A stretch of 48,090 bases of DNA, taken from the IMG/VR virus record IMGVR_UViG_3300017950_000014, positions 1 through 48,090 of that record; one strand, written 5' to 3'. Position 1 is the stretch's first letter. Each line of letters opens with the position of its first letter. The position numbers were made by a program, and so were the translations under genes. This DNA is from a virus. The notes under the pieces are model-generated. The model made no database searches, was not told the origin of the DNA, and saw only the letters and a program-made list of their open reading frames with translations. Below, in pieces: positions 1 through 48,090 of this stretch.

Positions 1-74
1 CACGACAAATGGCTAAACGTAAAGCTGAACAAGAAGCAGCAGAAAAAGCAGCTATTCTTAAAAAGAAAAAATAA
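1..74 (+). CDS. C-terminal tail of an unidentified upstream gene (partial)
   Basis: An open frame enters from the left edge and stops with TAA at 72-74. The visible 23 residues are highly charged, Lys/Ala/Glu-rich, and end in four lysines, so they resemble a disordered or helical tail. Because nrdB follows shortly, the missing gene could be a nucleotide-metabolism gene such as the large reductase subunit, but this tail has no cysteine pair typical of NrdA C-termini and identity cannot be claimed. An ATG at 9-11 would also allow a separate 21-residue peptide. Confidence 0.5.
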   Translation, partial: RQMAKRKAEQEAAEKAAILKKKK

Positions 75-85
75 TAGGTAAAAAG

Positions 86-355
86 ATGTCAAAAAAGAAG
101 CGTATGGGTAAAAGCACAGGCCCTTCTAAAGGCGAGCGTAAGAGTGTTAGCTTGATTAATCGTGTACATAAAGATGAGCGTTTAGGTTATCAATATGATT
201 CAGCTATTCGTAAAATTAAAGCTTATTTTAAAGGTAAGCGAACTGTAGTTAAAGTACCTTCTGCTACTAATCCTCACATTCTTGAAAAGCTTGATGCTAA
301 TCAAGTATGGGGTGATTGGAGAGGTAGAGATTTTGAGAAAAAGAGAAAACAATGA
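86..355 (+). CDS. Small basic protein upstream of nrdB, unknown function
   Basis: This 89-residue protein is strongly basic, with Lys/Arg-rich ends and a middle segment rich in Lys, Tyr and Arg. No enzyme motif is visible. AGGTAAAA lies just upstream of the ATG. Its stop overlaps the nrdB start as ATGA, so the two are probably translationally coupled. The tight link to nrdB suggests a role near nucleotide metabolism or simply co-expression. A nucleic-acid-binding role would fit the charge but is inference. Confidence 0.75.
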   Translation: MSKKKRMGKSTGPSKGERKSVSLINRVHKDERLGYQYDSAIRKIKAYFKGKRTVVKVPSATNPHILEKLDANQVWGDWRGRDFEKKRKQ

Positions 356-1341
356 GCTTATTAAAACAATCACTTGTCTATAAACCTTTTAATTATCCTG
401 ATTTTGTAGAAATTACTAAAACCCATGAAGAAATTCATTGGGTTGCTGATGAGGCGGATCTCAGTGAAGATATTACAGATTGGAAAAATAAACTTACAAA
501 GCAAGAAAAAGAATTTGTTAAGAAGATTCTCCAATTATTTACCCAGAGTGATGTCGTCGTGGGGGCTAACTATCATGACTACCTCATCCCAAAGATTAAA
601 AATAATGAAGCGCGTAATATGCTTAGCTCTTTTGCTAATAGGGAGTCTGAGCATCAACGTGCTTATGCTTTGCTTAATGATACTCTAGGCTTTGATGATG
701 AGATCTACTCGGAATTCCTTGAATATAAGGAGATGGCTGATAAAGTTGATCATATGTATGAAAACAGTAACAATTCTCATCATGATCTTGCTGTTACTAT
801 GGCCAAGTCAGTTTTTAACGAAGGCGTTTCTTTATTCGCTAGCTTCGTTATGCTTCTTAATCTTCAGCGTTATGGTAAGCTTAAAGGGATGAATACTATT
901 GTTGAATGGTCTATCCGTGATGAGACTATGCATGTTGATGGTATTTCTAAGATGTTTCGTATTTTTTGTGAAGAACACCCACGAATTGTTAATGATGAAT
1001 TAAAGAAAAGTATTTATGACATTGCAAGACAAACAGTAAAATTAGAAGATAAATTTATTCATTTAGCTTTTAAAAATAATGATATTCAAGGTATTGAAGA
1101 ACAAGAAGTTAAAGATTATATTCGTTATATTGCTGATAGGCGTCTTATTCAACTTGGTTTAAAACCTAATTGGAAACAAAAAGAAAATCCTTTGCCTTGG
1201 CTAGAATATATCCTTAATGGTGCTTCTCATGATAACTTTTTTGAAAAACGAGTTACTGAATATTCTTTAAGCGGAATGACAGGTGATTGGGGCTGGGGAG
1301 ATACTGAAGATGATTTAACAGAACTTGCAGGTGCTGCTTAA
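352..1341 (+). CDS. nrdB: Ribonucleoside-diphosphate reductase class I beta subunit (NrdB)
   Basis: The protein (329 residues, normal for the family) supplies the radical cofactor used by the alpha subunit to reduce ribonucleotides to deoxyribonucleotides for phage DNA synthesis. All six metal ligands can be placed against E. coli NrdB: Asp67, Glu98, His101, Glu157, Glu191 and His194; the Asp67-Glu98 spacing of 31 equals E. coli D84-E115. The radical tyrosine is present as Tyr105 (pattern ExxHxxxY), so a tyrosyl-radical di-iron or related cofactor is expected. The C-terminus is acidic (TEDDLTEL), as expected for the tail that docks on NrdA. No alpha subunit is visible in the window; it is presumably upstream. 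The start overlaps the previous stop. Confidence 0.97.
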   Translation: MSLLKQSLVYKPFNYPDFVEITKTHEEIHWVADEADLSEDITDWKNKLTKQEKEFVKKILQLFTQSDVVVGANYHDYLIPKIKNNEARNMLSSFANRESEHQRAYALLNDTLGFDDEIYSEFLEYKEMADKVDHMYENSNNSHHDLAVTMAKSVFNEGVSLFASFVMLLNLQRYGKLKGMNTIVEWSIRDETMHVDGISKMFRIFCEEHPRIVNDELKKSIYDIARQTVKLEDKFIHLAFKNNDIQGIEEQEVKDYIRYIADRRLIQLGLKPNWKQKENPLPWLEYILNGASHDNFFEKRVTEYSLSGMTGDWGWGDTEDDLTELAGAA

Positions 1342-1343
1342 AA

Positions 1344-1517
1344 ATGTGGTTACTATTTATTATTAGTATCTTTGAAGGAACCTATGGTGTAAGTGCTAAT
1401 GGCCCTTATCCTAGCATGGCAAAATGTTTTAAAGTTAGAGAAGCATTATTAAAAACTTATGAAAAACCTAAAATTAATTATGAAGCAGTATGTGTTAGGA
1501 CTGATCAAGTAAAATGA
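1344..1517 (+). CDS. Short two-cysteine protein, unknown
   Basis: The 57-residue frame starts 3 nt after the nrdB stop and ends in an ATGA overlap with the next frame. It has a hydrophobic first strand (WLLFIISIF) and two cysteines (Cys28 and Cys50) in a layout similar to the protein at 6334-6576: hydrophobic start, central Cys in a helix, late Cys. The two may belong to one family of small phage proteins. A weak secretion or membrane signal is possible. Function is unknown. Confidence 0.6.
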   Translation: MWLLFIISIFEGTYGVSANGPYPSMAKCFKVREALLKTYEKPKINYEAVCVRTDQVK

Positions 1518-1648
1518 ATAATTTTAAAGGAACAAAAGAGGACTTAATAGAATTAATTGCAAAACAAAAAAGAGAATTAAAAGTTAAACTTAAAACTAAA
1601 AAGAGAGACATTAATGAATCCAGTTTGGCGAGTAGTTCGAATGACTAG
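1514..1648 (+). CDS. Small Lys-rich helical protein, unknown
   Basis: This 44-residue frame starts within the previous stop (ATGA). Its first 30 residues look like one amphipathic helix rich in Lys, Glu and Leu; the end is Ser-rich. Support is the tight overlap and phage-like composition only. Confidence 0.45.
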   Translation: MNNFKGTKEDLIELIAKQKRELKVKLKTKKRDINESSLASSSND

Positions 1649-1739
1649 TCCTTTAAGGACTGCAAATGAGCAAAATAAGAAACCTAGTAGCAAAGCACGC
1701 TTTGAAGTTCAACAAAAACAAAGTACAAAAAAATCTTAA
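1614..1739 (+). CDS. Possible 41-residue basic peptide, unknown
   Basis: The frame begins with MNPVWRVVRM and continues as a polar Gln/Lys-rich tail. It overlaps the end of the preceding frame and most of the following one in other frames, so at most some of these overlapping readings are real. Function unknown. Confidence 0.35.
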   Translation: MNPVWRVVRMTSPLRTANEQNKKPSSKARFEVQQKQSTKKS

Positions 1740-1806
1740 AAAAGATTTTAAAAAAGGTTACATTAAACATAAAAGCCCGGACTTTCGTTCGGGCAGTTTA
1801 ATTTAA
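1666..1806 (+). CDS. Small basic phage protein with NxVAKHxxKFN signature
   Basis: This 46-residue frame contains NLVAKHALKFNKNKV followed by a Lys-rich stretch ending near KKGYIKHK. I recognise this layout (VAKH..KFN near the start, then a KxGxxKHK end) as common in very small basic phage proteins of unknown function, which makes it the best of the overlapping short frames here. Its last third runs through the hairpin at 1775-1794, which is unusual. A nucleic-acid-binding role would fit the charge but is unproven. Confidence 0.5.
   Translation: MSKIRNLVAKHALKFNKNKVQKNLKKDFKKGYIKHKSPDFRSGSLI
1775..1794 (+). terminator. Hairpin, possible terminator
   Basis: GCCCGGAC-TTTC-GTTCGGGC forms an 8-bp stem with one G-T wobble and a TTTC loop. 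It is followed by AGTTTAATTT, so the U-tract is weak. It separates the nrdB group from the gene at 1816. Confidence 0.55.
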
Positions 1807-1815
1807 GAGGTTACT

Positions 1816-2244
1816 ATGAAAAAGATACCTATAAAATTTGATTGTCTTAGTATAGATGTACCAACAGGCTTATTAAAAACAGATTGTCCTGTTACATTAA
1901 TTTATTTATTTACTAGAGAAGGTATTCTTTATTATGGTTTAACAGGAATGCCTGAAAAATTAGAATCTTACGAAATAAAAAAAGAACCTTACCCTATATG
2001 TCTTTTTGAAGAAGTAATAATGCATTCACAAACTGATGATGACATTATAGAATTTATGCAATTATCTGTTAGTAATACGAATTATATTTTTGATGATAAT
2101 ATTTACCAGTATTATGGAAGATTAGACTTTAAAACAAAAAGTTATGAAAGATATAAATTACCTACAATGGAAGGGGAACCTGCTTACTTAGATGGTGGTG
2201 GTATAATAACTAACATTAAATATGGATATGAAAGAAATGACTAA
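1816..2244 (+). CDS. Hypothetical protein, 142 residues
   Basis: AAGAGG precedes the ATG. The sequence looks like a compact alpha/beta protein with aromatic strands (LIYLF, ILYYGLTG) and an acidic middle. It overlaps the AAA+ ATPase gene by 23 nt, suggesting co-translation and possibly a shared function as adaptor or substrate. No known motif is recognised. Confidence 0.75.
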   Translation: MKKIPIKFDCLSIDVPTGLLKTDCPVTLIYLFTREGILYYGLTGMPEKLESYEIKKEPYPICLFEEVIMHSQTDDDIIEFMQLSVSNTNYIFDDNIYQYYGRLDFKTKSYERYKLPTMEGEPAYLDGGGIITNIKYGYERND

Positions 2245-3148
2245 AGATGAATTTGATAGTATCCTAGAGGCAGTAAGAGAATTAATTACAGAATCTTTAA
2301 ATGGAAAATACCAAACTAAAGACGAAGATAATACTGTTACTCAAAAAGATTATTTAAATAATTTAATTAATAAAACTAAAATTTTACAATTAGATGATAT
2401 TGAAGAAGATGTTATTGAAGTTAGATCTAATGTTGATTTGTCTTTAATTAATGTAAATCCTTCTGCATCTGAAATTATTAATAAAATAAAAGCAATTAAA
2501 AAGAAGCCATTGAACAAACAACCAAAAGTAATTACCTGTTTATTTCATGGTGCTCCAGGCACAGGTAAAACAACTATGGCTACTGAGATTGTAAAATCTT
2601 TAGGTAAAAAAGCATTAATTAGATCTTATGCAGATATCCAATCTAAATATGTAGGTGAAGGTGAGAAAAGATTACAAGCTTTGTTTGCAGAAGCCCGTGA
2701 AAAAGATAAAGTTTTAATTTTAGATGAATGTGACGCTCTTATGGCTTCTAGAGAAGCTTCTACTAAAGAGTGGCAACAATCTATGACTAACCAATTTTTA
2801 ACAGAATTAGATAAACATCACGGTATATTCATAGCTACTACTAATTTTGTTGAAAGATTAGATGCTGCTTGTTTAAGACGTCTATTTTTAAAATTAGAAT
2901 TTAAATGGATGACTAATGAACAAAAAAATAAAGCATTTAAAATCTTCTTTAATAGAAAAATTAATAATATTCCAGTAGATTTTTTAACAGCAGGTGATTT
3001 TAAAGCTGTAAAAGAAAGGTCTTTATACGAGCCTACTACTAAAATTACAAATAATAACTATATTAAATTATTAAAAGAAGAAGTAGAATATAAAAAGAAA
3101 ACAATTAAAGAAGTAAATGAAGCTACTAAACGAAAAATAGGTTTTTAA
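2222..3148 (+). CDS. AAA+ ATPase
   Basis: The 308-residue protein has one classic AAA module: Walker A GAPGTGKTT at 110-118, a pore-loop-like KYVGEGE at 142-148, Walker B VLILDECD at 164-171, sensor-1 Asn208 (IATTN) and an arginine-finger pair Arg219-Arg220. The order and pore loop resemble FtsH/katanin-like AAA proteins that thread or remodel protein substrates, but no protease domain is attached. The N-terminal 100 residues are a helical substrate or oligomerisation region. The start is uncertain: ATGs at 2222, 2228 and 2237 all overlap the previous gene. The substrate is unknown. Confidence 0.9.
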   Translation: MDMKEMTKDEFDSILEAVRELITESLNGKYQTKDEDNTVTQKDYLNNLINKTKILQLDDIEEDVIEVRSNVDLSLINVNPSASEIINKIKAIKKKPLNKQPKVITCLFHGAPGTGKTTMATEIVKSLGKKALIRSYADIQSKYVGEGEKRLQALFAEAREKDKVLILDECDALMASREASTKEWQQSMTNQFLTELDKHHGIFIATTNFVERLDAACLRRLFLKLEFKWMTNEQKNKAFKIFFNRKINNIPVDFLTAGDFKAVKERSLYEPTTKITNNNYIKLLKEEVEYKKKTIKEVNEATKRKIGF

Positions 3149-3298
3149 ATGAATAAAATGCCATTATTTTTTGTATTAATTTTGGCATTAATCTTAATAT
3201 TTTATGAAGAAACTAAATTATCACATTCACAAAGATTAAAAAAACGTATTGCTTATGCAGTTCCTGCTAAAATTATTAAAATAACTCTAATAATTTAA
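3149..3298 (+). CDS. Small single-pass membrane protein
   Basis: The 49-residue frame starts directly after the ATPase stop. It has one hydrophobic helix (about residues 4-19) followed by a Lys/Arg-rich cytoplasmic-type segment, so the N-out/C-in orientation is likely. Function unknown. Confidence 0.6.
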   Translation: MNKMPLFFVLILALILIFYEETKLSHSQRLKKRIAYAVPAKIIKITLII

Positions 3299-3309
3299 GG
3301 AGATTATTT

Positions 3310-3504
3310 ATGACTTGGAATAAAATTCGTAAAGATTATCAAGAAAGAATTACTCATTACGAAAATAATATCGCTTATCATTTAGAACAATGGACTGTAA
3401 CCGGAAATCCTGAACATAAACTTTTTGCAGACCATGACATTAAACAACTAAATGAAATCAAAAATTATATTTTAAAGAAAGAAAAAGAGCAAGGATTATA
3501 CTAA
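3310..3504 (+). CDS. Hypothetical helical protein, 64 residues
   Basis: AAGGAG lies 7 nt upstream of the ATG, a good ribosome site. The protein is soluble, rich in Glu, Lys, His and Tyr, and probably two helices. The stop overlaps the next start (TAATG). No family recognised. Confidence 0.7.
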   Translation: MTWNKIRKDYQERITHYENNIAYHLEQWTVTGNPEHKLFADHDIKQLNEIKNYILKKEKEQGLY

Positions 3505-3674
3505 TGCACTTTGCAGATCTTTATTTAGCCGCTATCCTTGATGATAATTTACCAGAGTCTGTCACTCTGTCACCAGAAGAGCTTTTTCATATAGAGGATA
3601 TGACCATGTATATGCTTGAACAAAGAGCCTTAAAGAATGGCACTCTTGTGGTTGATATTGAAATGGTACACTAA
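3504..3674 (+). CDS. Hypothetical acidic protein, 56 residues
   Basis: The frame is joined by TAATG overlaps at both ends, which supports it as a real gene. It is acidic and probably helical in the middle (SPEELFHIEDMTMYMLEQ). Function unknown. Confidence 0.6.
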   Translation: MHFADLYLAAILDDNLPESVTLSPEELFHIEDMTMYMLEQRALKNGTLVVDIEMVH

Positions 3675-4078
3675 TGAATTTATATATAGAGATAAATGGC
3701 GATGCTGATAAAGAAGAAATTAAAGAATATATAGAAAAGAATTATTTAACTAAAGAACAAATTAAACATATTATAACAGATTTTGACGACACATTATTAT
3801 TAGAGTTTTCTCAATGGCCTTATGATTACTATGAAGAATTCATGGATACAGAAAAATTTAATATGATATTTTATAATTTAGTTTATAATAATTTTTCTAA
3901 ACAACAACAAGAATTTTTAAGAGGCTTTAATATAAGTTCTTTTTTAGCAGAGCATATAGATGAATGTATGCGAGACTCCATTGAAGAAATTTTAATAAGC
4001 TATGTTAATGAGCACCTTAAAGAAGATGAAGATCTCTCTTTACGTCTTATGCAACTAAAAATGGGAGTTGCTAATTAA
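3674..4078 (+). CDS. Hypothetical acidic protein, 134 residues
   Basis: The protein is acidic, rich in Tyr, Phe and Glu, and predicted mostly helical. No catalytic pattern stands out. It sits in a chain of overlapping early-type genes directly before the phosphate transporter-like gene. Confidence 0.7.
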   Translation: MNLYIEINGDADKEEIKEYIEKNYLTKEQIKHIITDFDDTLLLEFSQWPYDYYEEFMDTEKFNMIFYNLVYNNFSKQQQEFLRGFNISSFLAEHIDECMRDSIEEILISYVNEHLKEDEDLSLRLMQLKMGVAN

Positions 4079-4552
4079 ATGAAAACAAAATTGTGGAAAA
4101 AGGTAAAGAGAATGGAACTTAATAATCCCATAATACAAGTTATGATTGGACTTGTAATATTTTATATCGGCTTAAAAATGTTTTCTGGCGGTATGAAATC
4201 AATGGGAAATATAGAACACTTATCATGGTTTATTGGTAATCCTTTATACATGTTTGCTGGTGGTATTGTAATGACTTTACTATGGCAATCTTCTTCATTA
4301 TCTACTACTGCCATTATTGCTTTAGTAGCTTCTGGAGCAGTTCCTTTACCTGCAGCTATAGCAGCTGTATTAGGCGCTAATTTAGGCACAACAGGTACTA
4401 TATGGTTAGCAGGCTTATTAGTTTCAGATGGTATGCCTAAAGGTGATACTCTAAGAATTGCTATGGCTCATACAGGCGTTAATTTAATAATGGCTTTATC
4501 TTTATTACCTTTTGTACATCATATATCAAGATTTTTAACACGTTTTACTTAA
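4079..4552 (+). CDS. Half-size Na+/phosphate cotransporter-like membrane protein
   Basis: The sequence carries the signature of one Na/Pi-cotransporter (NptA/YjbB, PF02690-type) repeat: a GLKMFSGGMK helix, QSSS at 70-73 and GANLGTT at 99-105, with at least three or four hydrophobic segments. Cellular members have two inverted copies and are much longer; here only one copy (157 residues) is encoded, so it would have to work as a dimer or act as a modulator. Likely location is the inner membrane and likely role is phosphate uptake during infection, both inferred. A second start at 4112 has a better upstream AAAGAG. Phosphate supply for DNA synthesis would fit the nearby nucleotide reductase. 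Confidence 0.85.
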   Translation: MKTKLWKKVKRMELNNPIIQVMIGLVIFYIGLKMFSGGMKSMGNIEHLSWFIGNPLYMFAGGIVMTLLWQSSSLSTTAIIALVASGAVPLPAAIAAVLGANLGTTGTIWLAGLLVSDGMPKGDTLRIAMAHTGVNLIMALSLLPFVHHISRFLTRFT

Positions 4553-4596
4553 ATAAATTATAAATATATTATTTAAATTAATGGATTATTATTTAA

Positions 4597-4968
4597 ATGA
4601 AAGTAAAAATTATAGCTCATTGGAAACATGGATTTATTATGGAAGATGACTTAGAGTTATCAGAAGGTAATAATGCTACTTTCAATCCAGAAAAATTATG
4701 TACTTATTATAACAATGTAAAAAACATTAATAATTGGTGGATTACTGATGAACGGGGAAACACTCTATACTCCAAAGAAAAACCCTTTAAACGAACAATA
4801 CAGAAAACTAAGTTTGAAAGAGTTAAGAAAGAAAAGAATTATTCTAAACTCTCTAAAGAAAAACTAATAGAAGAAATTAAACTATTAATGAAAGAACATA
4901 AAAATGCTACTAAAGTAGCTAATATAGTTGGTAAATCACCAACATTTGTAAGAACACATATTAAGTAG
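4597..4968 (+). CDS. Basic protein with C-terminal helix-turn-helix-like segment
   Basis: This 123-residue protein has a beta-rich N-terminal part with several Trp and Tyr residues, a basic linker around 68-90 and a C-terminal segment (NATKVANIVGKSPTFVRTHI) that reads like a helix-turn-helix of the kind that chooses between similar DNA sites. It is the last gene before the repeat-rich non-coding region, so a DNA-binding or regulatory role there is plausible but unproven. Confidence 0.7.
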   Translation: MKVKIIAHWKHGFIMEDDLELSEGNNATFNPEKLCTYYNNVKNINNWWITDERGNTLYSKEKPFKRTIQKTKFERVKKEKNYSKLSKEKLIEEIKLLMKEHKNATKVANIVGKSPTFVRTHIK

Positions 4969-4994
4969 TATACCCTAAATACACTAACTAATAA

Positions 4995-5035
4995 AGCCCC
5001 TTAGATCTACCTACTACAGGTATTTCTAAGGGGCT
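4995..5035 (+). terminator. Strong hairpin terminator
   Basis: AGCCCCTTAGA (4995-5005) pairs perfectly with TCTAAGGGGCT (5025-5035), an 11-bp stem with a 19-nt loop. On the + strand a long T-run follows about 15 nt later; on the minus strand CTTTATTAG follows. It ends the early gene group and could also stop leftward transcription from the motif at 5233-5245. Confidence 0.8.
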
Positions 5036-5084
5036 ATTAGTATTAAATATTTTTTTTATCTTATTATGTATAACAAAGAAGAGA

Positions 5085-5215
5085 GATATACTACCAAGTA
5101 TAACTACCAGTATACACCTAGTAATAACACCTAGTATTACTACTAGTGATTACGACTAGTACTACTAGTAGTATTACTACTAGTTATTACTTATAGTATA
5201 TACTTATAGTAGTAT
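5085..5215. repeat. CTAGTA/TAGTATTAC-rich low-complexity DNA
   Basis: About 130 bp consist of imperfect, partly palindromic repeats of CTAGTA, TATTACTA and CTTATAGTA. There is no coding potential. Such easily melted AT-rich repeats next to iterons are typical of replication origins, but this is inference. Confidence 0.7.
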
Positions 5216-5232
5216 TATTTTCAGGGACCTCT

Positions 5233-5245
5233 TCTTTATGGCGCT
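5233..5245 (-). promoter_or_regulatory. Dispersed 13-bp motif copy 1 (AGCGCCATAAAGA, leftward)
   Basis: Read on the minus strand the sequence is ATTCAGCGCCATAAAGAAG. It matches the copies at 5349, 23181 and 43254. It faces left, away from the iteron array and opposite to copy 2. No gene lies on the minus strand downstream, so if it is a promoter it makes an untranslated transcript toward the terminator at 4995-5035. Confidence 0.5.
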
Positions 5246-5263
5246 GAATATTTAACTTAGGGT

Positions 5264-5346
5264 GATACTGAGGGTAAGCTTGGGGTTTACTAGGGGTAGA
5301 CTTGGGGTGTACTAGAGGTAGACTTGGGGTGGTACTGAGGGTAAAT
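5264..5346. repeat. 22-bp iteron array, nearly four copies
   Basis: Units at 5264-5285, 5286-5307, 5308-5329 and 5330-5346 (partial) share TACTnRGGGTARrCTTGGGG. Exact 22-bp spacing keeps the repeats on one helical face, as in initiator or repressor binding arrays. The array is bracketed symmetrically by divergent copies of the AGCRCCATAAAGA motif. A role as origin iterons or an operator controlling divergent promoters is inferred. Confidence 0.8.
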
Positions 5347-5348
5347 AT

Positions 5349-5361
5349 AGCACCATAAAGA
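5349..5361 (+). promoter_or_regulatory. Dispersed 13-bp motif copy 2 (AGCACCATAAAGA, rightward)
   Basis: This copy faces right from the iteron array and is followed at 5369-5392 by an AT-rich inverted repeat beginning and ending in CAAT and ATTG. The next gene downstream is the holin candidate at 5797. See copies at 5233, 23181 and 43254. Confidence 0.55.
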
Positions 5362-5390
5362 TGAAAATCAATCAAAAATCAATTTTTTAT

Positions 5391-5430
5391 TGTGGGACAA
5401 AGTGGGAGAAAGTGTCTTAAAGTGGGAATT
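5391..5430. repeat. Four 10-bp tandem repeats (AGTGGGANAA)
   Basis: TGTGGGACAA, AGTGGGAGAA, AGTGTCTTAA and AGTGGGAATT follow one another in exact 10-bp steps, about one helical turn. The third unit is diverged. This is consistent with cooperative protein binding; the protein is unknown. Confidence 0.7.
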
Positions 5431-5749
5431 ATTTCCTTATTAAGGGCTTTTTTCAATGTTTATAGCAACATTAGTATAAACGCGCATAGACTTTTAGAAG
5501 AGATAGACGATCGACTTAGACTGTTTACCTTCAGTATAACACTACATGGCACAGATTTACTGTGAGCATACATGCAGTTACTGGAGGTAGCCGATGAGTC
5601 GTTACTTGAAGTAAACCGGCGGCGAAAAGGTTTTACTAACAGTAGTACTTTGCAGTACACTAGCAGTAAAGCCCCACCCCCCGGTTTACTTTAGGTAGTT
5701 TGTTTTTCTTTGCCTCACCCACTCTACGCACTTGCCAAACTTTATAACC
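5431..5749. other. Gene-free region with degenerate TTACT..AG repeats
   Basis: No convincing gene is present on either strand. Seven degenerate copies of the pattern TTACTNNNAG can be seen (about 5523, 5556, 5576, 5600, 5631, 5645 and 5684), one inside the quasi-palindrome GTTACTTGAAGTAAAC, and a C-run at 5674-5682. GC content is higher than in the neighbouring genes. It may be part of an origin or control region, or an untranslated RNA starting at the motif at 5349. Confidence 0.45.
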
Positions 5750-5785
5750 AAGCCGACAAACTGCTAGCGCAGTATAGCTCGGCTT
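5750..5785 (+). other. Two-level hairpin in the leader of the holin candidate
   Basis: AAGCCGA (5750-5756) pairs with TCGGCTT (5779-5785), enclosing an inner CTGC-TAGC-GCAG hairpin (5761-5772). The outer stem ends immediately before the AAGGG ribosome site of the gene at 5797, so it could affect its translation. There is no U-tract, so simple termination is unlikely. Confidence 0.5.
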
Positions 5786-5796
5786 AAGGGATATTT

Positions 5797-6117
5797 ATGA
5801 AAGATAGCGACTTACACGTTTATGACCTTAACGGAGACGGTGTTCTCGATAAGGAAGAAAGAAAGATTATGTTAGATGATATGCGCCGTAAAATGGAAGA
5901 CGACGATGCGCAACGAGATAGCATCCGGAAAATGGCGTGGTTTGCTCTTATTGGCTTATTGCTTTATCCTTTCGGTATTTTCTGTGCTGACCTGTTTGGC
6001 ATGAGCACAGCTGCAAACCTTATTGCAGACATAGCTCCCACTTACTTTGCGTCTATTGCCGTTTTAGTTAGTGCTTTCTTTGGGGCGTCAGCTATCAAGA
6101 CTAATAAAGGGAAATAA
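5797..6117 (+). CDS. EF-hand, two-helix membrane protein (holin candidate)
   Basis: Residues 10-21 form a canonical 12-residue EF-hand calcium loop (D10, N12, D14, G15, D18, E21). A charged segment follows, then two hydrophobic helices at about 46-66 and 82-100 and a Lys-rich end. Small size, two membrane spans and a charged tail fit a holin, the timed pore for host lysis; two more membrane peptides follow directly. No endolysin gene is adjacent in the window. AAGGG precedes the ATG. Holin identity is inference from layout; the EF-hand is seen directly. Confidence 0.75.
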   Translation: MKDSDLHVYDLNGDGVLDKEERKIMLDDMRRKMEDDDAQRDSIRKMAWFALIGLLLYPFGIFCADLFGMSTAANLIADIAPTYFASIAVLVSAFFGASAIKTNKGK

Positions 6118-6118
6118 T

Positions 6119-6193
6119 ATGGCAATGATATCAGGATTAATCGTATCACTATTTTTATTGTGGTTACTAATGGATAATACATATGATAAATGA
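6119..6193 (+). CDS. 24-residue membrane peptide
   Basis: The frame starts 2 nt after the preceding stop and is almost entirely one hydrophobic helix followed by a short charged end (DNTYDK). It overlaps the next mini-frame by 11 nt. Position after a holin candidate suggests a lysis accessory role, unproven. Confidence 0.45.
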   Translation: MAMISGLIVSLFLLWLLMDNTYDK

Positions 6194-6254
6194 AATTAGA
6201 TTTTTACTTACAGTGTGGTCTTTAGCTTTCTTGACCGCATTTGTGGTTAATTAA
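6183..6254 (+). CDS. 23-residue membrane peptide
   Basis: The peptide has a short charged start (MINEIR) and one hydrophobic helix. It follows the preceding membrane peptide with an overlap. It is too short to assign and could be a chance frame. Confidence 0.4.
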   Translation: MINEIRFLLTVWSLAFLTAFVVN

Positions 6255-6333
6255 CAATATCCGCTGATCCCTAGGGTTAAAAAATTTTTTCTTGACTCTA
6301 TAGATGAGCCGATTTACTAAAGGTAACAACCTT

Positions 6334-6576
6334 ATGAAAGAAATACTACTATTACTTGTACTCATAGCACCTGACGGTAATCCTATTAAAACTGGATACT
6401 CCGAAGTAAAATTCACAGACCTTGTTGGATGCTATGAGTTTGTAAATGAAATGGCTCTTAAGAGAAAAGATATTTTACCCAATGGAGTAATGTGGGCGCC
6501 TGATTTTAGATTTATATCAAGAGCGGATGATGGGTCTGCTATTATGGGACAATGTCAAGCACACGAATTTAATTAA
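6334..6576 (+). CDS. Hypothetical protein with hydrophobic start, 80 residues
   Basis: The start at 6334 is preferred over 6304 because AAAGG lies 10 nt upstream and the protein then opens with MKEILLLLVLIAPDG, a signal-like or buried strand. Later it has Cys residues in GCYEFV and GQCQAH. Its layout is like that of the small protein at 1344-1517. Function unknown. Confidence 0.7.
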   Translation: MKEILLLLVLIAPDGNPIKTGYSEVKFTDLVGCYEFVNEMALKRKDILPNGVMWAPDFRFISRADDGSAIMGQCQAHEFN

Positions 6577-6587
6577 TAGGTTTAATT

Positions 6588-6887
6588 ATGATTACTTACA
6601 GTACCAACTGGATGGGACCTATTAATAAAGGTTGGATTGAAAAGTATGGAGAAGGTTGGAGTGCAGGTCGTATTGACATTCGTAATATACCCGATAAGGA
6701 GTATTGGAATGGATGGCATGAATATTCATTACCTCCGATGAAAACCGAAGACTGGAATGATTTTAGTGATTGGTTAGATGGTTTTGAAACACACGAATTG
6801 TGGGACTTTGATACTCTTATTAAACATTACGAAAATGCAAGTAACAAAAAAATTAGATGGCTAAATGAAAATGAACAAAGTTATTAA
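6588..6887 (+). CDS. Trp-rich hypothetical protein, 99 residues
   Basis: The protein is acidic and contains about eleven tryptophans in repeated GW, DW and NGW contexts, so it is probably a compact beta/alpha fold. GGTTTAATT is the only upstream ribosome-site candidate. Its end overlaps the following zinc-ribbon frame by 23 nt. No family assigned. Confidence 0.75.
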   Translation: MITYSTNWMGPINKGWIEKYGEGWSAGRIDIRNIPDKEYWNGWHEYSLPPMKTEDWNDFSDWLDGFETHELWDFDTLIKHYENASNKKIRWLNENEQSY

Positions 6888-7035
6888 GTCTCAAAGTATT
6901 ACAGGTTATATAGCTAACGTATGCCTTAACTGTAACAAAGAATTTAAAAAAGTTATAGATCATTATTCAGTCTTATACTGTAGTGCTGAATGTGCTAAAC
7001 TTTATGAAGAGGCTTGTAAAATTAGGATTAAATAG
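6865..7035 (+). CDS. Small zinc-ribbon/FCS-like protein
   Basis: Four cysteines are arranged as CxxC (20 and 23), 15 residues, CxxxC (39 and 43), a pattern seen in FCS/MYM/TRASH-type treble-clef zinc fingers. The 56-residue protein is basic, which fits nucleic-acid or protein binding. It overlaps the preceding gene; a second ATG lies at 6871. Function inferred only from the zinc motif. Confidence 0.65.
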   Translation: MKMNKVIKSQSITGYIANVCLNCNKEFKKVIDHYSVLYCSAECAKLYEEACKIRIK

Positions 7036-7037
7036 AA

Positions 7038-7637
7038 ATGGTTGAAACAATTATAGATCTTTTATATTCATATTGGATATTCACTGCAGTTTTAGTACTT
7101 ATCCTAGTAGGATGGTTAGCTAATCTAGTGGGTATTGATCAAAATGAAGATATTGTAGGCTTTAAATATAAAGAAATGCCCAATATGAGGCCAATCCGAA
7201 TACCAACTGATGGTAAAGGCTTCTGGGGTGCTATTTGGCACTGGTTTTGGGGTGTTAGACAATGGGAAATAGCTAAAGACTTTGTTTTTGAGCTAAACGG
7301 AGAGGAATATGTAATTCCTGCCGGTTTTACCTTTGATGGTGCTTCTGTTCCCAAATTCTTAGCATCTTGGCTGTCCCCTGTAGGTATTTTACTTATGGGT
7401 GGCCTAGTGCATGACTATATTTATAAGTATACTGTGTTATTAAAGGCTAACAAACACCAAGTTAGTCCTGTAATGACACAAAAAGAGGCAGATATACTGT
7501 TCAGAGATATTAATATTGAACAAAATGGTATACACGTCTTAAATTATGCAGCTTATTATGCCCTTCGCTTAGGGGGTTTTGTCGCCTGGAAGGGACATAG
7601 GAAAGCTGGATGTAAAGTAGAGTTATACGATAAGTAA
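7038..7637 (+). CDS. DUF1353-family phage membrane protein
   Basis: One membrane helix lies at about 11-32. The C-terminal half shows the DUF1353 signature: IPAGFTFDGASVPKFL at 93-108 and VHDYIYK at 124-130. DUF1353 proteins are common in phages, often in lysis or tail neighbourhoods, and some have been suggested to act on the cell envelope, though the function is not settled. The N-terminal anchor here favours action at the inner membrane. Length (199) is somewhat above the domain alone because of the anchor. Confidence 0.85.
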   Translation: MVETIIDLLYSYWIFTAVLVLILVGWLANLVGIDQNEDIVGFKYKEMPNMRPIRIPTDGKGFWGAIWHWFWGVRQWEIAKDFVFELNGEEYVIPAGFTFDGASVPKFLASWLSPVGILLMGGLVHDYIYKYTVLLKANKHQVSPVMTQKEADILFRDINIEQNGIHVLNYAAYYALRLGGFVAWKGHRKAGCKVELYDK

Positions 7638-7653
7638 CTCTTTTTGTTAAACT

Positions 7654-7676
7654 AGGGTTAGCCACAAGGTAACCCT
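7654..7676 (+). terminator. Hairpin, probable terminator
   Basis: AGGGTTA (7654-7660) pairs with TAACCCT (7670-7676) around a 9-nt loop, followed by TTAAATTTT. It separates the DUF1353 gene from hsp20. Confidence 0.5.
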
Positions 7677-7703
7677 TTAAATTTTCGCTGAAAAGGAAAA
7701 ATT

Positions 7704-8102
7704 ATGACTACACTACCCCTAATTAAGAATTTCGACAAGTTTTTTGTTGGTTATGAAGATATGTTTGATCGTATTAGTCAAAATACAACTAACTATCCTC
7801 CCTATAACATTATTAGAGCTGATGCCAATTCCTACATTATTGAAATGGCTTTAGCTGGATTCGACAAAACTAATGTTGAAGTTACTTTAGAAGGCAGTAA
7901 ACTAACGGTAAAAGGTACAGCACCCGAAAAAGATGAATCTGTAAAGATCTTTAATGGGTTGGCTTTACGGCCTTTTACTAGAGTGTTCAATGTAAGTGAT
8001 GATATTAAGGTAACTAATGCAGAAATGCTTAATGGTTTACTGAAAGTCACACTTGAACGTGAAGTTCCGGAAACTCATATCAAAAAGATTGAAGTAAAGT
8101 AA
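7704..8102 (+). CDS. Small heat-shock protein, Hsp20/alpha-crystallin family
   Basis: The 132-residue protein has a short N-terminal arm, an alpha-crystallin domain at about 33-121 with the conserved NGLLKVTLE edge (110-118), and a C-terminal I-x-V tail motif (IEV, 129-131) used for oligomer assembly. It is expected to bind unfolding proteins in the cytoplasm as an ATP-independent holdase. Hsp20 genes are a recurring feature of marine phages, where they may protect capsid assembly. AAAAGGAAAA precedes the ATG. Confidence 0.95.
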   Translation: MTTLPLIKNFDKFFVGYEDMFDRISQNTTNYPPYNIIRADANSYIIEMALAGFDKTNVEVTLEGSKLTVKGTAPEKDESVKIFNGLALRPFTRVFNVSDDIKVTNAEMLNGLLKVTLEREVPETHIKKIEVK

Positions 8103-8303
8103 TTCCAACGCGTGATAGAATGTGCAGTTATGCACGTATGGGACCAGAGGTCATATTACTATCCGCACGCTACCTTACCTCTGGCTTCGTTAAACCATGA
8201 TGGCGAAGAGAAAGCAATAAGCTGAGTGTTTATTCACAAAAAACATCGGGGTGGTTCGGGTACCACTTAAAAGCCCACCTTAAACTCTGTTCTGGAGAGA
8301 TCA
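8103..8303 (+). ncRNA. Structured non-coding stretch, candidate RNA or leader
   Basis: This 201-bp gap has visibly higher GC than the genes around it and several perfect stems: GTGCA/TGCAC (8122-8126, 8131-8135), CCAGAGGT/ACCTCTGG (8144-8151, 8177-8184), CTTCG/CGAAG (8185-8189, 8204-8208) and GTGGT/ACCAC (8251-8255, 8262-8266), with an alternative GGTGG/CCACC pairing (8250-8254, 8275-8279). It does not fold as a tRNA by eye. It may be a small RNA or a regulatory leader for the gene at 8304. Confidence 0.5.
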
Positions 8304-8762
8304 ATGATTCTCGAAACTATAGCTATAGTCCAGACTGCAAATGCTGCTATTGGTGCGGTCAAAGAATTGATTGGTAATGGCCAAGACTTAATGTCTTGCG
8401 GCAAACAACTAGGCGAATACTTTAATGCCAAAGCAGAAATACAGAGTAAAGCAAATCGTGGTGGCTCCGGTAATGAACTAGAAATGTTCTTTGAGCTTGA
8501 AAGCTTAAAGCAACAAGAAGAAGAACTAAAAACTATGATGATTTACCAAGGAAGAGCCGGAATGTGGGATGATTGGTTACAATTCCAAGCAGACCAGAAA
8601 CGACTACGAGAAGAAGAAAAGAAAAGAATAGCCCTAGAAAAAATTAAGAAACAAGAAAAACTAAAGAATATCGCATTAATAGGCGGACTAAGTCTACTAG
8701 TAATAGTTTTAGTTGCTGGCGGTATCTATGGTATGGTTTCTTTAGCTAATATGAACGGGTAA
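8304..8762 (+). CDS. Coiled-coil protein with C-terminal membrane anchor
   Basis: Residues 1-60 are helical and Ala/Gly-rich, about 60-120 are a long charged coiled coil rich in Gln, Glu and Lys, and about 122-148 are a hydrophobic helix. GGAGAG precedes the ATG. This layout is seen in phage proteins of unknown function; candidates are a spanin-like envelope bridge, a membrane-attached internal virion protein or a superinfection factor. No lipobox is visible. Confidence 0.75.
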   Translation: MILETIAIVQTANAAIGAVKELIGNGQDLMSCGKQLGEYFNAKAEIQSKANRGGSGNELEMFFELESLKQQEEELKTMMIYQGRAGMWDDWLQFQADQKRLREEEKKRIALEKIKKQEKLKNIALIGGLSLLVIVLVAGGIYGMVSLANMNG

Positions 8763-8787
8763 ATACACATAAAAAGGAAACACACAC

Positions 8788-9021
8788 ATGTCAAATAAAA
8801 ACCCCTTTGAAATTCGTACTGATCTTTTGTTTTTAGCCAAAGATTACTTAGAAAAGCAACAAGAACTTGCTTGGGAATTCCAAAAGCAAGCTATTGAAAA
8901 GCTAAATGAGAATACTACTGATGTAACTAAATTTTTAGAAAATAATAAACCGCAAAATTATACGGTTAGTGATCTAATTAGTAAAGCTACTGAAATGTAT
9001 AATTTTGTAAGCAAAAAGTAA
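8788..9021 (+). CDS. Small helical phage protein (FEIRTDLL...YxFVSKK type)
   Basis: AAAGGAAA lies upstream of the ATG. The 77-residue protein is almost all helix and has the layout NPFEIRTDLL to YNFVSKK, which I recognise as similar to small helical proteins found in T4-like marine phages. It resembles a phasin-like helical bundle. Function unknown. Confidence 0.75.
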   Translation: MSNKNPFEIRTDLLFLAKDYLEKQQELAWEFQKQAIEKLNENTTDVTKFLENNKPQNYTVSDLISKATEMYNFVSKK

Positions 9022-9083
9022 TTTGGCCTTATACTAAAGAAGAATACGAAAACTTTTTTGGCAATAAATAGTTAATTCAACCT

Positions 9084-9108
9084 AAGCAAGTTGTTAAACT
9101 GCTTTTTT
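9084..9108 (+). terminator. Rho-independent terminator
   Basis: AAGC and AGTT pair with AACT and GCTT, one bulged A, GTTA loop, followed directly by TTTTTT. It lies just upstream of the gene at 9119. Confidence 0.6.
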
Positions 9109-9118
9109 AAGGATTTTT

Positions 9119-9319
9119 ATGGTTATACCTCCAGCTGTTACTGTTAGTAAAGTAGTTAGTACTGCTTCTATATCTCCTACTCAGAATAAACAGAGTATTG
9201 TGCATTATAAAGAAATAAATGGTGTAATAAGAGTTGAAGCTACAATTACACTTTACGATAGACATGCTAATTTAATTACTCATAAGACAAAAGGAACTGG
9301 AGTAGATAACTATGGTTAA
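9119..9319 (+). CDS. Hypothetical protein, 66 residues
   Basis: AAGGA precedes the ATG. The protein starts MVIPPAVTVSKVV and ends in a beta-like segment (VIRVEATITLYDRHANLI). It sits in a small-gene area after a terminator. No family recognised. Confidence 0.65.
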   Translation: MVIPPAVTVSKVVSTASISPTQNKQSIVHYKEINGVIRVEATITLYDRHANLITHKTKGTGVDNYG

Positions 9320-9405
9320 AGATACAATACAACTTTGCCTAAGGCGTCAGCCTAGGCGCTCCCTAAGTAAAATTTATATTTAAAAACGAACGGCCTAGCT
9401 AAACT

Positions 9406-9846
9406 ATGAAGTTTCTATATAGTATATTTAAATGGTTATTAAACTTTTTAAGACCCTTTAAATATAAATCAAAAAGAGTTAGAGAAACTCAATATATTAA
9501 AGAATTGAGTGAAACTCTAAATATACCTTTAGGTTCTACTTACTATGATGAAAAATTTAGGTATTATCCGGATTTAGAAGACAACGACCATATTTATGAA
9601 GTAGAATTTGGAGGAGGACAAAAATTTTATACGGCTATAGGTCAATCGTTGACTTATGCTCACTTAAGTGGTAAACAACCTGCAATTATTTTTATTTTAA
9701 GAAAAGATAAAAAGGGAGCTTACAACGAATTAAAAAAATATACAACGCATATAATTAAAGATCTTCTAGATAAACATAAAATAAAAGTTAGTTTTTATTT
9801 AGAGGAAGATTGCTACAAAGGCGGACTGCTAAAATATGAGTACTAA
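9406..9846 (+). CDS. PD-(D/E)xK-like nuclease-fold protein
   Basis: The N-terminus is hydrophobic and basic (residues 1-27), perhaps a membrane-touching helix. The middle has Asp61, a strand with E65-V-E67, a downstream Lys73 and then AIGQSLTYAHLSGKQPAIIFIL (77-98). This resembles the EVxF..KxxEAIGQSLxYA..TGRKPGIVLI layout of uncharacterised endonuclease-like proteins. Catalysis is not certain because the usual ExK is replaced by ExE with Lys six residues on. A DNA end-processing, defence or anti-defence role is possible. The stop overlaps the next start. Confidence 0.6.
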   Translation: MKFLYSIFKWLLNFLRPFKYKSKRVRETQYIKELSETLNIPLGSTYYDEKFRYYPDLEDNDHIYEVEFGGGQKFYTAIGQSLTYAHLSGKQPAIIFILRKDKKGAYNELKKYTTHIIKDLLDKHKIKVSFYLEEDCYKGGLLKYEY

Positions 9847-10039
9847 AGAGTTTATAACTCCTTTTGGATCTGTACTTCATTTGCCTAACACGATTTATAA
9901 TGATTTTGTTACCAAATTTAAAAAACTAGAAGAAAAACAACCTGAAAATTATAATTTACAAAATGGTAAAGAAATACCTAGCCAATGGTTTCCAGAAGAT
10001 TCTGTTGAGGAAAGGGTTAAGAAAATTTTATGGACATAA
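9836..10039 (+). CDS. Hypothetical protein, 67 residues
   Basis: The gene overlaps both neighbours (11 nt upstream, 10 nt downstream), strong evidence for coupled translation. The sequence has a compact start (TPFGSVLHLP) and an acidic end. No motif recognised. Confidence 0.7.
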   Translation: MSTKEFITPFGSVLHLPNTIYNDFVTKFKKLEEKQPENYNLQNGKEIPSQWFPEDSVEERVKKILWT

Positions 10040-10212
10040 ACACAAAATTAGATTTAATAGATTTAATGATGAGCACTAATCCTTATGATAAAAATGTAAA
10101 AGAACTGTTAAAAGAATCTATTACTAAAACTAAAGAAAAAGAAGGTTATGCCCATTTACCTATTATTGATTACTTAGACTTACAAACTATGTTAGAAGAG
10201 ATGGAATTATGA
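10030..10212 (+). CDS. Hypothetical protein, 60 residues
   Basis: The protein is small, acidic and helical (LDLIDLMMS, LDLQTMLEEMEL). Its ATGA overlap with the next gene places it in the packaging-related operon. Function unknown. Confidence 0.65.
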   Translation: MDINTKLDLIDLMMSTNPYDKNVKELLKESITKTKEKEGYAHLPIIDYLDLQTMLEEMEL

Positions 10213-11324
10213 GTGACTTTAAAGATATTTCTAATGAAATAAATCCTTCGGAGTTACGCCCTGATGAAACTGGTAAATTTCACTATTGCTATTTAATTCG
10301 AGCTTTAGAAGATGGACCTAAGTGTGAAGAAACGGGCGAGCCTATGAAGTATTTTGGCGTTCGTTCTTCAGACGCTATTCCACATCACGATACTAAATAT
10401 TATGGTAGTGGGAAAAAAATTACAGAAGATATTAAAATATACGGTAAATACAATTTTGAAAAATTAATTCTTTCTGTTCACAAAACACGAAGTGAAGCTA
10501 TGGAATATGAAGAATATTTTATGGATCAACACAAATGCGTAGATGAGCCTGATTTTTACAATCTTTCTTGGAAATCAACAGGTGGTTCTTTTGATTATCA
10601 TAAAGATTTACGTGATGGAACAACTATTTCTCCTCAAGTTAAAAATGGAGCACAAAAAATAGTTATGACTGGAATTGAGCTTAAAGCTTTAGAAATCGAA
10701 CGAGAAAAGAAAAAACAAGAAGCCGCAGAAAAACGTAAAGCTATTACTAATGTCAATAAAGAAAAGAAAAAGCTTATTGAAGAAATGCAAAAACAACTTG
10801 CTGAATTAGAAAAGCAAGAGGAAGAAGAACGTCAAGCTGCAGAAAAAGCAAAAATTGAAGCTGAAAATTTAGAAAAAGAAAAAAGAGAATTAGAAAAAGA
10901 AGAGCGTAGACTTAATCAACAACCCGGAAAAACCTATGAAGGCGAACCAGATGGTCGCATTGCTCATAGTGGACAAATGGGTGGTGCAAGACCTGGGGCT
11001 GGTAGACCTAAGGGTTCTCGCAATATTGCTACAAAAGCTTCAGTTAAAAAATTAGAAGAGCTTGCTTATGATCCTATTGAATCTATGCTAGAAAATAGGG
11101 CTAGGATTGAACAATTACTTGCAGAAACACGCAGTATCTCTGCTCAAACTTCATTAGTTAATTCTTTACATAAAATTGATGAAACTTTAATTAAATATGG
11201 TTATCGTCCAGTTCCTACAAGAGAAGAACGTTCTATAGAAGTAGAAAAGAAAGGACCAATGAGTATTGTTCTTACAGGACAAGATTCTGAAAAAACAAAC
11301 GAAGATAAACCACTTAAACATTAA
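10209..11324 (+). CDS. GIY-YIG nuclease / coiled coil / terminase-small-like fusion protein
   Basis: Three parts are visible in 371 residues. Residues 24-120 match a GIY-YIG nuclease domain: CYLI (27-30), KYFGVR (47-52, Arg52 catalytic-like), YYGSGK (64-69), IYGKYNFEK (77-85), an EA..YEE helix with Glu98/Glu101 and a closing Asn118. Residues 158-236 are a highly charged coiled coil. Residues 258-270 read GGARPGAGRPKGS, the basic DNA-binding opener common at the front of phage terminase small subunits, followed by a helical region to about 335. With TerL four kilobases downstream this is a candidate small terminase carrying its own endonuclease. An alternative is a homing-type endonuclease fused to a DNA-binding module. 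Confidence 0.75.
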   Translation: MSDFKDISNEINPSELRPDETGKFHYCYLIRALEDGPKCEETGEPMKYFGVRSSDAIPHHDTKYYGSGKKITEDIKIYGKYNFEKLILSVHKTRSEAMEYEEYFMDQHKCVDEPDFYNLSWKSTGGSFDYHKDLRDGTTISPQVKNGAQKIVMTGIELKALEIEREKKKQEAAEKRKAITNVNKEKKKLIEEMQKQLAELEKQEEEERQAAEKAKIEAENLEKEKRELEKEERRLNQQPGKTYEGEPDGRIAHSGQMGGARPGAGRPKGSRNIATKASVKKLEELAYDPIESMLENRARIEQLLAETRSISAQTSLVNSLHKIDETLIKYGYRPVPTREERSIEVEKKGPMSIVLTGQDSEKTNEDKPLKH

Positions 11325-11326
11325 AT

Positions 11327-11935
11327 ATGAAAAATTTAATTATACAGACTTATTATACAGATGATATTAAAAGAAATACTGTTAATACTTACAAAAAATT
11401 TCCTAAATTAGAAAGACTTTCTAAAAAATGTTTTGAACTTTATGCAAAAAATATTAAGGCAGACTATGAATTCTGTGAAAAGCCAGAGAAGAACATCCAA
11501 GCTTCAGCACATTGGTTACGAATGGTTATGTTTAACAGACCTGAATATGATAACGTACTTTATGTGGATTGCGATATTCTTATTAATCGTTCTCGTTTAA
11601 ACGATAATATTTTCGAGTACAAAGGAGTTGGAGTTAATAAAATTCACTTTTATAATTATACAGATTACCCTATTTTTAATGCAGGGGTAACTAAGTGGAC
11701 ACAGTATGAGTGTGAAATTATGAAAGAGAATATAGATAAATACTATCATCCAACTCATAATCAAGAAGCAATTAATAATTGTTATCTTAATCATATTGGA
11801 CCTATTACTTTTTTACCTTATCGTTTTAATGTAACACATAGACCAACTAATGATATAACTTTTAGGCACTATGCAGGATCTCATAAAGAAAAACAAAATC
11901 TTAAAAAAGATTTAATATGGAAACAATGGTCATGA
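11327..11935 (+). CDS. Glycosyltransferase (GT8-like, DxD), copy 1
   Basis: The 202-residue protein has a Rossmann-like start (LIIQTYY), a metal/nucleotide-sugar binding DCD at 81-83 (LYVDCDIL), FNAGV at 117-121 and HNQEAIN downstream, the order of small GT-A enzymes. It should move a sugar from a nucleotide donor to an unknown acceptor. It is paralogous to the gene at 13206: both share SKK..ELYA/IKAYA, ADY, the Trp-Arg helix before DCD and NAGV. It forms a four-gene cassette with the next three genes. Confidence 0.85.
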   Translation: MKNLIIQTYYTDDIKRNTVNTYKKFPKLERLSKKCFELYAKNIKADYEFCEKPEKNIQASAHWLRMVMFNRPEYDNVLYVDCDILINRSRLNDNIFEYKGVGVNKIHFYNYTDYPIFNAGVTKWTQYECEIMKENIDKYYHPTHNQEAINNCYLNHIGPITFLPYRFNVTHRPTNDITFRHYAGSHKEKQNLKKDLIWKQWS

Positions 11936-12543
11936 AATACTATACAAAACAAGAGTTAGAAGGTTTAAATACTTTAGAAGATATTTGGAAAAAAGTTTAC
12001 GAAGACAATTTTGATTTTGTTACAGGTGGAAATACTAAACACCCTAATGCTACTATAAATCGTAAAAAACACTTTTTAAAATATTTACCAGAGGGTGGAT
12101 CTCATCGAGAAGTAGGTGCGCATCAAGGTCTTAATATAGCTCGTGTACTTATTGATTATAAAGCGAGTTATGTAGATTCTTTTGATATTACTAATAAATA
12201 CATTAATATTTTAATGCCTTATTTTAATAAATATTGTGAAGAAAACAATGTTAAATTAGATTTTTCTGTAACTGATGGATCACCTAAACTTAAAGAAAAC
12301 GCTAAAGTAGTAGATACTGTTTGGATTGATGCTTGTAAAAGAGGTAATTGGGTTCATTCAATGTTAAAAGAGTGTGCTAAAACTACAACATTTGCTATTG
12401 GAGTAGATGATTTAGTTTCTTCTCCTGATATTCGTAAAGGTGTAGACGCTTTTTTAAAAGAACAAAAAGTATGGGTATTAGATTATGAAGACAAAATTAA
12501 TTATCCTGGAATTGCAGTATTGGTAAAAAATGAAAACCTTTAA
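11932..12543 (+). CDS. SAM-dependent methyltransferase-like protein
   Basis: The start at 11932 overlaps the previous stop as ATGA and is preferred over 11917. A class I methyltransferase-like motif I (EVGAHQG, about 60-66) is followed by an acidic strand end (DSFDI, 82-86), as for SAM binding. The later VWIDACKRGNWV segment and C-terminal strand fit the fold. In this cassette it probably methylates a sugar or glycan, which is inference. The GxGxG loop is degenerate, so a non-methylating role cannot be excluded. Confidence 0.6.
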   Translation: MKYYTKQELEGLNTLEDIWKKVYEDNFDFVTGGNTKHPNATINRKKHFLKYLPEGGSHREVGAHQGLNIARVLIDYKASYVDSFDITNKYINILMPYFNKYCEENNVKLDFSVTDGSPKLKENAKVVDTVWIDACKRGNWVHSMLKECAKTTTFAIGVDDLVSSPDIRKGVDAFLKEQKVWVLDYEDKINYPGIAVLVKNENL

Positions 12544-13204
12544 TGAGTGGATAAGATATTATCTTGAAAATGATAAAAACCCTAAAATTCCAGAAGTTGT
12601 AGATAAATTAGGTTTAAAAGAATATGCAAAAAGAAAAGGAATTGCTACTCCTATTAATTTAGAAACAATAGCTGATACTTGCGTTATTAAAGCCAACAAT
12701 GACTGTGGAAGTACTGTAATTATAAAAGATGGTAAAGTAATTAAAGGTAACTTAAAAAATCTTAATAAGTATGAAAAAACACCTTATGGGGCTAATAAAG
12801 GTGAATGGTTCTATTCAAAAATACCACATAAAGTTTTTTATGAAGAATACTTAGGTGACAATATAACTGATTATAAATTTCATTGTCATCAAGGTAAAGT
12901 TATGTTTTGTCAAACTATTTTTGATAGAAACACAGGTAAAACAAAAGAACATTTAAAATTACCAAATGGAAATATTCTTGATTACCGCTTAGATGAAAAT
13001 TTTGCTTTTAGTAAAGAACATGAATATCCACATAATTGGGAAGACTTATTAGAAGCCGCAAAGATATTATCAAAAGACTGGAATTACGTACGTGTAGACT
13101 TATATTCTGTAAATAACAAAGTATATGTAGGAGAATTAACTTTTGCTCCTCGTGCAGGTCGTTATAAAGGAAATGGTCAAAAATTATTAGGAAAATACTT
13201 TTAA
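12530..13204 (+). CDS. TupA-like ATP-grasp enzyme
   Basis: The sequence follows the TupA-like ATP-grasp family (PF14305 type) closely: VIKANNDCGS (52-61) as glycine-rich nucleotide loop, EWFY (92-95), DYKFHCHQGK (114-123), VRVDLY (187-192) and GELTFAPRAG (201-210). Family members are found in capsule, teichuronopeptide and surface-polysaccharide clusters and are thought to ligate amino acids or acids onto glycans. At 224 residues it is somewhat short but has all core motifs. It overlaps the previous gene by 14 nt. It probably adds a decorated group to the glycan made by the flanking transferases. Confidence 0.88.
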   Translation: MKTFNEWIRYYLENDKNPKIPEVVDKLGLKEYAKRKGIATPINLETIADTCVIKANNDCGSTVIIKDGKVIKGNLKNLNKYEKTPYGANKGEWFYSKIPHKVFYEEYLGDNITDYKFHCHQGKVMFCQTIFDRNTGKTKEHLKLPNGNILDYRLDENFAFSKEHEYPHNWEDLLEAAKILSKDWNYVRVDLYSVNNKVYVGELTFAPRAGRYKGNGQKLLGKYF

Positions 13205-13205
13205 T

Positions 13206-13877
13206 ATGAGACAACTTATTTTTCAGAGTTATCATTCAGCAGATGAGACTGCATGGAATAAAAAATTAGATTGCTATATGCCAATTGATGATTTAGCTAA
13301 TTTATCTAAAAAAAGAATTAAAGCATATGCAGATTCAATTAATGCAGATTATGTTTGTTTAGAAAAACCTAAATGGAAAGATATTCGTAAACATCCAGCT
13401 TGGACACGTTGGGCTATGTTTGACTATTGGAATAGTTATGATGAAATGTGTTATATAGATTGTGATGTTTTACCAACACAACATGCCTTTGGAAAAAGTA
13501 TATTTGATACTGAAGGAGTTGCAAAACTTACAGAAAGAGAAGATGGCTCTAAAGCAGCATGGCATGTTAACGCAGGCGTTTTTAAAATTAATAAAGTAGA
13601 AGCTTGTAAATTATCAAATAAAATTCATGATAAACGTTATATTAAAATGTTAGAAGAATCTGGTAAAAATCAAGAAGCTTTTAATGAATGTTGGTATAAA
13701 ACTTTTCGTAAAAAACCAAAGCATTTTGGAACTGCGTGGAATACTACTAGGCCTTACCATCGTAATGGTATTTATTATTTTCACCATTACATAGGTGCTC
13801 AAAAAACAAGTACAGGTAATCAATTTGGAAATTTATATACCAATAATGTTTACGATTGGAATTTAGAACAAATATGA
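13206..13877 (+). CDS. Glycosyltransferase (GT8-like, DxD), copy 2
   Basis: This 223-residue paralogue of the protein at 11327 has DCD at 85-87 (CYIDCDVL), VNAGVF at 121-126, NQEAFN and a late HHYIGAQK motif that may hold the metal-binding His. It starts one base after the ATP-grasp stop. The pair of related but clearly diverged transferases suggests two successive sugar additions. Confidence 0.85.
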   Translation: MRQLIFQSYHSADETAWNKKLDCYMPIDDLANLSKKRIKAYADSINADYVCLEKPKWKDIRKHPAWTRWAMFDYWNSYDEMCYIDCDVLPTQHAFGKSIFDTEGVAKLTEREDGSKAAWHVNAGVFKINKVEACKLSNKIHDKRYIKMLEESGKNQEAFNECWYKTFRKKPKHFGTAWNTTRPYHRNGIYYFHHYIGAQKTSTGNQFGNLYTNNVYDWNLEQI

Positions 13878-14143
13878 AATATACAGATATAATAAAAGAC
13901 CCTGGAATTTTAATGGGTTATACAATAAAATTAGAAGATGATAAAATATTGCTTAAACAAAAAGTAGAAAATAAAGAATTTTATTTAGAAATTGATGTTC
14001 CTAATATGTCAATTAAAGAAATTTATGCAGATTGCTGGTCTAAAAAAATTGCTCACGCATTTATAGAAAGGCGAGTTGATATGAATACTTTAATTGATCC
14101 AGGTAACGGAAAGAAAATGTCAACAGGTTGGAAAAGGTCATGA
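13874..14143 (+). CDS. Hypothetical protein, 89 residues
   Basis: The start at 13874 forms an ATGA overlap with the previous stop and is preferred over 13856. The protein is a small alpha/beta type with a strand-rich first half (GYTIKLEDDKILLKQKV) and a basic end. It is not recognised; it may belong to the cassette or to the packaging group. Confidence 0.65.
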   Translation: MKYTDIIKDPGILMGYTIKLEDDKILLKQKVENKEFYLEIDVPNMSIKEIYADCWSKKIAHAFIERRVDMNTLIDPGNGKKMSTGWKRS

Positions 14144-14373
14144 GTATGAAAAACCCTTATGCGTGTACTACTGTCTCTGCTTATATGCATCAAATCCTAT
14201 TAGCAGACTTTGGAAAGCTAAAAGAAGAAAACGACGCCATAAAGAAAGAATTACAAGAAACTCAAATTAAATTAGAAGAAGCTTTACAAAATCAAAGCCC
14301 ACCTAAACGCCCTCGTGGAAGACCTAGGAAAATAGTAAATGGATCAAGTAGTATTACATCAAGCTCAGAGTGA
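14140..14373 (+). CDS. Coiled-coil protein with AT-hook, packaging-associated
   Basis: The start at 14140 overlaps the preceding stop (ATGA). Residues about 26-52 form a coiled coil and the segment PPKRPRGRPRKI is a textbook AT-hook (PRGRP core) that binds the minor groove of AT-rich DNA. The end is Ser-rich and overlaps TerL by 35 nt. Its position immediately before terL, size and DNA-binding motif make it a second small-terminase or packaging-site recognition candidate besides the fusion protein at 10209. Confidence 0.75.
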   Translation: MSMKNPYACTTVSAYMHQILLADFGKLKEENDAIKKELQETQIKLEEALQNQSPPKRPRGRPRKIVNGSSSITSSSE

Positions 14374-15673
14374 AATATTTAGTGATCTTTTTGTAAATAA
14401 AACAACTAGGTATGCCGTAGGAGTTTGTACTCGTGGTTTTGGAAAAAGTTATCTTGCGGCTATTTGTGCTATTCAAGCAGTTAGTGAACTTTTAGAATTA
14501 CCAGAAAGCGTACCAAATAAAAATGTAACACTTTTAGCTCCAACTTATCAACAAGCTGTTGATATTTATTTTCCTTTATTATGGTATGAATTTGGAATGA
14601 AAGATTATGCAGATACCGGTTCTGCATATTCAGGTAAAATTAGATTTAAGAATGGCACTGAACTTCGCCTTATGTCATATGAATCGGCAGAAAGATTGAG
14701 GGGTACTGGCCAGTACTTTATTGTATGTGATGAGGTTTCTTCATGGCAACAAAAGCCAGGTTTAGAAGAAACTTGGAAAGCTACTCTTAAACCTTGTATT
14801 ACTACTCGTTGGTCTAGAGAACAAGCTAAAAAATTTGGAGCACCGTCTCCCGGTAGAGCTTTAATTATATCAACTCCAATGGGCTATAATTATTTACATG
14901 ATATGTTTAATATGGAGCATATAGATAATGATTGGAAAGGTTACCATTTTACTTATAAAGATGCACCTCATTTATCTCAAATAGAAATTGAAAAAGAAAA
15001 ATTATTATCTGATCCTTTAAGATTTGCAAGAGAGTATGAAGCAAGTTTTGAAGATTCTGGAGCTAATGTATTTTATAACTTTAGAAGAACAGAACATATT
15101 GCAGAAGATATTCCTTATTTTGGAGACGAAGAAGATGTACATGTTGCAATTGACTTTAACGTAGGTGTTATGGCATGGTCTGCCTTTGCTAAACGAAGTG
15201 ATCAAATTCATTTTATTACTGATGGTAAAGGAACACCTGATACTACTCAACTTGCAAAAATGTTAAAATCTAAGTTTCATGGACATCGTATTTATGCTTA
15301 CCCTGATCCTTCAGGAAGAGCTAGAAAAACTTCTGCAGCAGCAGGTATTACTGATTTTAAAATTTTAGAATCAGAAGGAATTACTTGCAGGGCAAGACGA
15401 AAAGCCCCACCTATCGCAGATTCTGTACAAGCAGTTAATCTTATGCTTAAGAATGCTGCTGGTCAAACTCGTATGTATTTTAGACCAGAATGTCAAAATA
15501 CAATTAAATCAATGGAAACTACTGTTTGGAAAGAAGGCTCTATCGATAGTGCGCAAATTGATAAAACCATGGGAGCAGAACACCATTCTGATGGCGTAAG
15601 ATACGCTACAGAATACTTATTCCCAGTTCAAACAGGTAGTAAAAAAGTCATTTGTAATACAATGACATTCTAA
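14339..15673 (+). CDS. terL: Terminase large subunit (ATPase and nuclease)
   Basis: The 444-residue protein is the DNA-packaging motor. The ATPase part shows a Walker A variant TRGFGKSY (31-38), Walker B FIVCDE (127-132) and an STPMG coupling motif (178-182). The C-terminal RNase-H-like nuclease has acidic residues Asp272 (VAIDFN), Asp323 (YPDPSG) and Asp418 (HHSDGV). It docks on the portal and cuts concatemeric DNA. The start lies inside the AT-hook gene; no later ATG occurs before Walker A. Confidence 0.96.
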   Translation: MDQVVLHQAQSEIFSDLFVNKTTRYAVGVCTRGFGKSYLAAICAIQAVSELLELPESVPNKNVTLLAPTYQQAVDIYFPLLWYEFGMKDYADTGSAYSGKIRFKNGTELRLMSYESAERLRGTGQYFIVCDEVSSWQQKPGLEETWKATLKPCITTRWSREQAKKFGAPSPGRALIISTPMGYNYLHDMFNMEHIDNDWKGYHFTYKDAPHLSQIEIEKEKLLSDPLRFAREYEASFEDSGANVFYNFRRTEHIAEDIPYFGDEEDVHVAIDFNVGVMAWSAFAKRSDQIHFITDGKGTPDTTQLAKMLKSKFHGHRIYAYPDPSGRARKTSAAAGITDFKILESEGITCRARRKAPPIADSVQAVNLMLKNAAGQTRMYFRPECQNTIKSMETTVWKEGSIDSAQIDKTMGAEHHSDGVRYATEYLFPVQTGSKKVICNTMTF

Positions 15674-15685
15674 TAGGATCCTAAA

Positions 15686-17431
15686 ATGTCTAATAGTGGT
15701 ACTTTTAATCTAAATGCAGGTGGTATTTTTTACACTGCAAATAGTAATAAGAGTGTGGGAGATCCCTCAGACCAATACACAAGTATTCGTCCTTTGTGGG
15801 ATCGTGCTCGTGCTGTTGTTCAAGGTCAACGCTTTTCTAAAGCTTTTGACACTTACGTTGATACAATGAATTTTAATAATTTGTTGTTACCTTTTTCACC
15901 TAGCATGACTCAAAATCAATATGATTTCTATAGAGCTGAGGCTGAATTACCGGGATTAACTTCTCAGTATGCTCGTGTTCTAGTAGGCTCAATGCTTCGT
16001 AAAGGAGTTAATTTAGAATTGCCAGACAATGCACCAGAAGGTGCTAAAGAATGGCTTTTGCATAAATTTACAGCAGATAATAAATCTATTCATTCTTTTT
16101 TAGATGAAGCTATGTGGGAAGAAATTCAAACTTCTCGTGCTTGGGTATTAGTTGATTACCCCCAAGTTATGTCAGAACTTTCTCAAGATGAAAGTGAAGA
16201 AATTTATCCTTATCCTCGTTTATTAAGAGCGGAATCAGTTATTAACTGGAAAGAAGGAACACATCCAATTAAAGGAACTCCTGCTCTTACTCAAGTTATT
16301 TGTCGTTATTACACGCAAAACTATGAAGAAAATGAATTTCATCCAACTTATACAGACACTGTAGTTGTGTATGATTTACCTGATGGTTATTTACGTGTTC
16401 GTATTTATGAGCGTAAAAAAGATGATGAAAATGTTCCAATTATTAATGGTGAAGTACAACAATATTATAATGTAGAAGGTGGTGGTTTTAAAGGTTCAGG
16501 TAAATCTAATCAATGGGAACTTAAATCTACTAATATTAATGTTCTTAAAAACGGAGAAAGATTAGATTTTATTCCGCTTTGGCCTTTAAATGGACAATGC
16601 CAACCTTCAGAACCAATGCTACAACCGCTTATTGATCGTGAAATTGGTTTGTATAACAAAGTATCTCGTAGAAATCATTTACTGTATGGTGCAGCAACTT
16701 ACACACCTGTAGTAGCTTCTGATATGTCTGATGAAGAATTTGAAGAATTAGTTTCTGCTGGATTAGGTTCATGGTTGCGTGTCCGTGAAGGTGAAAAAAT
16801 TACTGCATTAGAAACACCAACTAATGCTTTAAAAGACATGGAACAAGCAATTAATAATACCATAGACGAAATGTCTAAAATGGGTATTCGTTTGCTTTCA
16901 CCTGAAGGAAATAGTTCTGGTGTAGCTTTAGAAATTCGTAATGCTGCTCAAACAGGTTTACTAGGTAATCTAAATACTCGTGTTTCTATTACAATGGCAG
17001 AAATAATTGCATTTATGTTAAATTGGAAATACGGTACCGATTATACAACTAGTGATATTAAATTTATGCTTTCTGGAGACTTTAATCCAGCACCTCTTGG
17101 TTCTGATTGGATGCGCTTGGTTACAGAATGGTATCAAGCAGGTCTTATTCCTCGTGCAACATTCTTGGATATTGCTAAACAAAACGATATTATTCCAAAC
17201 GATTATGATGACAAAGAAGCTATTTCTGAAATTGAAGAAGATGACTTGATTGTACCAGTAAGAGAACAGTTTGATGTTAATGTAGAATTACGTCAAGCTA
17301 AAGCTACAGGCACATATTCTGAAACAGGATACGCTGATTCAAATAATAAAGCACAAGGTGGCGCAACTATTCGCCCTTTACGTGAAAGAACTAAACCTGT
17401 AAATGATGGGAGTATTTCTCCCGAACGTTAA
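15686..17431 (+). CDS. Portal protein (DUF4055-like)
   Basis: The 581-residue protein follows TerL with AGGATCC upstream of its ATG. The N-terminal part (LWDRARAVVQGQ, YRAEAELPGLTSQYARVLVGSMLRK) and the long helical middle with IDREIGLYNKVSRRNHLLY and a SPEGNSSGVALEIRNAAQTG segment match the DUF4055 type of portal. It forms the ring at the capsid vertex through which DNA passes. Its position between TerL and the MuF protein supports this. Confidence 0.9.
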   Translation: MSNSGTFNLNAGGIFYTANSNKSVGDPSDQYTSIRPLWDRARAVVQGQRFSKAFDTYVDTMNFNNLLLPFSPSMTQNQYDFYRAEAELPGLTSQYARVLVGSMLRKGVNLELPDNAPEGAKEWLLHKFTADNKSIHSFLDEAMWEEIQTSRAWVLVDYPQVMSELSQDESEEIYPYPRLLRAESVINWKEGTHPIKGTPALTQVICRYYTQNYEENEFHPTYTDTVVVYDLPDGYLRVRIYERKKDDENVPIINGEVQQYYNVEGGGFKGSGKSNQWELKSTNINVLKNGERLDFIPLWPLNGQCQPSEPMLQPLIDREIGLYNKVSRRNHLLYGAATYTPVVASDMSDEEFEELVSAGLGSWLRVREGEKITALETPTNALKDMEQAINNTIDEMSKMGIRLLSPEGNSSGVALEIRNAAQTGLLGNLNTRVSITMAEIIAFMLNWKYGTDYTTSDIKFMLSGDFNPAPLGSDWMRLVTEWYQAGLIPRATFLDIAKQNDIIPNDYDDKEAISEIEEDDLIVPVREQFDVNVELRQAKATGTYSETGYADSNNKAQGGATIRPLRERTKPVNDGSISPER

Positions 17432-17445
17432 TTCAAACAATAAAA

Positions 17446-17473
17446 AGCCCCTTTAAGATTACTTATTGGGGCT
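17446..17473 (+). terminator. Hairpin terminator between portal and MuF-polymerase genes
   Basis: AGCCCC (17446-17451) pairs with GGGGCT (17468-17473) around a 16-nt loop, followed by ATTTATT. It could reduce readthrough into the giant gene. AGGAGAAA just after it is the next gene's ribosome site. Confidence 0.6.
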
Positions 17474-17491
17474 ATTTATTAGGAGAAACTT

Positions 17492-20400
17492 ATGTCAATT
17501 AATACAACGCTTTATGATAATGCAGTTCAAAATGCAGCAGATATTCGTATTGCAGAAGAAGAATTATTTACTCAGCTAGATCGCTTAAACAGAGACCATC
17601 AAAGCCGACTATCTAAACTAATTGCTCGTAATAGTAATGAAAAAGATTTGTTATCCGAAGTTACTCGTTACAAAAGTATTTCCAAAACTACTATTGAAAA
17701 TGCTTTAAATGAAATTGGAATTAAAGAATTATCGTTTCAAAAAAATAGTATATCTAGTGCATCTAAAAGTTTTTATAAATTAAAAGATGTTTCAAGAGAA
17801 GGTTTTTTAAACTCTATTAAAAATAATCCAATTAGAGGAAATAAAAATTTAACTCAACAAATAGATGGTATTTTTAACAAACAAGAACAAAGAATTAAAT
17901 CTATTCTTTCTAAAAATATTTCTTCTAAATCTCAACTTAGTTCTGAAATTAAAAATGCAAGTAACTTAAGTAGAGCGCAAAGCCATACCTTATTTGCAAC
18001 TTCTAGTACTCAAAGTCAATCAGAAGCTTTTACTAGGACTATGGAAGCTAATAAGGATATTATAAAAGGATATCGATTTACTGCAGTGCTTGATTCAAGA
18101 ACTTCAGATATTTGTCAACATCACGATGGTGAAATATATCCTGTAGATGATCCTAAGTTTGTTCCTCCTTTACATTGGAATTGTCGTTCAGTATTAGTTC
18201 CAGTTTTAAAATCACACAGTGAGCTTATTGGTACTGATAGTAAACGTATTTTATATTCTGTTTTAGAAAAAATGAACGTAGTTTCTATTTCTAAACTAGA
18301 TGGTTTAAATCCTAAACTAGAAAGTTATGATGTTTGGTTACGTAGACAACCTACAGAAGTTCAATTAAAACATTTAGGTAATAACTTAGAAAGACTAGCT
18401 TTGTTTCAAAATGGTAACTTACATTTAAAAGATTTTCAATCTGCTAGAGGAACTAATGTTAGCGCAGAAGTACTTTCTAGAAAAGCACAAGAAGGTCTTT
18501 TTGATACTCCTATAAGAACTACTAAGTATCAACCTGCAGCTAACTATGATTTTAAAGTAGAGGCTTATAAAGTTGATGACTTAATCAAAAATAAAAAAGC
18601 TCAAAAACAATTAAGTGAACTTTTTGAAATTGATGAAAGACATAGTATTTCTCCTTTATCAACTACTGAATTTAGAGGAGTTACCTCAGAAACTAAAAGA
18701 CAAAATAGGTTTAGATCTAAAACTGTAGCAGATGAAGATTTGATTATGGATCCAGTTACAGGAATTGTAAGAAATCCATTAATATATAGGCCTAATAATA
18801 AACTTTTAGAAGAAAGATTAGAATTAGTAAGAAATTCTAAAATTTTAAATAAAGAACAAAAAAAGTTTATTGAAGATTTTGTGAATTCAATGGAAGATAG
18901 ATTAAGCACCAATAATCGTTCTGTAATTACAGAAAATTTACGTGTTACTTTTGAAAGACAGCTTAATGTTGATTCTCCTAGCTACAATAAGCCATGGGAA
19001 AACTTAACTGCAGTAATTAGAGCAGAGAATACTAATGCGGTTGCTAACGTATCTCGTAGATTAGAGCGTACTTATCGCAAAGATTTAAAGCACATGGTAG
19101 TTGCAAATGTTAGTCCTGATGCAGACGTAATGCCTTCTGTTAATATTTTTGGTACAATTCGTACTTTTGATGAAATTGAAGATAGTATTGCAAGCAATCA
19201 ACGTTTTGTAGATGACTGGATTGATCGCAAAGGTTTAAAAATGGCTACAAAAGCTTATTTTAGTGGTAAAGCTCCTTTGCGAAATTACTTTTTACCACCT
19301 TCACAAGTTAATCCTTTAGACTTTAAAAAACGTATTATAAAAGCTTATGATGAAGTTATTGATAGCTTAAATTTCCCAGCAAAAGCTAAAAAATATATTA
19401 AACAACAAATTGAGTTTTGGACACAAAATCCAATAACTGTTGCAGAAAATGCTTTAATTGACTTTGCTAGAGAATTAAATGTTCGTTGGTATCAATTAGT
19501 AGAATTAGAATTTCTTTATAGAGCGCTTAATATTAACATTAGAAAAGCAGTTGTAAATAATTCACCTGAAATTGTTAAAGTAAATACTAGAGCAATTGCA
19601 AAAGGTCTTAAAGCGTTAGCAGATGGTTCTACTTTAGACTATGATACTTTAGCTATTAACGTAGGTAAAGCACTGTATGATGAATCTCGTATTGATTTAC
19701 CTTGGCGTAAACCAACTCTTAAAGATTATCATAAAAATGGTTCTAGAATTTTAGCTGATTTAGAAAAACAAGGTCTTATTAAAATAGGTCAAGCTACTGT
19801 TACTCGTCAATCTGTTATTGATGTTAAAACAGGAAGACCAGATCCTTCAGGTTATAAAGAAGTACAACAAAGAGAAATTGAGATTCTAGATCCAGAACTT
19901 TCAAAATTACAACAAATTAATAGAGAGTTATATATTGGTCGTAGAATTGGTATTACTCAAAAGAAAAATAGGTTATATTTAGAACCACCAGTTGAAGGAA
20001 AAGGCGCTTCTAATATTAAATACAAAGATGCACAAGGAAAAGTAACTAGCGAAAAAGTTATTACTCGTTCAGCTTCTGCTAAATTAGGTACAGATGAAGA
20101 TGCAATTGGAAATCAATTAGATCGTGATTTTCAACAACAAACTAATTATGCAAATAGTCTTACTTGGGGTTTAGATAATCAATTTACAGATTTTTTCCAA
20201 GATGTTGTTTATTATACACCTAAAGATGCAAAACGTGTAACTTCTTCACCTAATTTATTTAGAGAAGTAGTTAAAAGGCGTGGAGAACAGGGTACTATGT
20301 TTATGCAATCTATGAAATGGCATAGACAAAAAGGTACTAATTGGTCTAATATTCATCAATTTGATGGTCGTGGTCGTTTTTATGAGCAAGGTTATTTAGC

Positions 20401-23164
20401 AGCTACTCGTGGAGAACTTGTACGTCCTTTTTTACATACTACCTTTGATCAATCTGGTAATAATGCAATTATTTTAGAATTAAAGAAACAGTTAGGTGCA
20501 ACAGTAGGAGATAAAAATTTAGGACTCTCTACTAATGGACGTTTTCAAAACTTTAATGATAATTTAGATGATTTCCTAGAAATAGGAGCTATTATTCAAG
20601 GAAAGTATAACCAAAAACAAAGGTCTATTAATGAATTTTTAGAAAATAAATTAATTGCACATGTTGATGATATTGGGGATGCTGCTGAAATTGGTAAAAT
20701 AGCTCGTTATTCTTTAGAAATAAAAAGAATTGAAGATCATCTTAATAAATCTAAACTAACCTTAAAAGCTAAGAAAGTAGAAAAAGGAATAGTATTTCAA
20801 ACTTGGGATGCAGATAACGCTAACCATAATTCTATTATGAAAAAATTTAAAACTAGATTGTTAGTAGAAAATGATGCATCAGCTTCTGGAGCACAACAAA
20901 TTGCTTTAGCTTCAGGAGATAAGTTATTAGCAGATGCTTCAAATGTTATTCCAACTCCACAAAAACAAAGGTTATACGATTTAGCTGCTCAAGCTACTGT
21001 AGCAAACCCTCAATTCCAAAAACGTTTTGGGCCAGAAGGTTTAAACTTAGGTATTGACTGGGAAGATTTGCAAAAAGGTGCTAAAGCTCAAAATATGGTA
21101 ACTTTTTATGGAGCTGGAGAAGTAACAAAAACTTTAAACATTGAATCAAAATTTGCTAAAGTGCTTACTAAAAATGAACAGAATATTGTTGTTTATTCAG
21201 ATAAAGCACCTGATGCACCAAATGCTTTTTCTCAAAAAGAATTATATAATGCAATTGAAGCTAATATTAATGATGCAGAAGCAAGAGGTTTAACTAATAC
21301 AGTAATTGGTTTAAAACAAGTTAAAGATGAACTAGACCAAGTTTTAAAAAAAGAAATTTCTATAGGAGATCATTTATTACGTTACTCTAGCGAAAAAGAT
21401 GATATAGTAGCAGATTTTGTTAGAAAAACTACTAATACTAGAGCTAATCTTATTACTCCTAAAGATTTTGAGTTTATTAATAGAGTAATGTCTGAAGAAT
21501 TAAGTAAAATTGCTCCTTCAACGGAAAGGTTTATTACTTTTTGGAAATCAGCGGCTAGATCTTATGTGAATGTTTCTGGAACTGTAGATATGCCTTGGGT
21601 TAACTATAGAGGTAAACAATTTACTCAATTTTATAGACCTATATCTGAGGAATCTATTACTTTCAAAGATCCTATTACGGGTAAATTAATTTCTAATAGA
21701 TATAGAAACTCTGTAGATAATGGACTACTACGTTCTTCTGGTTCAGCTGGAGATGCTCAAACGGGATTAGGTGTTAACGGAAATCATTCTAATGATGCTA
21801 GTTTAGTTCAAGGCTATTGGTTAAAAGCAAGATCAGAAAAGAAAAGAGTAGCAACTATTCATGATGGTTTTTTTGCACCTATTGAAGATGCTGATTGGAC
21901 AATTAATACTCTATATGAATTAATGGGTGATGCTGTAGAAAGTAATTCTATTAAAAATACCTTAAAAGCAATGAGAAATTCTGCAAAAGAAAACATTAAT
22001 AGAGAAACACGTAGAGAACAAGCTTCTATGCTAGACTCTTTATTACAAAAAGCAGATAAAGGTTTGTTAACTAAAAATGATATTTCTAACTCTTTTAAAA
22101 CTTTACCGGGTTTAAAAGAGTATATTAAAAAAGAAACAAAGTTAACAGATTATGAAATAAGTAAAAAATTAGGAAATGTTCAAAAACAATCTATTTTAAA
22201 CGATTTAATTTTTAATATTAACGATGAATTTTATTCTGTTAAAACTTTAAAAGATAGTTTAAATGAGATTATTCTTTTAGAACAGGGCTTAAATAAAAAG
22301 TTTAAATTAAGCACTAATCAAATTTTAAATGAATATGCTAAACATGGAACTAAAAAACGTTTACTTATAACTCAAAATAAATATAAAGAAGGTACTTTAA
22401 GTAATAGTTTATTTTTTAATCAATATTTTAAAGAACCAGCTTTAACACCTCAAGAAGCTGCAAAATATAGAGATGCCGTAAAGAAAGCAACTGCTCAAAA
22501 GAAAGCTATTCCTTCAGTTTCTGAAGCTTTAGGTAAAAAGCCTTCTCAAAAAGAAGTACTTCGTAAACAATATGGCATAAGTAATCTTAAAAATCTTGAA
22601 GATAAACTTGTAAGTGGTGACTTTAATTTTGAAACATTTTTTAAAACAGAATTAACCAAAACTGAAAATCCTTTAAATTTAAAAGATTTAAAAGAAATAA
22701 TTAAAGAAGTTAGTTTATCTCAAAATCCAGATATTAATATTAAAGATATAATTGCAGGAATAAAAAGTTATCGTGGTAATCTTAGAAGTGTTCAAAGAAA
22801 ACAATTAAGAGAAATAGATAACTGGTATGAAAGCATGCTAGCAGAAGCTACTCGTTTACAATTAATTGACAAAAATAAAACTAATAAAATAGTGTTAAAT
22901 AAAATTGATCAATGGCAAAATAGCTTAGTTAAAAGAAAATTTAATTATCAACAGTTACCTGCTTTTTATAGAGATTGGTCTGAAGATTTAGAAAAATATT
23001 TTGAAATTAAAAGTCTAGCAGAATTAAATATTAAATATCGTTCTGGTAATTTTAGTATAGAAGATTTTTTAAGAATTCAAGATAATAGGTATAGAGAATT
23101 AAAAAAATCAGATATTATTAAAAAACCATTAGAAAATCAAGATAGATATGGAATCGGGCCGTAA
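17492..23164 (+). CDS. MuF-domain / single-subunit RNA polymerase fusion, candidate virion RNAP
   Basis: The 1890-residue protein starts with a Mu-F/SPP1-gp7 head domain (about 1-240) ending in the signature DSRTSDIC (201-208) and PPLHWNCRS (225-233). After a spacer, T7-type RNA polymerase motifs appear in order: DGRGRFY at 958-964 (T7 DWRGRVY), motif A NDASASGAQQ with Asp1128 (T7 D537), motif B KAQNMVTFYG with Lys1198 and Tyr1206, the exact K-x8-G spacing of T7 K631...YG, motif C HSNDAS with Asp1435 (T7 D812) and IHDGFF at 1457 (T7 IHDSF). Both catalytic aspartates are present, so activity is expected. About 380 residues follow the core and are not recognised. Location between portal and scaffold and the MuF domain imply capsid packaging and ejection with DNA, as for N4 virion polymerase. 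The terminator at 23153-23175 overlaps its last codons. Confidence 0.93.
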   Translation: MSINTTLYDNAVQNAADIRIAEEELFTQLDRLNRDHQSRLSKLIARNSNEKDLLSEVTRYKSISKTTIENALNEIGIKELSFQKNSISSASKSFYKLKDVSREGFLNSIKNNPIRGNKNLTQQIDGIFNKQEQRIKSILSKNISSKSQLSSEIKNASNLSRAQSHTLFATSSTQSQSEAFTRTMEANKDIIKGYRFTAVLDSRTSDICQHHDGEIYPVDDPKFVPPLHWNCRSVLVPVLKSHSELIGTDSKRILYSVLEKMNVVSISKLDGLNPKLESYDVWLRRQPTEVQLKHLGNNLERLALFQNGNLHLKDFQSARGTNVSAEVLSRKAQEGLFDTPIRTTKYQPAANYDFKVEAYKVDDLIKNKKAQKQLSELFEIDERHSISPLSTTEFRGVTSETKRQNRFRSKTVADEDLIMDPVTGIVRNPLIYRPNNKLLEERLELVRNSKILNKEQKKFIEDFVNSMEDRLSTNNRSVITENLRVTFERQLNVDSPSYNKPWENLTAVIRAENTNAVANVSRRLERTYRKDLKHMVVANVSPDADVMPSVNIFGTIRTFDEIEDSIASNQRFVDDWIDRKGLKMATKAYFSGKAPLRNYFLPPSQVNPLDFKKRIIKAYDEVIDSLNFPAKAKKYIKQQIEFWTQNPITVAENALIDFARELNVRWYQLVELEFLYRALNINIRKAVVNNSPEIVKVNTRAIAKGLKALADGSTLDYDTLAINVGKALYDESRIDLPWRKPTLKDYHKNGSRILADLEKQGLIKIGQATVTRQSVIDVKTGRPDPSGYKEVQQREIEILDPELSKLQQINRELYIGRRIGITQKKNRLYLEPPVEGKGASNIKYKDAQGKVTSEKVITRSASAKLGTDEDAIGNQLDRDFQQQTNYANSLTWGLDNQFTDFFQDVVYYTPKDAKRVTSSPNLFREVVKRRGEQGTMFMQSMKWHRQKGTNWSNIHQFDGRGRFYEQGYLAATRGELVRPFLHTTFDQSGNNAIILELKKQLGATVGDKNLGLSTNGRFQNFNDNLDDFLEIGAIIQGKYNQKQRSINEFLENKLIAHVDDIGDAAEIGKIARYSLEIKRIEDHLNKSKLTLKAKKVEKGIVFQTWDADNANHNSIMKKFKTRLLVENDASASGAQQIALASGDKLLADASNVIPTPQKQRLYDLAAQATVANPQFQKRFGPEGLNLGIDWEDLQKGAKAQNMVTFYGAGEVTKTLNIESKFAKVLTKNEQNIVVYSDKAPDAPNAFSQKELYNAIEANINDAEARGLTNTVIGLKQVKDELDQVLKKEISIGDHLLRYSSEKDDIVADFVRKTTNTRANLITPKDFEFINRVMSEELSKIAPSTERFITFWKSAARSYVNVSGTVDMPWVNYRGKQFTQFYRPISEESITFKDPITGKLISNRYRNSVDNGLLRSSGSAGDAQTGLGVNGNHSNDASLVQGYWLKARSEKKRVATIHDGFFAPIEDADWTINTLYELMGDAVESNSIKNTLKAMRNSAKENINRETRREQASMLDSLLQKADKGLLTKNDISNSFKTLPGLKEYIKKETKLTDYEISKKLGNVQKQSILNDLIFNINDEFYSVKTLKDSLNEIILLEQGLNKKFKLSTNQILNEYAKHGTKKRLLITQNKYKEGTLSNSLFFNQYFKEPALTPQEAAKYRDAVKKATAQKKAIPSVSEALGKKPSQKEVLRKQYGISNLKNLEDKLVSGDFNFETFFKTELTKTENPLNLKDLKEIIKEVSLSQNPDINIKDIIAGIKSYRGNLRSVQRKQLREIDNWYESMLAEATRLQLIDKNKTNKIVLNKIDQWQNSLVKRKFNYQQLPAFYRDWSEDLEKYFEIKSLAELNIKYRSGNFSIEDFLRIQDNRYRELKKSDIIKKPLENQDRYGIGP

Positions 23165-23175
23165 AAAAGCCCGAT
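23153..23175 (+). terminator. Terminator overlapping the stop codon of the polymerase gene
   Basis: ATCGGGC (23153-23159) pairs with GCCCGAT (23169-23175), an exact 7-bp stem, followed by TTTT. The 5' half encodes the last residues of the polymerase. Transcription would stop here and restart from the motif directly downstream. Confidence 0.75.
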
Positions 23176-23180
23176 TTTTC

Positions 23181-23193
23181 AGCGCCATAAAGA
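23181..23193 (+). promoter_or_regulatory. Dispersed 13-bp motif copy 3 (AGCGCCATAAAGA)
   Basis: The motif follows directly on the terminator at 23153-23175 and precedes the scaffold/capsid operon by about 95 bp. Similarity to copy 4 at 43254 extends from TTTCAGC through CCATAAAGAAA and, after one gap, to ATAATTTT, about 35 bp in all. This terminator-then-motif arrangement is what a late promoter would look like. Candidate promoter for a phage RNA polymerase. Confidence 0.6.
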
Positions 23194-23201
23194 AATAAAT
23201 T

Positions 23202-23277
23202 GTATAATTTTTATACTTTATTATTTATAATTTTTATTATTTGGTCGGTGACCAATTCTTTTTAAGAGCAGTGCTCT
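23202..23277 (+). promoter_or_regulatory. Three hairpins with 3-nt loops before the scaffold gene
   Basis: GTATAA-TTT-TTATAC (23202-23216), TTGGTC-GGT-GACCAA (23241-23255) and AGAGC-AGT-GCTCT (23265-23277) are perfect short inverted repeats, each with a 3-nt loop. N4 virion polymerase uses promoters made of a 5-7-bp stem with a 3-nt loop and a central purine; the second and third hairpins fit that form. The third ends immediately before the AAGGA ribosome site, so a translational role is also possible. Confidence 0.4.
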
Positions 23278-23288
23278 AAGGAAATACA

Positions 23289-24047
23289 ATGTCAGAAGAA
23301 AAAATTTCGGAATTAAATGAGAATATTGCAGCGGCAGAAGCTGCTATTAATACCCTTGAAACCCAAATAGGTAAAGAGAATCTTTCTGCAGAAAACTCTA
23401 TTAACAAACCTTCAGCAAAACAAGAGTTAGACGAACGCTTAAATGATGTTGATTTAAAACAAATGATTGAACGTCGTGTTCAAGAAGAAGTTAATCAAGC
23501 AAAATCAGCATTTAAAGATAAACTAGATGAAGTTTATAAATTGCGTGATCAAGCTATTAAAGAAAAAGTTACGCTTGAAGAAGAGAAGAGAAAAGCAGAA
23601 ATTAAACGGATGGAAGATGAAGGCAAACATAAAGAAGTTGCTGAATTAAAAATGGCTGAGTTAAATGCGCGTTTAGAGACTCTCCAGAAAGAAAACACCA
23701 AGCTTACTCGTGATCAAGCAGTGCGTGATGCAATGAGAGGTGTAGACTTCCGTTCAGACGTGGCCGCAGAAATGGCTCAAGAAAGAATTCTAGGCCAACT
23801 GATCCAAGATGAATCTGGACGTTGGACTCATAAGAGTGGTATCTCTATCAAGGAATATGTTGATCATTTTACAAAAGACGAAGAAAACACTTTTCTTTTG
23901 AAAGCAAAAACAAATAGTGGTTTAGGAATGGCGCAAGCCGCTGGAACTGCTAATACAAATTTAGACAAACCATTAACTGAAATGAATACTGAAGAATTGT
24001 TACAACATTTTTCTAAACAAAGCCCTTCAGGAAGTTTCGGTTACTAA
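23289..24047 (+). CDS. Capsid scaffolding protein
   Basis: The 252-residue protein is charged and mainly helical, with a long coiled coil at about 60-150 (repeated Glu, Lys, Arg heptads), and lies directly before the major capsid gene, the standard place for a scaffold. The C-terminal part (GLGMAQAAGTANTNLDKPLTEMNTEELLQHF) is like the capsid-binding end of such proteins. It should guide procapsid assembly and then leave. No protease signature is visible. Confidence 0.85.
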   Translation: MSEEKISELNENIAAAEAAINTLETQIGKENLSAENSINKPSAKQELDERLNDVDLKQMIERRVQEEVNQAKSAFKDKLDEVYKLRDQAIKEKVTLEEEKRKAEIKRMEDEGKHKEVAELKMAELNARLETLQKENTKLTRDQAVRDAMRGVDFRSDVAAEMAQERILGQLIQDESGRWTHKSGISIKEYVDHFTKDEENTFLLKAKTNSGLGMAQAAGTANTNLDKPLTEMNTEELLQHFSKQSPSGSFGY

Positions 24048-24067
24048 AATATTTTTAAGGAATAAAA

Positions 24068-25177
24068 ATGGCAATCTCTTCTAATACAACTATTGGCAAT
24101 TTTTCATTTGCCATTCAGAGTGCTCTTTCAGCTTACTCTGATGAAATGTATACTAATGCCAAAAAATTATCAGGTACTGGAATCGTAGGCTCTAATGCTC
24201 AAGTTGATCCTAACACTGAAACTTTTATTGGTCAAACTCGTTTCTATAAGCCTTATGCTTCACAAACAGTAAATGTTGCTTCTACTAGTGTTGCAACTGA
24301 CGGTTCAAAGCAAGCGTATACTTCAGACTACCTGACTTATGTCAAAACAGTCCGTACACATGGCGCACAAGAGATTAACATGCAACGTGTTATTTCTCAG
24401 CAAGACGGCCTTGCTAAAATCGCTCGTGATTTTGGTGAAGTTCGTGCTCAAGACGAGCATGATGCAATTATTAACATCCTTCAAGGTGTTGCTAAAAATG
24501 AAGCAGCAGTTGGAACTGGTTACAGCGCTTTTGGCGGTAACTATGATTCAGACGGAATTGGTTTCTTTGTAGACGTTAACGCAGGCGGTGCTTTTGGTAC
24601 TGATACTGATCAAGGTCTTTTGACTGCTGGTGGTATTTCTACAGGTTATGGTGCTATTCGTGCTGAAAACCTATTTACTGCTCTTTCTCTTGGTTTTGCC
24701 GATCATGAACCAGATTTCGTATATATGATTACTTCTCCAGAAGTTATGACTCAATTACGTGTTGCTAACATTGTTGATCAAACTACTGTTACTGAAGGAA
24801 ATCTTGAATTTACTACTGCTTTTGGTGGTAAGTTCCGTCTTCTTATGACTCGTGCTGATCAGGGTAACCGTGGTGCAGACTCTAATGTACACGCTAATTC
24901 TGTTAAGACCACATTTATGGTTAAGCCAGGTGCTGTTGAAATGGCACAACTTGCTGTTCCAATGCCAGTAGAAATGTATCGTGATGCTAACAAGTATAAC
25001 GGTGGCGGAACTACTGATATGTGGTATCGTTGGGGTTACGTTATGCATCCAATGGGTTATGATTGGACTGGTGCGGCCACTGCGTTTGCAACTAATGCTA
25101 CTTATAATGCAGCAGCGTCATGGGACCGCAAGTATGACGTGTTGAATCTTGGTATTCTTCCAATCTTCCACGCTTAA
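24068..25177 (+). CDS. Major capsid protein
   Basis: The 369-residue protein follows the scaffold with AAGGAATAAAA upstream. Codon use is noticeably more C- and G-ending than in its neighbours, as in highly expressed capsid genes. It is Ala/Thr/Gly-rich, with an extended-arm-like start and QDEHDAIINILQGVA helix typical of the HK97-fold spine region. Assignment rests on position, size and composition; the exact coat family is not identified. Confidence 0.88.
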   Translation: MAISSNTTIGNFSFAIQSALSAYSDEMYTNAKKLSGTGIVGSNAQVDPNTETFIGQTRFYKPYASQTVNVASTSVATDGSKQAYTSDYLTYVKTVRTHGAQEINMQRVISQQDGLAKIARDFGEVRAQDEHDAIINILQGVAKNEAAVGTGYSAFGGNYDSDGIGFFVDVNAGGAFGTDTDQGLLTAGGISTGYGAIRAENLFTALSLGFADHEPDFVYMITSPEVMTQLRVANIVDQTTVTEGNLEFTTAFGGKFRLLMTRADQGNRGADSNVHANSVKTTFMVKPGAVEMAQLAVPMPVEMYRDANKYNGGGTTDMWYRWGYVMHPMGYDWTGAATAFATNATYNAAASWDRKYDVLNLGILPIFHA

Positions 25178-25191
25178 TTGAGAGGTGAGGT

Positions 25192-25749
25192 ATGGCTTTA
25201 GTGCTAGGCATCAATAGCTATGCTACTATAGAAGAGGCTGATATTTATTTTGAGTCTCGTATTGACGTAGCTACGTGGGAATCAGCTGATGACACGCTTA
25301 AGGAGCAAGCTCTAGTTACTGCAACTAGATACTTGGACACTCTTGCCTACACTGGGTATGTTACTGACACTGATCAATCTATGTCATGGCCTCGAACAGG
25401 TGCTATTTATAGCCCTCAAAGAGGTCGTGATGTACAATTTAATAAAGATTATGTTTGGACAGAGCTAAGTTTATTAACATCAGAAGTTTTTACTACTGCT
25501 TTATATAACTTACCTTTAGAAATTCGTTTAATTAAAACAGCAACAATAGAACAAGCATACCATTATTTAAATAATGATGGACTTCTTGACAATACTGGAG
25601 GTCTTCCAGATAGGGTTGAAGTTGGATCCATTACTATTGATGGTCTTAATGGTAATTCGGAAATTCCTGCTCGTTCTAGGTTAGTAAGTAATTTAATTAG
25701 ACCACTATTAATTAATGGTGGCTCTTCAAAATGGTTTAGGTCTAACTAA
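25192..25749 (+). CDS. Head-tail adaptor (DnaT-like family)
   Basis: The start GINSYATIEEADIYFESR followed by W, ALVTATRYLDTL and a SWPRTG motif is the pattern of the phage DnaT-like family (PF20557 type), found directly after capsid genes and acting as the first adaptor ring on the portal. Later helices contain LPLEIRLIKTATIEQAYHYL. AGAGGTGAGG precedes the ATG. The name DnaT-like reflects a distant similarity only. Confidence 0.85.
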   Translation: MALVLGINSYATIEEADIYFESRIDVATWESADDTLKEQALVTATRYLDTLAYTGYVTDTDQSMSWPRTGAIYSPQRGRDVQFNKDYVWTELSLLTSEVFTTALYNLPLEIRLIKTATIEQAYHYLNNDGLLDNTGGLPDRVEVGSITIDGLNGNSEIPARSRLVSNLIRPLLINGGSSKWFRSN

Positions 25750-26108
25750 TGGCATTAAAATCTTTAATAAAAAGTCAAGTGAAAAAAGCATTTGACAGTT
25801 ATTTAGAAGATCTAGCCCAAGACATTACTTTAACCAATAAATCTGCAAGCTCTTATAATTTTGCAACAGGTCAAACTACTGTTTCTGATAAAGCTTCTGT
25901 GATTGTAAAAGGTGTGTTAGTAGAAGGAAAGAAAGATCCAAAAGATCCTTTAAATACAACTACTGCAAAAGATATACTTTTAATTAATGCAGAAGATGTT
26001 ACAGAATTTAATCTATATGATTCTATTACAGTAAATGGAAAAACTTACAATATTAATTCTTTTACTAATAATGGTTTTTTAATAGAAGCCGACATTAGCG
26101 GAGGTTAA
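25749..26108 (+). CDS. Head-closure/stopper-like protein
   Basis: The start overlaps the preceding stop (TAATG). After an N-terminal helix the 119-residue protein is mainly beta (VIVKGVLVEG, DILLINAEDVTEFNLYDSITVNGKTYNI), as in small head-closure proteins that plug the connector. Assignment is from gene order and fold impression. Confidence 0.65.
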   Translation: MALKSLIKSQVKKAFDSYLEDLAQDITLTNKSASSYNFATGQTTVSDKASVIVKGVLVEGKKDPKDPLNTTTAKDILLINAEDVTEFNLYDSITVNGKTYNINSFTNNGFLIEADISGG

Positions 26109-26109
26109 T

Positions 26110-26499
26110 ATGGCTAAATTTACAGAGGTTATTGAAGATATTGAAGGAATTTTTGCTACTTCCTCATGGACTTCAAAAAGCATTCAAGCATATCCTGTTA
26201 ACTATACTGGATCTTATACAACTGAATTTATTAAATTAGAAGTGGTTCCCTCAAGACCTCTTAATATTTATAGTAATTTAAGTGTACAAGGTCAAATTAT
26301 AGTTCAAATTTATGTACAAACAGGTTTAGGCAGTAGAAGAATTGCACAAATTGCAGATGAATTAGACGATGTACTTCAAGCTAAAACTTTAAGTAATGGC
26401 ACTCAGACTGGCACTAGTGCTTTATCTTTCTTAGGCGTAGATCCAGATGACAATTCGCTATTTAGAGCGGATTACACAATTTCATTTAAAAAATACTAA
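26110..26499 (+). CDS. Tail terminator-like protein
   Basis: The 129-residue protein matches the tail-terminator layout: N-terminal helix (FTEVIEDIEGIF), strands (IKLEVVPSRPL, QIIVQIYVQTGLGSRRIAQIADELDDVLQ) and a final strand. Such rings cap the tail tube and join it to the head. It lies one base after the previous gene and just before the tail-tube gene. Confidence 0.75.
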   Translation: MAKFTEVIEDIEGIFATSSWTSKSIQAYPVNYTGSYTTEFIKLEVVPSRPLNIYSNLSVQGQIIVQIYVQTGLGSRRIAQIADELDDVLQAKTLSNGTQTGTSALSFLGVDPDDNSLFRADYTISFKKY

Positions 26500-26508
26500 G
26501 GACTAACA

Positions 26509-27069
26509 ATGGCTCATATTAACAGTATTACAGCTGTTCGTTTTGCTTCACTTGCTTATTCAGACGGAACTCCTGCTGATTTTACAGCAGCAAGTGCAGC
26601 CACTCGAGGAGCAAATGCAAAAGCACTTTTTACAGGTGCTAATAACGTTACTCTAGTAGGTGACCTTCGTGAATTTCCTTCACTTGGTACTCCTGCTAAT
26701 ATTGTAAACGTACCTGTTTACGGACAAGGTCAATCGCAACAAGTTGGTGGTCAATCAGACGCTCCAACTCTTGAATTTACCCTTAACTACAATCCAGCTA
26801 ACCACGCTACTCTTGATACCCTTCGTCGTAATGGTACTCAGGTTACTTGGCGTGTACGTTTAAGTGATGTAGATGGTGTACAATCAGATACCGATGTTCC
26901 TGCAGATGACACTAAACTTTATAATGATATTTACTTTAATGGTAAAGTAGAATCATTTGAAATTACTCCTTCTCTTTCAGATTCTATGCAAGCAACTTTC
27001 TCAGTTTCTTGTCAGTCTGACTTTGAAGGGCCTTATTCTGAAGTTAGTGGAACTTACGGAACGCCTTAA
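26509..27069 (+). CDS. Major tail tube protein
   Basis: The 186-residue protein is beta-rich, Thr/Ala/Asp-rich and codon-biased like the capsid gene. Strands such as PTLEFTLNYNPANHATLDTLRRNG and KVESFEITPSLSDSMQATFSVSCQSDFEGPY fit siphovirus tube subunits. It is followed by a strong terminator, a usual arrangement after the abundant tube gene. Confidence 0.85.
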   Translation: MAHINSITAVRFASLAYSDGTPADFTAASAATRGANAKALFTGANNVTLVGDLREFPSLGTPANIVNVPVYGQGQSQQVGGQSDAPTLEFTLNYNPANHATLDTLRRNGTQVTWRVRLSDVDGVQSDTDVPADDTKLYNDIYFNGKVESFEITPSLSDSMQATFSVSCQSDFEGPYSEVSGTYGTP

Positions 27070-27078
27070 TTAAAACTA

Positions 27079-27104
27079 AAAGAGTGACTTTAGGGTCACT
27101 CTTT
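27079..27104 (+). terminator. Strong rho-independent terminator after tail tube gene
   Basis: AAAGAGTGAC (27079-27088) pairs perfectly with GTCACTCTTT (27095-27104), loop TTTAGG, followed by more T residues. It would lower expression of the genes downstream relative to the tube protein. Confidence 0.88.
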
Positions 27105-27126
27105 TTTATTTATAAGGAGTTTCAAT

Positions 27127-27318
27127 ATGAAACTTATTATTGAAACTAAAGATATTGCACGTTGTGTTGAAACTAACAAAGAATTTGCAATTACTAATTT
27201 AGAAAAACTTAAAGCAAATAACGAAATTGTAGAAGATAAAACTAAACCTGCAATTAAACCAAAAACACGTTCTTTTTCAGAAACAAAAAAAGAAGATACA
27301 AATTCTGAAGAAGAGTAA
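27127..27318 (+). CDS. Hypothetical Lys/Glu-rich protein, 63 residues
   Basis: AAGGAG lies 8 nt upstream of the ATG. The first 40 residues look like a small folded unit (MKLIIETKDIARCVETNKEFAI) and the remainder is a charged, disordered tail. Unknown role in the tail region. Confidence 0.65.
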   Translation: MKLIIETKDIARCVETNKEFAITNLEKLKANNEIVEDKTKPAIKPKTRSFSETKKEDTNSEEE

Positions 27319-27330
27319 TGGAAAATAGTT

Positions 27331-27576
27331 ATGTCAGATAATTCAGCACCTTTTTCAAAGGCATATGTGCTTAAAACTACTTCTCGCCATATGAGGCGTA
27401 GTATTGATATTAGTATTAGAAAAACTTTTGATAGAATGAAAGATTTTTCAGAAGATAATAGTAAAAAAACTGAAGTAATGGAAACTCTAGATTGTTTACA
27501 CAAAATGCGTAAAATGCTAGATGATTTTCAAATGTATAATCAACATTTATTTATGGAAAATCAAGATACGGAGTAA
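27331..27576 (+). CDS. Hypothetical helical protein, 81 residues
   Basis: The protein is basic at the front (SRHMRRSIDISIRKTFDRMK) and helical throughout, ending in LDCLHKMRKMLDDFQMYNQHLF. It could be a small DNA- or tail-associated protein. No family recognised. Confidence 0.65.
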   Translation: MSDNSAPFSKAYVLKTTSRHMRRSIDISIRKTFDRMKDFSEDNSKKTEVMETLDCLHKMRKMLDDFQMYNQHLFMENQDTE

Positions 27577-27581
27577 ATACT

Positions 27582-27710
27582 ATGCCAATGGGTAAAGGAA
27601 CTTACGGCTCAAAAGTAGGTCGTCCATCAAAAAAAGCATTTAAAACTTGTGCAACTTGTAAAACTAAAGCTAAATGTAAAGCTGCTGGTAAATGTTTAGG
27701 TAAAAAGTAA
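27582..27710 (+). CDS. Small Lys/Cys-rich protein (MGKGTYGSKxGRPxKK type)
   Basis: The 42-residue protein opens MPMGKGTYGSKVGRPSKK, a start I recognise from many tiny phage proteins, and continues with four cysteines (CATCKTKAKCKAAGKC), a possible zinc knuckle. It overlaps the next frame as TAATG. Strong positive charge points to nucleic-acid binding. Confidence 0.6.
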   Translation: MPMGKGTYGSKVGRPSKKAFKTCATCKTKAKCKAAGKCLGKK

Positions 27711-27865
27711 TGCCAGGTAAGAAAAAAGGCTTATGGGATAATATTCATGCAAAGCGTAAACGCATTAAAGCAGGATCTAAAGAACGTATGCGTTCTCCGG
27801 GTTCAAAAAATGCACCTACTGCTAAAGCATTAAAAGAAGCTTCTAAAAAGAAAGGTAAAAAATAA
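27710..27865 (+). CDS. Small basic protein (KKKGLWDNIHAKRKRIKAG type)
   Basis: The 51-residue protein has the GLWDNIHAKRKRIKAGSKERMRSPGSKNAPT pattern seen in small phage proteins of unknown function, and about 18 Lys/Arg residues. TAATG overlaps link it to both neighbours. Confidence 0.65.
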   Translation: MPGKKKGLWDNIHAKRKRIKAGSKERMRSPGSKNAPTAKALKEASKKKGKK

Positions 27866-28023
27866 TGCCTTTAAAAAAAGGGTATAGTAAAAAAACTATA
27901 TCTGAAAATATTAGAAAAGAACGTAAAGCCGGTAAAAAACCCAAGCAAGCAATTGCAATAGCATTGGAGACAGCAAAACGTGCCAAGCAAAAAAGATCCA
28001 AGACTAGAAAGAGCAGGAGTTGA
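27865..28023 (+). CDS. Small basic protein (DUF6496-like)
   Basis: The 52-residue frame reads MPLKKGYSKKTISENIRKE then KKPKQAIAIALETAKRAK, the KKG.S..TI..NI..E...G....QA.AIAL pattern of small DUF6496-like proteins. It overlaps the previous and next frames, in the latter case by 44 nt. Histone-like composition; function unknown. Confidence 0.65.
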   Translation: MPLKKGYSKKTISENIRKERKAGKKPKQAIAIALETAKRAKQKRSKTRKSRS

Positions 28024-28267
28024 AGGTTTTAATAAACCTAAACGTACTCCTAATCACCCTAAAAAATCGCATGTGGTAGTAGCCAAAGTCGGAGATAAAA
28101 TTAAAACAATTCGTTTTGGGCAACAAGGCGTTAAAGGTGCAGGTTCTAATCCAAAGTCAGCTAAAGAAAAAGCACGTAAACGTAGTTATTACGCTCGCCA
28201 TAATGCACAAGATTCAAAACCATCTAAGTTATCAGCAAGATACTGGTCACATAAAGTTAAATGGTAA
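27980..28267 (+). CDS. Basic protein ending in YWSHKVKW (DUF5872-like)
   Basis: The 95-residue protein contains PKRTPNHPKKSHVVVAKVG, IRFGQQGVKGAG, KEKARKRSYYARH and SARYWSHKVKW. This layout (SHVVxA, IRFGxQG, KxRKSFxARH, AxYWAxKVKW) is a known family of basic proteins shared by phages and large DNA viruses, function not established. It closes a run of four Lys/Arg-rich proteins. Confidence 0.75.
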   Translation: MPSKKDPRLERAGVEGFNKPKRTPNHPKKSHVVVAKVGDKIKTIRFGQQGVKGAGSNPKSAKEKARKRSYYARHNAQDSKPSKLSARYWSHKVKW

Positions 28268-28298
28268 TTATATATAAGATTATTTAAGGAATATTAAA

Positions 28299-28622
28299 AT
28301 GAGAAAATTCGTAGGAAAAGTTCAAACTAAAAAAATTGATTTCATGGGAAGTAAATTAGAAATTCGAAAATTAACAGCGGGTGCTGTAGAACGAATTGGT
28401 AAAATTGCTTCAGAAAAGTCAGAGAGTGAGGATCCAAATGCATTGGATACTGTTGTTGTTATCTTAAATGAAGCAGTAATTCTACCAGAGGATGAAGATC
28501 CAATTGATTTGGAGTTGCTTCGAGAATTCCCTCTAGACGAACTCAATAACATTGTTAATGAAGTTATGACTTATGCAGGCGTTACAGCCCCTTTAATGGA
28601 CAGGGTGGACGCAGACGCTTAA
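28299..28622 (+). CDS. Tail assembly chaperone, short form (gpG-like)
   Basis: The 107-residue acidic protein precedes the frameshift partner and the tape-measure gene, the place of lambda gpG. AAGGAATATT is upstream. It is expected to coat the tape measure during tail assembly. The slippery heptamer C-CCT-TTA at 28589-28595, codon-phased as X-XXY-YYZ, lies eight codons before the stop and would shift a fraction of ribosomes into the frame of the gene at 28667. Confidence 0.88.
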   Translation: MRKFVGKVQTKKIDFMGSKLEIRKLTAGAVERIGKIASEKSESEDPNALDTVVVILNEAVILPEDEDPIDLELLREFPLDELNNIVNEVMTYAGVTAPLMDRVDADA

Positions 28623-28945
28623 GCCCTAAAGAACTACAAAATTACGAATTAGCTTTTCAGCTTAAAATGACATTAGCTGAAATAAAAGAGATGGATTACG
28701 AAGAATATTTAGGATGGTTTGATTACTTTTCAAGACGGCCTCCTGATTGGAAAGATGATTTAAGAACTTATTATATTATGTCTTCTGGCATGGGTCAATT
28801 AAAACAAAAAGCAGAAGATATTTTTCCATCTATACGAGCAGTTAAAAAAGACGAAGAACAAGAAAGAGAAGAAGGCGCTAAGCTATTGAATAGTCTTAAA
28901 GCTTCCCCTTTTGGTATAACTTTACTTAATGCTGGTATAAAATAA
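28299..28945 (+). CDS. Tail assembly chaperone, -1 frameshift fusion (gpGT-like)
   Basis: After -1 slippage at CCCTTTA (28589-28595) translation continues through FNGQGGRRRLSPKELQNYELAFQLK into the frame that includes 28667-28945, giving about 215 residues. This open frame runs without a stop from the slip site across the G stop codon at 28620-28622, as expected if it is used. The T part (28667-28945 if started at its own ATG) is acidic and helical (MDYEEYLGWFDYFSRRPPDWK). In lambda the GT/G ratio is critical for tail assembly; the same is inferred here. Confidence 0.85.
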
Positions 28946-28961
28946 ATGCTAAATTTCTATC

Positions 28962-29009
28962 GCCCTATGATGGTGAGCTATTAGTAGTTCATAGTCATAG
29001 GGCTTTTTT
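28962..29009 (+). terminator. Strong rho-independent terminator
   Basis: GCCCTATGA (28962-28970) pairs with TCATAGGGC (28995-29003) and is followed by TTTTTT. It lies between the tail chaperone and the next tail gene. Confidence 0.85.
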
Positions 29010-29033
29010 AGTTAAAATATTTGGAGAGTACAA

Positions 29034-29393
29034 ATGGCACTTACTTTTAAGATTAAAGGAATTAAAGAAACATTTGATCAACTTAATTCTGAAATAAATC
29101 AAATTGCTAATGAAAAAACTAGAAATTTGACTAAACAAGCAGTAAGAGATCTTGTACTAAAAACTCCAGTAGATACCGGTTATGCAAGAGATTCTTGGGA
29201 AGTAATCACTAAAGAAATTGATGAAACAAAATTAGTTAAAGAAAAAGTAATTGCAAGTATTGAAAATAAAGCCGAATACATAGCAAAATTAAATGCTGGT
29301 TCTTCTCAACAAGCACCCTCTAGGTTTATTGAAGAAGCTGTTTTACAGTACTTTGAACCAGATGGTGTTATAGTTCAAATTAAAAAAGATTAG
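29034..29393 (+). CDS. HK97 gp10-like tail protein
   Basis: The 119-residue protein has TPVDTGYARDSW (54-65) and a later AEYIAKLNAGSSQQAPSRFIEEA segment, the conserved core of the HK97 gp10-like family of head-tail/tail-completion proteins. These usually lie before the tail tube gene; here the gene is moved to just before the tape measure. GGAGAG precedes the ATG. Confidence 0.85.
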   Translation: MALTFKIKGIKETFDQLNSEINQIANEKTRNLTKQAVRDLVLKTPVDTGYARDSWEVITKEIDETKLVKEKVIASIENKAEYIAKLNAGSSQQAPSRFIEEAVLQYFEPDGVIVQIKKD

Positions 29394-29403
29394 GAGTTTT
29401 TAA

Positions 29404-32400
29404 ATGGCAGTACAAATAGACGTAAGGGCTAATTCAGAACAAGCCCAACGTAGCCTTGAAAAATTAAATAATTCTGTTAAAAATATTGAAGTTTCAGCTG
29501 ACAGCGTTAACTCCAGTCTTAGAAGTTTAAATCGAGCAGCACAATTTGCTGCAACTGCTATTACTGCTGCTTTTACTGGTTCTGTTATTACAAGAGCGGC
29601 TGATTCTTATAAAAGAATTAATACACAATTAAGATTAGCAACACTTAATGCTAAAGGTTTAGTTGCAGCCCAACAAAATGTTAATAGAATTGCTATTCAA
29701 ACTAGAAATAATATAGAAGGAACAGCAGTTTTATATGCTAGACTTAATAAATCTGCAATTCAATTAAATAAATCTCAAGCGCAAACAGCAAAAGCTACAA
29801 GAGCTATTTCACAAGCAATCCAAATATCTGGCGCTTCTGCTGCTTCTGCTCAAGCTGCAATTATTCAATTAGGACAAGGTTTAGCCTCTGGAACTTTAAG
29901 AGGAGAAGAATTAAATTCTGTTCTTGAACAAACACCACGTATTGCTAAAGCTTTAGCCGATGAATTAAATATAAGTGTTGGTCAACTTCGTAAAATTGCT
30001 TCAGAAGGAAAATTAACTTCAGAAGTTGTTTTTAATGCGTTAGTAAATCAATCAGCTAAAATTAATAGTGAATTCTCTCAAGTCTCAGTTACAGTTGGAC
30101 AAGCTCTTTCTGTTTTTAATACAGGAGCAAGTAATTTTCTTGCAAGTTTAGATAAAGCTGTTGGTTTATCAGATAGCTTAGCTAAACGCATTATTATTGT
30201 AGGAGAGGCGTTAAACGACTTTGGTGCTACTTTTGAAGATAGAGTTACTATTTTAGAAGCTAGATTAACTTTATTTAGAATTCAACTTTTAAGATCATTT
30301 AGAACTACTTTTGCTAAAATTACTGATAGCCTAAAAAATATTACTTTTGAAAATATTACATTTGATGTTAGTTCTAATGCGTATACTAATGCAACAAAGA
30401 AAATTTCTGAAATTGAAACTAAATTAAAATCTTTAACTGGCTTTAATATTAAGATTGATTTTAGTGCAATAGAATCTTCGATTAATACTGTAAAAAGTTT
30501 TACTAAAGAAATTTACAATTACTTTGAAGATTTATATATAAAGTTAGTAGGTAACTCTATTATTCCTGATATGGTTTTTGCCATTATTGACTGGATGTTA
30601 ACATTAAAAGCAGAAACTCTTCCTGTTATTGAAGATTGGAAAAAAGAATTTGTTGGTAAAATAGAAGAACTATATAGTAAAAGTGTAAGAGGTCTTGGCG
30701 ATTTTGTTTATGCTACTAAAACTCAACTTGAAAGTTTAAAAGAAAATTCTTTTATTAAAAAAGGTTTTGATGTTGTAGAAAAATCTTTAGATAGAATAAA
30801 AGCAAGTGATGCATTTATTTCAGTAAACTCTGCTTTATCAGAAGCTAAAAATAAAGCTTTAGAAGTAGGTAATACTTTAAAAGATTCTTTTAAAACTACA
30901 TTTACATTTGATGATGATACTGTATCTACTTTAACTGGATCTTTTGGACTTGCTTTAACGGCTGCTACTTTATCTCCAGATCTAATTAATGCTTTTAGAA
31001 CGCTTTTTGATAATTCATTAGCTTTAGTAAAACCTATAGCTATTTTAACTTTAAGTGAAAAGTTTGGTAGTGATATTGCAAGAGTTTTAAAAGAAAAAGT
31101 TGATTTTGAAAGTCTTGGAGAAAGTATTGGTACTGCTTTCCGTAATATTGTTAGTGGTGCAGGAAGTAGTGGAACAGCCGATTTAGGTGCTCAACTTGGA
31201 GCTTCTTTCTTAAACTTCATTCAAGGTGGATTAAAAGGTGCTGTTTTTGATGCAGAATTTACTGATGCGTTAACTGTTGCACTTAGCGGTGTTTTTGTTG
31301 CTGCTGTTGCTTCTAAAGGTTTTAGATCTGCATTATTAGCCAGTTTATCTTTTAGTTTTACAGGTGCTTCAATCACTGATAAAATCGGACCTTTAGGTAA
31401 AGGCCGAGATGTTAATACAGATATAATTGGAGAACAAAGAGCAGCTAGTATCCAAAGAGTAATTGCAGGTAGTACTGCTATTGCAGGTAGTTTGTTTGCA
31501 GCACAAGTATCAGAAGAGTTAGGTGGTTCAGCTGCTGATCAAATTGCTGCAGCAATTGTTGGAGGCATGTTAGGTGGTGTTGCTGGCGCTCTTTTAGGAC
31601 GAATAGGCGCTTCTATAGCTTTAGGTATTTCTTCTACTTTAGCAACTATAAGTGCAGCTGCAGGTTTAACTGCAGCAGGTGGAATAATTGCTGGTGGTAT
31701 TTTAACAGTATTAACAGGTCTTGGTGGACTCCTTTTATTTCCTGAAGAAACTCAACTTTTAGTTAAATCAGTTTTTGGTGAAGCTGCTGCAAATTTTGTA
31801 AAAGAGTTAAGTAATACTTTAAGAACTTTTACACAAGAAGTTGGTCAATCTATTGGAGATGCTTTTAAAGAAGTTTTAAAATTCTTTGGAATTGAAAAAG
31901 ATAAAGCAAAACTAACTGATCAAACTATTTCTCAAAGAGAAGCTTTTGAAAAAGCAATAGATAATCTTAGAGTATCAGAATTAGTTAGAGTAGACGATGC
32001 TTTACTAAGTAATGTATTAACTCTTCTTAGTAATAACAATAATACTAATCAAGAACTTGGAGTTTTAATAAGACAACAAGCTGCTTTAGCAAAAGAAACT
32101 TTAACTACTAATACTTTAAATGCTTTAGCTTCTGAAATCGAAAAGTTACCTAGTAAAGTAAAAGAGACAAATGATAGTTGGCTTGATGATTTTAGTAAAA
32201 GTGTAAAAGAAATTTTCTCTAGTGAAGATTCAGCGGTACTTAATCAAAGAGTTAAACCTAGCGTTGAGATTGGTAATGATCTTAGAGAAAAATCTTTAAT
32301 TACTTTAAAATCTCTAGATGCTGTAACAAGTAAAAGAGAGGATCCTAGAGAATTAGTTAAAAATGCAATATCTATTCTTGAAAAAGGTGAAAAGAACGCT

Positions 32401-34437
32401 TTTGAAATTGCAAATGCGTTAGAAAAATTTAATACTCGAAATGACGAAATAAATAAAACCTTTAAATCTATTGCTGAATTATTTAGACAAGACGCTTTAC
32501 GCTCTTTACAAGCTAGAAGAGAAGAAGATGCAGCTCGAGCTAGAGCTAGAGCAGAAGAAGGCAAAAGAAAAATTGCTGGTTTTGCTAATGGTGGTAGAGT
32601 TTGGGGTTCTGGTACTGGAAAATCTGATTCTATTCCTGCTTATCTTTCTAATGGTGAATATGTAGTAAATGCAAAAGCTACAGCACGTAATTTAGGAACT
32701 CTTTCTGCCATTAATGGCGGTATGAATGTTGGGGGTCAAGTAGGCCGTTATGAAAACGGTGGACTTGCTAAAATAATTCAAAATGTTTTAAAACATGAAG
32801 GTGGTAAGTCAAATAATAAATTAGATAGAGGTGGCAAAACTAACTTTGGTATTACTCAATCTGTTTGGACAGCAGAAGGTAATAAAGGTGATGTTTTTGA
32901 TATTAGTAAAGAAGATGCTATAAAATTTTATAAACATTTATGGCAAAAGTCTAAAATATATAGATTTAACGAAGAATTACAAGCTCAACTTTTTGATATT
33001 ATTATAAATAGCGGTTATGGTAATGCTGCTAATATGTTTCAAAGAGCTTTAAATATTAGAACTGCTTCTGGACAATTAGCACAAACTAGTGGTTTTGGTA
33101 CTAAAACTATAGCTGCAATAAATAGACTTAGTAATAATCAAATGGTTAACATTAGATTAGGTTATTTTGATGATATTGTTAAAAATGATCCTGATCAAAA
33201 AGAATTTTTAAAAGGTTGGAGAAATAGAGCAAAATCTTTTAGAATGGCCACAGGTGGTAAAGTTGTAGGTCCAGGTACTGGACGTTCTGACTCTATTCCT
33301 GCAATGTTATCTAATGGTGAATTTGTAGTTAATGCATCTGCTACCAGTCGTAATAGAGGATTATTAGAATCTATTAATCGTACTGGATTTAAAAACGGTG
33401 GTGTAGCAGGTGTTAATTCTGAAAATTTACTTACAGATGGAACTTCTGAAGTTGTAGAAGGAATTAAAGATTTAACAAATGAAACTGTTACTTATTCTCA
33501 ATTTGCGCAATTAGGCAAAACTGAAACTAATATTGTTAAACAATCTTTAAAAGCTATAGAACTTATTAATAACGACATGATTAATGCTAGTGCATCTGAA
33601 AGTGCTGAGTTATTATTACAAGTAGAAAACCTTAAAGGTGTAATTAGTAAATATCTTTCTACTGTTACTGGCGCAGATGGCGACCAAGCAAGTGGTGTTA
33701 CCCAAAAGAGTTTTGCTGAAAAAGTAATGGAATCTGTTGATTTTAATGAAGCAGGTGCAGTTGCTGGTAGAGATTTTGTTAATACATTAAGAGTTGCCAT
33801 TATAGAAGGCGAAGGCGGGGGTATTAAAAGTATCCTTAGAGGCTTTGTTGATTCATTTACTGCAAAAGTAGTTGATCAATTTTTTGATGGTTTAAGTACT
33901 CAATTTGCTGATCTATTTAGTGCAGATGGTCCCCTTGATTTAAATGATGCTTTTAAAAATATCGGTGAATCATTAAAAGGTTTATTTGGTGAGGGCGGAA
34001 CGTTAACTAGTTTACTTGGTGGATTAGGAAATAGTATTAGCGGTATTTTTTCATCTATTAGTGGAATGATGGGTGGCGGAGGCGGAGGCGGCCTTGGTAG
34101 TATTATTAGCACTATTGGTGGCTTTTTTGGAGGTGGCGCTAGTGCTTCTAGTGTTATTCCTTCCTTAATTACACCTTTTGCAACAGGAGGTATGGTTGCA
34201 GGTCCAATAGGTGGAGAAGTTCCAGCTCTTGTACATGGTGGAGAAATGATTCTTAACCCTACACAACAACAAGCTTTGTTTAGTAATAAAAAAGCAAATG
34301 GAAATTCAAACAATGTTAGCGTTAATCTTCAAATTACTGGAGATGTATCTGCACAAACTCGTAAAGAAGTAATGAAATTATTACCTGAAATTGCAGATAG
34401 TACACAATATACATTTAGAGAAAGAGGAATAATATAA
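29404..34437 (+). CDS. Tail tape measure protein with embedded GH108-type lysozyme
   Basis: The 1677-residue protein sets tail length. The N-terminal part (about 1-260) matches the TMP_3 type region (AADSYKRINTQLRLATLNAKG, LASGTLRGEELNSVLEQTPRIAKAL). Helical and hydrophobic Ala/Gly-rich segments fill the middle (about 490-820). A muramidase-like domain of GH108 type lies at about 1118-1278: catalytic Glu1132 in KHEGG, NFGITQ, then a peptidoglycan-binding half. It is flanked by two copies of a loop module GGxVxGxGTGxSDSIPAxLSNGEYVVNA (from 1061 and 1282), with a third related copy from 1593 (ATGGMVAGP). A Gly-rich hydrophobic run lies near 1540-1580. The lysozyme probably opens the cell wall at DNA entry. 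Confidence 0.93.
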   Translation: MAVQIDVRANSEQAQRSLEKLNNSVKNIEVSADSVNSSLRSLNRAAQFAATAITAAFTGSVITRAADSYKRINTQLRLATLNAKGLVAAQQNVNRIAIQTRNNIEGTAVLYARLNKSAIQLNKSQAQTAKATRAISQAIQISGASAASAQAAIIQLGQGLASGTLRGEELNSVLEQTPRIAKALADELNISVGQLRKIASEGKLTSEVVFNALVNQSAKINSEFSQVSVTVGQALSVFNTGASNFLASLDKAVGLSDSLAKRIIIVGEALNDFGATFEDRVTILEARLTLFRIQLLRSFRTTFAKITDSLKNITFENITFDVSSNAYTNATKKISEIETKLKSLTGFNIKIDFSAIESSINTVKSFTKEIYNYFEDLYIKLVGNSIIPDMVFAIIDWMLTLKAETLPVIEDWKKEFVGKIEELYSKSVRGLGDFVYATKTQLESLKENSFIKKGFDVVEKSLDRIKASDAFISVNSALSEAKNKALEVGNTLKDSFKTTFTFDDDTVSTLTGSFGLALTAATLSPDLINAFRTLFDNSLALVKPIAILTLSEKFGSDIARVLKEKVDFESLGESIGTAFRNIVSGAGSSGTADLGAQLGASFLNFIQGGLKGAVFDAEFTDALTVALSGVFVAAVASKGFRSALLASLSFSFTGASITDKIGPLGKGRDVNTDIIGEQRAASIQRVIAGSTAIAGSLFAAQVSEELGGSAADQIAAAIVGGMLGGVAGALLGRIGASIALGISSTLATISAAAGLTAAGGIIAGGILTVLTGLGGLLLFPEETQLLVKSVFGEAAANFVKELSNTLRTFTQEVGQSIGDAFKEVLKFFGIEKDKAKLTDQTISQREAFEKAIDNLRVSELVRVDDALLSNVLTLLSNNNNTNQELGVLIRQQAALAKETLTTNTLNALASEIEKLPSKVKETNDSWLDDFSKSVKEIFSSEDSAVLNQRVKPSVEIGNDLREKSLITLKSLDAVTSKREDPRELVKNAISILEKGEKNAFEIANALEKFNTRNDEINKTFKSIAELFRQDALRSLQARREEDAARARARAEEGKRKIAGFANGGRVWGSGTGKSDSIPAYLSNGEYVVNAKATARNLGTLSAINGGMNVGGQVGRYENGGLAKIIQNVLKHEGGKSNNKLDRGGKTNFGITQSVWTAEGNKGDVFDISKEDAIKFYKHLWQKSKIYRFNEELQAQLFDIIINSGYGNAANMFQRALNIRTASGQLAQTSGFGTKTIAAINRLSNNQMVNIRLGYFDDIVKNDPDQKEFLKGWRNRAKSFRMATGGKVVGPGTGRSDSIPAMLSNGEFVVNASATSRNRGLLESINRTGFKNGGVAGVNSENLLTDGTSEVVEGIKDLTNETVTYSQFAQLGKTETNIVKQSLKAIELINNDMINASASESAELLLQVENLKGVISKYLSTVTGADGDQASGVTQKSFAEKVMESVDFNEAGAVAGRDFVNTLRVAIIEGEGGGIKSILRGFVDSFTAKVVDQFFDGLSTQFADLFSADGPLDLNDAFKNIGESLKGLFGEGGTLTSLLGGLGNSISGIFSSISGMMGGGGGGGLGSIISTIGGFFGGGASASSVIPSLITPFATGGMVAGPIGGEVPALVHGGEMILNPTQQQALFSNKKANGNSNNVSVNLQITGDVSAQTRKEVMKLLPEIADSTQYTFRERGII

Positions 34438-35081
34438 TGCCACAATTTTTAGGTTTTGATTATGCTACGCCCCTCTCTATAACAAATAATGAACCTCGCT
34501 TTATTACTGACACTCAAAGTCTTCGCAGATATTCTGCGAGGACTGGTGCTCAAAGATGGGAATTATCTATATCTTTTGTTGGTGGTAAAAATCAAGATTT
34601 AAGTTCAGCTTTTCAAAGTCATTATATGCAATTTGGATCTGAATTAGCTTTTAATTTACCAATGCCACAAAATAAATATGCTGAAAGTCGATTAACAATA
34701 GCAGATGTAGACAATAATCTAGTTGCTGTTAGAGTATCTAGGGATGCTTCTGCTAATGATCAATTTGTTTATATTCAAGATACTGAAAATAACATACCTT
34801 ATCTTATACCCAATGGTTATTTTATTAACTTTTCTGGGCATAGCAAAGTTTATCAAGTTTTAGAAGATGCTTCAGCTGGTATTGAAGAAAATACTTCAGA
34901 TACCGATGAAATACAACTTAAAATAGGACCAAGATTACAATCAAATATAAGTGCAGGAACGCTTTTAATATTACAAAATGTTAATATTAGCGTTAAACAT
35001 GAATTAGTTAATACTAATATAACTTATTCAGATGGCCTTATGCAAAGATCAACTTTAAATTTTGTAGAGAATTTAACGTGA
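34437..35081 (+). CDS. Minor tail protein (distal-tail-like)
   Basis: The gene overlaps the tape-measure stop (TAATG). The 214-residue product is beta-rich with RRYSARTGAQRWELSISFVGG near the start and a strand pattern like small tail-tip proteins that link tube and hub. Position after the tape measure supports a distal-tail or lambda M/L-like role. Exact family not identified. Confidence 0.75.
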   Translation: MPQFLGFDYATPLSITNNEPRFITDTQSLRRYSARTGAQRWELSISFVGGKNQDLSSAFQSHYMQFGSELAFNLPMPQNKYAESRLTIADVDNNLVAVRVSRDASANDQFVYIQDTENNIPYLIPNGYFINFSGHSKVYQVLEDASAGIEENTSDTDEIQLKIGPRLQSNISAGTLLILQNVNISVKHELVNTNITYSDGLMQRSTLNFVENLT

Positions 35082-35347
35082 TTAGATATTATATTGAAAA
35101 TGATCAATATCAATGTCATTTAGATACAGATAAATGGTCTTCTAATATAAGAAAAAGATTTGTACAAGAAGCTAAAGAATTAGCAAAAGAAGAAGATTAT
35201 CCTTTAATTTGGTGTTATGTTTATAAAGATAAATATAAGTTTATGAAACATTTAGGTTTAACTTTTGTTAGAAATATATTAAGCCCTGATAATAAAGTAA
35301 TTCATATATTTTGTTTAAATACGGAGAAAGTAAAATGTTGGCAGTAA
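35078..35347 (+). CDS. Small acetyltransferase-like or tail-tip protein, GTG start
   Basis: The gene starts with GTG in a GTGA overlap with the previous stop. The 89-residue product has strands around ...LIWCYVYKDKYKFMKHLGLTFVRNI..., resembling the end of a GNAT acetyltransferase fold (side chain of last two strands) without a clear acetyl-CoA loop. Similar small proteins occur in marine phage virion modules. It overlaps the next gene only if that gene uses the upstream ATG. Confidence 0.6.
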   Translation: MIRYYIENDQYQCHLDTDKWSSNIRKRFVQEAKELAKEEDYPLIWCYVYKDKYKFMKHLGLTFVRNILSPDNKVIHIFCLNTEKVKCWQ

Positions 35348-35943
35348 ACAGTCAAATAGAAAATGCTATTATAGATCCTCAAAATATTATAGCTATTACT
35401 TTATTAAAAATTGAGTTTCCTGTTTCAGCAGGCGGTCCTGTTTATTTAACAGATGCTGCCTCTGATTGGACAGGGCATGATGGAATAACTTATTTAGCTG
35501 ATGGTACTCTTAAAAGCGTTTCTCCAATTAAAGCAGAAACTTCTGTTAGCAGAGATTTATTTAGGATAGTATTATCTGATTTACCTAATTTAGATAATAC
35601 TTTTATTTATAGAACTAGATTAAGAATTGCTAATACGGGAGTACCTGTTACTCTTAGTATGGAATTTTTAGATGTAAGCTCTGAGATTACTAGTGTTCTT
35701 ACAGGAACTCTCCAAATATATAAAGGTCAAGTTTCTCATGTAAGTTCTGAAGTAACTTCAGATAATGATTCTAGTATAACTTTAACTTGTTCTGGTCCTT
35801 TAACTAAATTAAGAAACATAACTAATAGATTAACAACACATAACAATCAAACAAGTTTATATCCAAATGATACTTGTTTTAAACAATCAGCGCTAACAGA
35901 AAATCCTGCTAGCTTTTTATTTGGTGGTAATAACGGAGCTTAA
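35335..35943 (+). CDS. Tail-tip/baseplate protein (DUF2163/DUF1833-like)
   Basis: Start at 35335 is chosen because GGAGAAAG lies just upstream; an ATG at 35311 is less likely. The 202-residue protein is beta-rich, with the sequence ITLLKIEFPVSAGGPVYLTDA and GITYLADGTLKSV, as in tail-assembly proteins of the hub region that act between distal tail and tip. It directly precedes the large hub protein. Confidence 0.75.
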   Translation: MLAVNSQIENAIIDPQNIIAITLLKIEFPVSAGGPVYLTDAASDWTGHDGITYLADGTLKSVSPIKAETSVSRDLFRIVLSDLPNLDNTFIYRTRLRIANTGVPVTLSMEFLDVSSEITSVLTGTLQIYKGQVSHVSSEVTSDNDSSITLTCSGPLTKLRNITNRLTTHNNQTSLYPNDTCFKQSALTENPASFLFGGNNGA

Positions 35944-35945
35944 GT

Positions 35946-38900
35946 ATGGGAACGCCTATTGAATGGATGATAGTCCAAGCAATAATAACAGCAGCTTCTA
36001 TGGTTTACCAAGCGCAACAACAAAGAAAACTTAAAAAAGCGCAAGAGAGACAAAGAGAAAAAGCAAGGGATAAAGCTGCAACTAGAACTATTCAGTTTTC
36101 TGGTTCTAGTGAAAGTATAGATTTTTGTTACGGATACACAGGACTTGATCCTACAGAAGTAAATGTAAATGTAAATAGTAGTTTTAGCACTCCAAGTAAT
36201 AGTAATTTAACTATCGGTAATTTAAATGATTTTACTGGAGATAAAAATGAATTATTAATAGTTCAAAGACCTATTTGTTTTGCACCAATAGAATCTGTTG
36301 TAACAATAGATGTTAATGGTGAACCTTTTACTGATGATAAATACAATAATTATTTTAGAAGTTATATTAATTTAAACGGAAATTCTTTCGATCCAACAGC
36401 AGTTGCTAATTCAACCACTATTGATTATACTGCTGTTTTTAATGATTTTGCTTATAGTTCTGAATTTTATAGACAAAATAGAGATGAACCTCAATATGGT
36501 GGTACTCCTTCTGTTTATTATTATATTAAAGGAAGAAAAATAAAAGCACCAATAGTAACTAATATTAGTGGTATTAACTATTATTCAATGAGTACTACTA
36601 GATCGTTTAATAGTAATGCAGTTGGAGTTCTTTTAGATTATTTGTTAGATGCTAATGGTGCTAATCTAGATACTGATAATCTTGATTTAGAATCTTTTTA
36701 TAATGCTTATCAAATAGCAGCACAAGTAGTGCAACCAGCAGCAAGCGTATCTGGTAAAATTTTTGATGGCACTACAACTAGATCCGTAGTTAAATATGAA
36801 TATAATGGATTAATTCCAAGTTCAGATGACCATATTACAAATATTGAAAGAATATTAGATGTTATAGCAGGCGCTATACTTTTAAGAGATGCTAGAGGTA
36901 AATTAAAACTTAATATACCAGATGAAAGTAAAACAGATTCAGAATTATCTGTTAAAACAATAACTGATAATGAGTTAATTGGTTATATTAAAATATCTCA
37001 AGCAGATAGTAATGATAAGTTAAATAATGTTACTATTTCATTTCCTAATGCATCTAAAGATTTTACTAAAGATAGTGTAACTTTTAATAATCCTGCTTTT
37101 TTAGCTGCAGATTTAAATATACCTTTAAAAGCTGAATTAGATGTTCCTGGAATTTCAAATAAATATCATGCAGAGTATTTGTCTAGAGTTATGGTTTCAG
37201 AGTCTAGATTAGAAAGTTATGAGTTTACAACATCTACGGAAGGTGTATTACTTGAACCGGGAGATATTATTAAATTTGAAGATAATGTACAAGGTTTAGA
37301 CACTTATGCAAGAATTAATACAATTAAAGTAAATACTGATTTAACAGTTACTATAACTGCTAGTGAATTTTTTGTAGAAATTTACACTTGGTCTGATCAA
37401 GATGATGAAGTTATTTTACAAGGGCCAACTTTTGATTTTACAGTGTCTCCTCCTACTAACTTTACAGCTTCTTTAGGTATTAATACAACTACTAGGTTGT
37501 TTGTATTTGATTTTGCTTGGACAGATACTCCAGATATTCTTGTTAATGAATACAGATTAGAAACAAAGTTTAATAATACTTTTTGGAAAGAAATAGGTGT
37601 TATTTCACAAGGTATAGGTTTATTTACTTATTATCCTTCTGCTACTGGTAATTATGAATTTAGAATAAGAGCTAAAACTTTAGATGGTAGATTTAGTAAT
37701 TATGCTGAATTTGCAACTCCTATAGCTATGACTAATCCACCACCTCCTAGAAATGTGCTTGTTGAAATACCAGCAGATTCTTCTATTAGGCGGGTAGCTA
37801 GAATTACTTGGGATGCCCCTGCAAATTACGAATCAACTTGGATTGCAGCATATAGTATTGAACAAAGATCTACTACTTATACAGATTGGCAACAAATAAC
37901 AGTTACCTCAAGTAGAAATATTACTTCTCTTAACTTTATACCTGATCATCCAGATACTTATTATTTTAGAGTAACTACTATTGATAGAAATGGCGCTGAA
38001 TCTGTTCCTTCAACAACAGTATCAAAAGATCTAAGTAGTGGTTTTGTAACAGACACGCATGTAAATTCAGCTAACAGTAATATTGTTTCTACTCAAGATT
38101 ATAGATTAACTCAATTAGATTTAGTAGATACCGGTCAAGGTACTATTACTAATGGTTATATCTCTGGTGGAAACACAGATGATGCTTTTGCTTTTGAATT
38201 TACAAATACGCCAATTGGTTCTTTTTTACCAGATGATGGCGAGTGGATGCTAAAAAGAGATGATCCTTCTGAAACTCAATCTTTTTGGGCAAATGTTCAA
38301 TATATGTGGGCAGAAGATAATCCAGCTACAAACGATAATACTAATACTAGATTTTATGATGATCGTGATAGGCCTGATACTGATACTTATGACATGTATG
38401 CTGATTCAGATGCAAATGATGGTAGAATTACTGTTACCCAATGGTCTGATTTTGTAGATAATTTATTAATTTTAAATACTACTAGTAATACAATTAGTTC
38501 ATTTTTAAATGAAATTACTAATCCAATTTTAATACGTAAAGATATAGATAATTATGCATTATTCTTCGGATCTAGCTCTATTATTAATAACGAATTAGTT
38601 TTAAGTTTAAATCAATTGATTGATTCAGAAGGTAGTATTTCAGATTCTGATAGTATTTCTATTAGTGATACAGATAGAGAATTTTATTTAATAAGTGAAC
38701 CACAATCAATTGCTATTGGTCCTTATACTTATCAAAAAGACACAGAAGCAACAGCAGGCGATTTACAAGACGGTGCTTGGGATCTTAGAAATGGAAGACT
38801 TGTTTCAGATTCTAGAACAAATTTTTTAACTTGGAACGATTGGGTTGGTAAATATTTAAGAATTGATGGTTTAACTTCTGCTGAAATGGATGCCGTTGGT

Positions 38901-39713
38901 TCTTTGCAAGGTCAAGTTATAGATTTAGTTTTTGATGCTAGCAATTCTTGTAGTGTGGTTATTGATTTAGTTCAGATAGAAGGAACCGATATTGCTTTGC
39001 ATATTGCTTCTATTACAAACCCTGTTGGAAGACCCTCTAATACAGCTTTAACTCTTAGTGATATTGCGGATCATCGCCCTTTATCTTATGATTTTAGTGC
39101 TTCAATTGATTCTAGTAGAGTAGGTAAACATATTTTCTTCAATGTTGATACTATTGGATCTACTTATAGTACTCAAAATAATAATATTAGTTTATTTAGA
39201 TATCAAAACCAAGGTGGTCAAGATACTAATTTCTGGTATGGTGATGACACAGAAAATGGATTTATTTGGAAATCTAAAACTGTAATTAGTTCTAATCCAG
39301 TTAGAACAAATAGTATTAGACCAATAAGACCAGGAGATGCCTCCTATTTTATGTGGGGCGATAGAGAAATTGTTGTTTTACCAATTGCAGAAACCTATAC
39401 ATTTTTAGAAACAGGTAATTATCAATTTAGATTAGTTGTTACTCCTACAAATAATGAACAAGCTGTTATTAAACCTATTCAAATGTTATTTTATGGTAGT
39501 AATATAATAGAAAACAGACTAGATACTGATGTATCTAATACTGGAAGGGTTATTAATTTTAATAAAACTTTTAGTAATATAGAATCTGTTCAAATTACTC
39601 CTGTTGATGCTACAGGTGCAACAAATGTATGGTATGATAGTTTAAGTTTAACTAGTGTAAGAGTTTTTGCTTCCCCTACTTCTGATTTAAACATTTCTAT
39701 AAACGGATATTAA
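35946..39713 (+). CDS. Tail hub/tip protein with two FN3 domains (lambda J-like)
   Basis: The 1255-residue protein starts with a hydrophobic helix and a Lys/Arg/Gln coiled segment, then a long hub region. Two fibronectin type III domains are seen at about 501-596 (PPTNFTASLG ... YEFRIRAKT) and 598-695 (PPRNVLVEIP ... YYFRVTTIDRNGAESVPS). The C-terminal 550 residues are Asp/Ser/Thr-rich, probably the exposed receptor-side part. This is the central tip that contacts the host envelope, as lambda J. The 39-kb end is followed closely by fibre genes. Confidence 0.85.
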   Translation: MGTPIEWMIVQAIITAASMVYQAQQQRKLKKAQERQREKARDKAATRTIQFSGSSESIDFCYGYTGLDPTEVNVNVNSSFSTPSNSNLTIGNLNDFTGDKNELLIVQRPICFAPIESVVTIDVNGEPFTDDKYNNYFRSYINLNGNSFDPTAVANSTTIDYTAVFNDFAYSSEFYRQNRDEPQYGGTPSVYYYIKGRKIKAPIVTNISGINYYSMSTTRSFNSNAVGVLLDYLLDANGANLDTDNLDLESFYNAYQIAAQVVQPAASVSGKIFDGTTTRSVVKYEYNGLIPSSDDHITNIERILDVIAGAILLRDARGKLKLNIPDESKTDSELSVKTITDNELIGYIKISQADSNDKLNNVTISFPNASKDFTKDSVTFNNPAFLAADLNIPLKAELDVPGISNKYHAEYLSRVMVSESRLESYEFTTSTEGVLLEPGDIIKFEDNVQGLDTYARINTIKVNTDLTVTITASEFFVEIYTWSDQDDEVILQGPTFDFTVSPPTNFTASLGINTTTRLFVFDFAWTDTPDILVNEYRLETKFNNTFWKEIGVISQGIGLFTYYPSATGNYEFRIRAKTLDGRFSNYAEFATPIAMTNPPPPRNVLVEIPADSSIRRVARITWDAPANYESTWIAAYSIEQRSTTYTDWQQITVTSSRNITSLNFIPDHPDTYYFRVTTIDRNGAESVPSTTVSKDLSSGFVTDTHVNSANSNIVSTQDYRLTQLDLVDTGQGTITNGYISGGNTDDAFAFEFTNTPIGSFLPDDGEWMLKRDDPSETQSFWANVQYMWAEDNPATNDNTNTRFYDDRDRPDTDTYDMYADSDANDGRITVTQWSDFVDNLLILNTTSNTISSFLNEITNPILIRKDIDNYALFFGSSSIINNELVLSLNQLIDSEGSISDSDSISISDTDREFYLISEPQSIAIGPYTYQKDTEATAGDLQDGAWDLRNGRLVSDSRTNFLTWNDWVGKYLRIDGLTSAEMDAVGSLQGQVIDLVFDASNSCSVVIDLVQIEGTDIALHIASITNPVGRPSNTALTLSDIADHRPLSYDFSASIDSSRVGKHIFFNVDTIGSTYSTQNNNISLFRYQNQGGQDTNFWYGDDTENGFIWKSKTVISSNPVRTNSIRPIRPGDASYFMWGDREIVVLPIAETYTFLETGNYQFRLVVTPTNNEQAVIKPIQMLFYGSNIIENRLDTDVSNTGRVINFNKTFSNIESVQITPVDATGATNVWYDSLSLTSVRVFASPTSDLNISINGY

Positions 39714-39727
39714 AGAGAGATAACAAA

Positions 39728-40267
39728 ATGCCAATAAATAATACGGATAGTAGTACTATCCAACAAAACTTAACAAATGTAAATACAACAGAAGCTTTAG
39801 CTAGAAGTGCTTTAGATAGTATTATCTTAGAAGTTGATGCTATTCAAAGTAAATTTTTCCAAACAGGAACTACTGCTACTTCTGATTTAAATAATGATAT
39901 CATTGAAAAAAATGCGATAGATACAACAAATGCAGGAACTGCTGGTCAAGTTTTAGCTGTTGATACAAATAATACAGCAAATATGACTTGGGTTTCTGTT
40001 AGTTTAGATGATCTATCAGGAACTGTTTCAACAAATCAAATTGAAAATGATGCAGTTACTCTTGGTACTAAAACTACAGGTAATTATGTTCAAACAATTG
40101 CTAATGCTAGCAATGGAGTAATGGAAGTTACAGGAAGTGGTTCAGAAAGTGCAGATGTAACTGTTAATTTATCTTATCAGCTATCAGCAGACAGCGCTGT
40201 AACTTACTCAGCAAATGTACCAACTTCTGGTTCTTTTAATGGTAAAAAATTTTTATTTGTTTATTAA
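39728..40267 (+). CDS. Fibre-like tail protein, 179 residues
   Basis: The protein is Asn/Thr/Ser-rich and of low complexity, with a helical front (NTTEALARSALDSIILEVDAIQSKFF) and beta end containing GTAGQVLAVDTNNTANMTWV, a segment common in phage fibres (G.AGQVL..D..N...W). AGAGAGA lies upstream. It probably trimerises as a short fibre or linker to the adhesin that follows. Confidence 0.7.
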   Translation: MPINNTDSSTIQQNLTNVNTTEALARSALDSIILEVDAIQSKFFQTGTTATSDLNNDIIEKNAIDTTNAGTAGQVLAVDTNNTANMTWVSVSLDDLSGTVSTNQIENDAVTLGTKTTGNYVQTIANASNGVMEVTGSGSESADVTVNLSYQLSADSAVTYSANVPTSGSFNGKKFLFVY

Positions 40268-40279
40268 GGAATAGCTATT

Positions 40280-41137
40280 ATGCCAATATGGATAAATGAT
40301 AATAATGCAGGAATCCAAGAACTTAAAAAAATAGCTGTATATAATAGTGGTACTCCTTTATTAGTAAAACAAGTATGGACAGATGAAACTGCTCCTAAAT
40401 TAATTCATGCCGTTATAGATTTAGATTATTTAATAGTAGGTGCTGGTGGTTCTGGTGGTACTGCACGAGGAGACAATCACGGTGGTGGTGGTTCTGGAGG
40501 CGGTGGCGGTGGCTACAGTTACGGAAATATTACTGACTATGCTGTTTCCTCTAGTTCTTCTTTTTCTATTTCTATTGGACAAGGAGGTTCTTCAAAATCT
40601 GGAGACTGTGGACATGGAGGTCAATCAGGTGACTCTGGTGGAGCTACCACTGTAACAGGAGGTATTTCCATAACCTCAACAGGTGGTGGTGGTGGTAAAT
40701 CTTACTGCGCAGGTGGAGGAACTACCGCCGGAGGTACTGGAACTAATGCTAGTGGTGGTACAACTACAGGTGCTAGCGGTGGTGCTGGTCGAGATGATCA
40801 AACAGGTTCTACGGGTGGTAATGGTCATACTTGGTCTGTAAATAATGTTACTTATGCTGGTGGTGGAGCTGGCGGCGGCGAACCCGGCGGTTCTGGCGGT
40901 GACTATGGCGGAGGTGACCCAGCAAGTGGTTATCATGCTTTCTTTTATGGTGCTGGCGGTGGCGGCGGTAGTAATATTGGAGGCAATAATGTTAGTATAA
41001 CTGGTTCTGGTTACAATGGAGTAGTTATATTTTCTTATGTTTCTAATATTCAATTATTAACTGGTGGAACTGTTACAGAGTCTAATGGTAGATATTATCA
41101 TACTTTTACAGCTGATGGAACTTTAACTAAGATTTAA
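40280..41137 (+). CDS. Gly-rich tail adhesin
   Basis: The 285-residue protein has a short N-terminal attachment part (1-50), then about 190 residues dominated by glycine runs (GGGGSGGGGGGYSYG, GGGGKSYCAGGGT, GAGGGGGS) separated by variable loops, and a C-terminal beta segment (VVIFSYVSN ... YHTFTADGTLTKI). This polyglycine-plus-loops build is that of receptor-binding adhesins such as T4-like gp38 of Salmonella phage S16. Its role is probably host recognition. The Gly tract is a likely place of loop variation between related phages. Confidence 0.8.
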   Translation: MPIWINDNNAGIQELKKIAVYNSGTPLLVKQVWTDETAPKLIHAVIDLDYLIVGAGGSGGTARGDNHGGGGSGGGGGGYSYGNITDYAVSSSSSFSISIGQGGSSKSGDCGHGGQSGDSGGATTVTGGISITSTGGGGGKSYCAGGGTTAGGTGTNASGGTTTGASGGAGRDDQTGSTGGNGHTWSVNNVTYAGGGAGGGEPGGSGGDYGGGDPASGYHAFFYGAGGGGGSNIGGNNVSITGSGYNGVVIFSYVSNIQLLTGGTVTESNGRYYHTFTADGTLTKI

Positions 41138-41141
41138 TTAA

Positions 41142-41747
41142 ATGTTAATTACAGATGAATATATAGAAGATAACAATATTTTAAATGATTACGATAAAGA
41201 AAATATTAAAAATCATATTATAAATAATCAAAATTTAAATTGGTTTTATCAAGCTAATTCTTCTTCAACAAAATATCCTTTTGTTGGTCATTGTTTAGCT
41301 AATAGAAATTTAAATAACGAAACTGAAATTTATTCTGATTATTATATATATTTTTGGGAAATCTTTAAAAAATTTATTAATAAACATAAATTAATAAAAA
41401 ATCCAGTAGTTATGAGAGGCGCTCTTAATTGGTCACTTCCTCAATCTGATCTCCATTGTGATCCTCATGTAGATCATTCTGGAAATTTTTGGAATTTTAT
41501 TTTGTATCTTACAAAAAGTTCAGGAGATACTATTCTTTATGATGAGGTATGGACAAAAGGAAAACCAACAGTTTTTTTAAATGAAAAATATAAAACTCCA
41601 AAAGAATTAAAAAGGTTTTCTCCTGAACCTTTTAAAATGATAGGGTTTAAAGGCAATAGATATCATTCCTTTCAATTTCCTAAACCCTCTGAGAGAAGAC
41701 TTATTGCAGTATTTACTGTAAAAGAAGAAAATGAAATAGTTTATTAA
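41142..41747 (+). CDS. 2-oxoglutarate/Fe(II)-dependent oxygenase
   Basis: The 201-residue protein has the facial triad His109-x-Asp111 (PHVDHSGNFW) and His175 (GNRYHSFQFP), with Arg185/Arg186 placed to bind 2-oxoglutarate. The strand FILYLTKSSGDTILYDE between them is typical of the phage and marine type. It should hydroxylate or otherwise oxidise a protein, nucleobase or small molecule using Fe(II), O2 and 2OG. It lies between the adhesin and the halogenase, 8 nt before the latter, so the two are likely to act together. The substrate is unknown. Confidence 0.88.
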   Translation: MLITDEYIEDNNILNDYDKENIKNHIINNQNLNWFYQANSSSTKYPFVGHCLANRNLNNETEIYSDYYIYFWEIFKKFINKHKLIKNPVVMRGALNWSLPQSDLHCDPHVDHSGNFWNFILYLTKSSGDTILYDEVWTKGKPTVFLNEKYKTPKELKRFSPEPFKMIGFKGNRYHSFQFPKPSERRLIAVFTVKEENEIVY

Positions 41748-41755
41748 GGATTATT

Positions 41756-43240
41756 ATGAAGAAAATTATCATTGTTGGCGGTGGATCTGCAGGTTGGATG
41801 ACAGCCTCTACACTTATAAAACAATTTCCTATGTGGGATATTACTTTAATCGAATCTCCAAATATCCCAACTGTAGGGGTAGGCGAAAGTACACTTGGTT
41901 CTATAAATCAATGGCTACAATTTTTAGGTATTAAAGATAAAGACTTTATGCCAGCATGTGATGCTACCTATAAAACTAGTATTAAATTTACAGATTTCTA
42001 TAAAAAAGGAGAGCATTTTCATTACCCTTTTGGTCAACCTGATTTACAAGGAACTAGAAATGGTTTAAATGATTGGTGGTTAAAAAAGTTTTTTTATGAA
42101 AATTCACCTTACAGTGATTACGCAGAAACTTATTATCCTTTAGGTTATTTAGCAGAAAATAACAAAATTTTAAAATCTAATGAATTAATGAATTTTAATT
42201 TTGAAAACGATGTAGCTTATCAATTTGATGCTACTAAGTTTGGAATTTGGTTAAGAGATAATTATGCTTTGCCTCGTGGTGTTAAACATATTAAAGAAGA
42301 AATTACAGATATTCAAGTTAATCAAGAGGGTATAATTTCAGTTAATAATTATACAGCAGATTTATATTTTGATTGTACTGGTTTTAAATCATTACTTATG
42401 GAAAAATTAGAAGTTCCTTTTAACTCTTATGAGGAAATGCTTGTTAACAATTCTGCTTGGGCTACTCATTTACCTTATACAAATATTAAAGAAGAGCTTA
42501 CATCTTATACTAATTGCACAGCTATTGAAAATGGTTGGGTTTGGAATATTCCTTTAACTAGTAGAATGGGAACAGGCTATGTATATTCTGATAAATTTGT
42601 TGATGATGAAACTGCACTTAACGAATTTAAAAAATATCTTGGAAGAGATGATTTAAATTTTAAAAAAATTAAATTTACTCCAGGTATTAGAGATCGAATT
42701 TGGGAAAAAAATGTAATTTCTATTGGATTATCAGCTGGATTTATTGAACCGCTTGAAAGTAATGGTTTAATGACGGTTCATGAATTTTTATTATATTTTA
42801 TGAGAAATACACAAAGAGAAACTATTACACAATGGGATAAAGATAATTTTAATTCAATGTGTAAATCTTTTTTTGATAATTTTGCTCAATTTGTAGCTTT
42901 TCATTTTGCTATTACTTCTCGAACAGATACTTCTTATTGGAAATATTGTACTAATAAAAAATGGAATATTGCTGAAAATGCAAAAATGCAAAGAACAGAA
43001 AATTATTATTTTTCAGAAAATTCAGGTTATCATTGCATAGCAGCAGGAGGCCATTGGGGTCCAACTGAAGCTTGTACTTTAAATTATTTTAATTCTAAAA
43101 AAGACAATGAGTTATTAGAAGATTGGAAACCATTTTTTAATAATTTAGAAAAAAGAATTGATTCTTGGAAAACTATTGCTAAAAATTTAGATTCTCCTTA
43201 TGATTTTTTAAACAAAGAAATTTATAATGGTAAGATTTAA
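41756..43240 (+). CDS. Flavin-dependent halogenase (tryptophan-halogenase family)
   Basis: The 494-residue protein has the FAD-binding GGGSAGW (8-14), the family pattern around GVGESTLGS (41-49), the active-site Lys73 (ATYK, equivalent to Lys79 of PrnA/RebH), the WxWxIP motif WVWNIP (261-266) that excludes monooxygenase activity, and FIEPLESNG (329-337). All key residues are present, so it should form HOCl/HOBr-type reagent at FAD and transfer it via Lys73. FADH2 must come from a host reductase. Phage members such as cyanophage VirX1 accept iodide and bromide on aromatics in vitro; natural substrates are unknown. AAGGATT precedes the ATG. Function with the adjacent oxygenase is inferred. Confidence 0.95.
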   Translation: MKKIIIVGGGSAGWMTASTLIKQFPMWDITLIESPNIPTVGVGESTLGSINQWLQFLGIKDKDFMPACDATYKTSIKFTDFYKKGEHFHYPFGQPDLQGTRNGLNDWWLKKFFYENSPYSDYAETYYPLGYLAENNKILKSNELMNFNFENDVAYQFDATKFGIWLRDNYALPRGVKHIKEEITDIQVNQEGIISVNNYTADLYFDCTGFKSLLMEKLEVPFNSYEEMLVNNSAWATHLPYTNIKEELTSYTNCTAIENGWVWNIPLTSRMGTGYVYSDKFVDDETALNEFKKYLGRDDLNFKKIKFTPGIRDRIWEKNVISIGLSAGFIEPLESNGLMTVHEFLLYFMRNTQRETITQWDKDNFNSMCKSFFDNFAQFVAFHFAITSRTDTSYWKYCTNKKWNIAENAKMQRTENYYFSENSGYHCIAAGGHWGPTEACTLNYFNSKKDNELLEDWKPFFNNLEKRIDSWKTIAKNLDSPYDFLNKEIYNGKI

Positions 43241-43253
43241 ACCTTATAGTTTC

Positions 43254-43266
43254 AGCACCATAAAGA
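43254..43266 (+). promoter_or_regulatory. Dispersed 13-bp motif copy 4 (AGCACCATAAAGA)
   Basis: It lies 14 nt after the halogenase stop, in the leader of the fibre operon, and is followed by the inverted repeat GAAAAT-GATA-ATTTTC (43269-43284). The match with copy 3 at 23181 continues on both sides. Candidate promoter. Confidence 0.6.
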
Positions 43267-43395
43267 AAGAAAATGATAATTTTCATAACAATTAGACCTC
43301 TCATCCGTTGGATCACTGTCTCACTGATTGTTAATCGACTTAGTGCGATAACGATTTTGTGAGCAATTAGCCCTACTGCGGAAACGTAGTGGGGC
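43267..43395 (+). ncRNA. Candidate small RNA between motif and terminator
   Basis: From the motif at 43254 to the terminator ending at 43395 there is no gene. The stretch holds a direct repeat CAATTAG (43289-43295, 43364-43370) and a stem GTTAATCG/CGATAAC (43330-43337, 43346-43352, one bulge) and ends in a very stable hairpin. If the motif is a promoter, it makes an RNA of about 130 nt. The stop hairpin could also be partly read through into the fibre operon. Confidence 0.45.
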
Positions 43396-43400
43396 TTTTT
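43370..43400 (+). terminator. Very strong terminator with GAAA tetraloop
   Basis: GCCCTACTGCG (43370-43380) pairs over 11 positions, two G-T wobbles, with CGTAGTGGGGC (43385-43395), closed by a GAAA tetraloop and followed by TTTTT. It lies just before the fibre operon. Confidence 0.88.
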
Positions 43401-43432
43401 ATTTTAATAGCTTTATACCCTTGGAGAAAAAG

Positions 43433-43915
43433 ATGGCAAGAGCAAGATTAAATGCTGATGCAAAACTCGATTTAAACAAAGACAACGGAGTTGCTTTGCT
43501 GTCTATGACTGAGGCAGAAAAGCATCTTCTTGAAATTACTTTAAACTCTACTCAATTTGCAGATATTAGGAGTATGGTAGTTACAGCTAAAGTAATTGAA
43601 GGTTCAGACTCAGATGGTTCTGTTCCTACTCAGATTGATACAGATGTAGTAGCATATACTGTTCCTGTTATTATGCCTTCTGGTAGTGTTTCAGGAGATA
43701 CAGAAGATAGTGCTTTAAGTAATAATGAATTTAAACTTTATTTAGATGCTTCTACAATTTTAGGAAATTTTAATGTACAACCTAGATTAAACAAACCTGT
43801 TTATGGTTTTTTCTCAGTTGTAATAGATGATAATAGCAGAGCTATTGGTGCAAGTTACGAGCAACACTTCGAATTAATTAGAAGTAGAATTGAATTTGTT
43901 AAAAGTATTGTTTAG
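43433..43915 (+). CDS. Fibre-module protein, 160 residues
   Basis: The start at 43433 is preferred because GGAGAAAAAG lies directly before it. The sequence begins MARARLNADAKLDLNKDNGVALLSM and is beta-rich with acidic loops. It may be a structural or attachment protein at the front of the fibre operon. No family recognised. Confidence 0.7.
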   Translation: MARARLNADAKLDLNKDNGVALLSMTEAEKHLLEITLNSTQFADIRSMVVTAKVIEGSDSDGSVPTQIDTDVVAYTVPVIMPSGSVSGDTEDSALSNNEFKLYLDASTILGNFNVQPRLNKPVYGFFSVVIDDNSRAIGASYEQHFELIRSRIEFVKSIV

Positions 43916-43923
43916 GAGTTAAC

Positions 43924-44274
43924 ATGGCTAATACTAAATTAACAGTTAACACTAACAAAATAGATGTTGATGTTAAAACTACTAAATTAAATGTTTCGTT
44001 AGCAAGAGTGGGACCACAAGGTGCTTCTGCACTTAATACAACATTTCAAGAGTTAACAGATGTAAATGTTTCAACAGCTTCTGTTGGTGATGGTATTATT
44101 CTTGACTCAGATAATACTTGGGTTCCTCATACTTTTAGTACTACCTCTTTATCAGACATTGATAACACAAATAGACAAGATGGTTCATTATTAATCTATA
44201 ATAATACCTCTCAAAAATACACAGCTTCAAATATTATTGAAGACAATATGACCATTAAAGGAGGAACTTTTTAA
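43924..44274 (+). CDS. Fibre-like protein, 116 residues
   Basis: The protein starts with a Lys/Thr/Val strand region (LTVNTNKIDVDVKTTKLNVSLARVGPQGAS) and continues with a fibre-like repeat (ELTDVNVSTASVGDGIILDSDNTWVP). RVGPQG is a short collagen-like or turn motif common in phage fibres. It ends in an ATG overlap with the next gene. Confidence 0.75.
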   Translation: MANTKLTVNTNKIDVDVKTTKLNVSLARVGPQGASALNTTFQELTDVNVSTASVGDGIILDSDNTWVPHTFSTTSLSDIDNTNRQDGSLLIYNNTSQKYTASNIIEDNMTIKGGTF

Positions 44275-45167
44275 TGGCAACTAAAATTTTATTCAAGAAG
44301 TCATCTACTGGAGGTTCTACTCCTGCAACTGGAGATTTGGATCAAGGTGAATTTGCAGTAAACTTAGCTGATCGTAAAGTTTATACTAAAGATTCATCCA
44401 ATAATATTGTTACTTTAGGAACTTTTGTTTCTTCCACTGCTCCTACTGCTCCTGCAGAAGGTGATTTGTGGTATGACACTACTAATAATATCTTAAAAGC
44501 TTATAATGGTGGAAGTTGGGATTCTTTAACTTCTACAACAGGAACAGTTACTTCTGTAGATATTACAGCAGGTAACCTTATTGATGTATCCGGTGGTCCT
44601 GTTACTAGTTCTGGAAGTATTCAAGTAGATGTTGATCTATCTGAACTTACAGACATGACAGATGCTATGGTTAGCACTGATGAAATTGTAGTTCTTGATG
44701 CAGGCGCTCAAAAGCGTAAAGCTGCTAGCGAAATTGATCTATCTATTTTTGATAATACTACTTCAGGCTTTATTTCTTCTTACACAGAAACACAAACTCT
44801 TGATGATGTAACAACATTAGGTAATTCTACAACAAATGCTATTACTACAGGAAGCATTACTGCAAATGGTGATGTTTCAGTTGATAGTGACTTAAACGTT
44901 ACTGGCAATGCAGTTATTACAGGTAATCTTACTGTATCTGGAACTACAACTACTGTTAACTCTAATCAAGTTAATATTGGCGACAGTATTATTCTTTTAA
45001 ATAGTGATATTTCTGATACAGATAGTTCACCTACAGAAGATGGTGGTTTCTCTATTAAACGTGGAAGTTTAGCGGCTAAAACATTTAAATGGAATGAAAC
45101 AGACGATAAATGGGATTTAGGTGGCGAAACTTTACAAAATGTATCTCTTGATGGCGGTACTTACTAA
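44274..45167 (+). CDS. Tail fibre protein, 297 residues
   Basis: The N-terminus MATKILFKKSSTGGSTPATGDLDQGEFAVNLADRKVYTKDS is the Mtd_N-like module (ILxKxSxTxxxxP.xxxLxxGExAVNxxDxxxYxKD) shared with the proteins at 45185 and 47562. The later part holds beta repeats (GSITANGDVSVDSDLNVTGNAVITGNLTVSGTTTTVNSN) typical of fibre shafts. It attaches the fibre to the tail and extends toward the host. Confidence 0.82.
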   Translation: MATKILFKKSSTGGSTPATGDLDQGEFAVNLADRKVYTKDSSNNIVTLGTFVSSTAPTAPAEGDLWYDTTNNILKAYNGGSWDSLTSTTGTVTSVDITAGNLIDVSGGPVTSSGSIQVDVDLSELTDMTDAMVSTDEIVVLDAGAQKRKAASEIDLSIFDNTTSGFISSYTETQTLDDVTTLGNSTTNAITTGSITANGDVSVDSDLNVTGNAVITGNLTVSGTTTTVNSNQVNIGDSIILLNSDISDTDSSPTEDGGFSIKRGSLAAKTFKWNETDDKWDLGGETLQNVSLDGGTY

Positions 45168-45184
45168 TTTAAAGGAAAAGTAAA

Positions 45185-46993
45185 ATGGCAACTACAATAC
45201 AGCATAAAAGATCAACAACTGCAAGTGCTGTGCCTATCAGTAGCGATTTAGCCGTTGGTGAACTTGCTGTTAATACAGCAGATGGGATTCTTTTTACTAA
45301 ACATAGCGATAATTCTATTGTTCCTATTGTTAGTTCTTCAGATGCTGCTGCTAAATTAACAGCAGAAGTAAAAAATTTAAGTGGTGGAACTTTAACTAAA
45401 GGAACTCCTGTTTATATTAATGGCGCTACAGGTAATACTTTTCATGTAGACGCTGTTAGAGCAGACTCTGAAGGAAAAATGCCTGCTTCTGGTATATTAT
45501 CACAAGATTTAGCTAGTAACGCTGATGGCCTTATGGTTATTTCTGGTTTCATTAATGGATTAGATACTTCTGGTTTTACTGCTGGTGATGCAATTTATGT
45601 AGCTTCAACAGGTGGTTATACTAATATTGCTCCTTCGGGAGAAAATAACTTTATTCAAAAATTAGGTATTGTTTCTAAAGTTGATAGCGATAATGGAGCT
45701 TTATTATTACAAGGTGCAGGTCGAGCTAACGCTACTCCAAATTTAGATGAAGATCAATTCTTTTTAGGAAATAGTAGTAATCAATCAGTAGCTACTGATT
45801 TTAGTGATGCTGTAGAAGCCATTAGTATAAATAATGTCTCCGAAGACACCACTCCGCAACTTGGCGGTGATCTGGACACGAACGGGAACGATATTAAGTT
45901 TGGTGATAATGACAAGGCTACCTTTGGTGCAGGTGATGATCTTGAGATTTATCATGATGGTAGTAACTCAATTATTTCTGACACTGGAACTGGTAATTTA
46001 AAAGTTCTCTCTAATACATTACAAATCATGAACGTGTTAGGGGATGAAAATGGTTTAGTTGTTAGACAAAATGCTGACGTAGAACTTTATTACAATGGTT
46101 CCGAAAAACTAGCCACAACCTCCTCCGGTGTAGACGTTACAGGCAACATCACTGTCTCAGGTACAGTCGATGGACGAGACATTGCCACTGATGGAACTAC
46201 ACTGGATGCTGTAGCGTTAACTTATGTGGACGTAAGTGGCGACACCATGACAGGTAACTTGAACTTTGGGGACGATGTAAGAATACAATTAGGTGACAAC
46301 AACGATCTTCGCTTATTTCACAATGGAACAAGAAGTTTTGTTCAAGATTCTGGGGCAGGGTCTTTAGTCCTTGACACTAATGGCGATGACGTAAGAATTA
46401 CACACTCAACAAATGCTGAAACAATGGCTGTCTTTACAAAAAATGGCTCTGTTCTGCTCAAGTATGACGGAGCTGATAAGCTAGAGACAACCTCCTCCGG
46501 TGTAGACGTTACTGGGACAATAACTTTTGATGGAGGTACTACATCTGCTGACTTAGCGTTTAATGACGGTGTTAAGGCTAAATTTGGTATATCAAATGCT
46601 TTACAAGTATTTCATAACGGTAACGGCAGAATCAATAACGTAACTGGAGACATTATAGTAAGCAACTATGTAGAAGACGCAGATGTTAGAATTTTAACGG
46701 ATGATGGTTCTGGCGGTTTAACAAATTACTTTAGAGCAGACGGCTCCACAGGCGAGGTTATCCTCTACCACTACGGCTCTGAGAAACTTGCTACCAAGTC
46801 CACAGGGATTGACGTTACTGGGACTTTAGTGTCTGATGGGTTGACTATTAATAATTACTCATTTCCTACAGCAGACGGATCAGCTAATCAAGTATTAACA
46901 ACTGATGGCGTAGGAAATATTACATTTGTAGATGCTGCAAGTGGTGGCGCATCAGAAGACTTTGCAATAGCAATGGCAGTTGCATTAGGATAA
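45185..46993 (+). CDS. Long tail fibre protein with mosaic core, 602 residues
   Basis: The front carries the same Mtd_N-like module (IQHKRSTTASAVPISSDLAVGELAVNTADG). A central part (about 217-565) repeats units of the kind LEIYHDGSNS and KLxTxSSGVDVTGxI, found in cyanophage and other marine phage fibres. DNA repeats CCTCCTCCGGTGTAGACGTTAC occur near 46120 and 46490, with a diverged copy near 46800. The DNA from about 45835 to 46870 is less AT-rich and richer in C-ending codons than the ends, a sign of recombination. Confidence 0.82.
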   Translation: MATTIQHKRSTTASAVPISSDLAVGELAVNTADGILFTKHSDNSIVPIVSSSDAAAKLTAEVKNLSGGTLTKGTPVYINGATGNTFHVDAVRADSEGKMPASGILSQDLASNADGLMVISGFINGLDTSGFTAGDAIYVASTGGYTNIAPSGENNFIQKLGIVSKVDSDNGALLLQGAGRANATPNLDEDQFFLGNSSNQSVATDFSDAVEAISINNVSEDTTPQLGGDLDTNGNDIKFGDNDKATFGAGDDLEIYHDGSNSIISDTGTGNLKVLSNTLQIMNVLGDENGLVVRQNADVELYYNGSEKLATTSSGVDVTGNITVSGTVDGRDIATDGTTLDAVALTYVDVSGDTMTGNLNFGDDVRIQLGDNNDLRLFHNGTRSFVQDSGAGSLVLDTNGDDVRITHSTNAETMAVFTKNGSVLLKYDGADKLETTSSGVDVTGTITFDGGTTSADLAFNDGVKAKFGISNALQVFHNGNGRINNVTGDIIVSNYVEDADVRILTDDGSGGLTNYFRADGSTGEVILYHYGSEKLATKSTGIDVTGTLVSDGLTINNYSFPTADGSANQVLTTDGVGNITFVDAASGGASEDFAIAMAVALG

Positions 46994-47005
46994 AAGGAAA
47001 ATAAT

Positions 47006-47317
47006 ATGGCAAATACTTTTTTAAATGCTACAGCAACCTTAACAGATGCTACTGAAACTACTATTGGCACAGTCCCTTCTGCTCGCACTTGGGTTCTTCT
47101 TGGTTGTAACTTAGCCAACACTTCAAATTCTCAAATTAGTGTTGATGTTAAAGTTGCAAGTACTTATGTTATTAAAGGAGCGCCTATTCCTGCTGGCTCT
47201 GCTTTATCCATTCTTGATGGTAAAATTATTGCTAAAGCAACAGAAACAGTAACAGTTACTTCTGCTAGTTCTTCTGGTGATGTAGATGTAGTACTTAGTT
47301 ATATGGAGCAAAGTTAA
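47006..47317 (+). CDS. Small fibre-module beta protein, 103 residues
   Basis: The 103-residue protein is a compact beta fold (TLTDATETTIGTVPSARTWVLLGCNLANTS, QISVDVKVASTYVIKGAPIPAGSALSILDGKIIAKATETVTVTS). Such sequences occur as separate fibre-associated or head-decoration-like genes in marine phages. AAGGAAAATAAT is upstream. Confidence 0.75.
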   Translation: MANTFLNATATLTDATETTIGTVPSARTWVLLGCNLANTSNSQISVDVKVASTYVIKGAPIPAGSALSILDGKIIAKATETVTVTSASSSGDVDVVLSYMEQS

Positions 47318-47562
47318 TGGCTGGATATATTGGTAAATCTACAGGTATTACACTTGCACAAGTAAGAAGCAATTCTGTTGAAACTGTAGATATTCAAAAT
47401 GGAGCAGTTACTGCAGCTAAACTAGAAGCAGGTACAGGTACTGCAGGTTACTATTTAACAACAAATGGTACAAATATTTCTTGGACTAATCCTTCAGAAA
47501 GTGATTATGGTTTAATTACAGGAAGTGTTACAATATCAAATGACTATGGAGCAATTACATAA
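47317..47562 (+). CDS. Short fibre-module protein, 81 residues
   Basis: The sequence starts MAGYIGKSTGITLAQVRSNSVETVDIQNGAVTAAKLEAGTG, a pattern (YIG, VxxVDIxxGAVTAAKL, GTAGYYLTTNGTNISW) widespread in marine phage fibre proteins. It overlaps both neighbours at their start and stop codons. Confidence 0.78.
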   Translation: MAGYIGKSTGITLAQVRSNSVETVDIQNGAVTAAKLEAGTGTAGYYLTTNGTNISWTNPSESDYGLITGSVTISNDYGAIT

Positions 47563-48056
47563 TGGCTACACAAGTACAATTTCGTAGAGGTACTACAGCA
47601 GAGCATTCTACATTTACTGGAGTAGTCGGAGAAATTACAGTAGATACTACTAAAGATACTCTTGTAGTTCATGATGGCTCTACTGCTGGAGGTATTCCTT
47701 TAGCTAAAGATGCAGATAAATTAAATTTAACTGGTGGCTCTGTTACAGGATCTGTTACAGGATCTATTACTACAGATAATGATTTGTCTTTTGATATGTC
47801 AGTTACAAATAATTTTAAATGTACTCCTACAGGTACAGGCGTTTTAACTTTTACAAATATTACTTCAGGACAATCTGGTAATATTTGGTTAGATAATAGC
47901 GGTGGATATGTAATTTCAGCTGCTTCTTCTACTTATATTTCTGCAGCAGATTTAACAACAATTAATACTGCTGGTGTGTACTTCATGAGTTACTTCTCAG
48001 ATGGTACTAATGTAATGGTATCAGTAACCCCCGGAGTTACTTCAGGAGGCGCATAA
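47562..48056 (+). CDS. Fibre protein with Mtd_N-like module, 164 residues
   Basis: The front MATQVQFRRGTTAEHSTFTGVVGEITVDTTKDTLVVHDGSTAGG is the classic Mtd_N-type module (QxRRGTTAEH.xFxGxxGEITVDTTxxTLxVHDG). The end (FKCTPTGTGVLTFTNITSGQSGNIWLDNSGGY ... TINTAGVYFMSYFSDGTNVMVSVT) is a beta knob. It is a third protein in the window with this module, so fibres of several types may share one attachment site. Confidence 0.85.
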   Translation: MATQVQFRRGTTAEHSTFTGVVGEITVDTTKDTLVVHDGSTAGGIPLAKDADKLNLTGGSVTGSVTGSITTDNDLSFDMSVTNNFKCTPTGTGVLTFTNITSGQSGNIWLDNSGGYVISAASSTYISAADLTTINTAGVYFMSYFSDGTNVMVSVTPGVTSGGA

Positions 48057-48090
48057 TGTCAGTCATTCAAGGTAATGCAAAGCAAGGCTC
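48056..48090 (+). CDS. Start of next gene (partial)
   Basis: An ATG overlapping the previous stop (TAATG) opens a frame MSVIQGNAKQG that runs off the right edge. MSVIQGNAK is a start seen in fibre-module proteins of marine phages, but only eleven residues are visible. Confidence 0.55.
   Translation, partial: MSVIQGNAKQG

Follow-up and report, generated by a model that had tools for sequence, protein, structure and literature searches.

What is an RNA polymerase doing inside a phage head gene? The question is raised by a single ORF in the window, that is, the whole 48,090-nt stretch of viral DNA analyzed here (record IMGVR_UViG_3300017950_000014; linear, probably a fragment), which runs for 1890 codons without interruption and joins a MuF head domain to a single-subunit RNA polymerase (ssRNAP). 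PHROGs recognized both head morphogenesis (2.7e-43) and RNA polymerase (1.3e-12) in its product, and the gene lies within the late/structural operon, 60 bp from the portal gene, in the following setting:

14339..15673, + strand: large terminase gene (phrog_2, terminase large subunit, E 3.1e-33)
15686..17431, + strand: portal gene, directly 5' of the fusion (phrog_145, portal, E 3.3e-58)
17492..23164, + strand: MuF-ssRNAP fusion gene, a single ORF of 1890 aa, each half of which is matched in Pfam and in PHROGs
17924..18196, + strand: MuF domain, residues 145-235, with D201, C208 and PPLHWNCRS at 225-233 (PF04233, E 3.6e-13)
24068..25177, + strand: major capsid protein gene (phrog_247, E 1.3e-26)
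29404..34437, + strand: tape measure gene (phrog_17300, E 1.8e-76)

On the 3' side of the fusion are genes for the major capsid protein, a head-tail adaptor, and the major tail, tape measure, and distal tail proteins; the last three identify the window phage as long-tailed, a siphovirus, as the preliminary description of this DNA had proposed. In DSS3_PM1, the fusion likewise adjoins the portal gene, save for one tRNA. The tape measure protein of the window contains an endolysin-like stretch (residues 1068-1301; phrog_315, E 3.5e-32), and a tryptophan halogenase gene is found among the tail genes (41756-43240; PF04820, E 9e-106). The window also carries genes for an Hsp20 small heat shock protein (7704-8102; PF00011, E 8.8e-15) and a short Na+/Pi-cotransporter-like product (4079-4552; PF02690); a gene similar to the latter is located between portal and fusion in two relatives (L005, 1373-1807; L006, 7168-7602).

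The MuF half scored 50.7 bits against Phage_Mu_F (PF04233), for which the curated cut-off is 29.6, and its residues D201, C208, PPLH, and CRS are invariant in a set of 45 non-redundant homologs (<90% identity); the positions described earlier for D201 and PPLHWNCRS are correct. A Foldseek search with this part gave no significant match to a solved structure. For gp7, the MuF protein of phage SPP1, the portal directs a few copies to the interior of the procapsid; its presence in the head is known, and its passage into the cell has been proposed for toxin forms (PMC6316719). According to PMC5576092 and PMC5512222, MuF proteins often bear C-terminal toxin/effector or other enzyme domains, in agreement with the earlier remark that MuF is known joined to toxins.

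The polymerase half was delimited by alignment and modelling as follows:

18644..22111, + strand: polymerase N-terminal and catalytic regions, residues 385-1540 as modelled (AlphaFold, Foldseek)
20363..20383, + strand: DGRGRFY (residues 958-964), corresponding to the T7 'DWRGRVY' motif in the profile alignment to T7
20867..20896, + strand: motif A, ENDASASGAQ, with catalytic D1128; aligned with T7 'FDGSCSGIQ', invariant in 45 homologs
21083..21118, + strand: motif B, KAQNMVTFYGAG, with K1198 and Y1206; invariant, K-to-Y spacing of 8 as in T7
21773..21796, + strand: VNGNHSND (residues 1428-1435), corresponding to T7 'PNFVHSQD', with D1435 as the Asp of T7 'VHSQD'
21857..21874, + strand: motif C, IHDGFF, with catalytic D1458; aligned with T7 'IHDSFG', H1457 and D1458 invariant where present
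22052..23131, + strand: helical insertion of ~360 residues before the conserved C-terminus, peculiar to the clade of the window and absent from most homologs
23147..23161, + strand: conserved C-terminal tail YGIGP; YG(I/V)G ends 78/78 complete homologs

Among the 45 homologs, D958, R960, R962, Y964, D1128, K1198, Y1206, G1207, H1457, and D1458 are invariant where present, and in the 78 complete homologs the YG(I/V)G tail is nearly always followed by P. The preliminary description had located DGRGRFY at 958, motif A at D1128, and motif B at K1198 with the T7 spacing to YG, all of which agree with the T7 alignment and the invariance (Y1206 at +8), but it took D1435 for the motif C aspartate, a residue that the T7 alignment places at D1458 in IHDGFF. 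RNA_pol (PF00940) matched residues 1108-1519 above the curated Pfam cut-off (E 7.8e-6), and a profile built from 45 sequences over residues 385-1540 matched T7 RNAP with E 1.7e-7 and a T7-type profile at ~1e-9 (probability 96-97%); in a sequence search of the PDB, T7 RNAP gave the only significant matches. By BLAST, the fusion found no T7-like phage and showed low similarity to characterised RNAPs, and an ssRNAP alignment at ~12% identity was judged unreliable for a deep tree. The AlphaFold model of residues 385-1540 (pLDDT 74.7, pTM 0.73) has the right-hand ssRNAP fold with motifs A, B, and C in order, and its top Foldseek matches in the PDB were all ssRNAPs, namely yeast and human mitochondrial RNAP and T7 RNAP (E 5e-17 onward, probability 1.00), aligned over ~1090 columns. 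The structure prediction proposed earlier as a check on the polymerase thus returned the right-hand fold, with T7 and mitochondrial RNAPs as best matches (E ~1e-16 to 1e-17). Judged by its motifs and predicted fold, the second half is a complete T7/mitochondrial-type ssRNAP, and the ORF, Pfam, PHROGs, AlphaFold, and Foldseek together uphold the claim of MuF and ssRNAP in one frame. Between the window and a relative of 88% identity (L002), dN/dS of the gene is 0.11 overall, 0.10 in the MuF part, 0.09 in the catalytic part, and 0.21 in the clade-specific insertion, which is under weaker constraint.

The polymerase had been labelled T7/N4-type, and the T7 part of this label is borne out by profiles and fold, whereas the N4 part is not: hhalign gave a probability of 0.6 to the N4 gp50 polymerase domain, although both match T7-type profiles, so that membership in the N4 vRNAP family by sequence was rejected. 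A fold search of a viral library returned the DSS3-type protein first, T7-like RNAPs next, and N4 vRNAPs more weakly. The phrog_2166 name 'N4-like RNA polymerase' was also discarded as a sign of kinship, since the same name is borne by T7-like polymerases of the Vibrio phages N4 and VP4; this label (NC_013651.1, NC_007149.1) can mislead annotation toward coliphage N4. From these comparisons, the fusion polymerase looks like a T7-like enzyme recruited separately from the N4 vRNAP.

The fusion is present in at least 578 IMG/VR stretches, among the 599 matches listed, and its carriers form a large group of mostly marine, long-tailed bacterial viruses. MuF and polymerase share one open frame in 76 of 78 newly fetched loci, the remaining two being truncated. 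Among cultured or named phages, only the Ruegeria phages DSS3_VP1 and DSS3_PM1 (Naomviridae, Noahvirus), where it was deposited as "minor head protein-like", and EBPR siphovirus 1 carry the fusion. A search of GTDB genomes for prophages or hosts gave a single MAG contig with the fusion (1539 aa). Some members of the fusion-carrying lineage, the DSS3 phages, have deoxyuridine DNA. These phages are reportedly the subject of a study by Rihtman and colleagues from 2021.

In two genomes the fusion gene is split by group I introns:

L008, 23179-23405: group I intron in the fusion gene of EBPR siphovirus 1
L245, 3580-3846: group I intron in the fusion gene of G027
L246, 1652-1910: group I intron in the second polymerase gene of G027

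The intron of EBPR siphovirus 1 (E 1.6e-8) interrupts motif B at the junction V1203|T1204 and has an HNH gene in its region, and the other one, in G027 (E 2.2e-21), is inserted after A1199, four codons earlier. Introns of this group are typically found where a coding sequence is strongly constrained.

A second PF00940 polymerase gene, separate from the fusion and clearly T7-type by BLAST, is present in records that are long enough, namely DSS3_PM1 and six fusion-bearing IMG/VR records; none was found in the window or its near relative L002, both fragments. The genomes of the DSS3 phages contain ~15 SP6-like sites each, all on the same strand, of the form ATAGG..CGTTAAAGAGGGGG (also written ATAGG...CGTTAAAG), three of them directly 5' of the portal and fusion genes, and sites of a related kind were seen in records G003 and G005. 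In the early region of DSS3_PM1, 5' of the second polymerase, one weak SP6-like copy was found, inside a CDS. Past the tail terminator, the early region of the DSS3 phages (~54.3-64 kb in DSS3_PM1) opens with tandem copies of a 39-bp element, located at 54323 and 54770 in DSS3_PM1. Structural genes with the fusion, on one side, and early genes with the second polymerase, on the other, are preceded by two different promoter-like classes. The SP6-like sites of DSS3_PM1 (L007/L010/L120) and DSS3_VP1 (L121/L122) come in two or three variants, GGGTGCG, GGTGACG, and GGTTACG, which may mark temporal classes. Promoter repeats above background were not found in the window, a fragment without the early region.

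The consensus of the 39-bp element, AAAAAAGTGAGAAAAATAANGCATCTATAATGAAANAAT, derives from 176 instances and is conserved contiguously over the 39 bp; as these instances were gathered by similarity to the consensus itself, the conservation flanking a shorter search pattern is the cleaner evidence. Of 32 records searched, 27 contain the element (the reversed-pattern control gave none); N4, Kolga, EBPR siphovirus 1, the window, and L002 do not have it. Its orientation is that of the second polymerase gene in each of the 27, and every one of the 46 copies counted lies 1.7-9.7 kb upstream of that gene. Selection by the element itself had brought in 20 of these records and selection by the fusion the other seven, with the element present in 7/7; it is carried by DSS3_PM1 and by all six IMG/VR records in which the fusion is accompanied by a second PF00940 gene. 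The fusion is held by 11 of 21 element-picked records, and the remaining 10 stop short of it, nine having no capsid gene and one (G018) starting just past the fusion. Full matches among ~50,000 phage records were confined to the DSS3 phages. The element contains a perfect, -10-like TATAAT; nevertheless, it was rejected as a sigma-70 promoter, having no TTGACA -35 box (best match 1/6 in 108/142 copies), and as an N4-like hairpin promoter, having no stable fold. We infer that the fusion polymerase uses it: the 39-bp element heading the early region is probably the promoter of this enzyme in Noahvirus-like relatives.

These data make it likely, in our opinion, that the product of this gene is a virion RNA polymerase with a MuF head protein as its carrier, docked at the portal and ejected with the DNA to transcribe the early genes, an N4-style cascade in siphophages of which we infer the packaging, injection, and activity. 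The genome context, with a portal-adjacent gene in a structural operon, a second ssRNAP, and a distinct early element, fits an N4-like role. Made late, alongside the other structural proteins, the fusion would be brought by its MuF part to the portal, where a few copies would dock within the procapsid, as for SPP1 gp7. Ejected into the cell together with the phage DNA, it would transcribe the early genes, including that of the second T7-type polymerase in the longer relatives, and the latter enzyme would then take over middle and late transcription. The weakest link of this scheme is the promoter assignment, because TATAAT could also serve the host polymerase. A second weak link is the passage of a ~210 kDa chain, probably unfolded, through the tail tube of a siphophage, for which no documented case was found in the literature searched; MuF proteins have been shown to reach the head, and their ejection is less well established.

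Other readings of the locus were weighed against a virion polymerase. The fusion might be an active polymerase that works late, either at the portal or while still in the producing cell, its RNA priming replication, for instance, or helping packaging to start, with host RNAP starting early transcription from the 39-bp element. The location of the gene in the late operon agrees with this, as does the case of SPP1 gp7, whose presence in the head is known and whose transfer to the cell has been proposed for toxin forms (PMC6316719), and host RNAP with some factor could use the element, given its perfect TATAAT. However, the element is devoid of any -35 and conserved as one block, unlike sigma-70 promoters; it is missing from Kolga, which has a T7-type polymerase and a MuF protein without polymerase, although this is one phage of another host; and the documented use of such fusions is that of a portal-bound MuF carrier. 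We therefore regard a late-acting enzyme as unlikely. Still less probable, and in our judgement very much so, is that the polymerase domain serves after injection as an effector in the manner of MuF toxins, with host nucleotides or nucleic acid as its target instead of phage promoters: C-terminal toxin/effector domains are frequent on MuF proteins (PMC5576092, PMC5512222), but Pfam and PHROGs found no toxin-like domain here, the conserved active site is that of a polymerase and not a nuclease, and one uniform domain runs across the homologs in place of the swapping typical of polymorphic toxins.

The low sequence similarity of the polymerase half to characterised RNAPs could raise the suspicion of a structural domain without catalytic activity; with all catalytic residues invariant in 45 divergent homologs, group I introns at motif B, and a dN/dS of 0.09 in the catalytic part, we find this scarcely credible. 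As for an artefact, whether a frameshift, a chimeric assembly, or a chance motif match, its probability is practically negligible, since the same architecture occurs in one frame at 76/78 other loci and in separately sequenced cultured phages, and the Foldseek matches speak against it as well.

A MuF-RNAP fusion was not found described in the literature searched, which did not cover the study on the DSS3 phages, nor in the available portions of PMC5576092 and PMC5512222. One close entry is the 'minor head protein-like protein' of DSS3_VP1 and DSS3_PM1, the same fusion with 1463 aa and ~35% identity; its annotation omits the polymerase, and the window protein has the extra ~360-residue insertion. 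If the proposed delivery is real, it would suggest that annotations as 'head morphogenesis protein' hide delivered enzymes; it is directly testable, for both phages are cultured on Ruegeria pomeroyi. With the MuF minor head proteins (Mu gpF, SPP1 gp7) and the MuF-toxin fusions the protein shares PF04233, a gene right after the portal, and a C-terminal enzyme extension, which is a small toxin in those fusions and here an RNA polymerase at least 1,000 residues long. With the T7/SP6-type RNAPs of Autographiviridae it shares motifs A, B, and C and the fold, but those enzymes end FAFA-like, whereas the fusion ends in YGIGP, sits in a head operon, and is too diverged for BLAST.

To our knowledge, delivery of a single-chain polymerase with phage DNA has so far been known only in N4 and its kin. 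The vRNAPs of N4 (gp50) and Schitoviridae resemble the fusion in being large proteins of the virion operon with an ssRNAP domain, accompanied by a second phage polymerase and special early promoters; in N4, the vRNAP makes the components of RNAPII (PMC12633501). According to PMC5512222, vRNAPs of the N4-like type are confined to N4-like phages and are almost always accompanied by a metallopeptidase domain. In contrast to the fusion, which has 1,450-1,890 aa and a MuF handle and belongs to siphoviruses, the N4 vRNAP has ~3,500 aa, other flanking domains, and hairpin promoters, in a podovirus. We lean, with some reserve, towards a second, N4-independent origin of a virion-borne ssRNAP, in which widespread siphophages would pack a diverged T7-type polymerase by means of MuF and start infection from their own linear 39-bp early promoter without host RNAP. 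If so, these phages could do without host transcription from the first minute onward, and ssRNAP delivery would not be peculiar to the N4-like podoviruses but reached again, through the widespread MuF handle, by abundant long-tailed viruses.

Follow-up and report, generated by a model that had tools for sequence, protein, structure and literature searches.

A glycine-rich tail adhesin, a predicted 2OG-Fe(II) oxygenase and a VirX1-like halogenase in an ocean phage: a short form of a widespread cassette with a probable role in adhesin modification

The window, by which we mean the whole 48,090-base stretch of DNA that was analysed, is the record of a tailed ocean phage in which genes for a large terminase, a portal, a major head protein and tail proteins were detected. 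Five consecutive features of its tail region concern us here:

35946-39713, + strand: large tail protein (context), upstream of the adhesin; Pfam Phage-tail_3, 2.6e-7
39728-40267, + strand: 179-aa tail-region protein (context), an ORF immediately 5' of the adhesin
40280-41137, + strand: glycine-rich tail adhesin, 285 aa, the proposed substrate; PF21722, PHROG 2295
41142-41747, + strand: predicted 2OG/Fe(II) oxygenase, 201 aa, subfamily og3; PHROG 274, T4-GC 100, motif, model
41756-43240, + strand: predicted flavin-dependent halogenase, 494 aa, VirX1-like; PF04820, PHROG 2928, VirX1 match, motifs

The ORFs confirmed the original prediction that the two enzymes are 8 nt apart and lie directly 3' of a glycine-rich adhesin gene, and only 4 nt separate the adhesin stop codon from the oxygenase. 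Tail-type genes flank the adhesin-oxygenase-halogenase set on both sides, which is not the setting of a cluster of host-metabolism auxiliary genes, expected as that would be amid genes for photosynthesis, carbon or nucleotide metabolism. The 179-aa protein gave neither a Pfam nor a PHROG match. The predicted identities of the adhesin, oxygenase and halogenase, judged from homology and intact motifs, are far beyond chance.

The halogenase matched Pfam PF04820 (E=9e-106) and PHROG 2928 (E=3.5e-150), and its closest solved structure was VirX1 of cyanophage Syn10 (PDB 6qgm; E=1.9e-111). Its motifs, GxGxxG in the form GGGSAG (residues 8-13), the YK lysine (K73), GWVWNIP (260-266) and FIEPLES (329-335), are nearly or fully invariant in an eight-sequence alignment that includes VirX1's gene, and the protein is predicted to be a VirX1-type flavin-dependent halogenase of the PF04820 family. 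The likeness to VirX1 includes the common Pfam family, every motif, and the genomic setting, as VirX1's gene lies in a similar cassette, 3' of glycine-rich adhesins and 5' of an oxygenase array. The two differ in sequence (~42% identity), in gene order and number, with a single oxygenase preceding the halogenase in the window, and in genome, 48 kb here as opposed to a large T4-like genome. Enzymes of this type are defined by the in vitro incorporation of halide (I>Br>Cl) into aromatic substrates, and VirX1 is a valued biocatalyst for which we know of no identified natural substrate.

The oxygenase had no Pfam match at 1e-3, and its sole family match was PHROG 274 (E=1e-19), which carries the label "DNA endonuclease V". 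The protein nonetheless encodes the HxD...H...R signature as H109, D111, H175 and R186, kept across 61 aligned sequences, and the top Foldseek matches of its AlphaFold model (pLDDT 91.9, pTM 0.90) were 2OG-oxygenase structures (6n1f, E=1.3e-6), with PHD2 and the viral collagen prolyl hydroxylase (vCPH) ranking lower. With a double-stranded beta-helix fold, an iron triad and a 2OG-binding arginine in the model, we assign it as a predicted 2OG-Fe(II) oxygenase; both enzymes thus retain the catalytic residues that the original prediction had described as intact. An identity as DNA endonuclease V (DenV) was rejected because in fold and in conserved residues the protein is a 2OG oxygenase, and the same label appears to be wrong for many cyanophage genes of PHROG 274/T4-GC 100. 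A gene of this family is found immediately 5' of the gp38 adhesin in S-BM1 and S-RIM2. PHD2/EGLN and vCPH share the fold and the HxD..H..R residues with the window oxygenase, but identity is 10-14% and the window adhesin is proline-poor. We also set aside a prolyl hydroxylase class for subfamily og3, for which no proline association was present among the top results listed in the analysis described below, and the window adhesin core has two prolines.

The proposed substrate is 28% glycine and 5% tyrosine and matches the Pfam family Gly_rich_2 (PF21722, E=1.4e-12), the domain of glycine-rich (polyglycine II) phage adhesins, and PHROG 2295 is common to it and to the adhesins of related cassettes. 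Its glycine-rich core contains four histidines, two cysteines and two prolines. A tblastn search of 50,697 phage records and a sequence search of the PDB both came back without a match to it. We know of no dedicated modifying enzymes described for glycine-rich receptor-binding proteins of the types of Pam3 gp24 and the T-even-type gp38 (S16 gp38), with which it has the Gly_rich_2 domain in common. The predicted structure of a Syn9-type relative's adhesin resembles the fibre fold of cyanophage Pam3 (7ypx, E=6e-8), in which the glycine-rich tip domain has been proposed to recognise the receptor (PMC9608196). In the published virion proteome of S-SZBM1, proteins 51 and 52 of the corresponding region were identified and adhesins 48-50 were not (PMC9146016); scarcity, a shortage of usable peptides, modification or true absence from the virion could each account for this.

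To place this arrangement in context we surveyed about 335 related viral loci. Sets A to D were fetched from IMG/VR, with the window halogenase (set A, 80 loci), VirX1's gene of Syn10 (set B, 80) or two tail-fibre proteins encoded upstream of the adhesin (sets C and D, 79 each) as queries, so that sets C and D are blind to the enzymes; set P comprised 18 annotated phage loci, and genes were called mechanically. IMG/VR scans with the window oxygenase alone and with the window tail protein returned zero relatives. The 2OG oxygenases were recognised by 41 HMMs built from oxygenases near the halogenases of sets A and P, which means that families absent there can be missed. Of ten representatives drawn from the larger oxygenase families, eight matched a 2OG Pfam family, the exceptions being og1, which has the HxD..H motif, and og5, which was left out of strict counts as most members lack the iron triad. 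By sequence og5 looks like a 2OG-oxygenase fold without iron ligands; it often lies directly 5' of an og0 oxygenase (L067 5185-5700, L028 3651-4208 and others) and is perhaps its non-catalytic partner. These are metagenome contigs with recombining modules and rough adhesin alignments, and the relationships reported below are correlations.

The survey showed that the window holds a reduced copy of an apparently undescribed cassette that is widespread in marine phages, with the order tail fibre, glycine-rich adhesin, small protein, tightly packed 2OG oxygenases and an optional halogenase. The defining elements in the window are the glycine-rich gene and the close, co-directional oxygenase and halogenase; having one og3 oxygenase behind the adhesin and no gene for the small protein, it represents a short version. 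In many pelagic cassettes that small protein, here called "m" (PHROG 7759; L003 970-1455), has 150-170 aa, lies between adhesin and enzymes, and could be an adhesin chaperone or a part of the tip. The original prediction had asked whether the enzyme pair is kept together in other phages, and it is: a 2OG oxygenase adjoins the halogenase in 70 of 80 set A loci, and in 32 of 36 when one locus per 90%-identical halogenase was retained (a looser count that still includes og5), downstream of glycine-rich adhesins. Within five places of set A halogenases 253 of 539 genes are oxygenases, as opposed to 5 of 54 at a distance of ten or more. The usual order in set B is glycine-rich genes, one small gene, one or more halogenases, two further genes, and then as many as 11 consecutive oxygenases.

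The enzyme-blind sets tied the oxygenases to the adhesin and not just to the halogenase. No oxygenase occurred among the genes within eight places upstream of the first glycine-rich gene (0/301 in set C, 0/245 in set D, 0/546 pooled), and downstream of it oxygenases made up 241/420 and 219/391 genes (460/811 pooled). From one oxygenase or halogenase gene to the next the median gap is -4 nt, and 98% of gaps are at or below 20 nt (n=611), as in a tightly packed operon. A halogenase was present in only 12 of 65 set C and 7 of 61 set D oxygenase cassettes, and because most arrays do without one, the two enzymes are better regarded as parts of a larger set than as the dedicated pair acting on one target that had been envisaged. 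By sequence inspection, the genes between oxygenases in pelagic cassettes are mostly transferases, kinases and small unknowns, and none of psbA, hli or talC turned up among them. Downstream of some cassettes lie genes for a P-loop kinase, a nucleotidyltransferase and, judged from its sequence motif alone, a sulfotransferase-like protein (L003 4314-5090; L008 7623-9116), hinting at sulfation as a putative further modification. The sole halogenase match in bacterial genomes, on a contig (L374) in a Maricaulis MAG from GTDB, is itself a phage fragment with an adhesin end, an "m" protein, oxygenases, a halogenase and further oxygenases. We found neither the cassette nor its link to adhesin residues in the literature searched, which was mostly open-access; the components belong to known families, and what is apparently new is the type of gene cluster, with a function that we infer.

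We compared enzyme-family presence with residue counts in the glycine-rich cores of 96 dereplicated adhesins from sets C and D, a total of 220 tests. Eight of the 220 passed Bonferroni correction for the adhesin core, and none of 220 did when the same tests were applied to the upstream tail fibre. The strongest association joined og4 to cysteine (3.63 vs 0.72 per core; PGLS p 1e-15 on the tail-fibre tree and 8e-14 on the adhesin tree), followed by those of og0 with proline (1e-7 and 0.006), the halogenase with histidine (2.52 vs 1.16 per core; 5e-6 and 4e-4), and og5 with proline (6e-5 and 4e-4). The main associations recur in sets C and D separately. A link between og1 and proline, at first one of the leading associations, was dropped because it was not significant on the adhesin tree or with the other enzymes as covariates. 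The "m" protein varies with og5, over many residues. The window adhesin, with two core prolines and no proline-linked enzyme, is consistent with this pattern; the proline-rich motif PPxxPPQG found in relatives' adhesins occurs in neither the window nor cyanophages, and we therefore make no claim of prolyl hydroxylation for the window. For og3, the subfamily of the window oxygenase, the association is weak, with glutamine only (p about 0.01-0.03), which counts against the adhesin as its substrate.

The original prediction had favoured tyrosine or tryptophan as the halogenated residue, and this was not borne out: halogenase presence was unrelated to core counts of Tyr, Trp or Phe (p 0.17-0.84 in the main models), apart from Phe in one model after core length was added (p 0.005). 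This also bears on the idea that the oxygenase and then the halogenase act in sequence on the same Tyr or Trp residues of virion proteins, which the adjacency and probable co-transcription of the two genes in the window would favour, as would the acceptance of phenols and heteroaromatics by VirX1 (PMC8407142); given the missing relation to aromatic residues other than histidine, and oxygenases that usually occur without a halogenase, we regard it as very improbable.

Histidine, by comparison, is related to the halogenase in the pelagic sets. In a test fixed before set D was fetched, loop histidines were more numerous in those set D adhesins that are accompanied by a halogenase (2.1 vs 0.89, one-sided p=0.002), and the histidine content of other genes in the same loci did not differ by halogenase presence (p=0.13). 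At least four core histidines were found in 5 of 21 halogenase-bearing and 2 of 75 halogenase-free adhesins; the window adhesin has four. Cyanophages provide counter-evidence, since the adhesins of halogenase-free P-RSM1, S-BM1 and S-RIM2 contain 9-11 histidines and that of S-RIM12 contains five, so that histidine content is not diagnostic there and a histidine target is a lead. For the same reason we demoted the histidine-richness of adhesins in the VirX1 clade (median 12 in set B, a redundant set), which had looked like strong support. Histidine is our leading candidate for the halogenated residue, a choice that we make only tentatively.

Cultured phages showed that adhesins and enzymes move together. 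In one isolate of cyanophage S-RIM44 (KX349291) the stretch from the large structural gene to the neck gene gp13 is occupied by three glycine-rich genes together with two halogenases and an oxygenase array; another (KX349292) has four other genes at this site, of which one matches oxygenases weakly, and the neck-side flanks of the two are 98.8% identical over 1,942 bases. The whole cassette has been swapped between these isolates. Furthermore, all 20 phage records that carry a homolog of the Syn10-type adhesin also hold a halogenase of the VirX1 clade.

Taken together, the linkage to adhesins, the swapping of whole cassettes and the enzyme-residue associations lend support to a virion protein as target, one of the options in the original prediction, and it seems reasonably probable that the two enzymes serve to tailor the neighbouring glycine-rich adhesin, acting before virion assembly. 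The sequences themselves show what the genes are, that their motifs are intact and the genes closely packed, that the cassette is conserved and can be swapped, and that enzymes and residues are associated; we infer the adhesin as substrate, as well as the timing, halide, residue and benefit. Late in infection the adhesin and enzymes would be made together from the tail operon; in the infected cell the 2OG oxygenase would hydroxylate or otherwise oxidise adhesin side chains, and the halogenase would add a halogen to one of its aromatic residues, with histidine the likeliest. The modified sites would lie in exposed loops of the glycine-rich receptor-binding tip, which would become part of the virion afterwards. 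Receptor binding or stability would be adjusted in this way, and adhesin and enzymes would be exchanged between phages as one module. A more speculative extension, which we consider possible though doubtful, is an exchangeable modification code in which each oxygenase subfamily or halogenase targets one type of residue (Cys, Pro, His and so on) and VirX1-type enzymes are protein histidine halogenases.

Phage-encoded glycosyltransferases are known to glycosylate virion and tail proteins, and the logic would be the same here, with an exposed virion protein decorated by enzymes of the phage itself, although the chemistry would be hydroxylation and halogenation rather than sugar transfer and enzymes of the window type occur as adhesin-linked arrays. 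Precedents for halogenation of proteins rich in histidine and glycine come from animals: a marine structural protein of this composition from the nereid worm jaw is described as halogenated (PMC13120676), and 5-bromohistidine is described in sponge skeleton, which indicates that halogenated histidine occurs naturally (PMC8659048).

The enzymes might instead modify a host surface receptor (a glycan, LPS or surface protein), for example to block superinfection or aid progeny release, and sit beside the adhesin because adhesin and enzymes have one receptor to match. This would account for the adjacency, for the exchange of modules and for an enzyme content that varies. Genes resembling sulfotransferases, methyltransferases and carbamoyltransferases among or beside the arrays are in keeping with such a role, which does not predict, however, that enzyme families should track the residues of the adhesin and not those of the tail fibre, and we think it unlikely.

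Several observations count against the adhesin as substrate. The set in the window is one unreplicated instance, and adhesins 48-50 are missing from the S-SZBM1 virion proteome. The halogenase of S-B64/S-H35, at 48% identity, is ~86 kb away from the glycine-rich adhesin, and in HTVC008M a phyH-halogenase pair sits between terminase genes. Members of a distant halogenase clade (28-33% identity; L094, L095, L096, L099) are surrounded by metabolic genes, psbA, talC and hli included, suggesting that phage halogenases may have two roles.

That clade is in agreement with a metabolic explanation, by which the site behind the adhesin is just an insertion hotspot and the enzymes, as auxiliary metabolic genes, work on metabolites of the host. 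Published proposals of this kind include 2OG and nitrogen control (PMC3037559), DNA repair near uvs genes (PMC9146016), and antibiotic protection by prnA (PMC2984593), which would involve antibiotic-like halogenated products. Such a hotspot would predict neither the enzyme-residue associations nor up to 11 divergent oxygenases in succession behind the adhesins of one phage, and the genes between pelagic oxygenases are mostly of the other kinds named above, all of which makes this explanation improbable. A host metabolite, the other target offered by the original prediction, is accordingly a possible one that would leave the associations unexplained.

Modification of the adhesin would tie VirX1-type halogenases and marine-phage 2OG oxygenases, the latter abundant and so far explained as metabolic helpers, to a host-binding protein, and gives both a concrete, testable candidate substrate. 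If it is true, phages use hydroxylation and halogenation to customise their adhesins chemically, adding a new layer to host-range evolution, and the cassettes are a source of protein-modifying enzymes.

Also encoded in the window, at 17492-23164, is a 1890-aa protein with an N-terminus that matches MuF/head-morphogenesis families (PHROG 241, 2.7e-43) and with residues 1116-1260 that match phage RNA polymerases (PHROG 414, 1.3e-12; N4-like 2166); it may combine a head protein and a virion RNA polymerase in a single chain.
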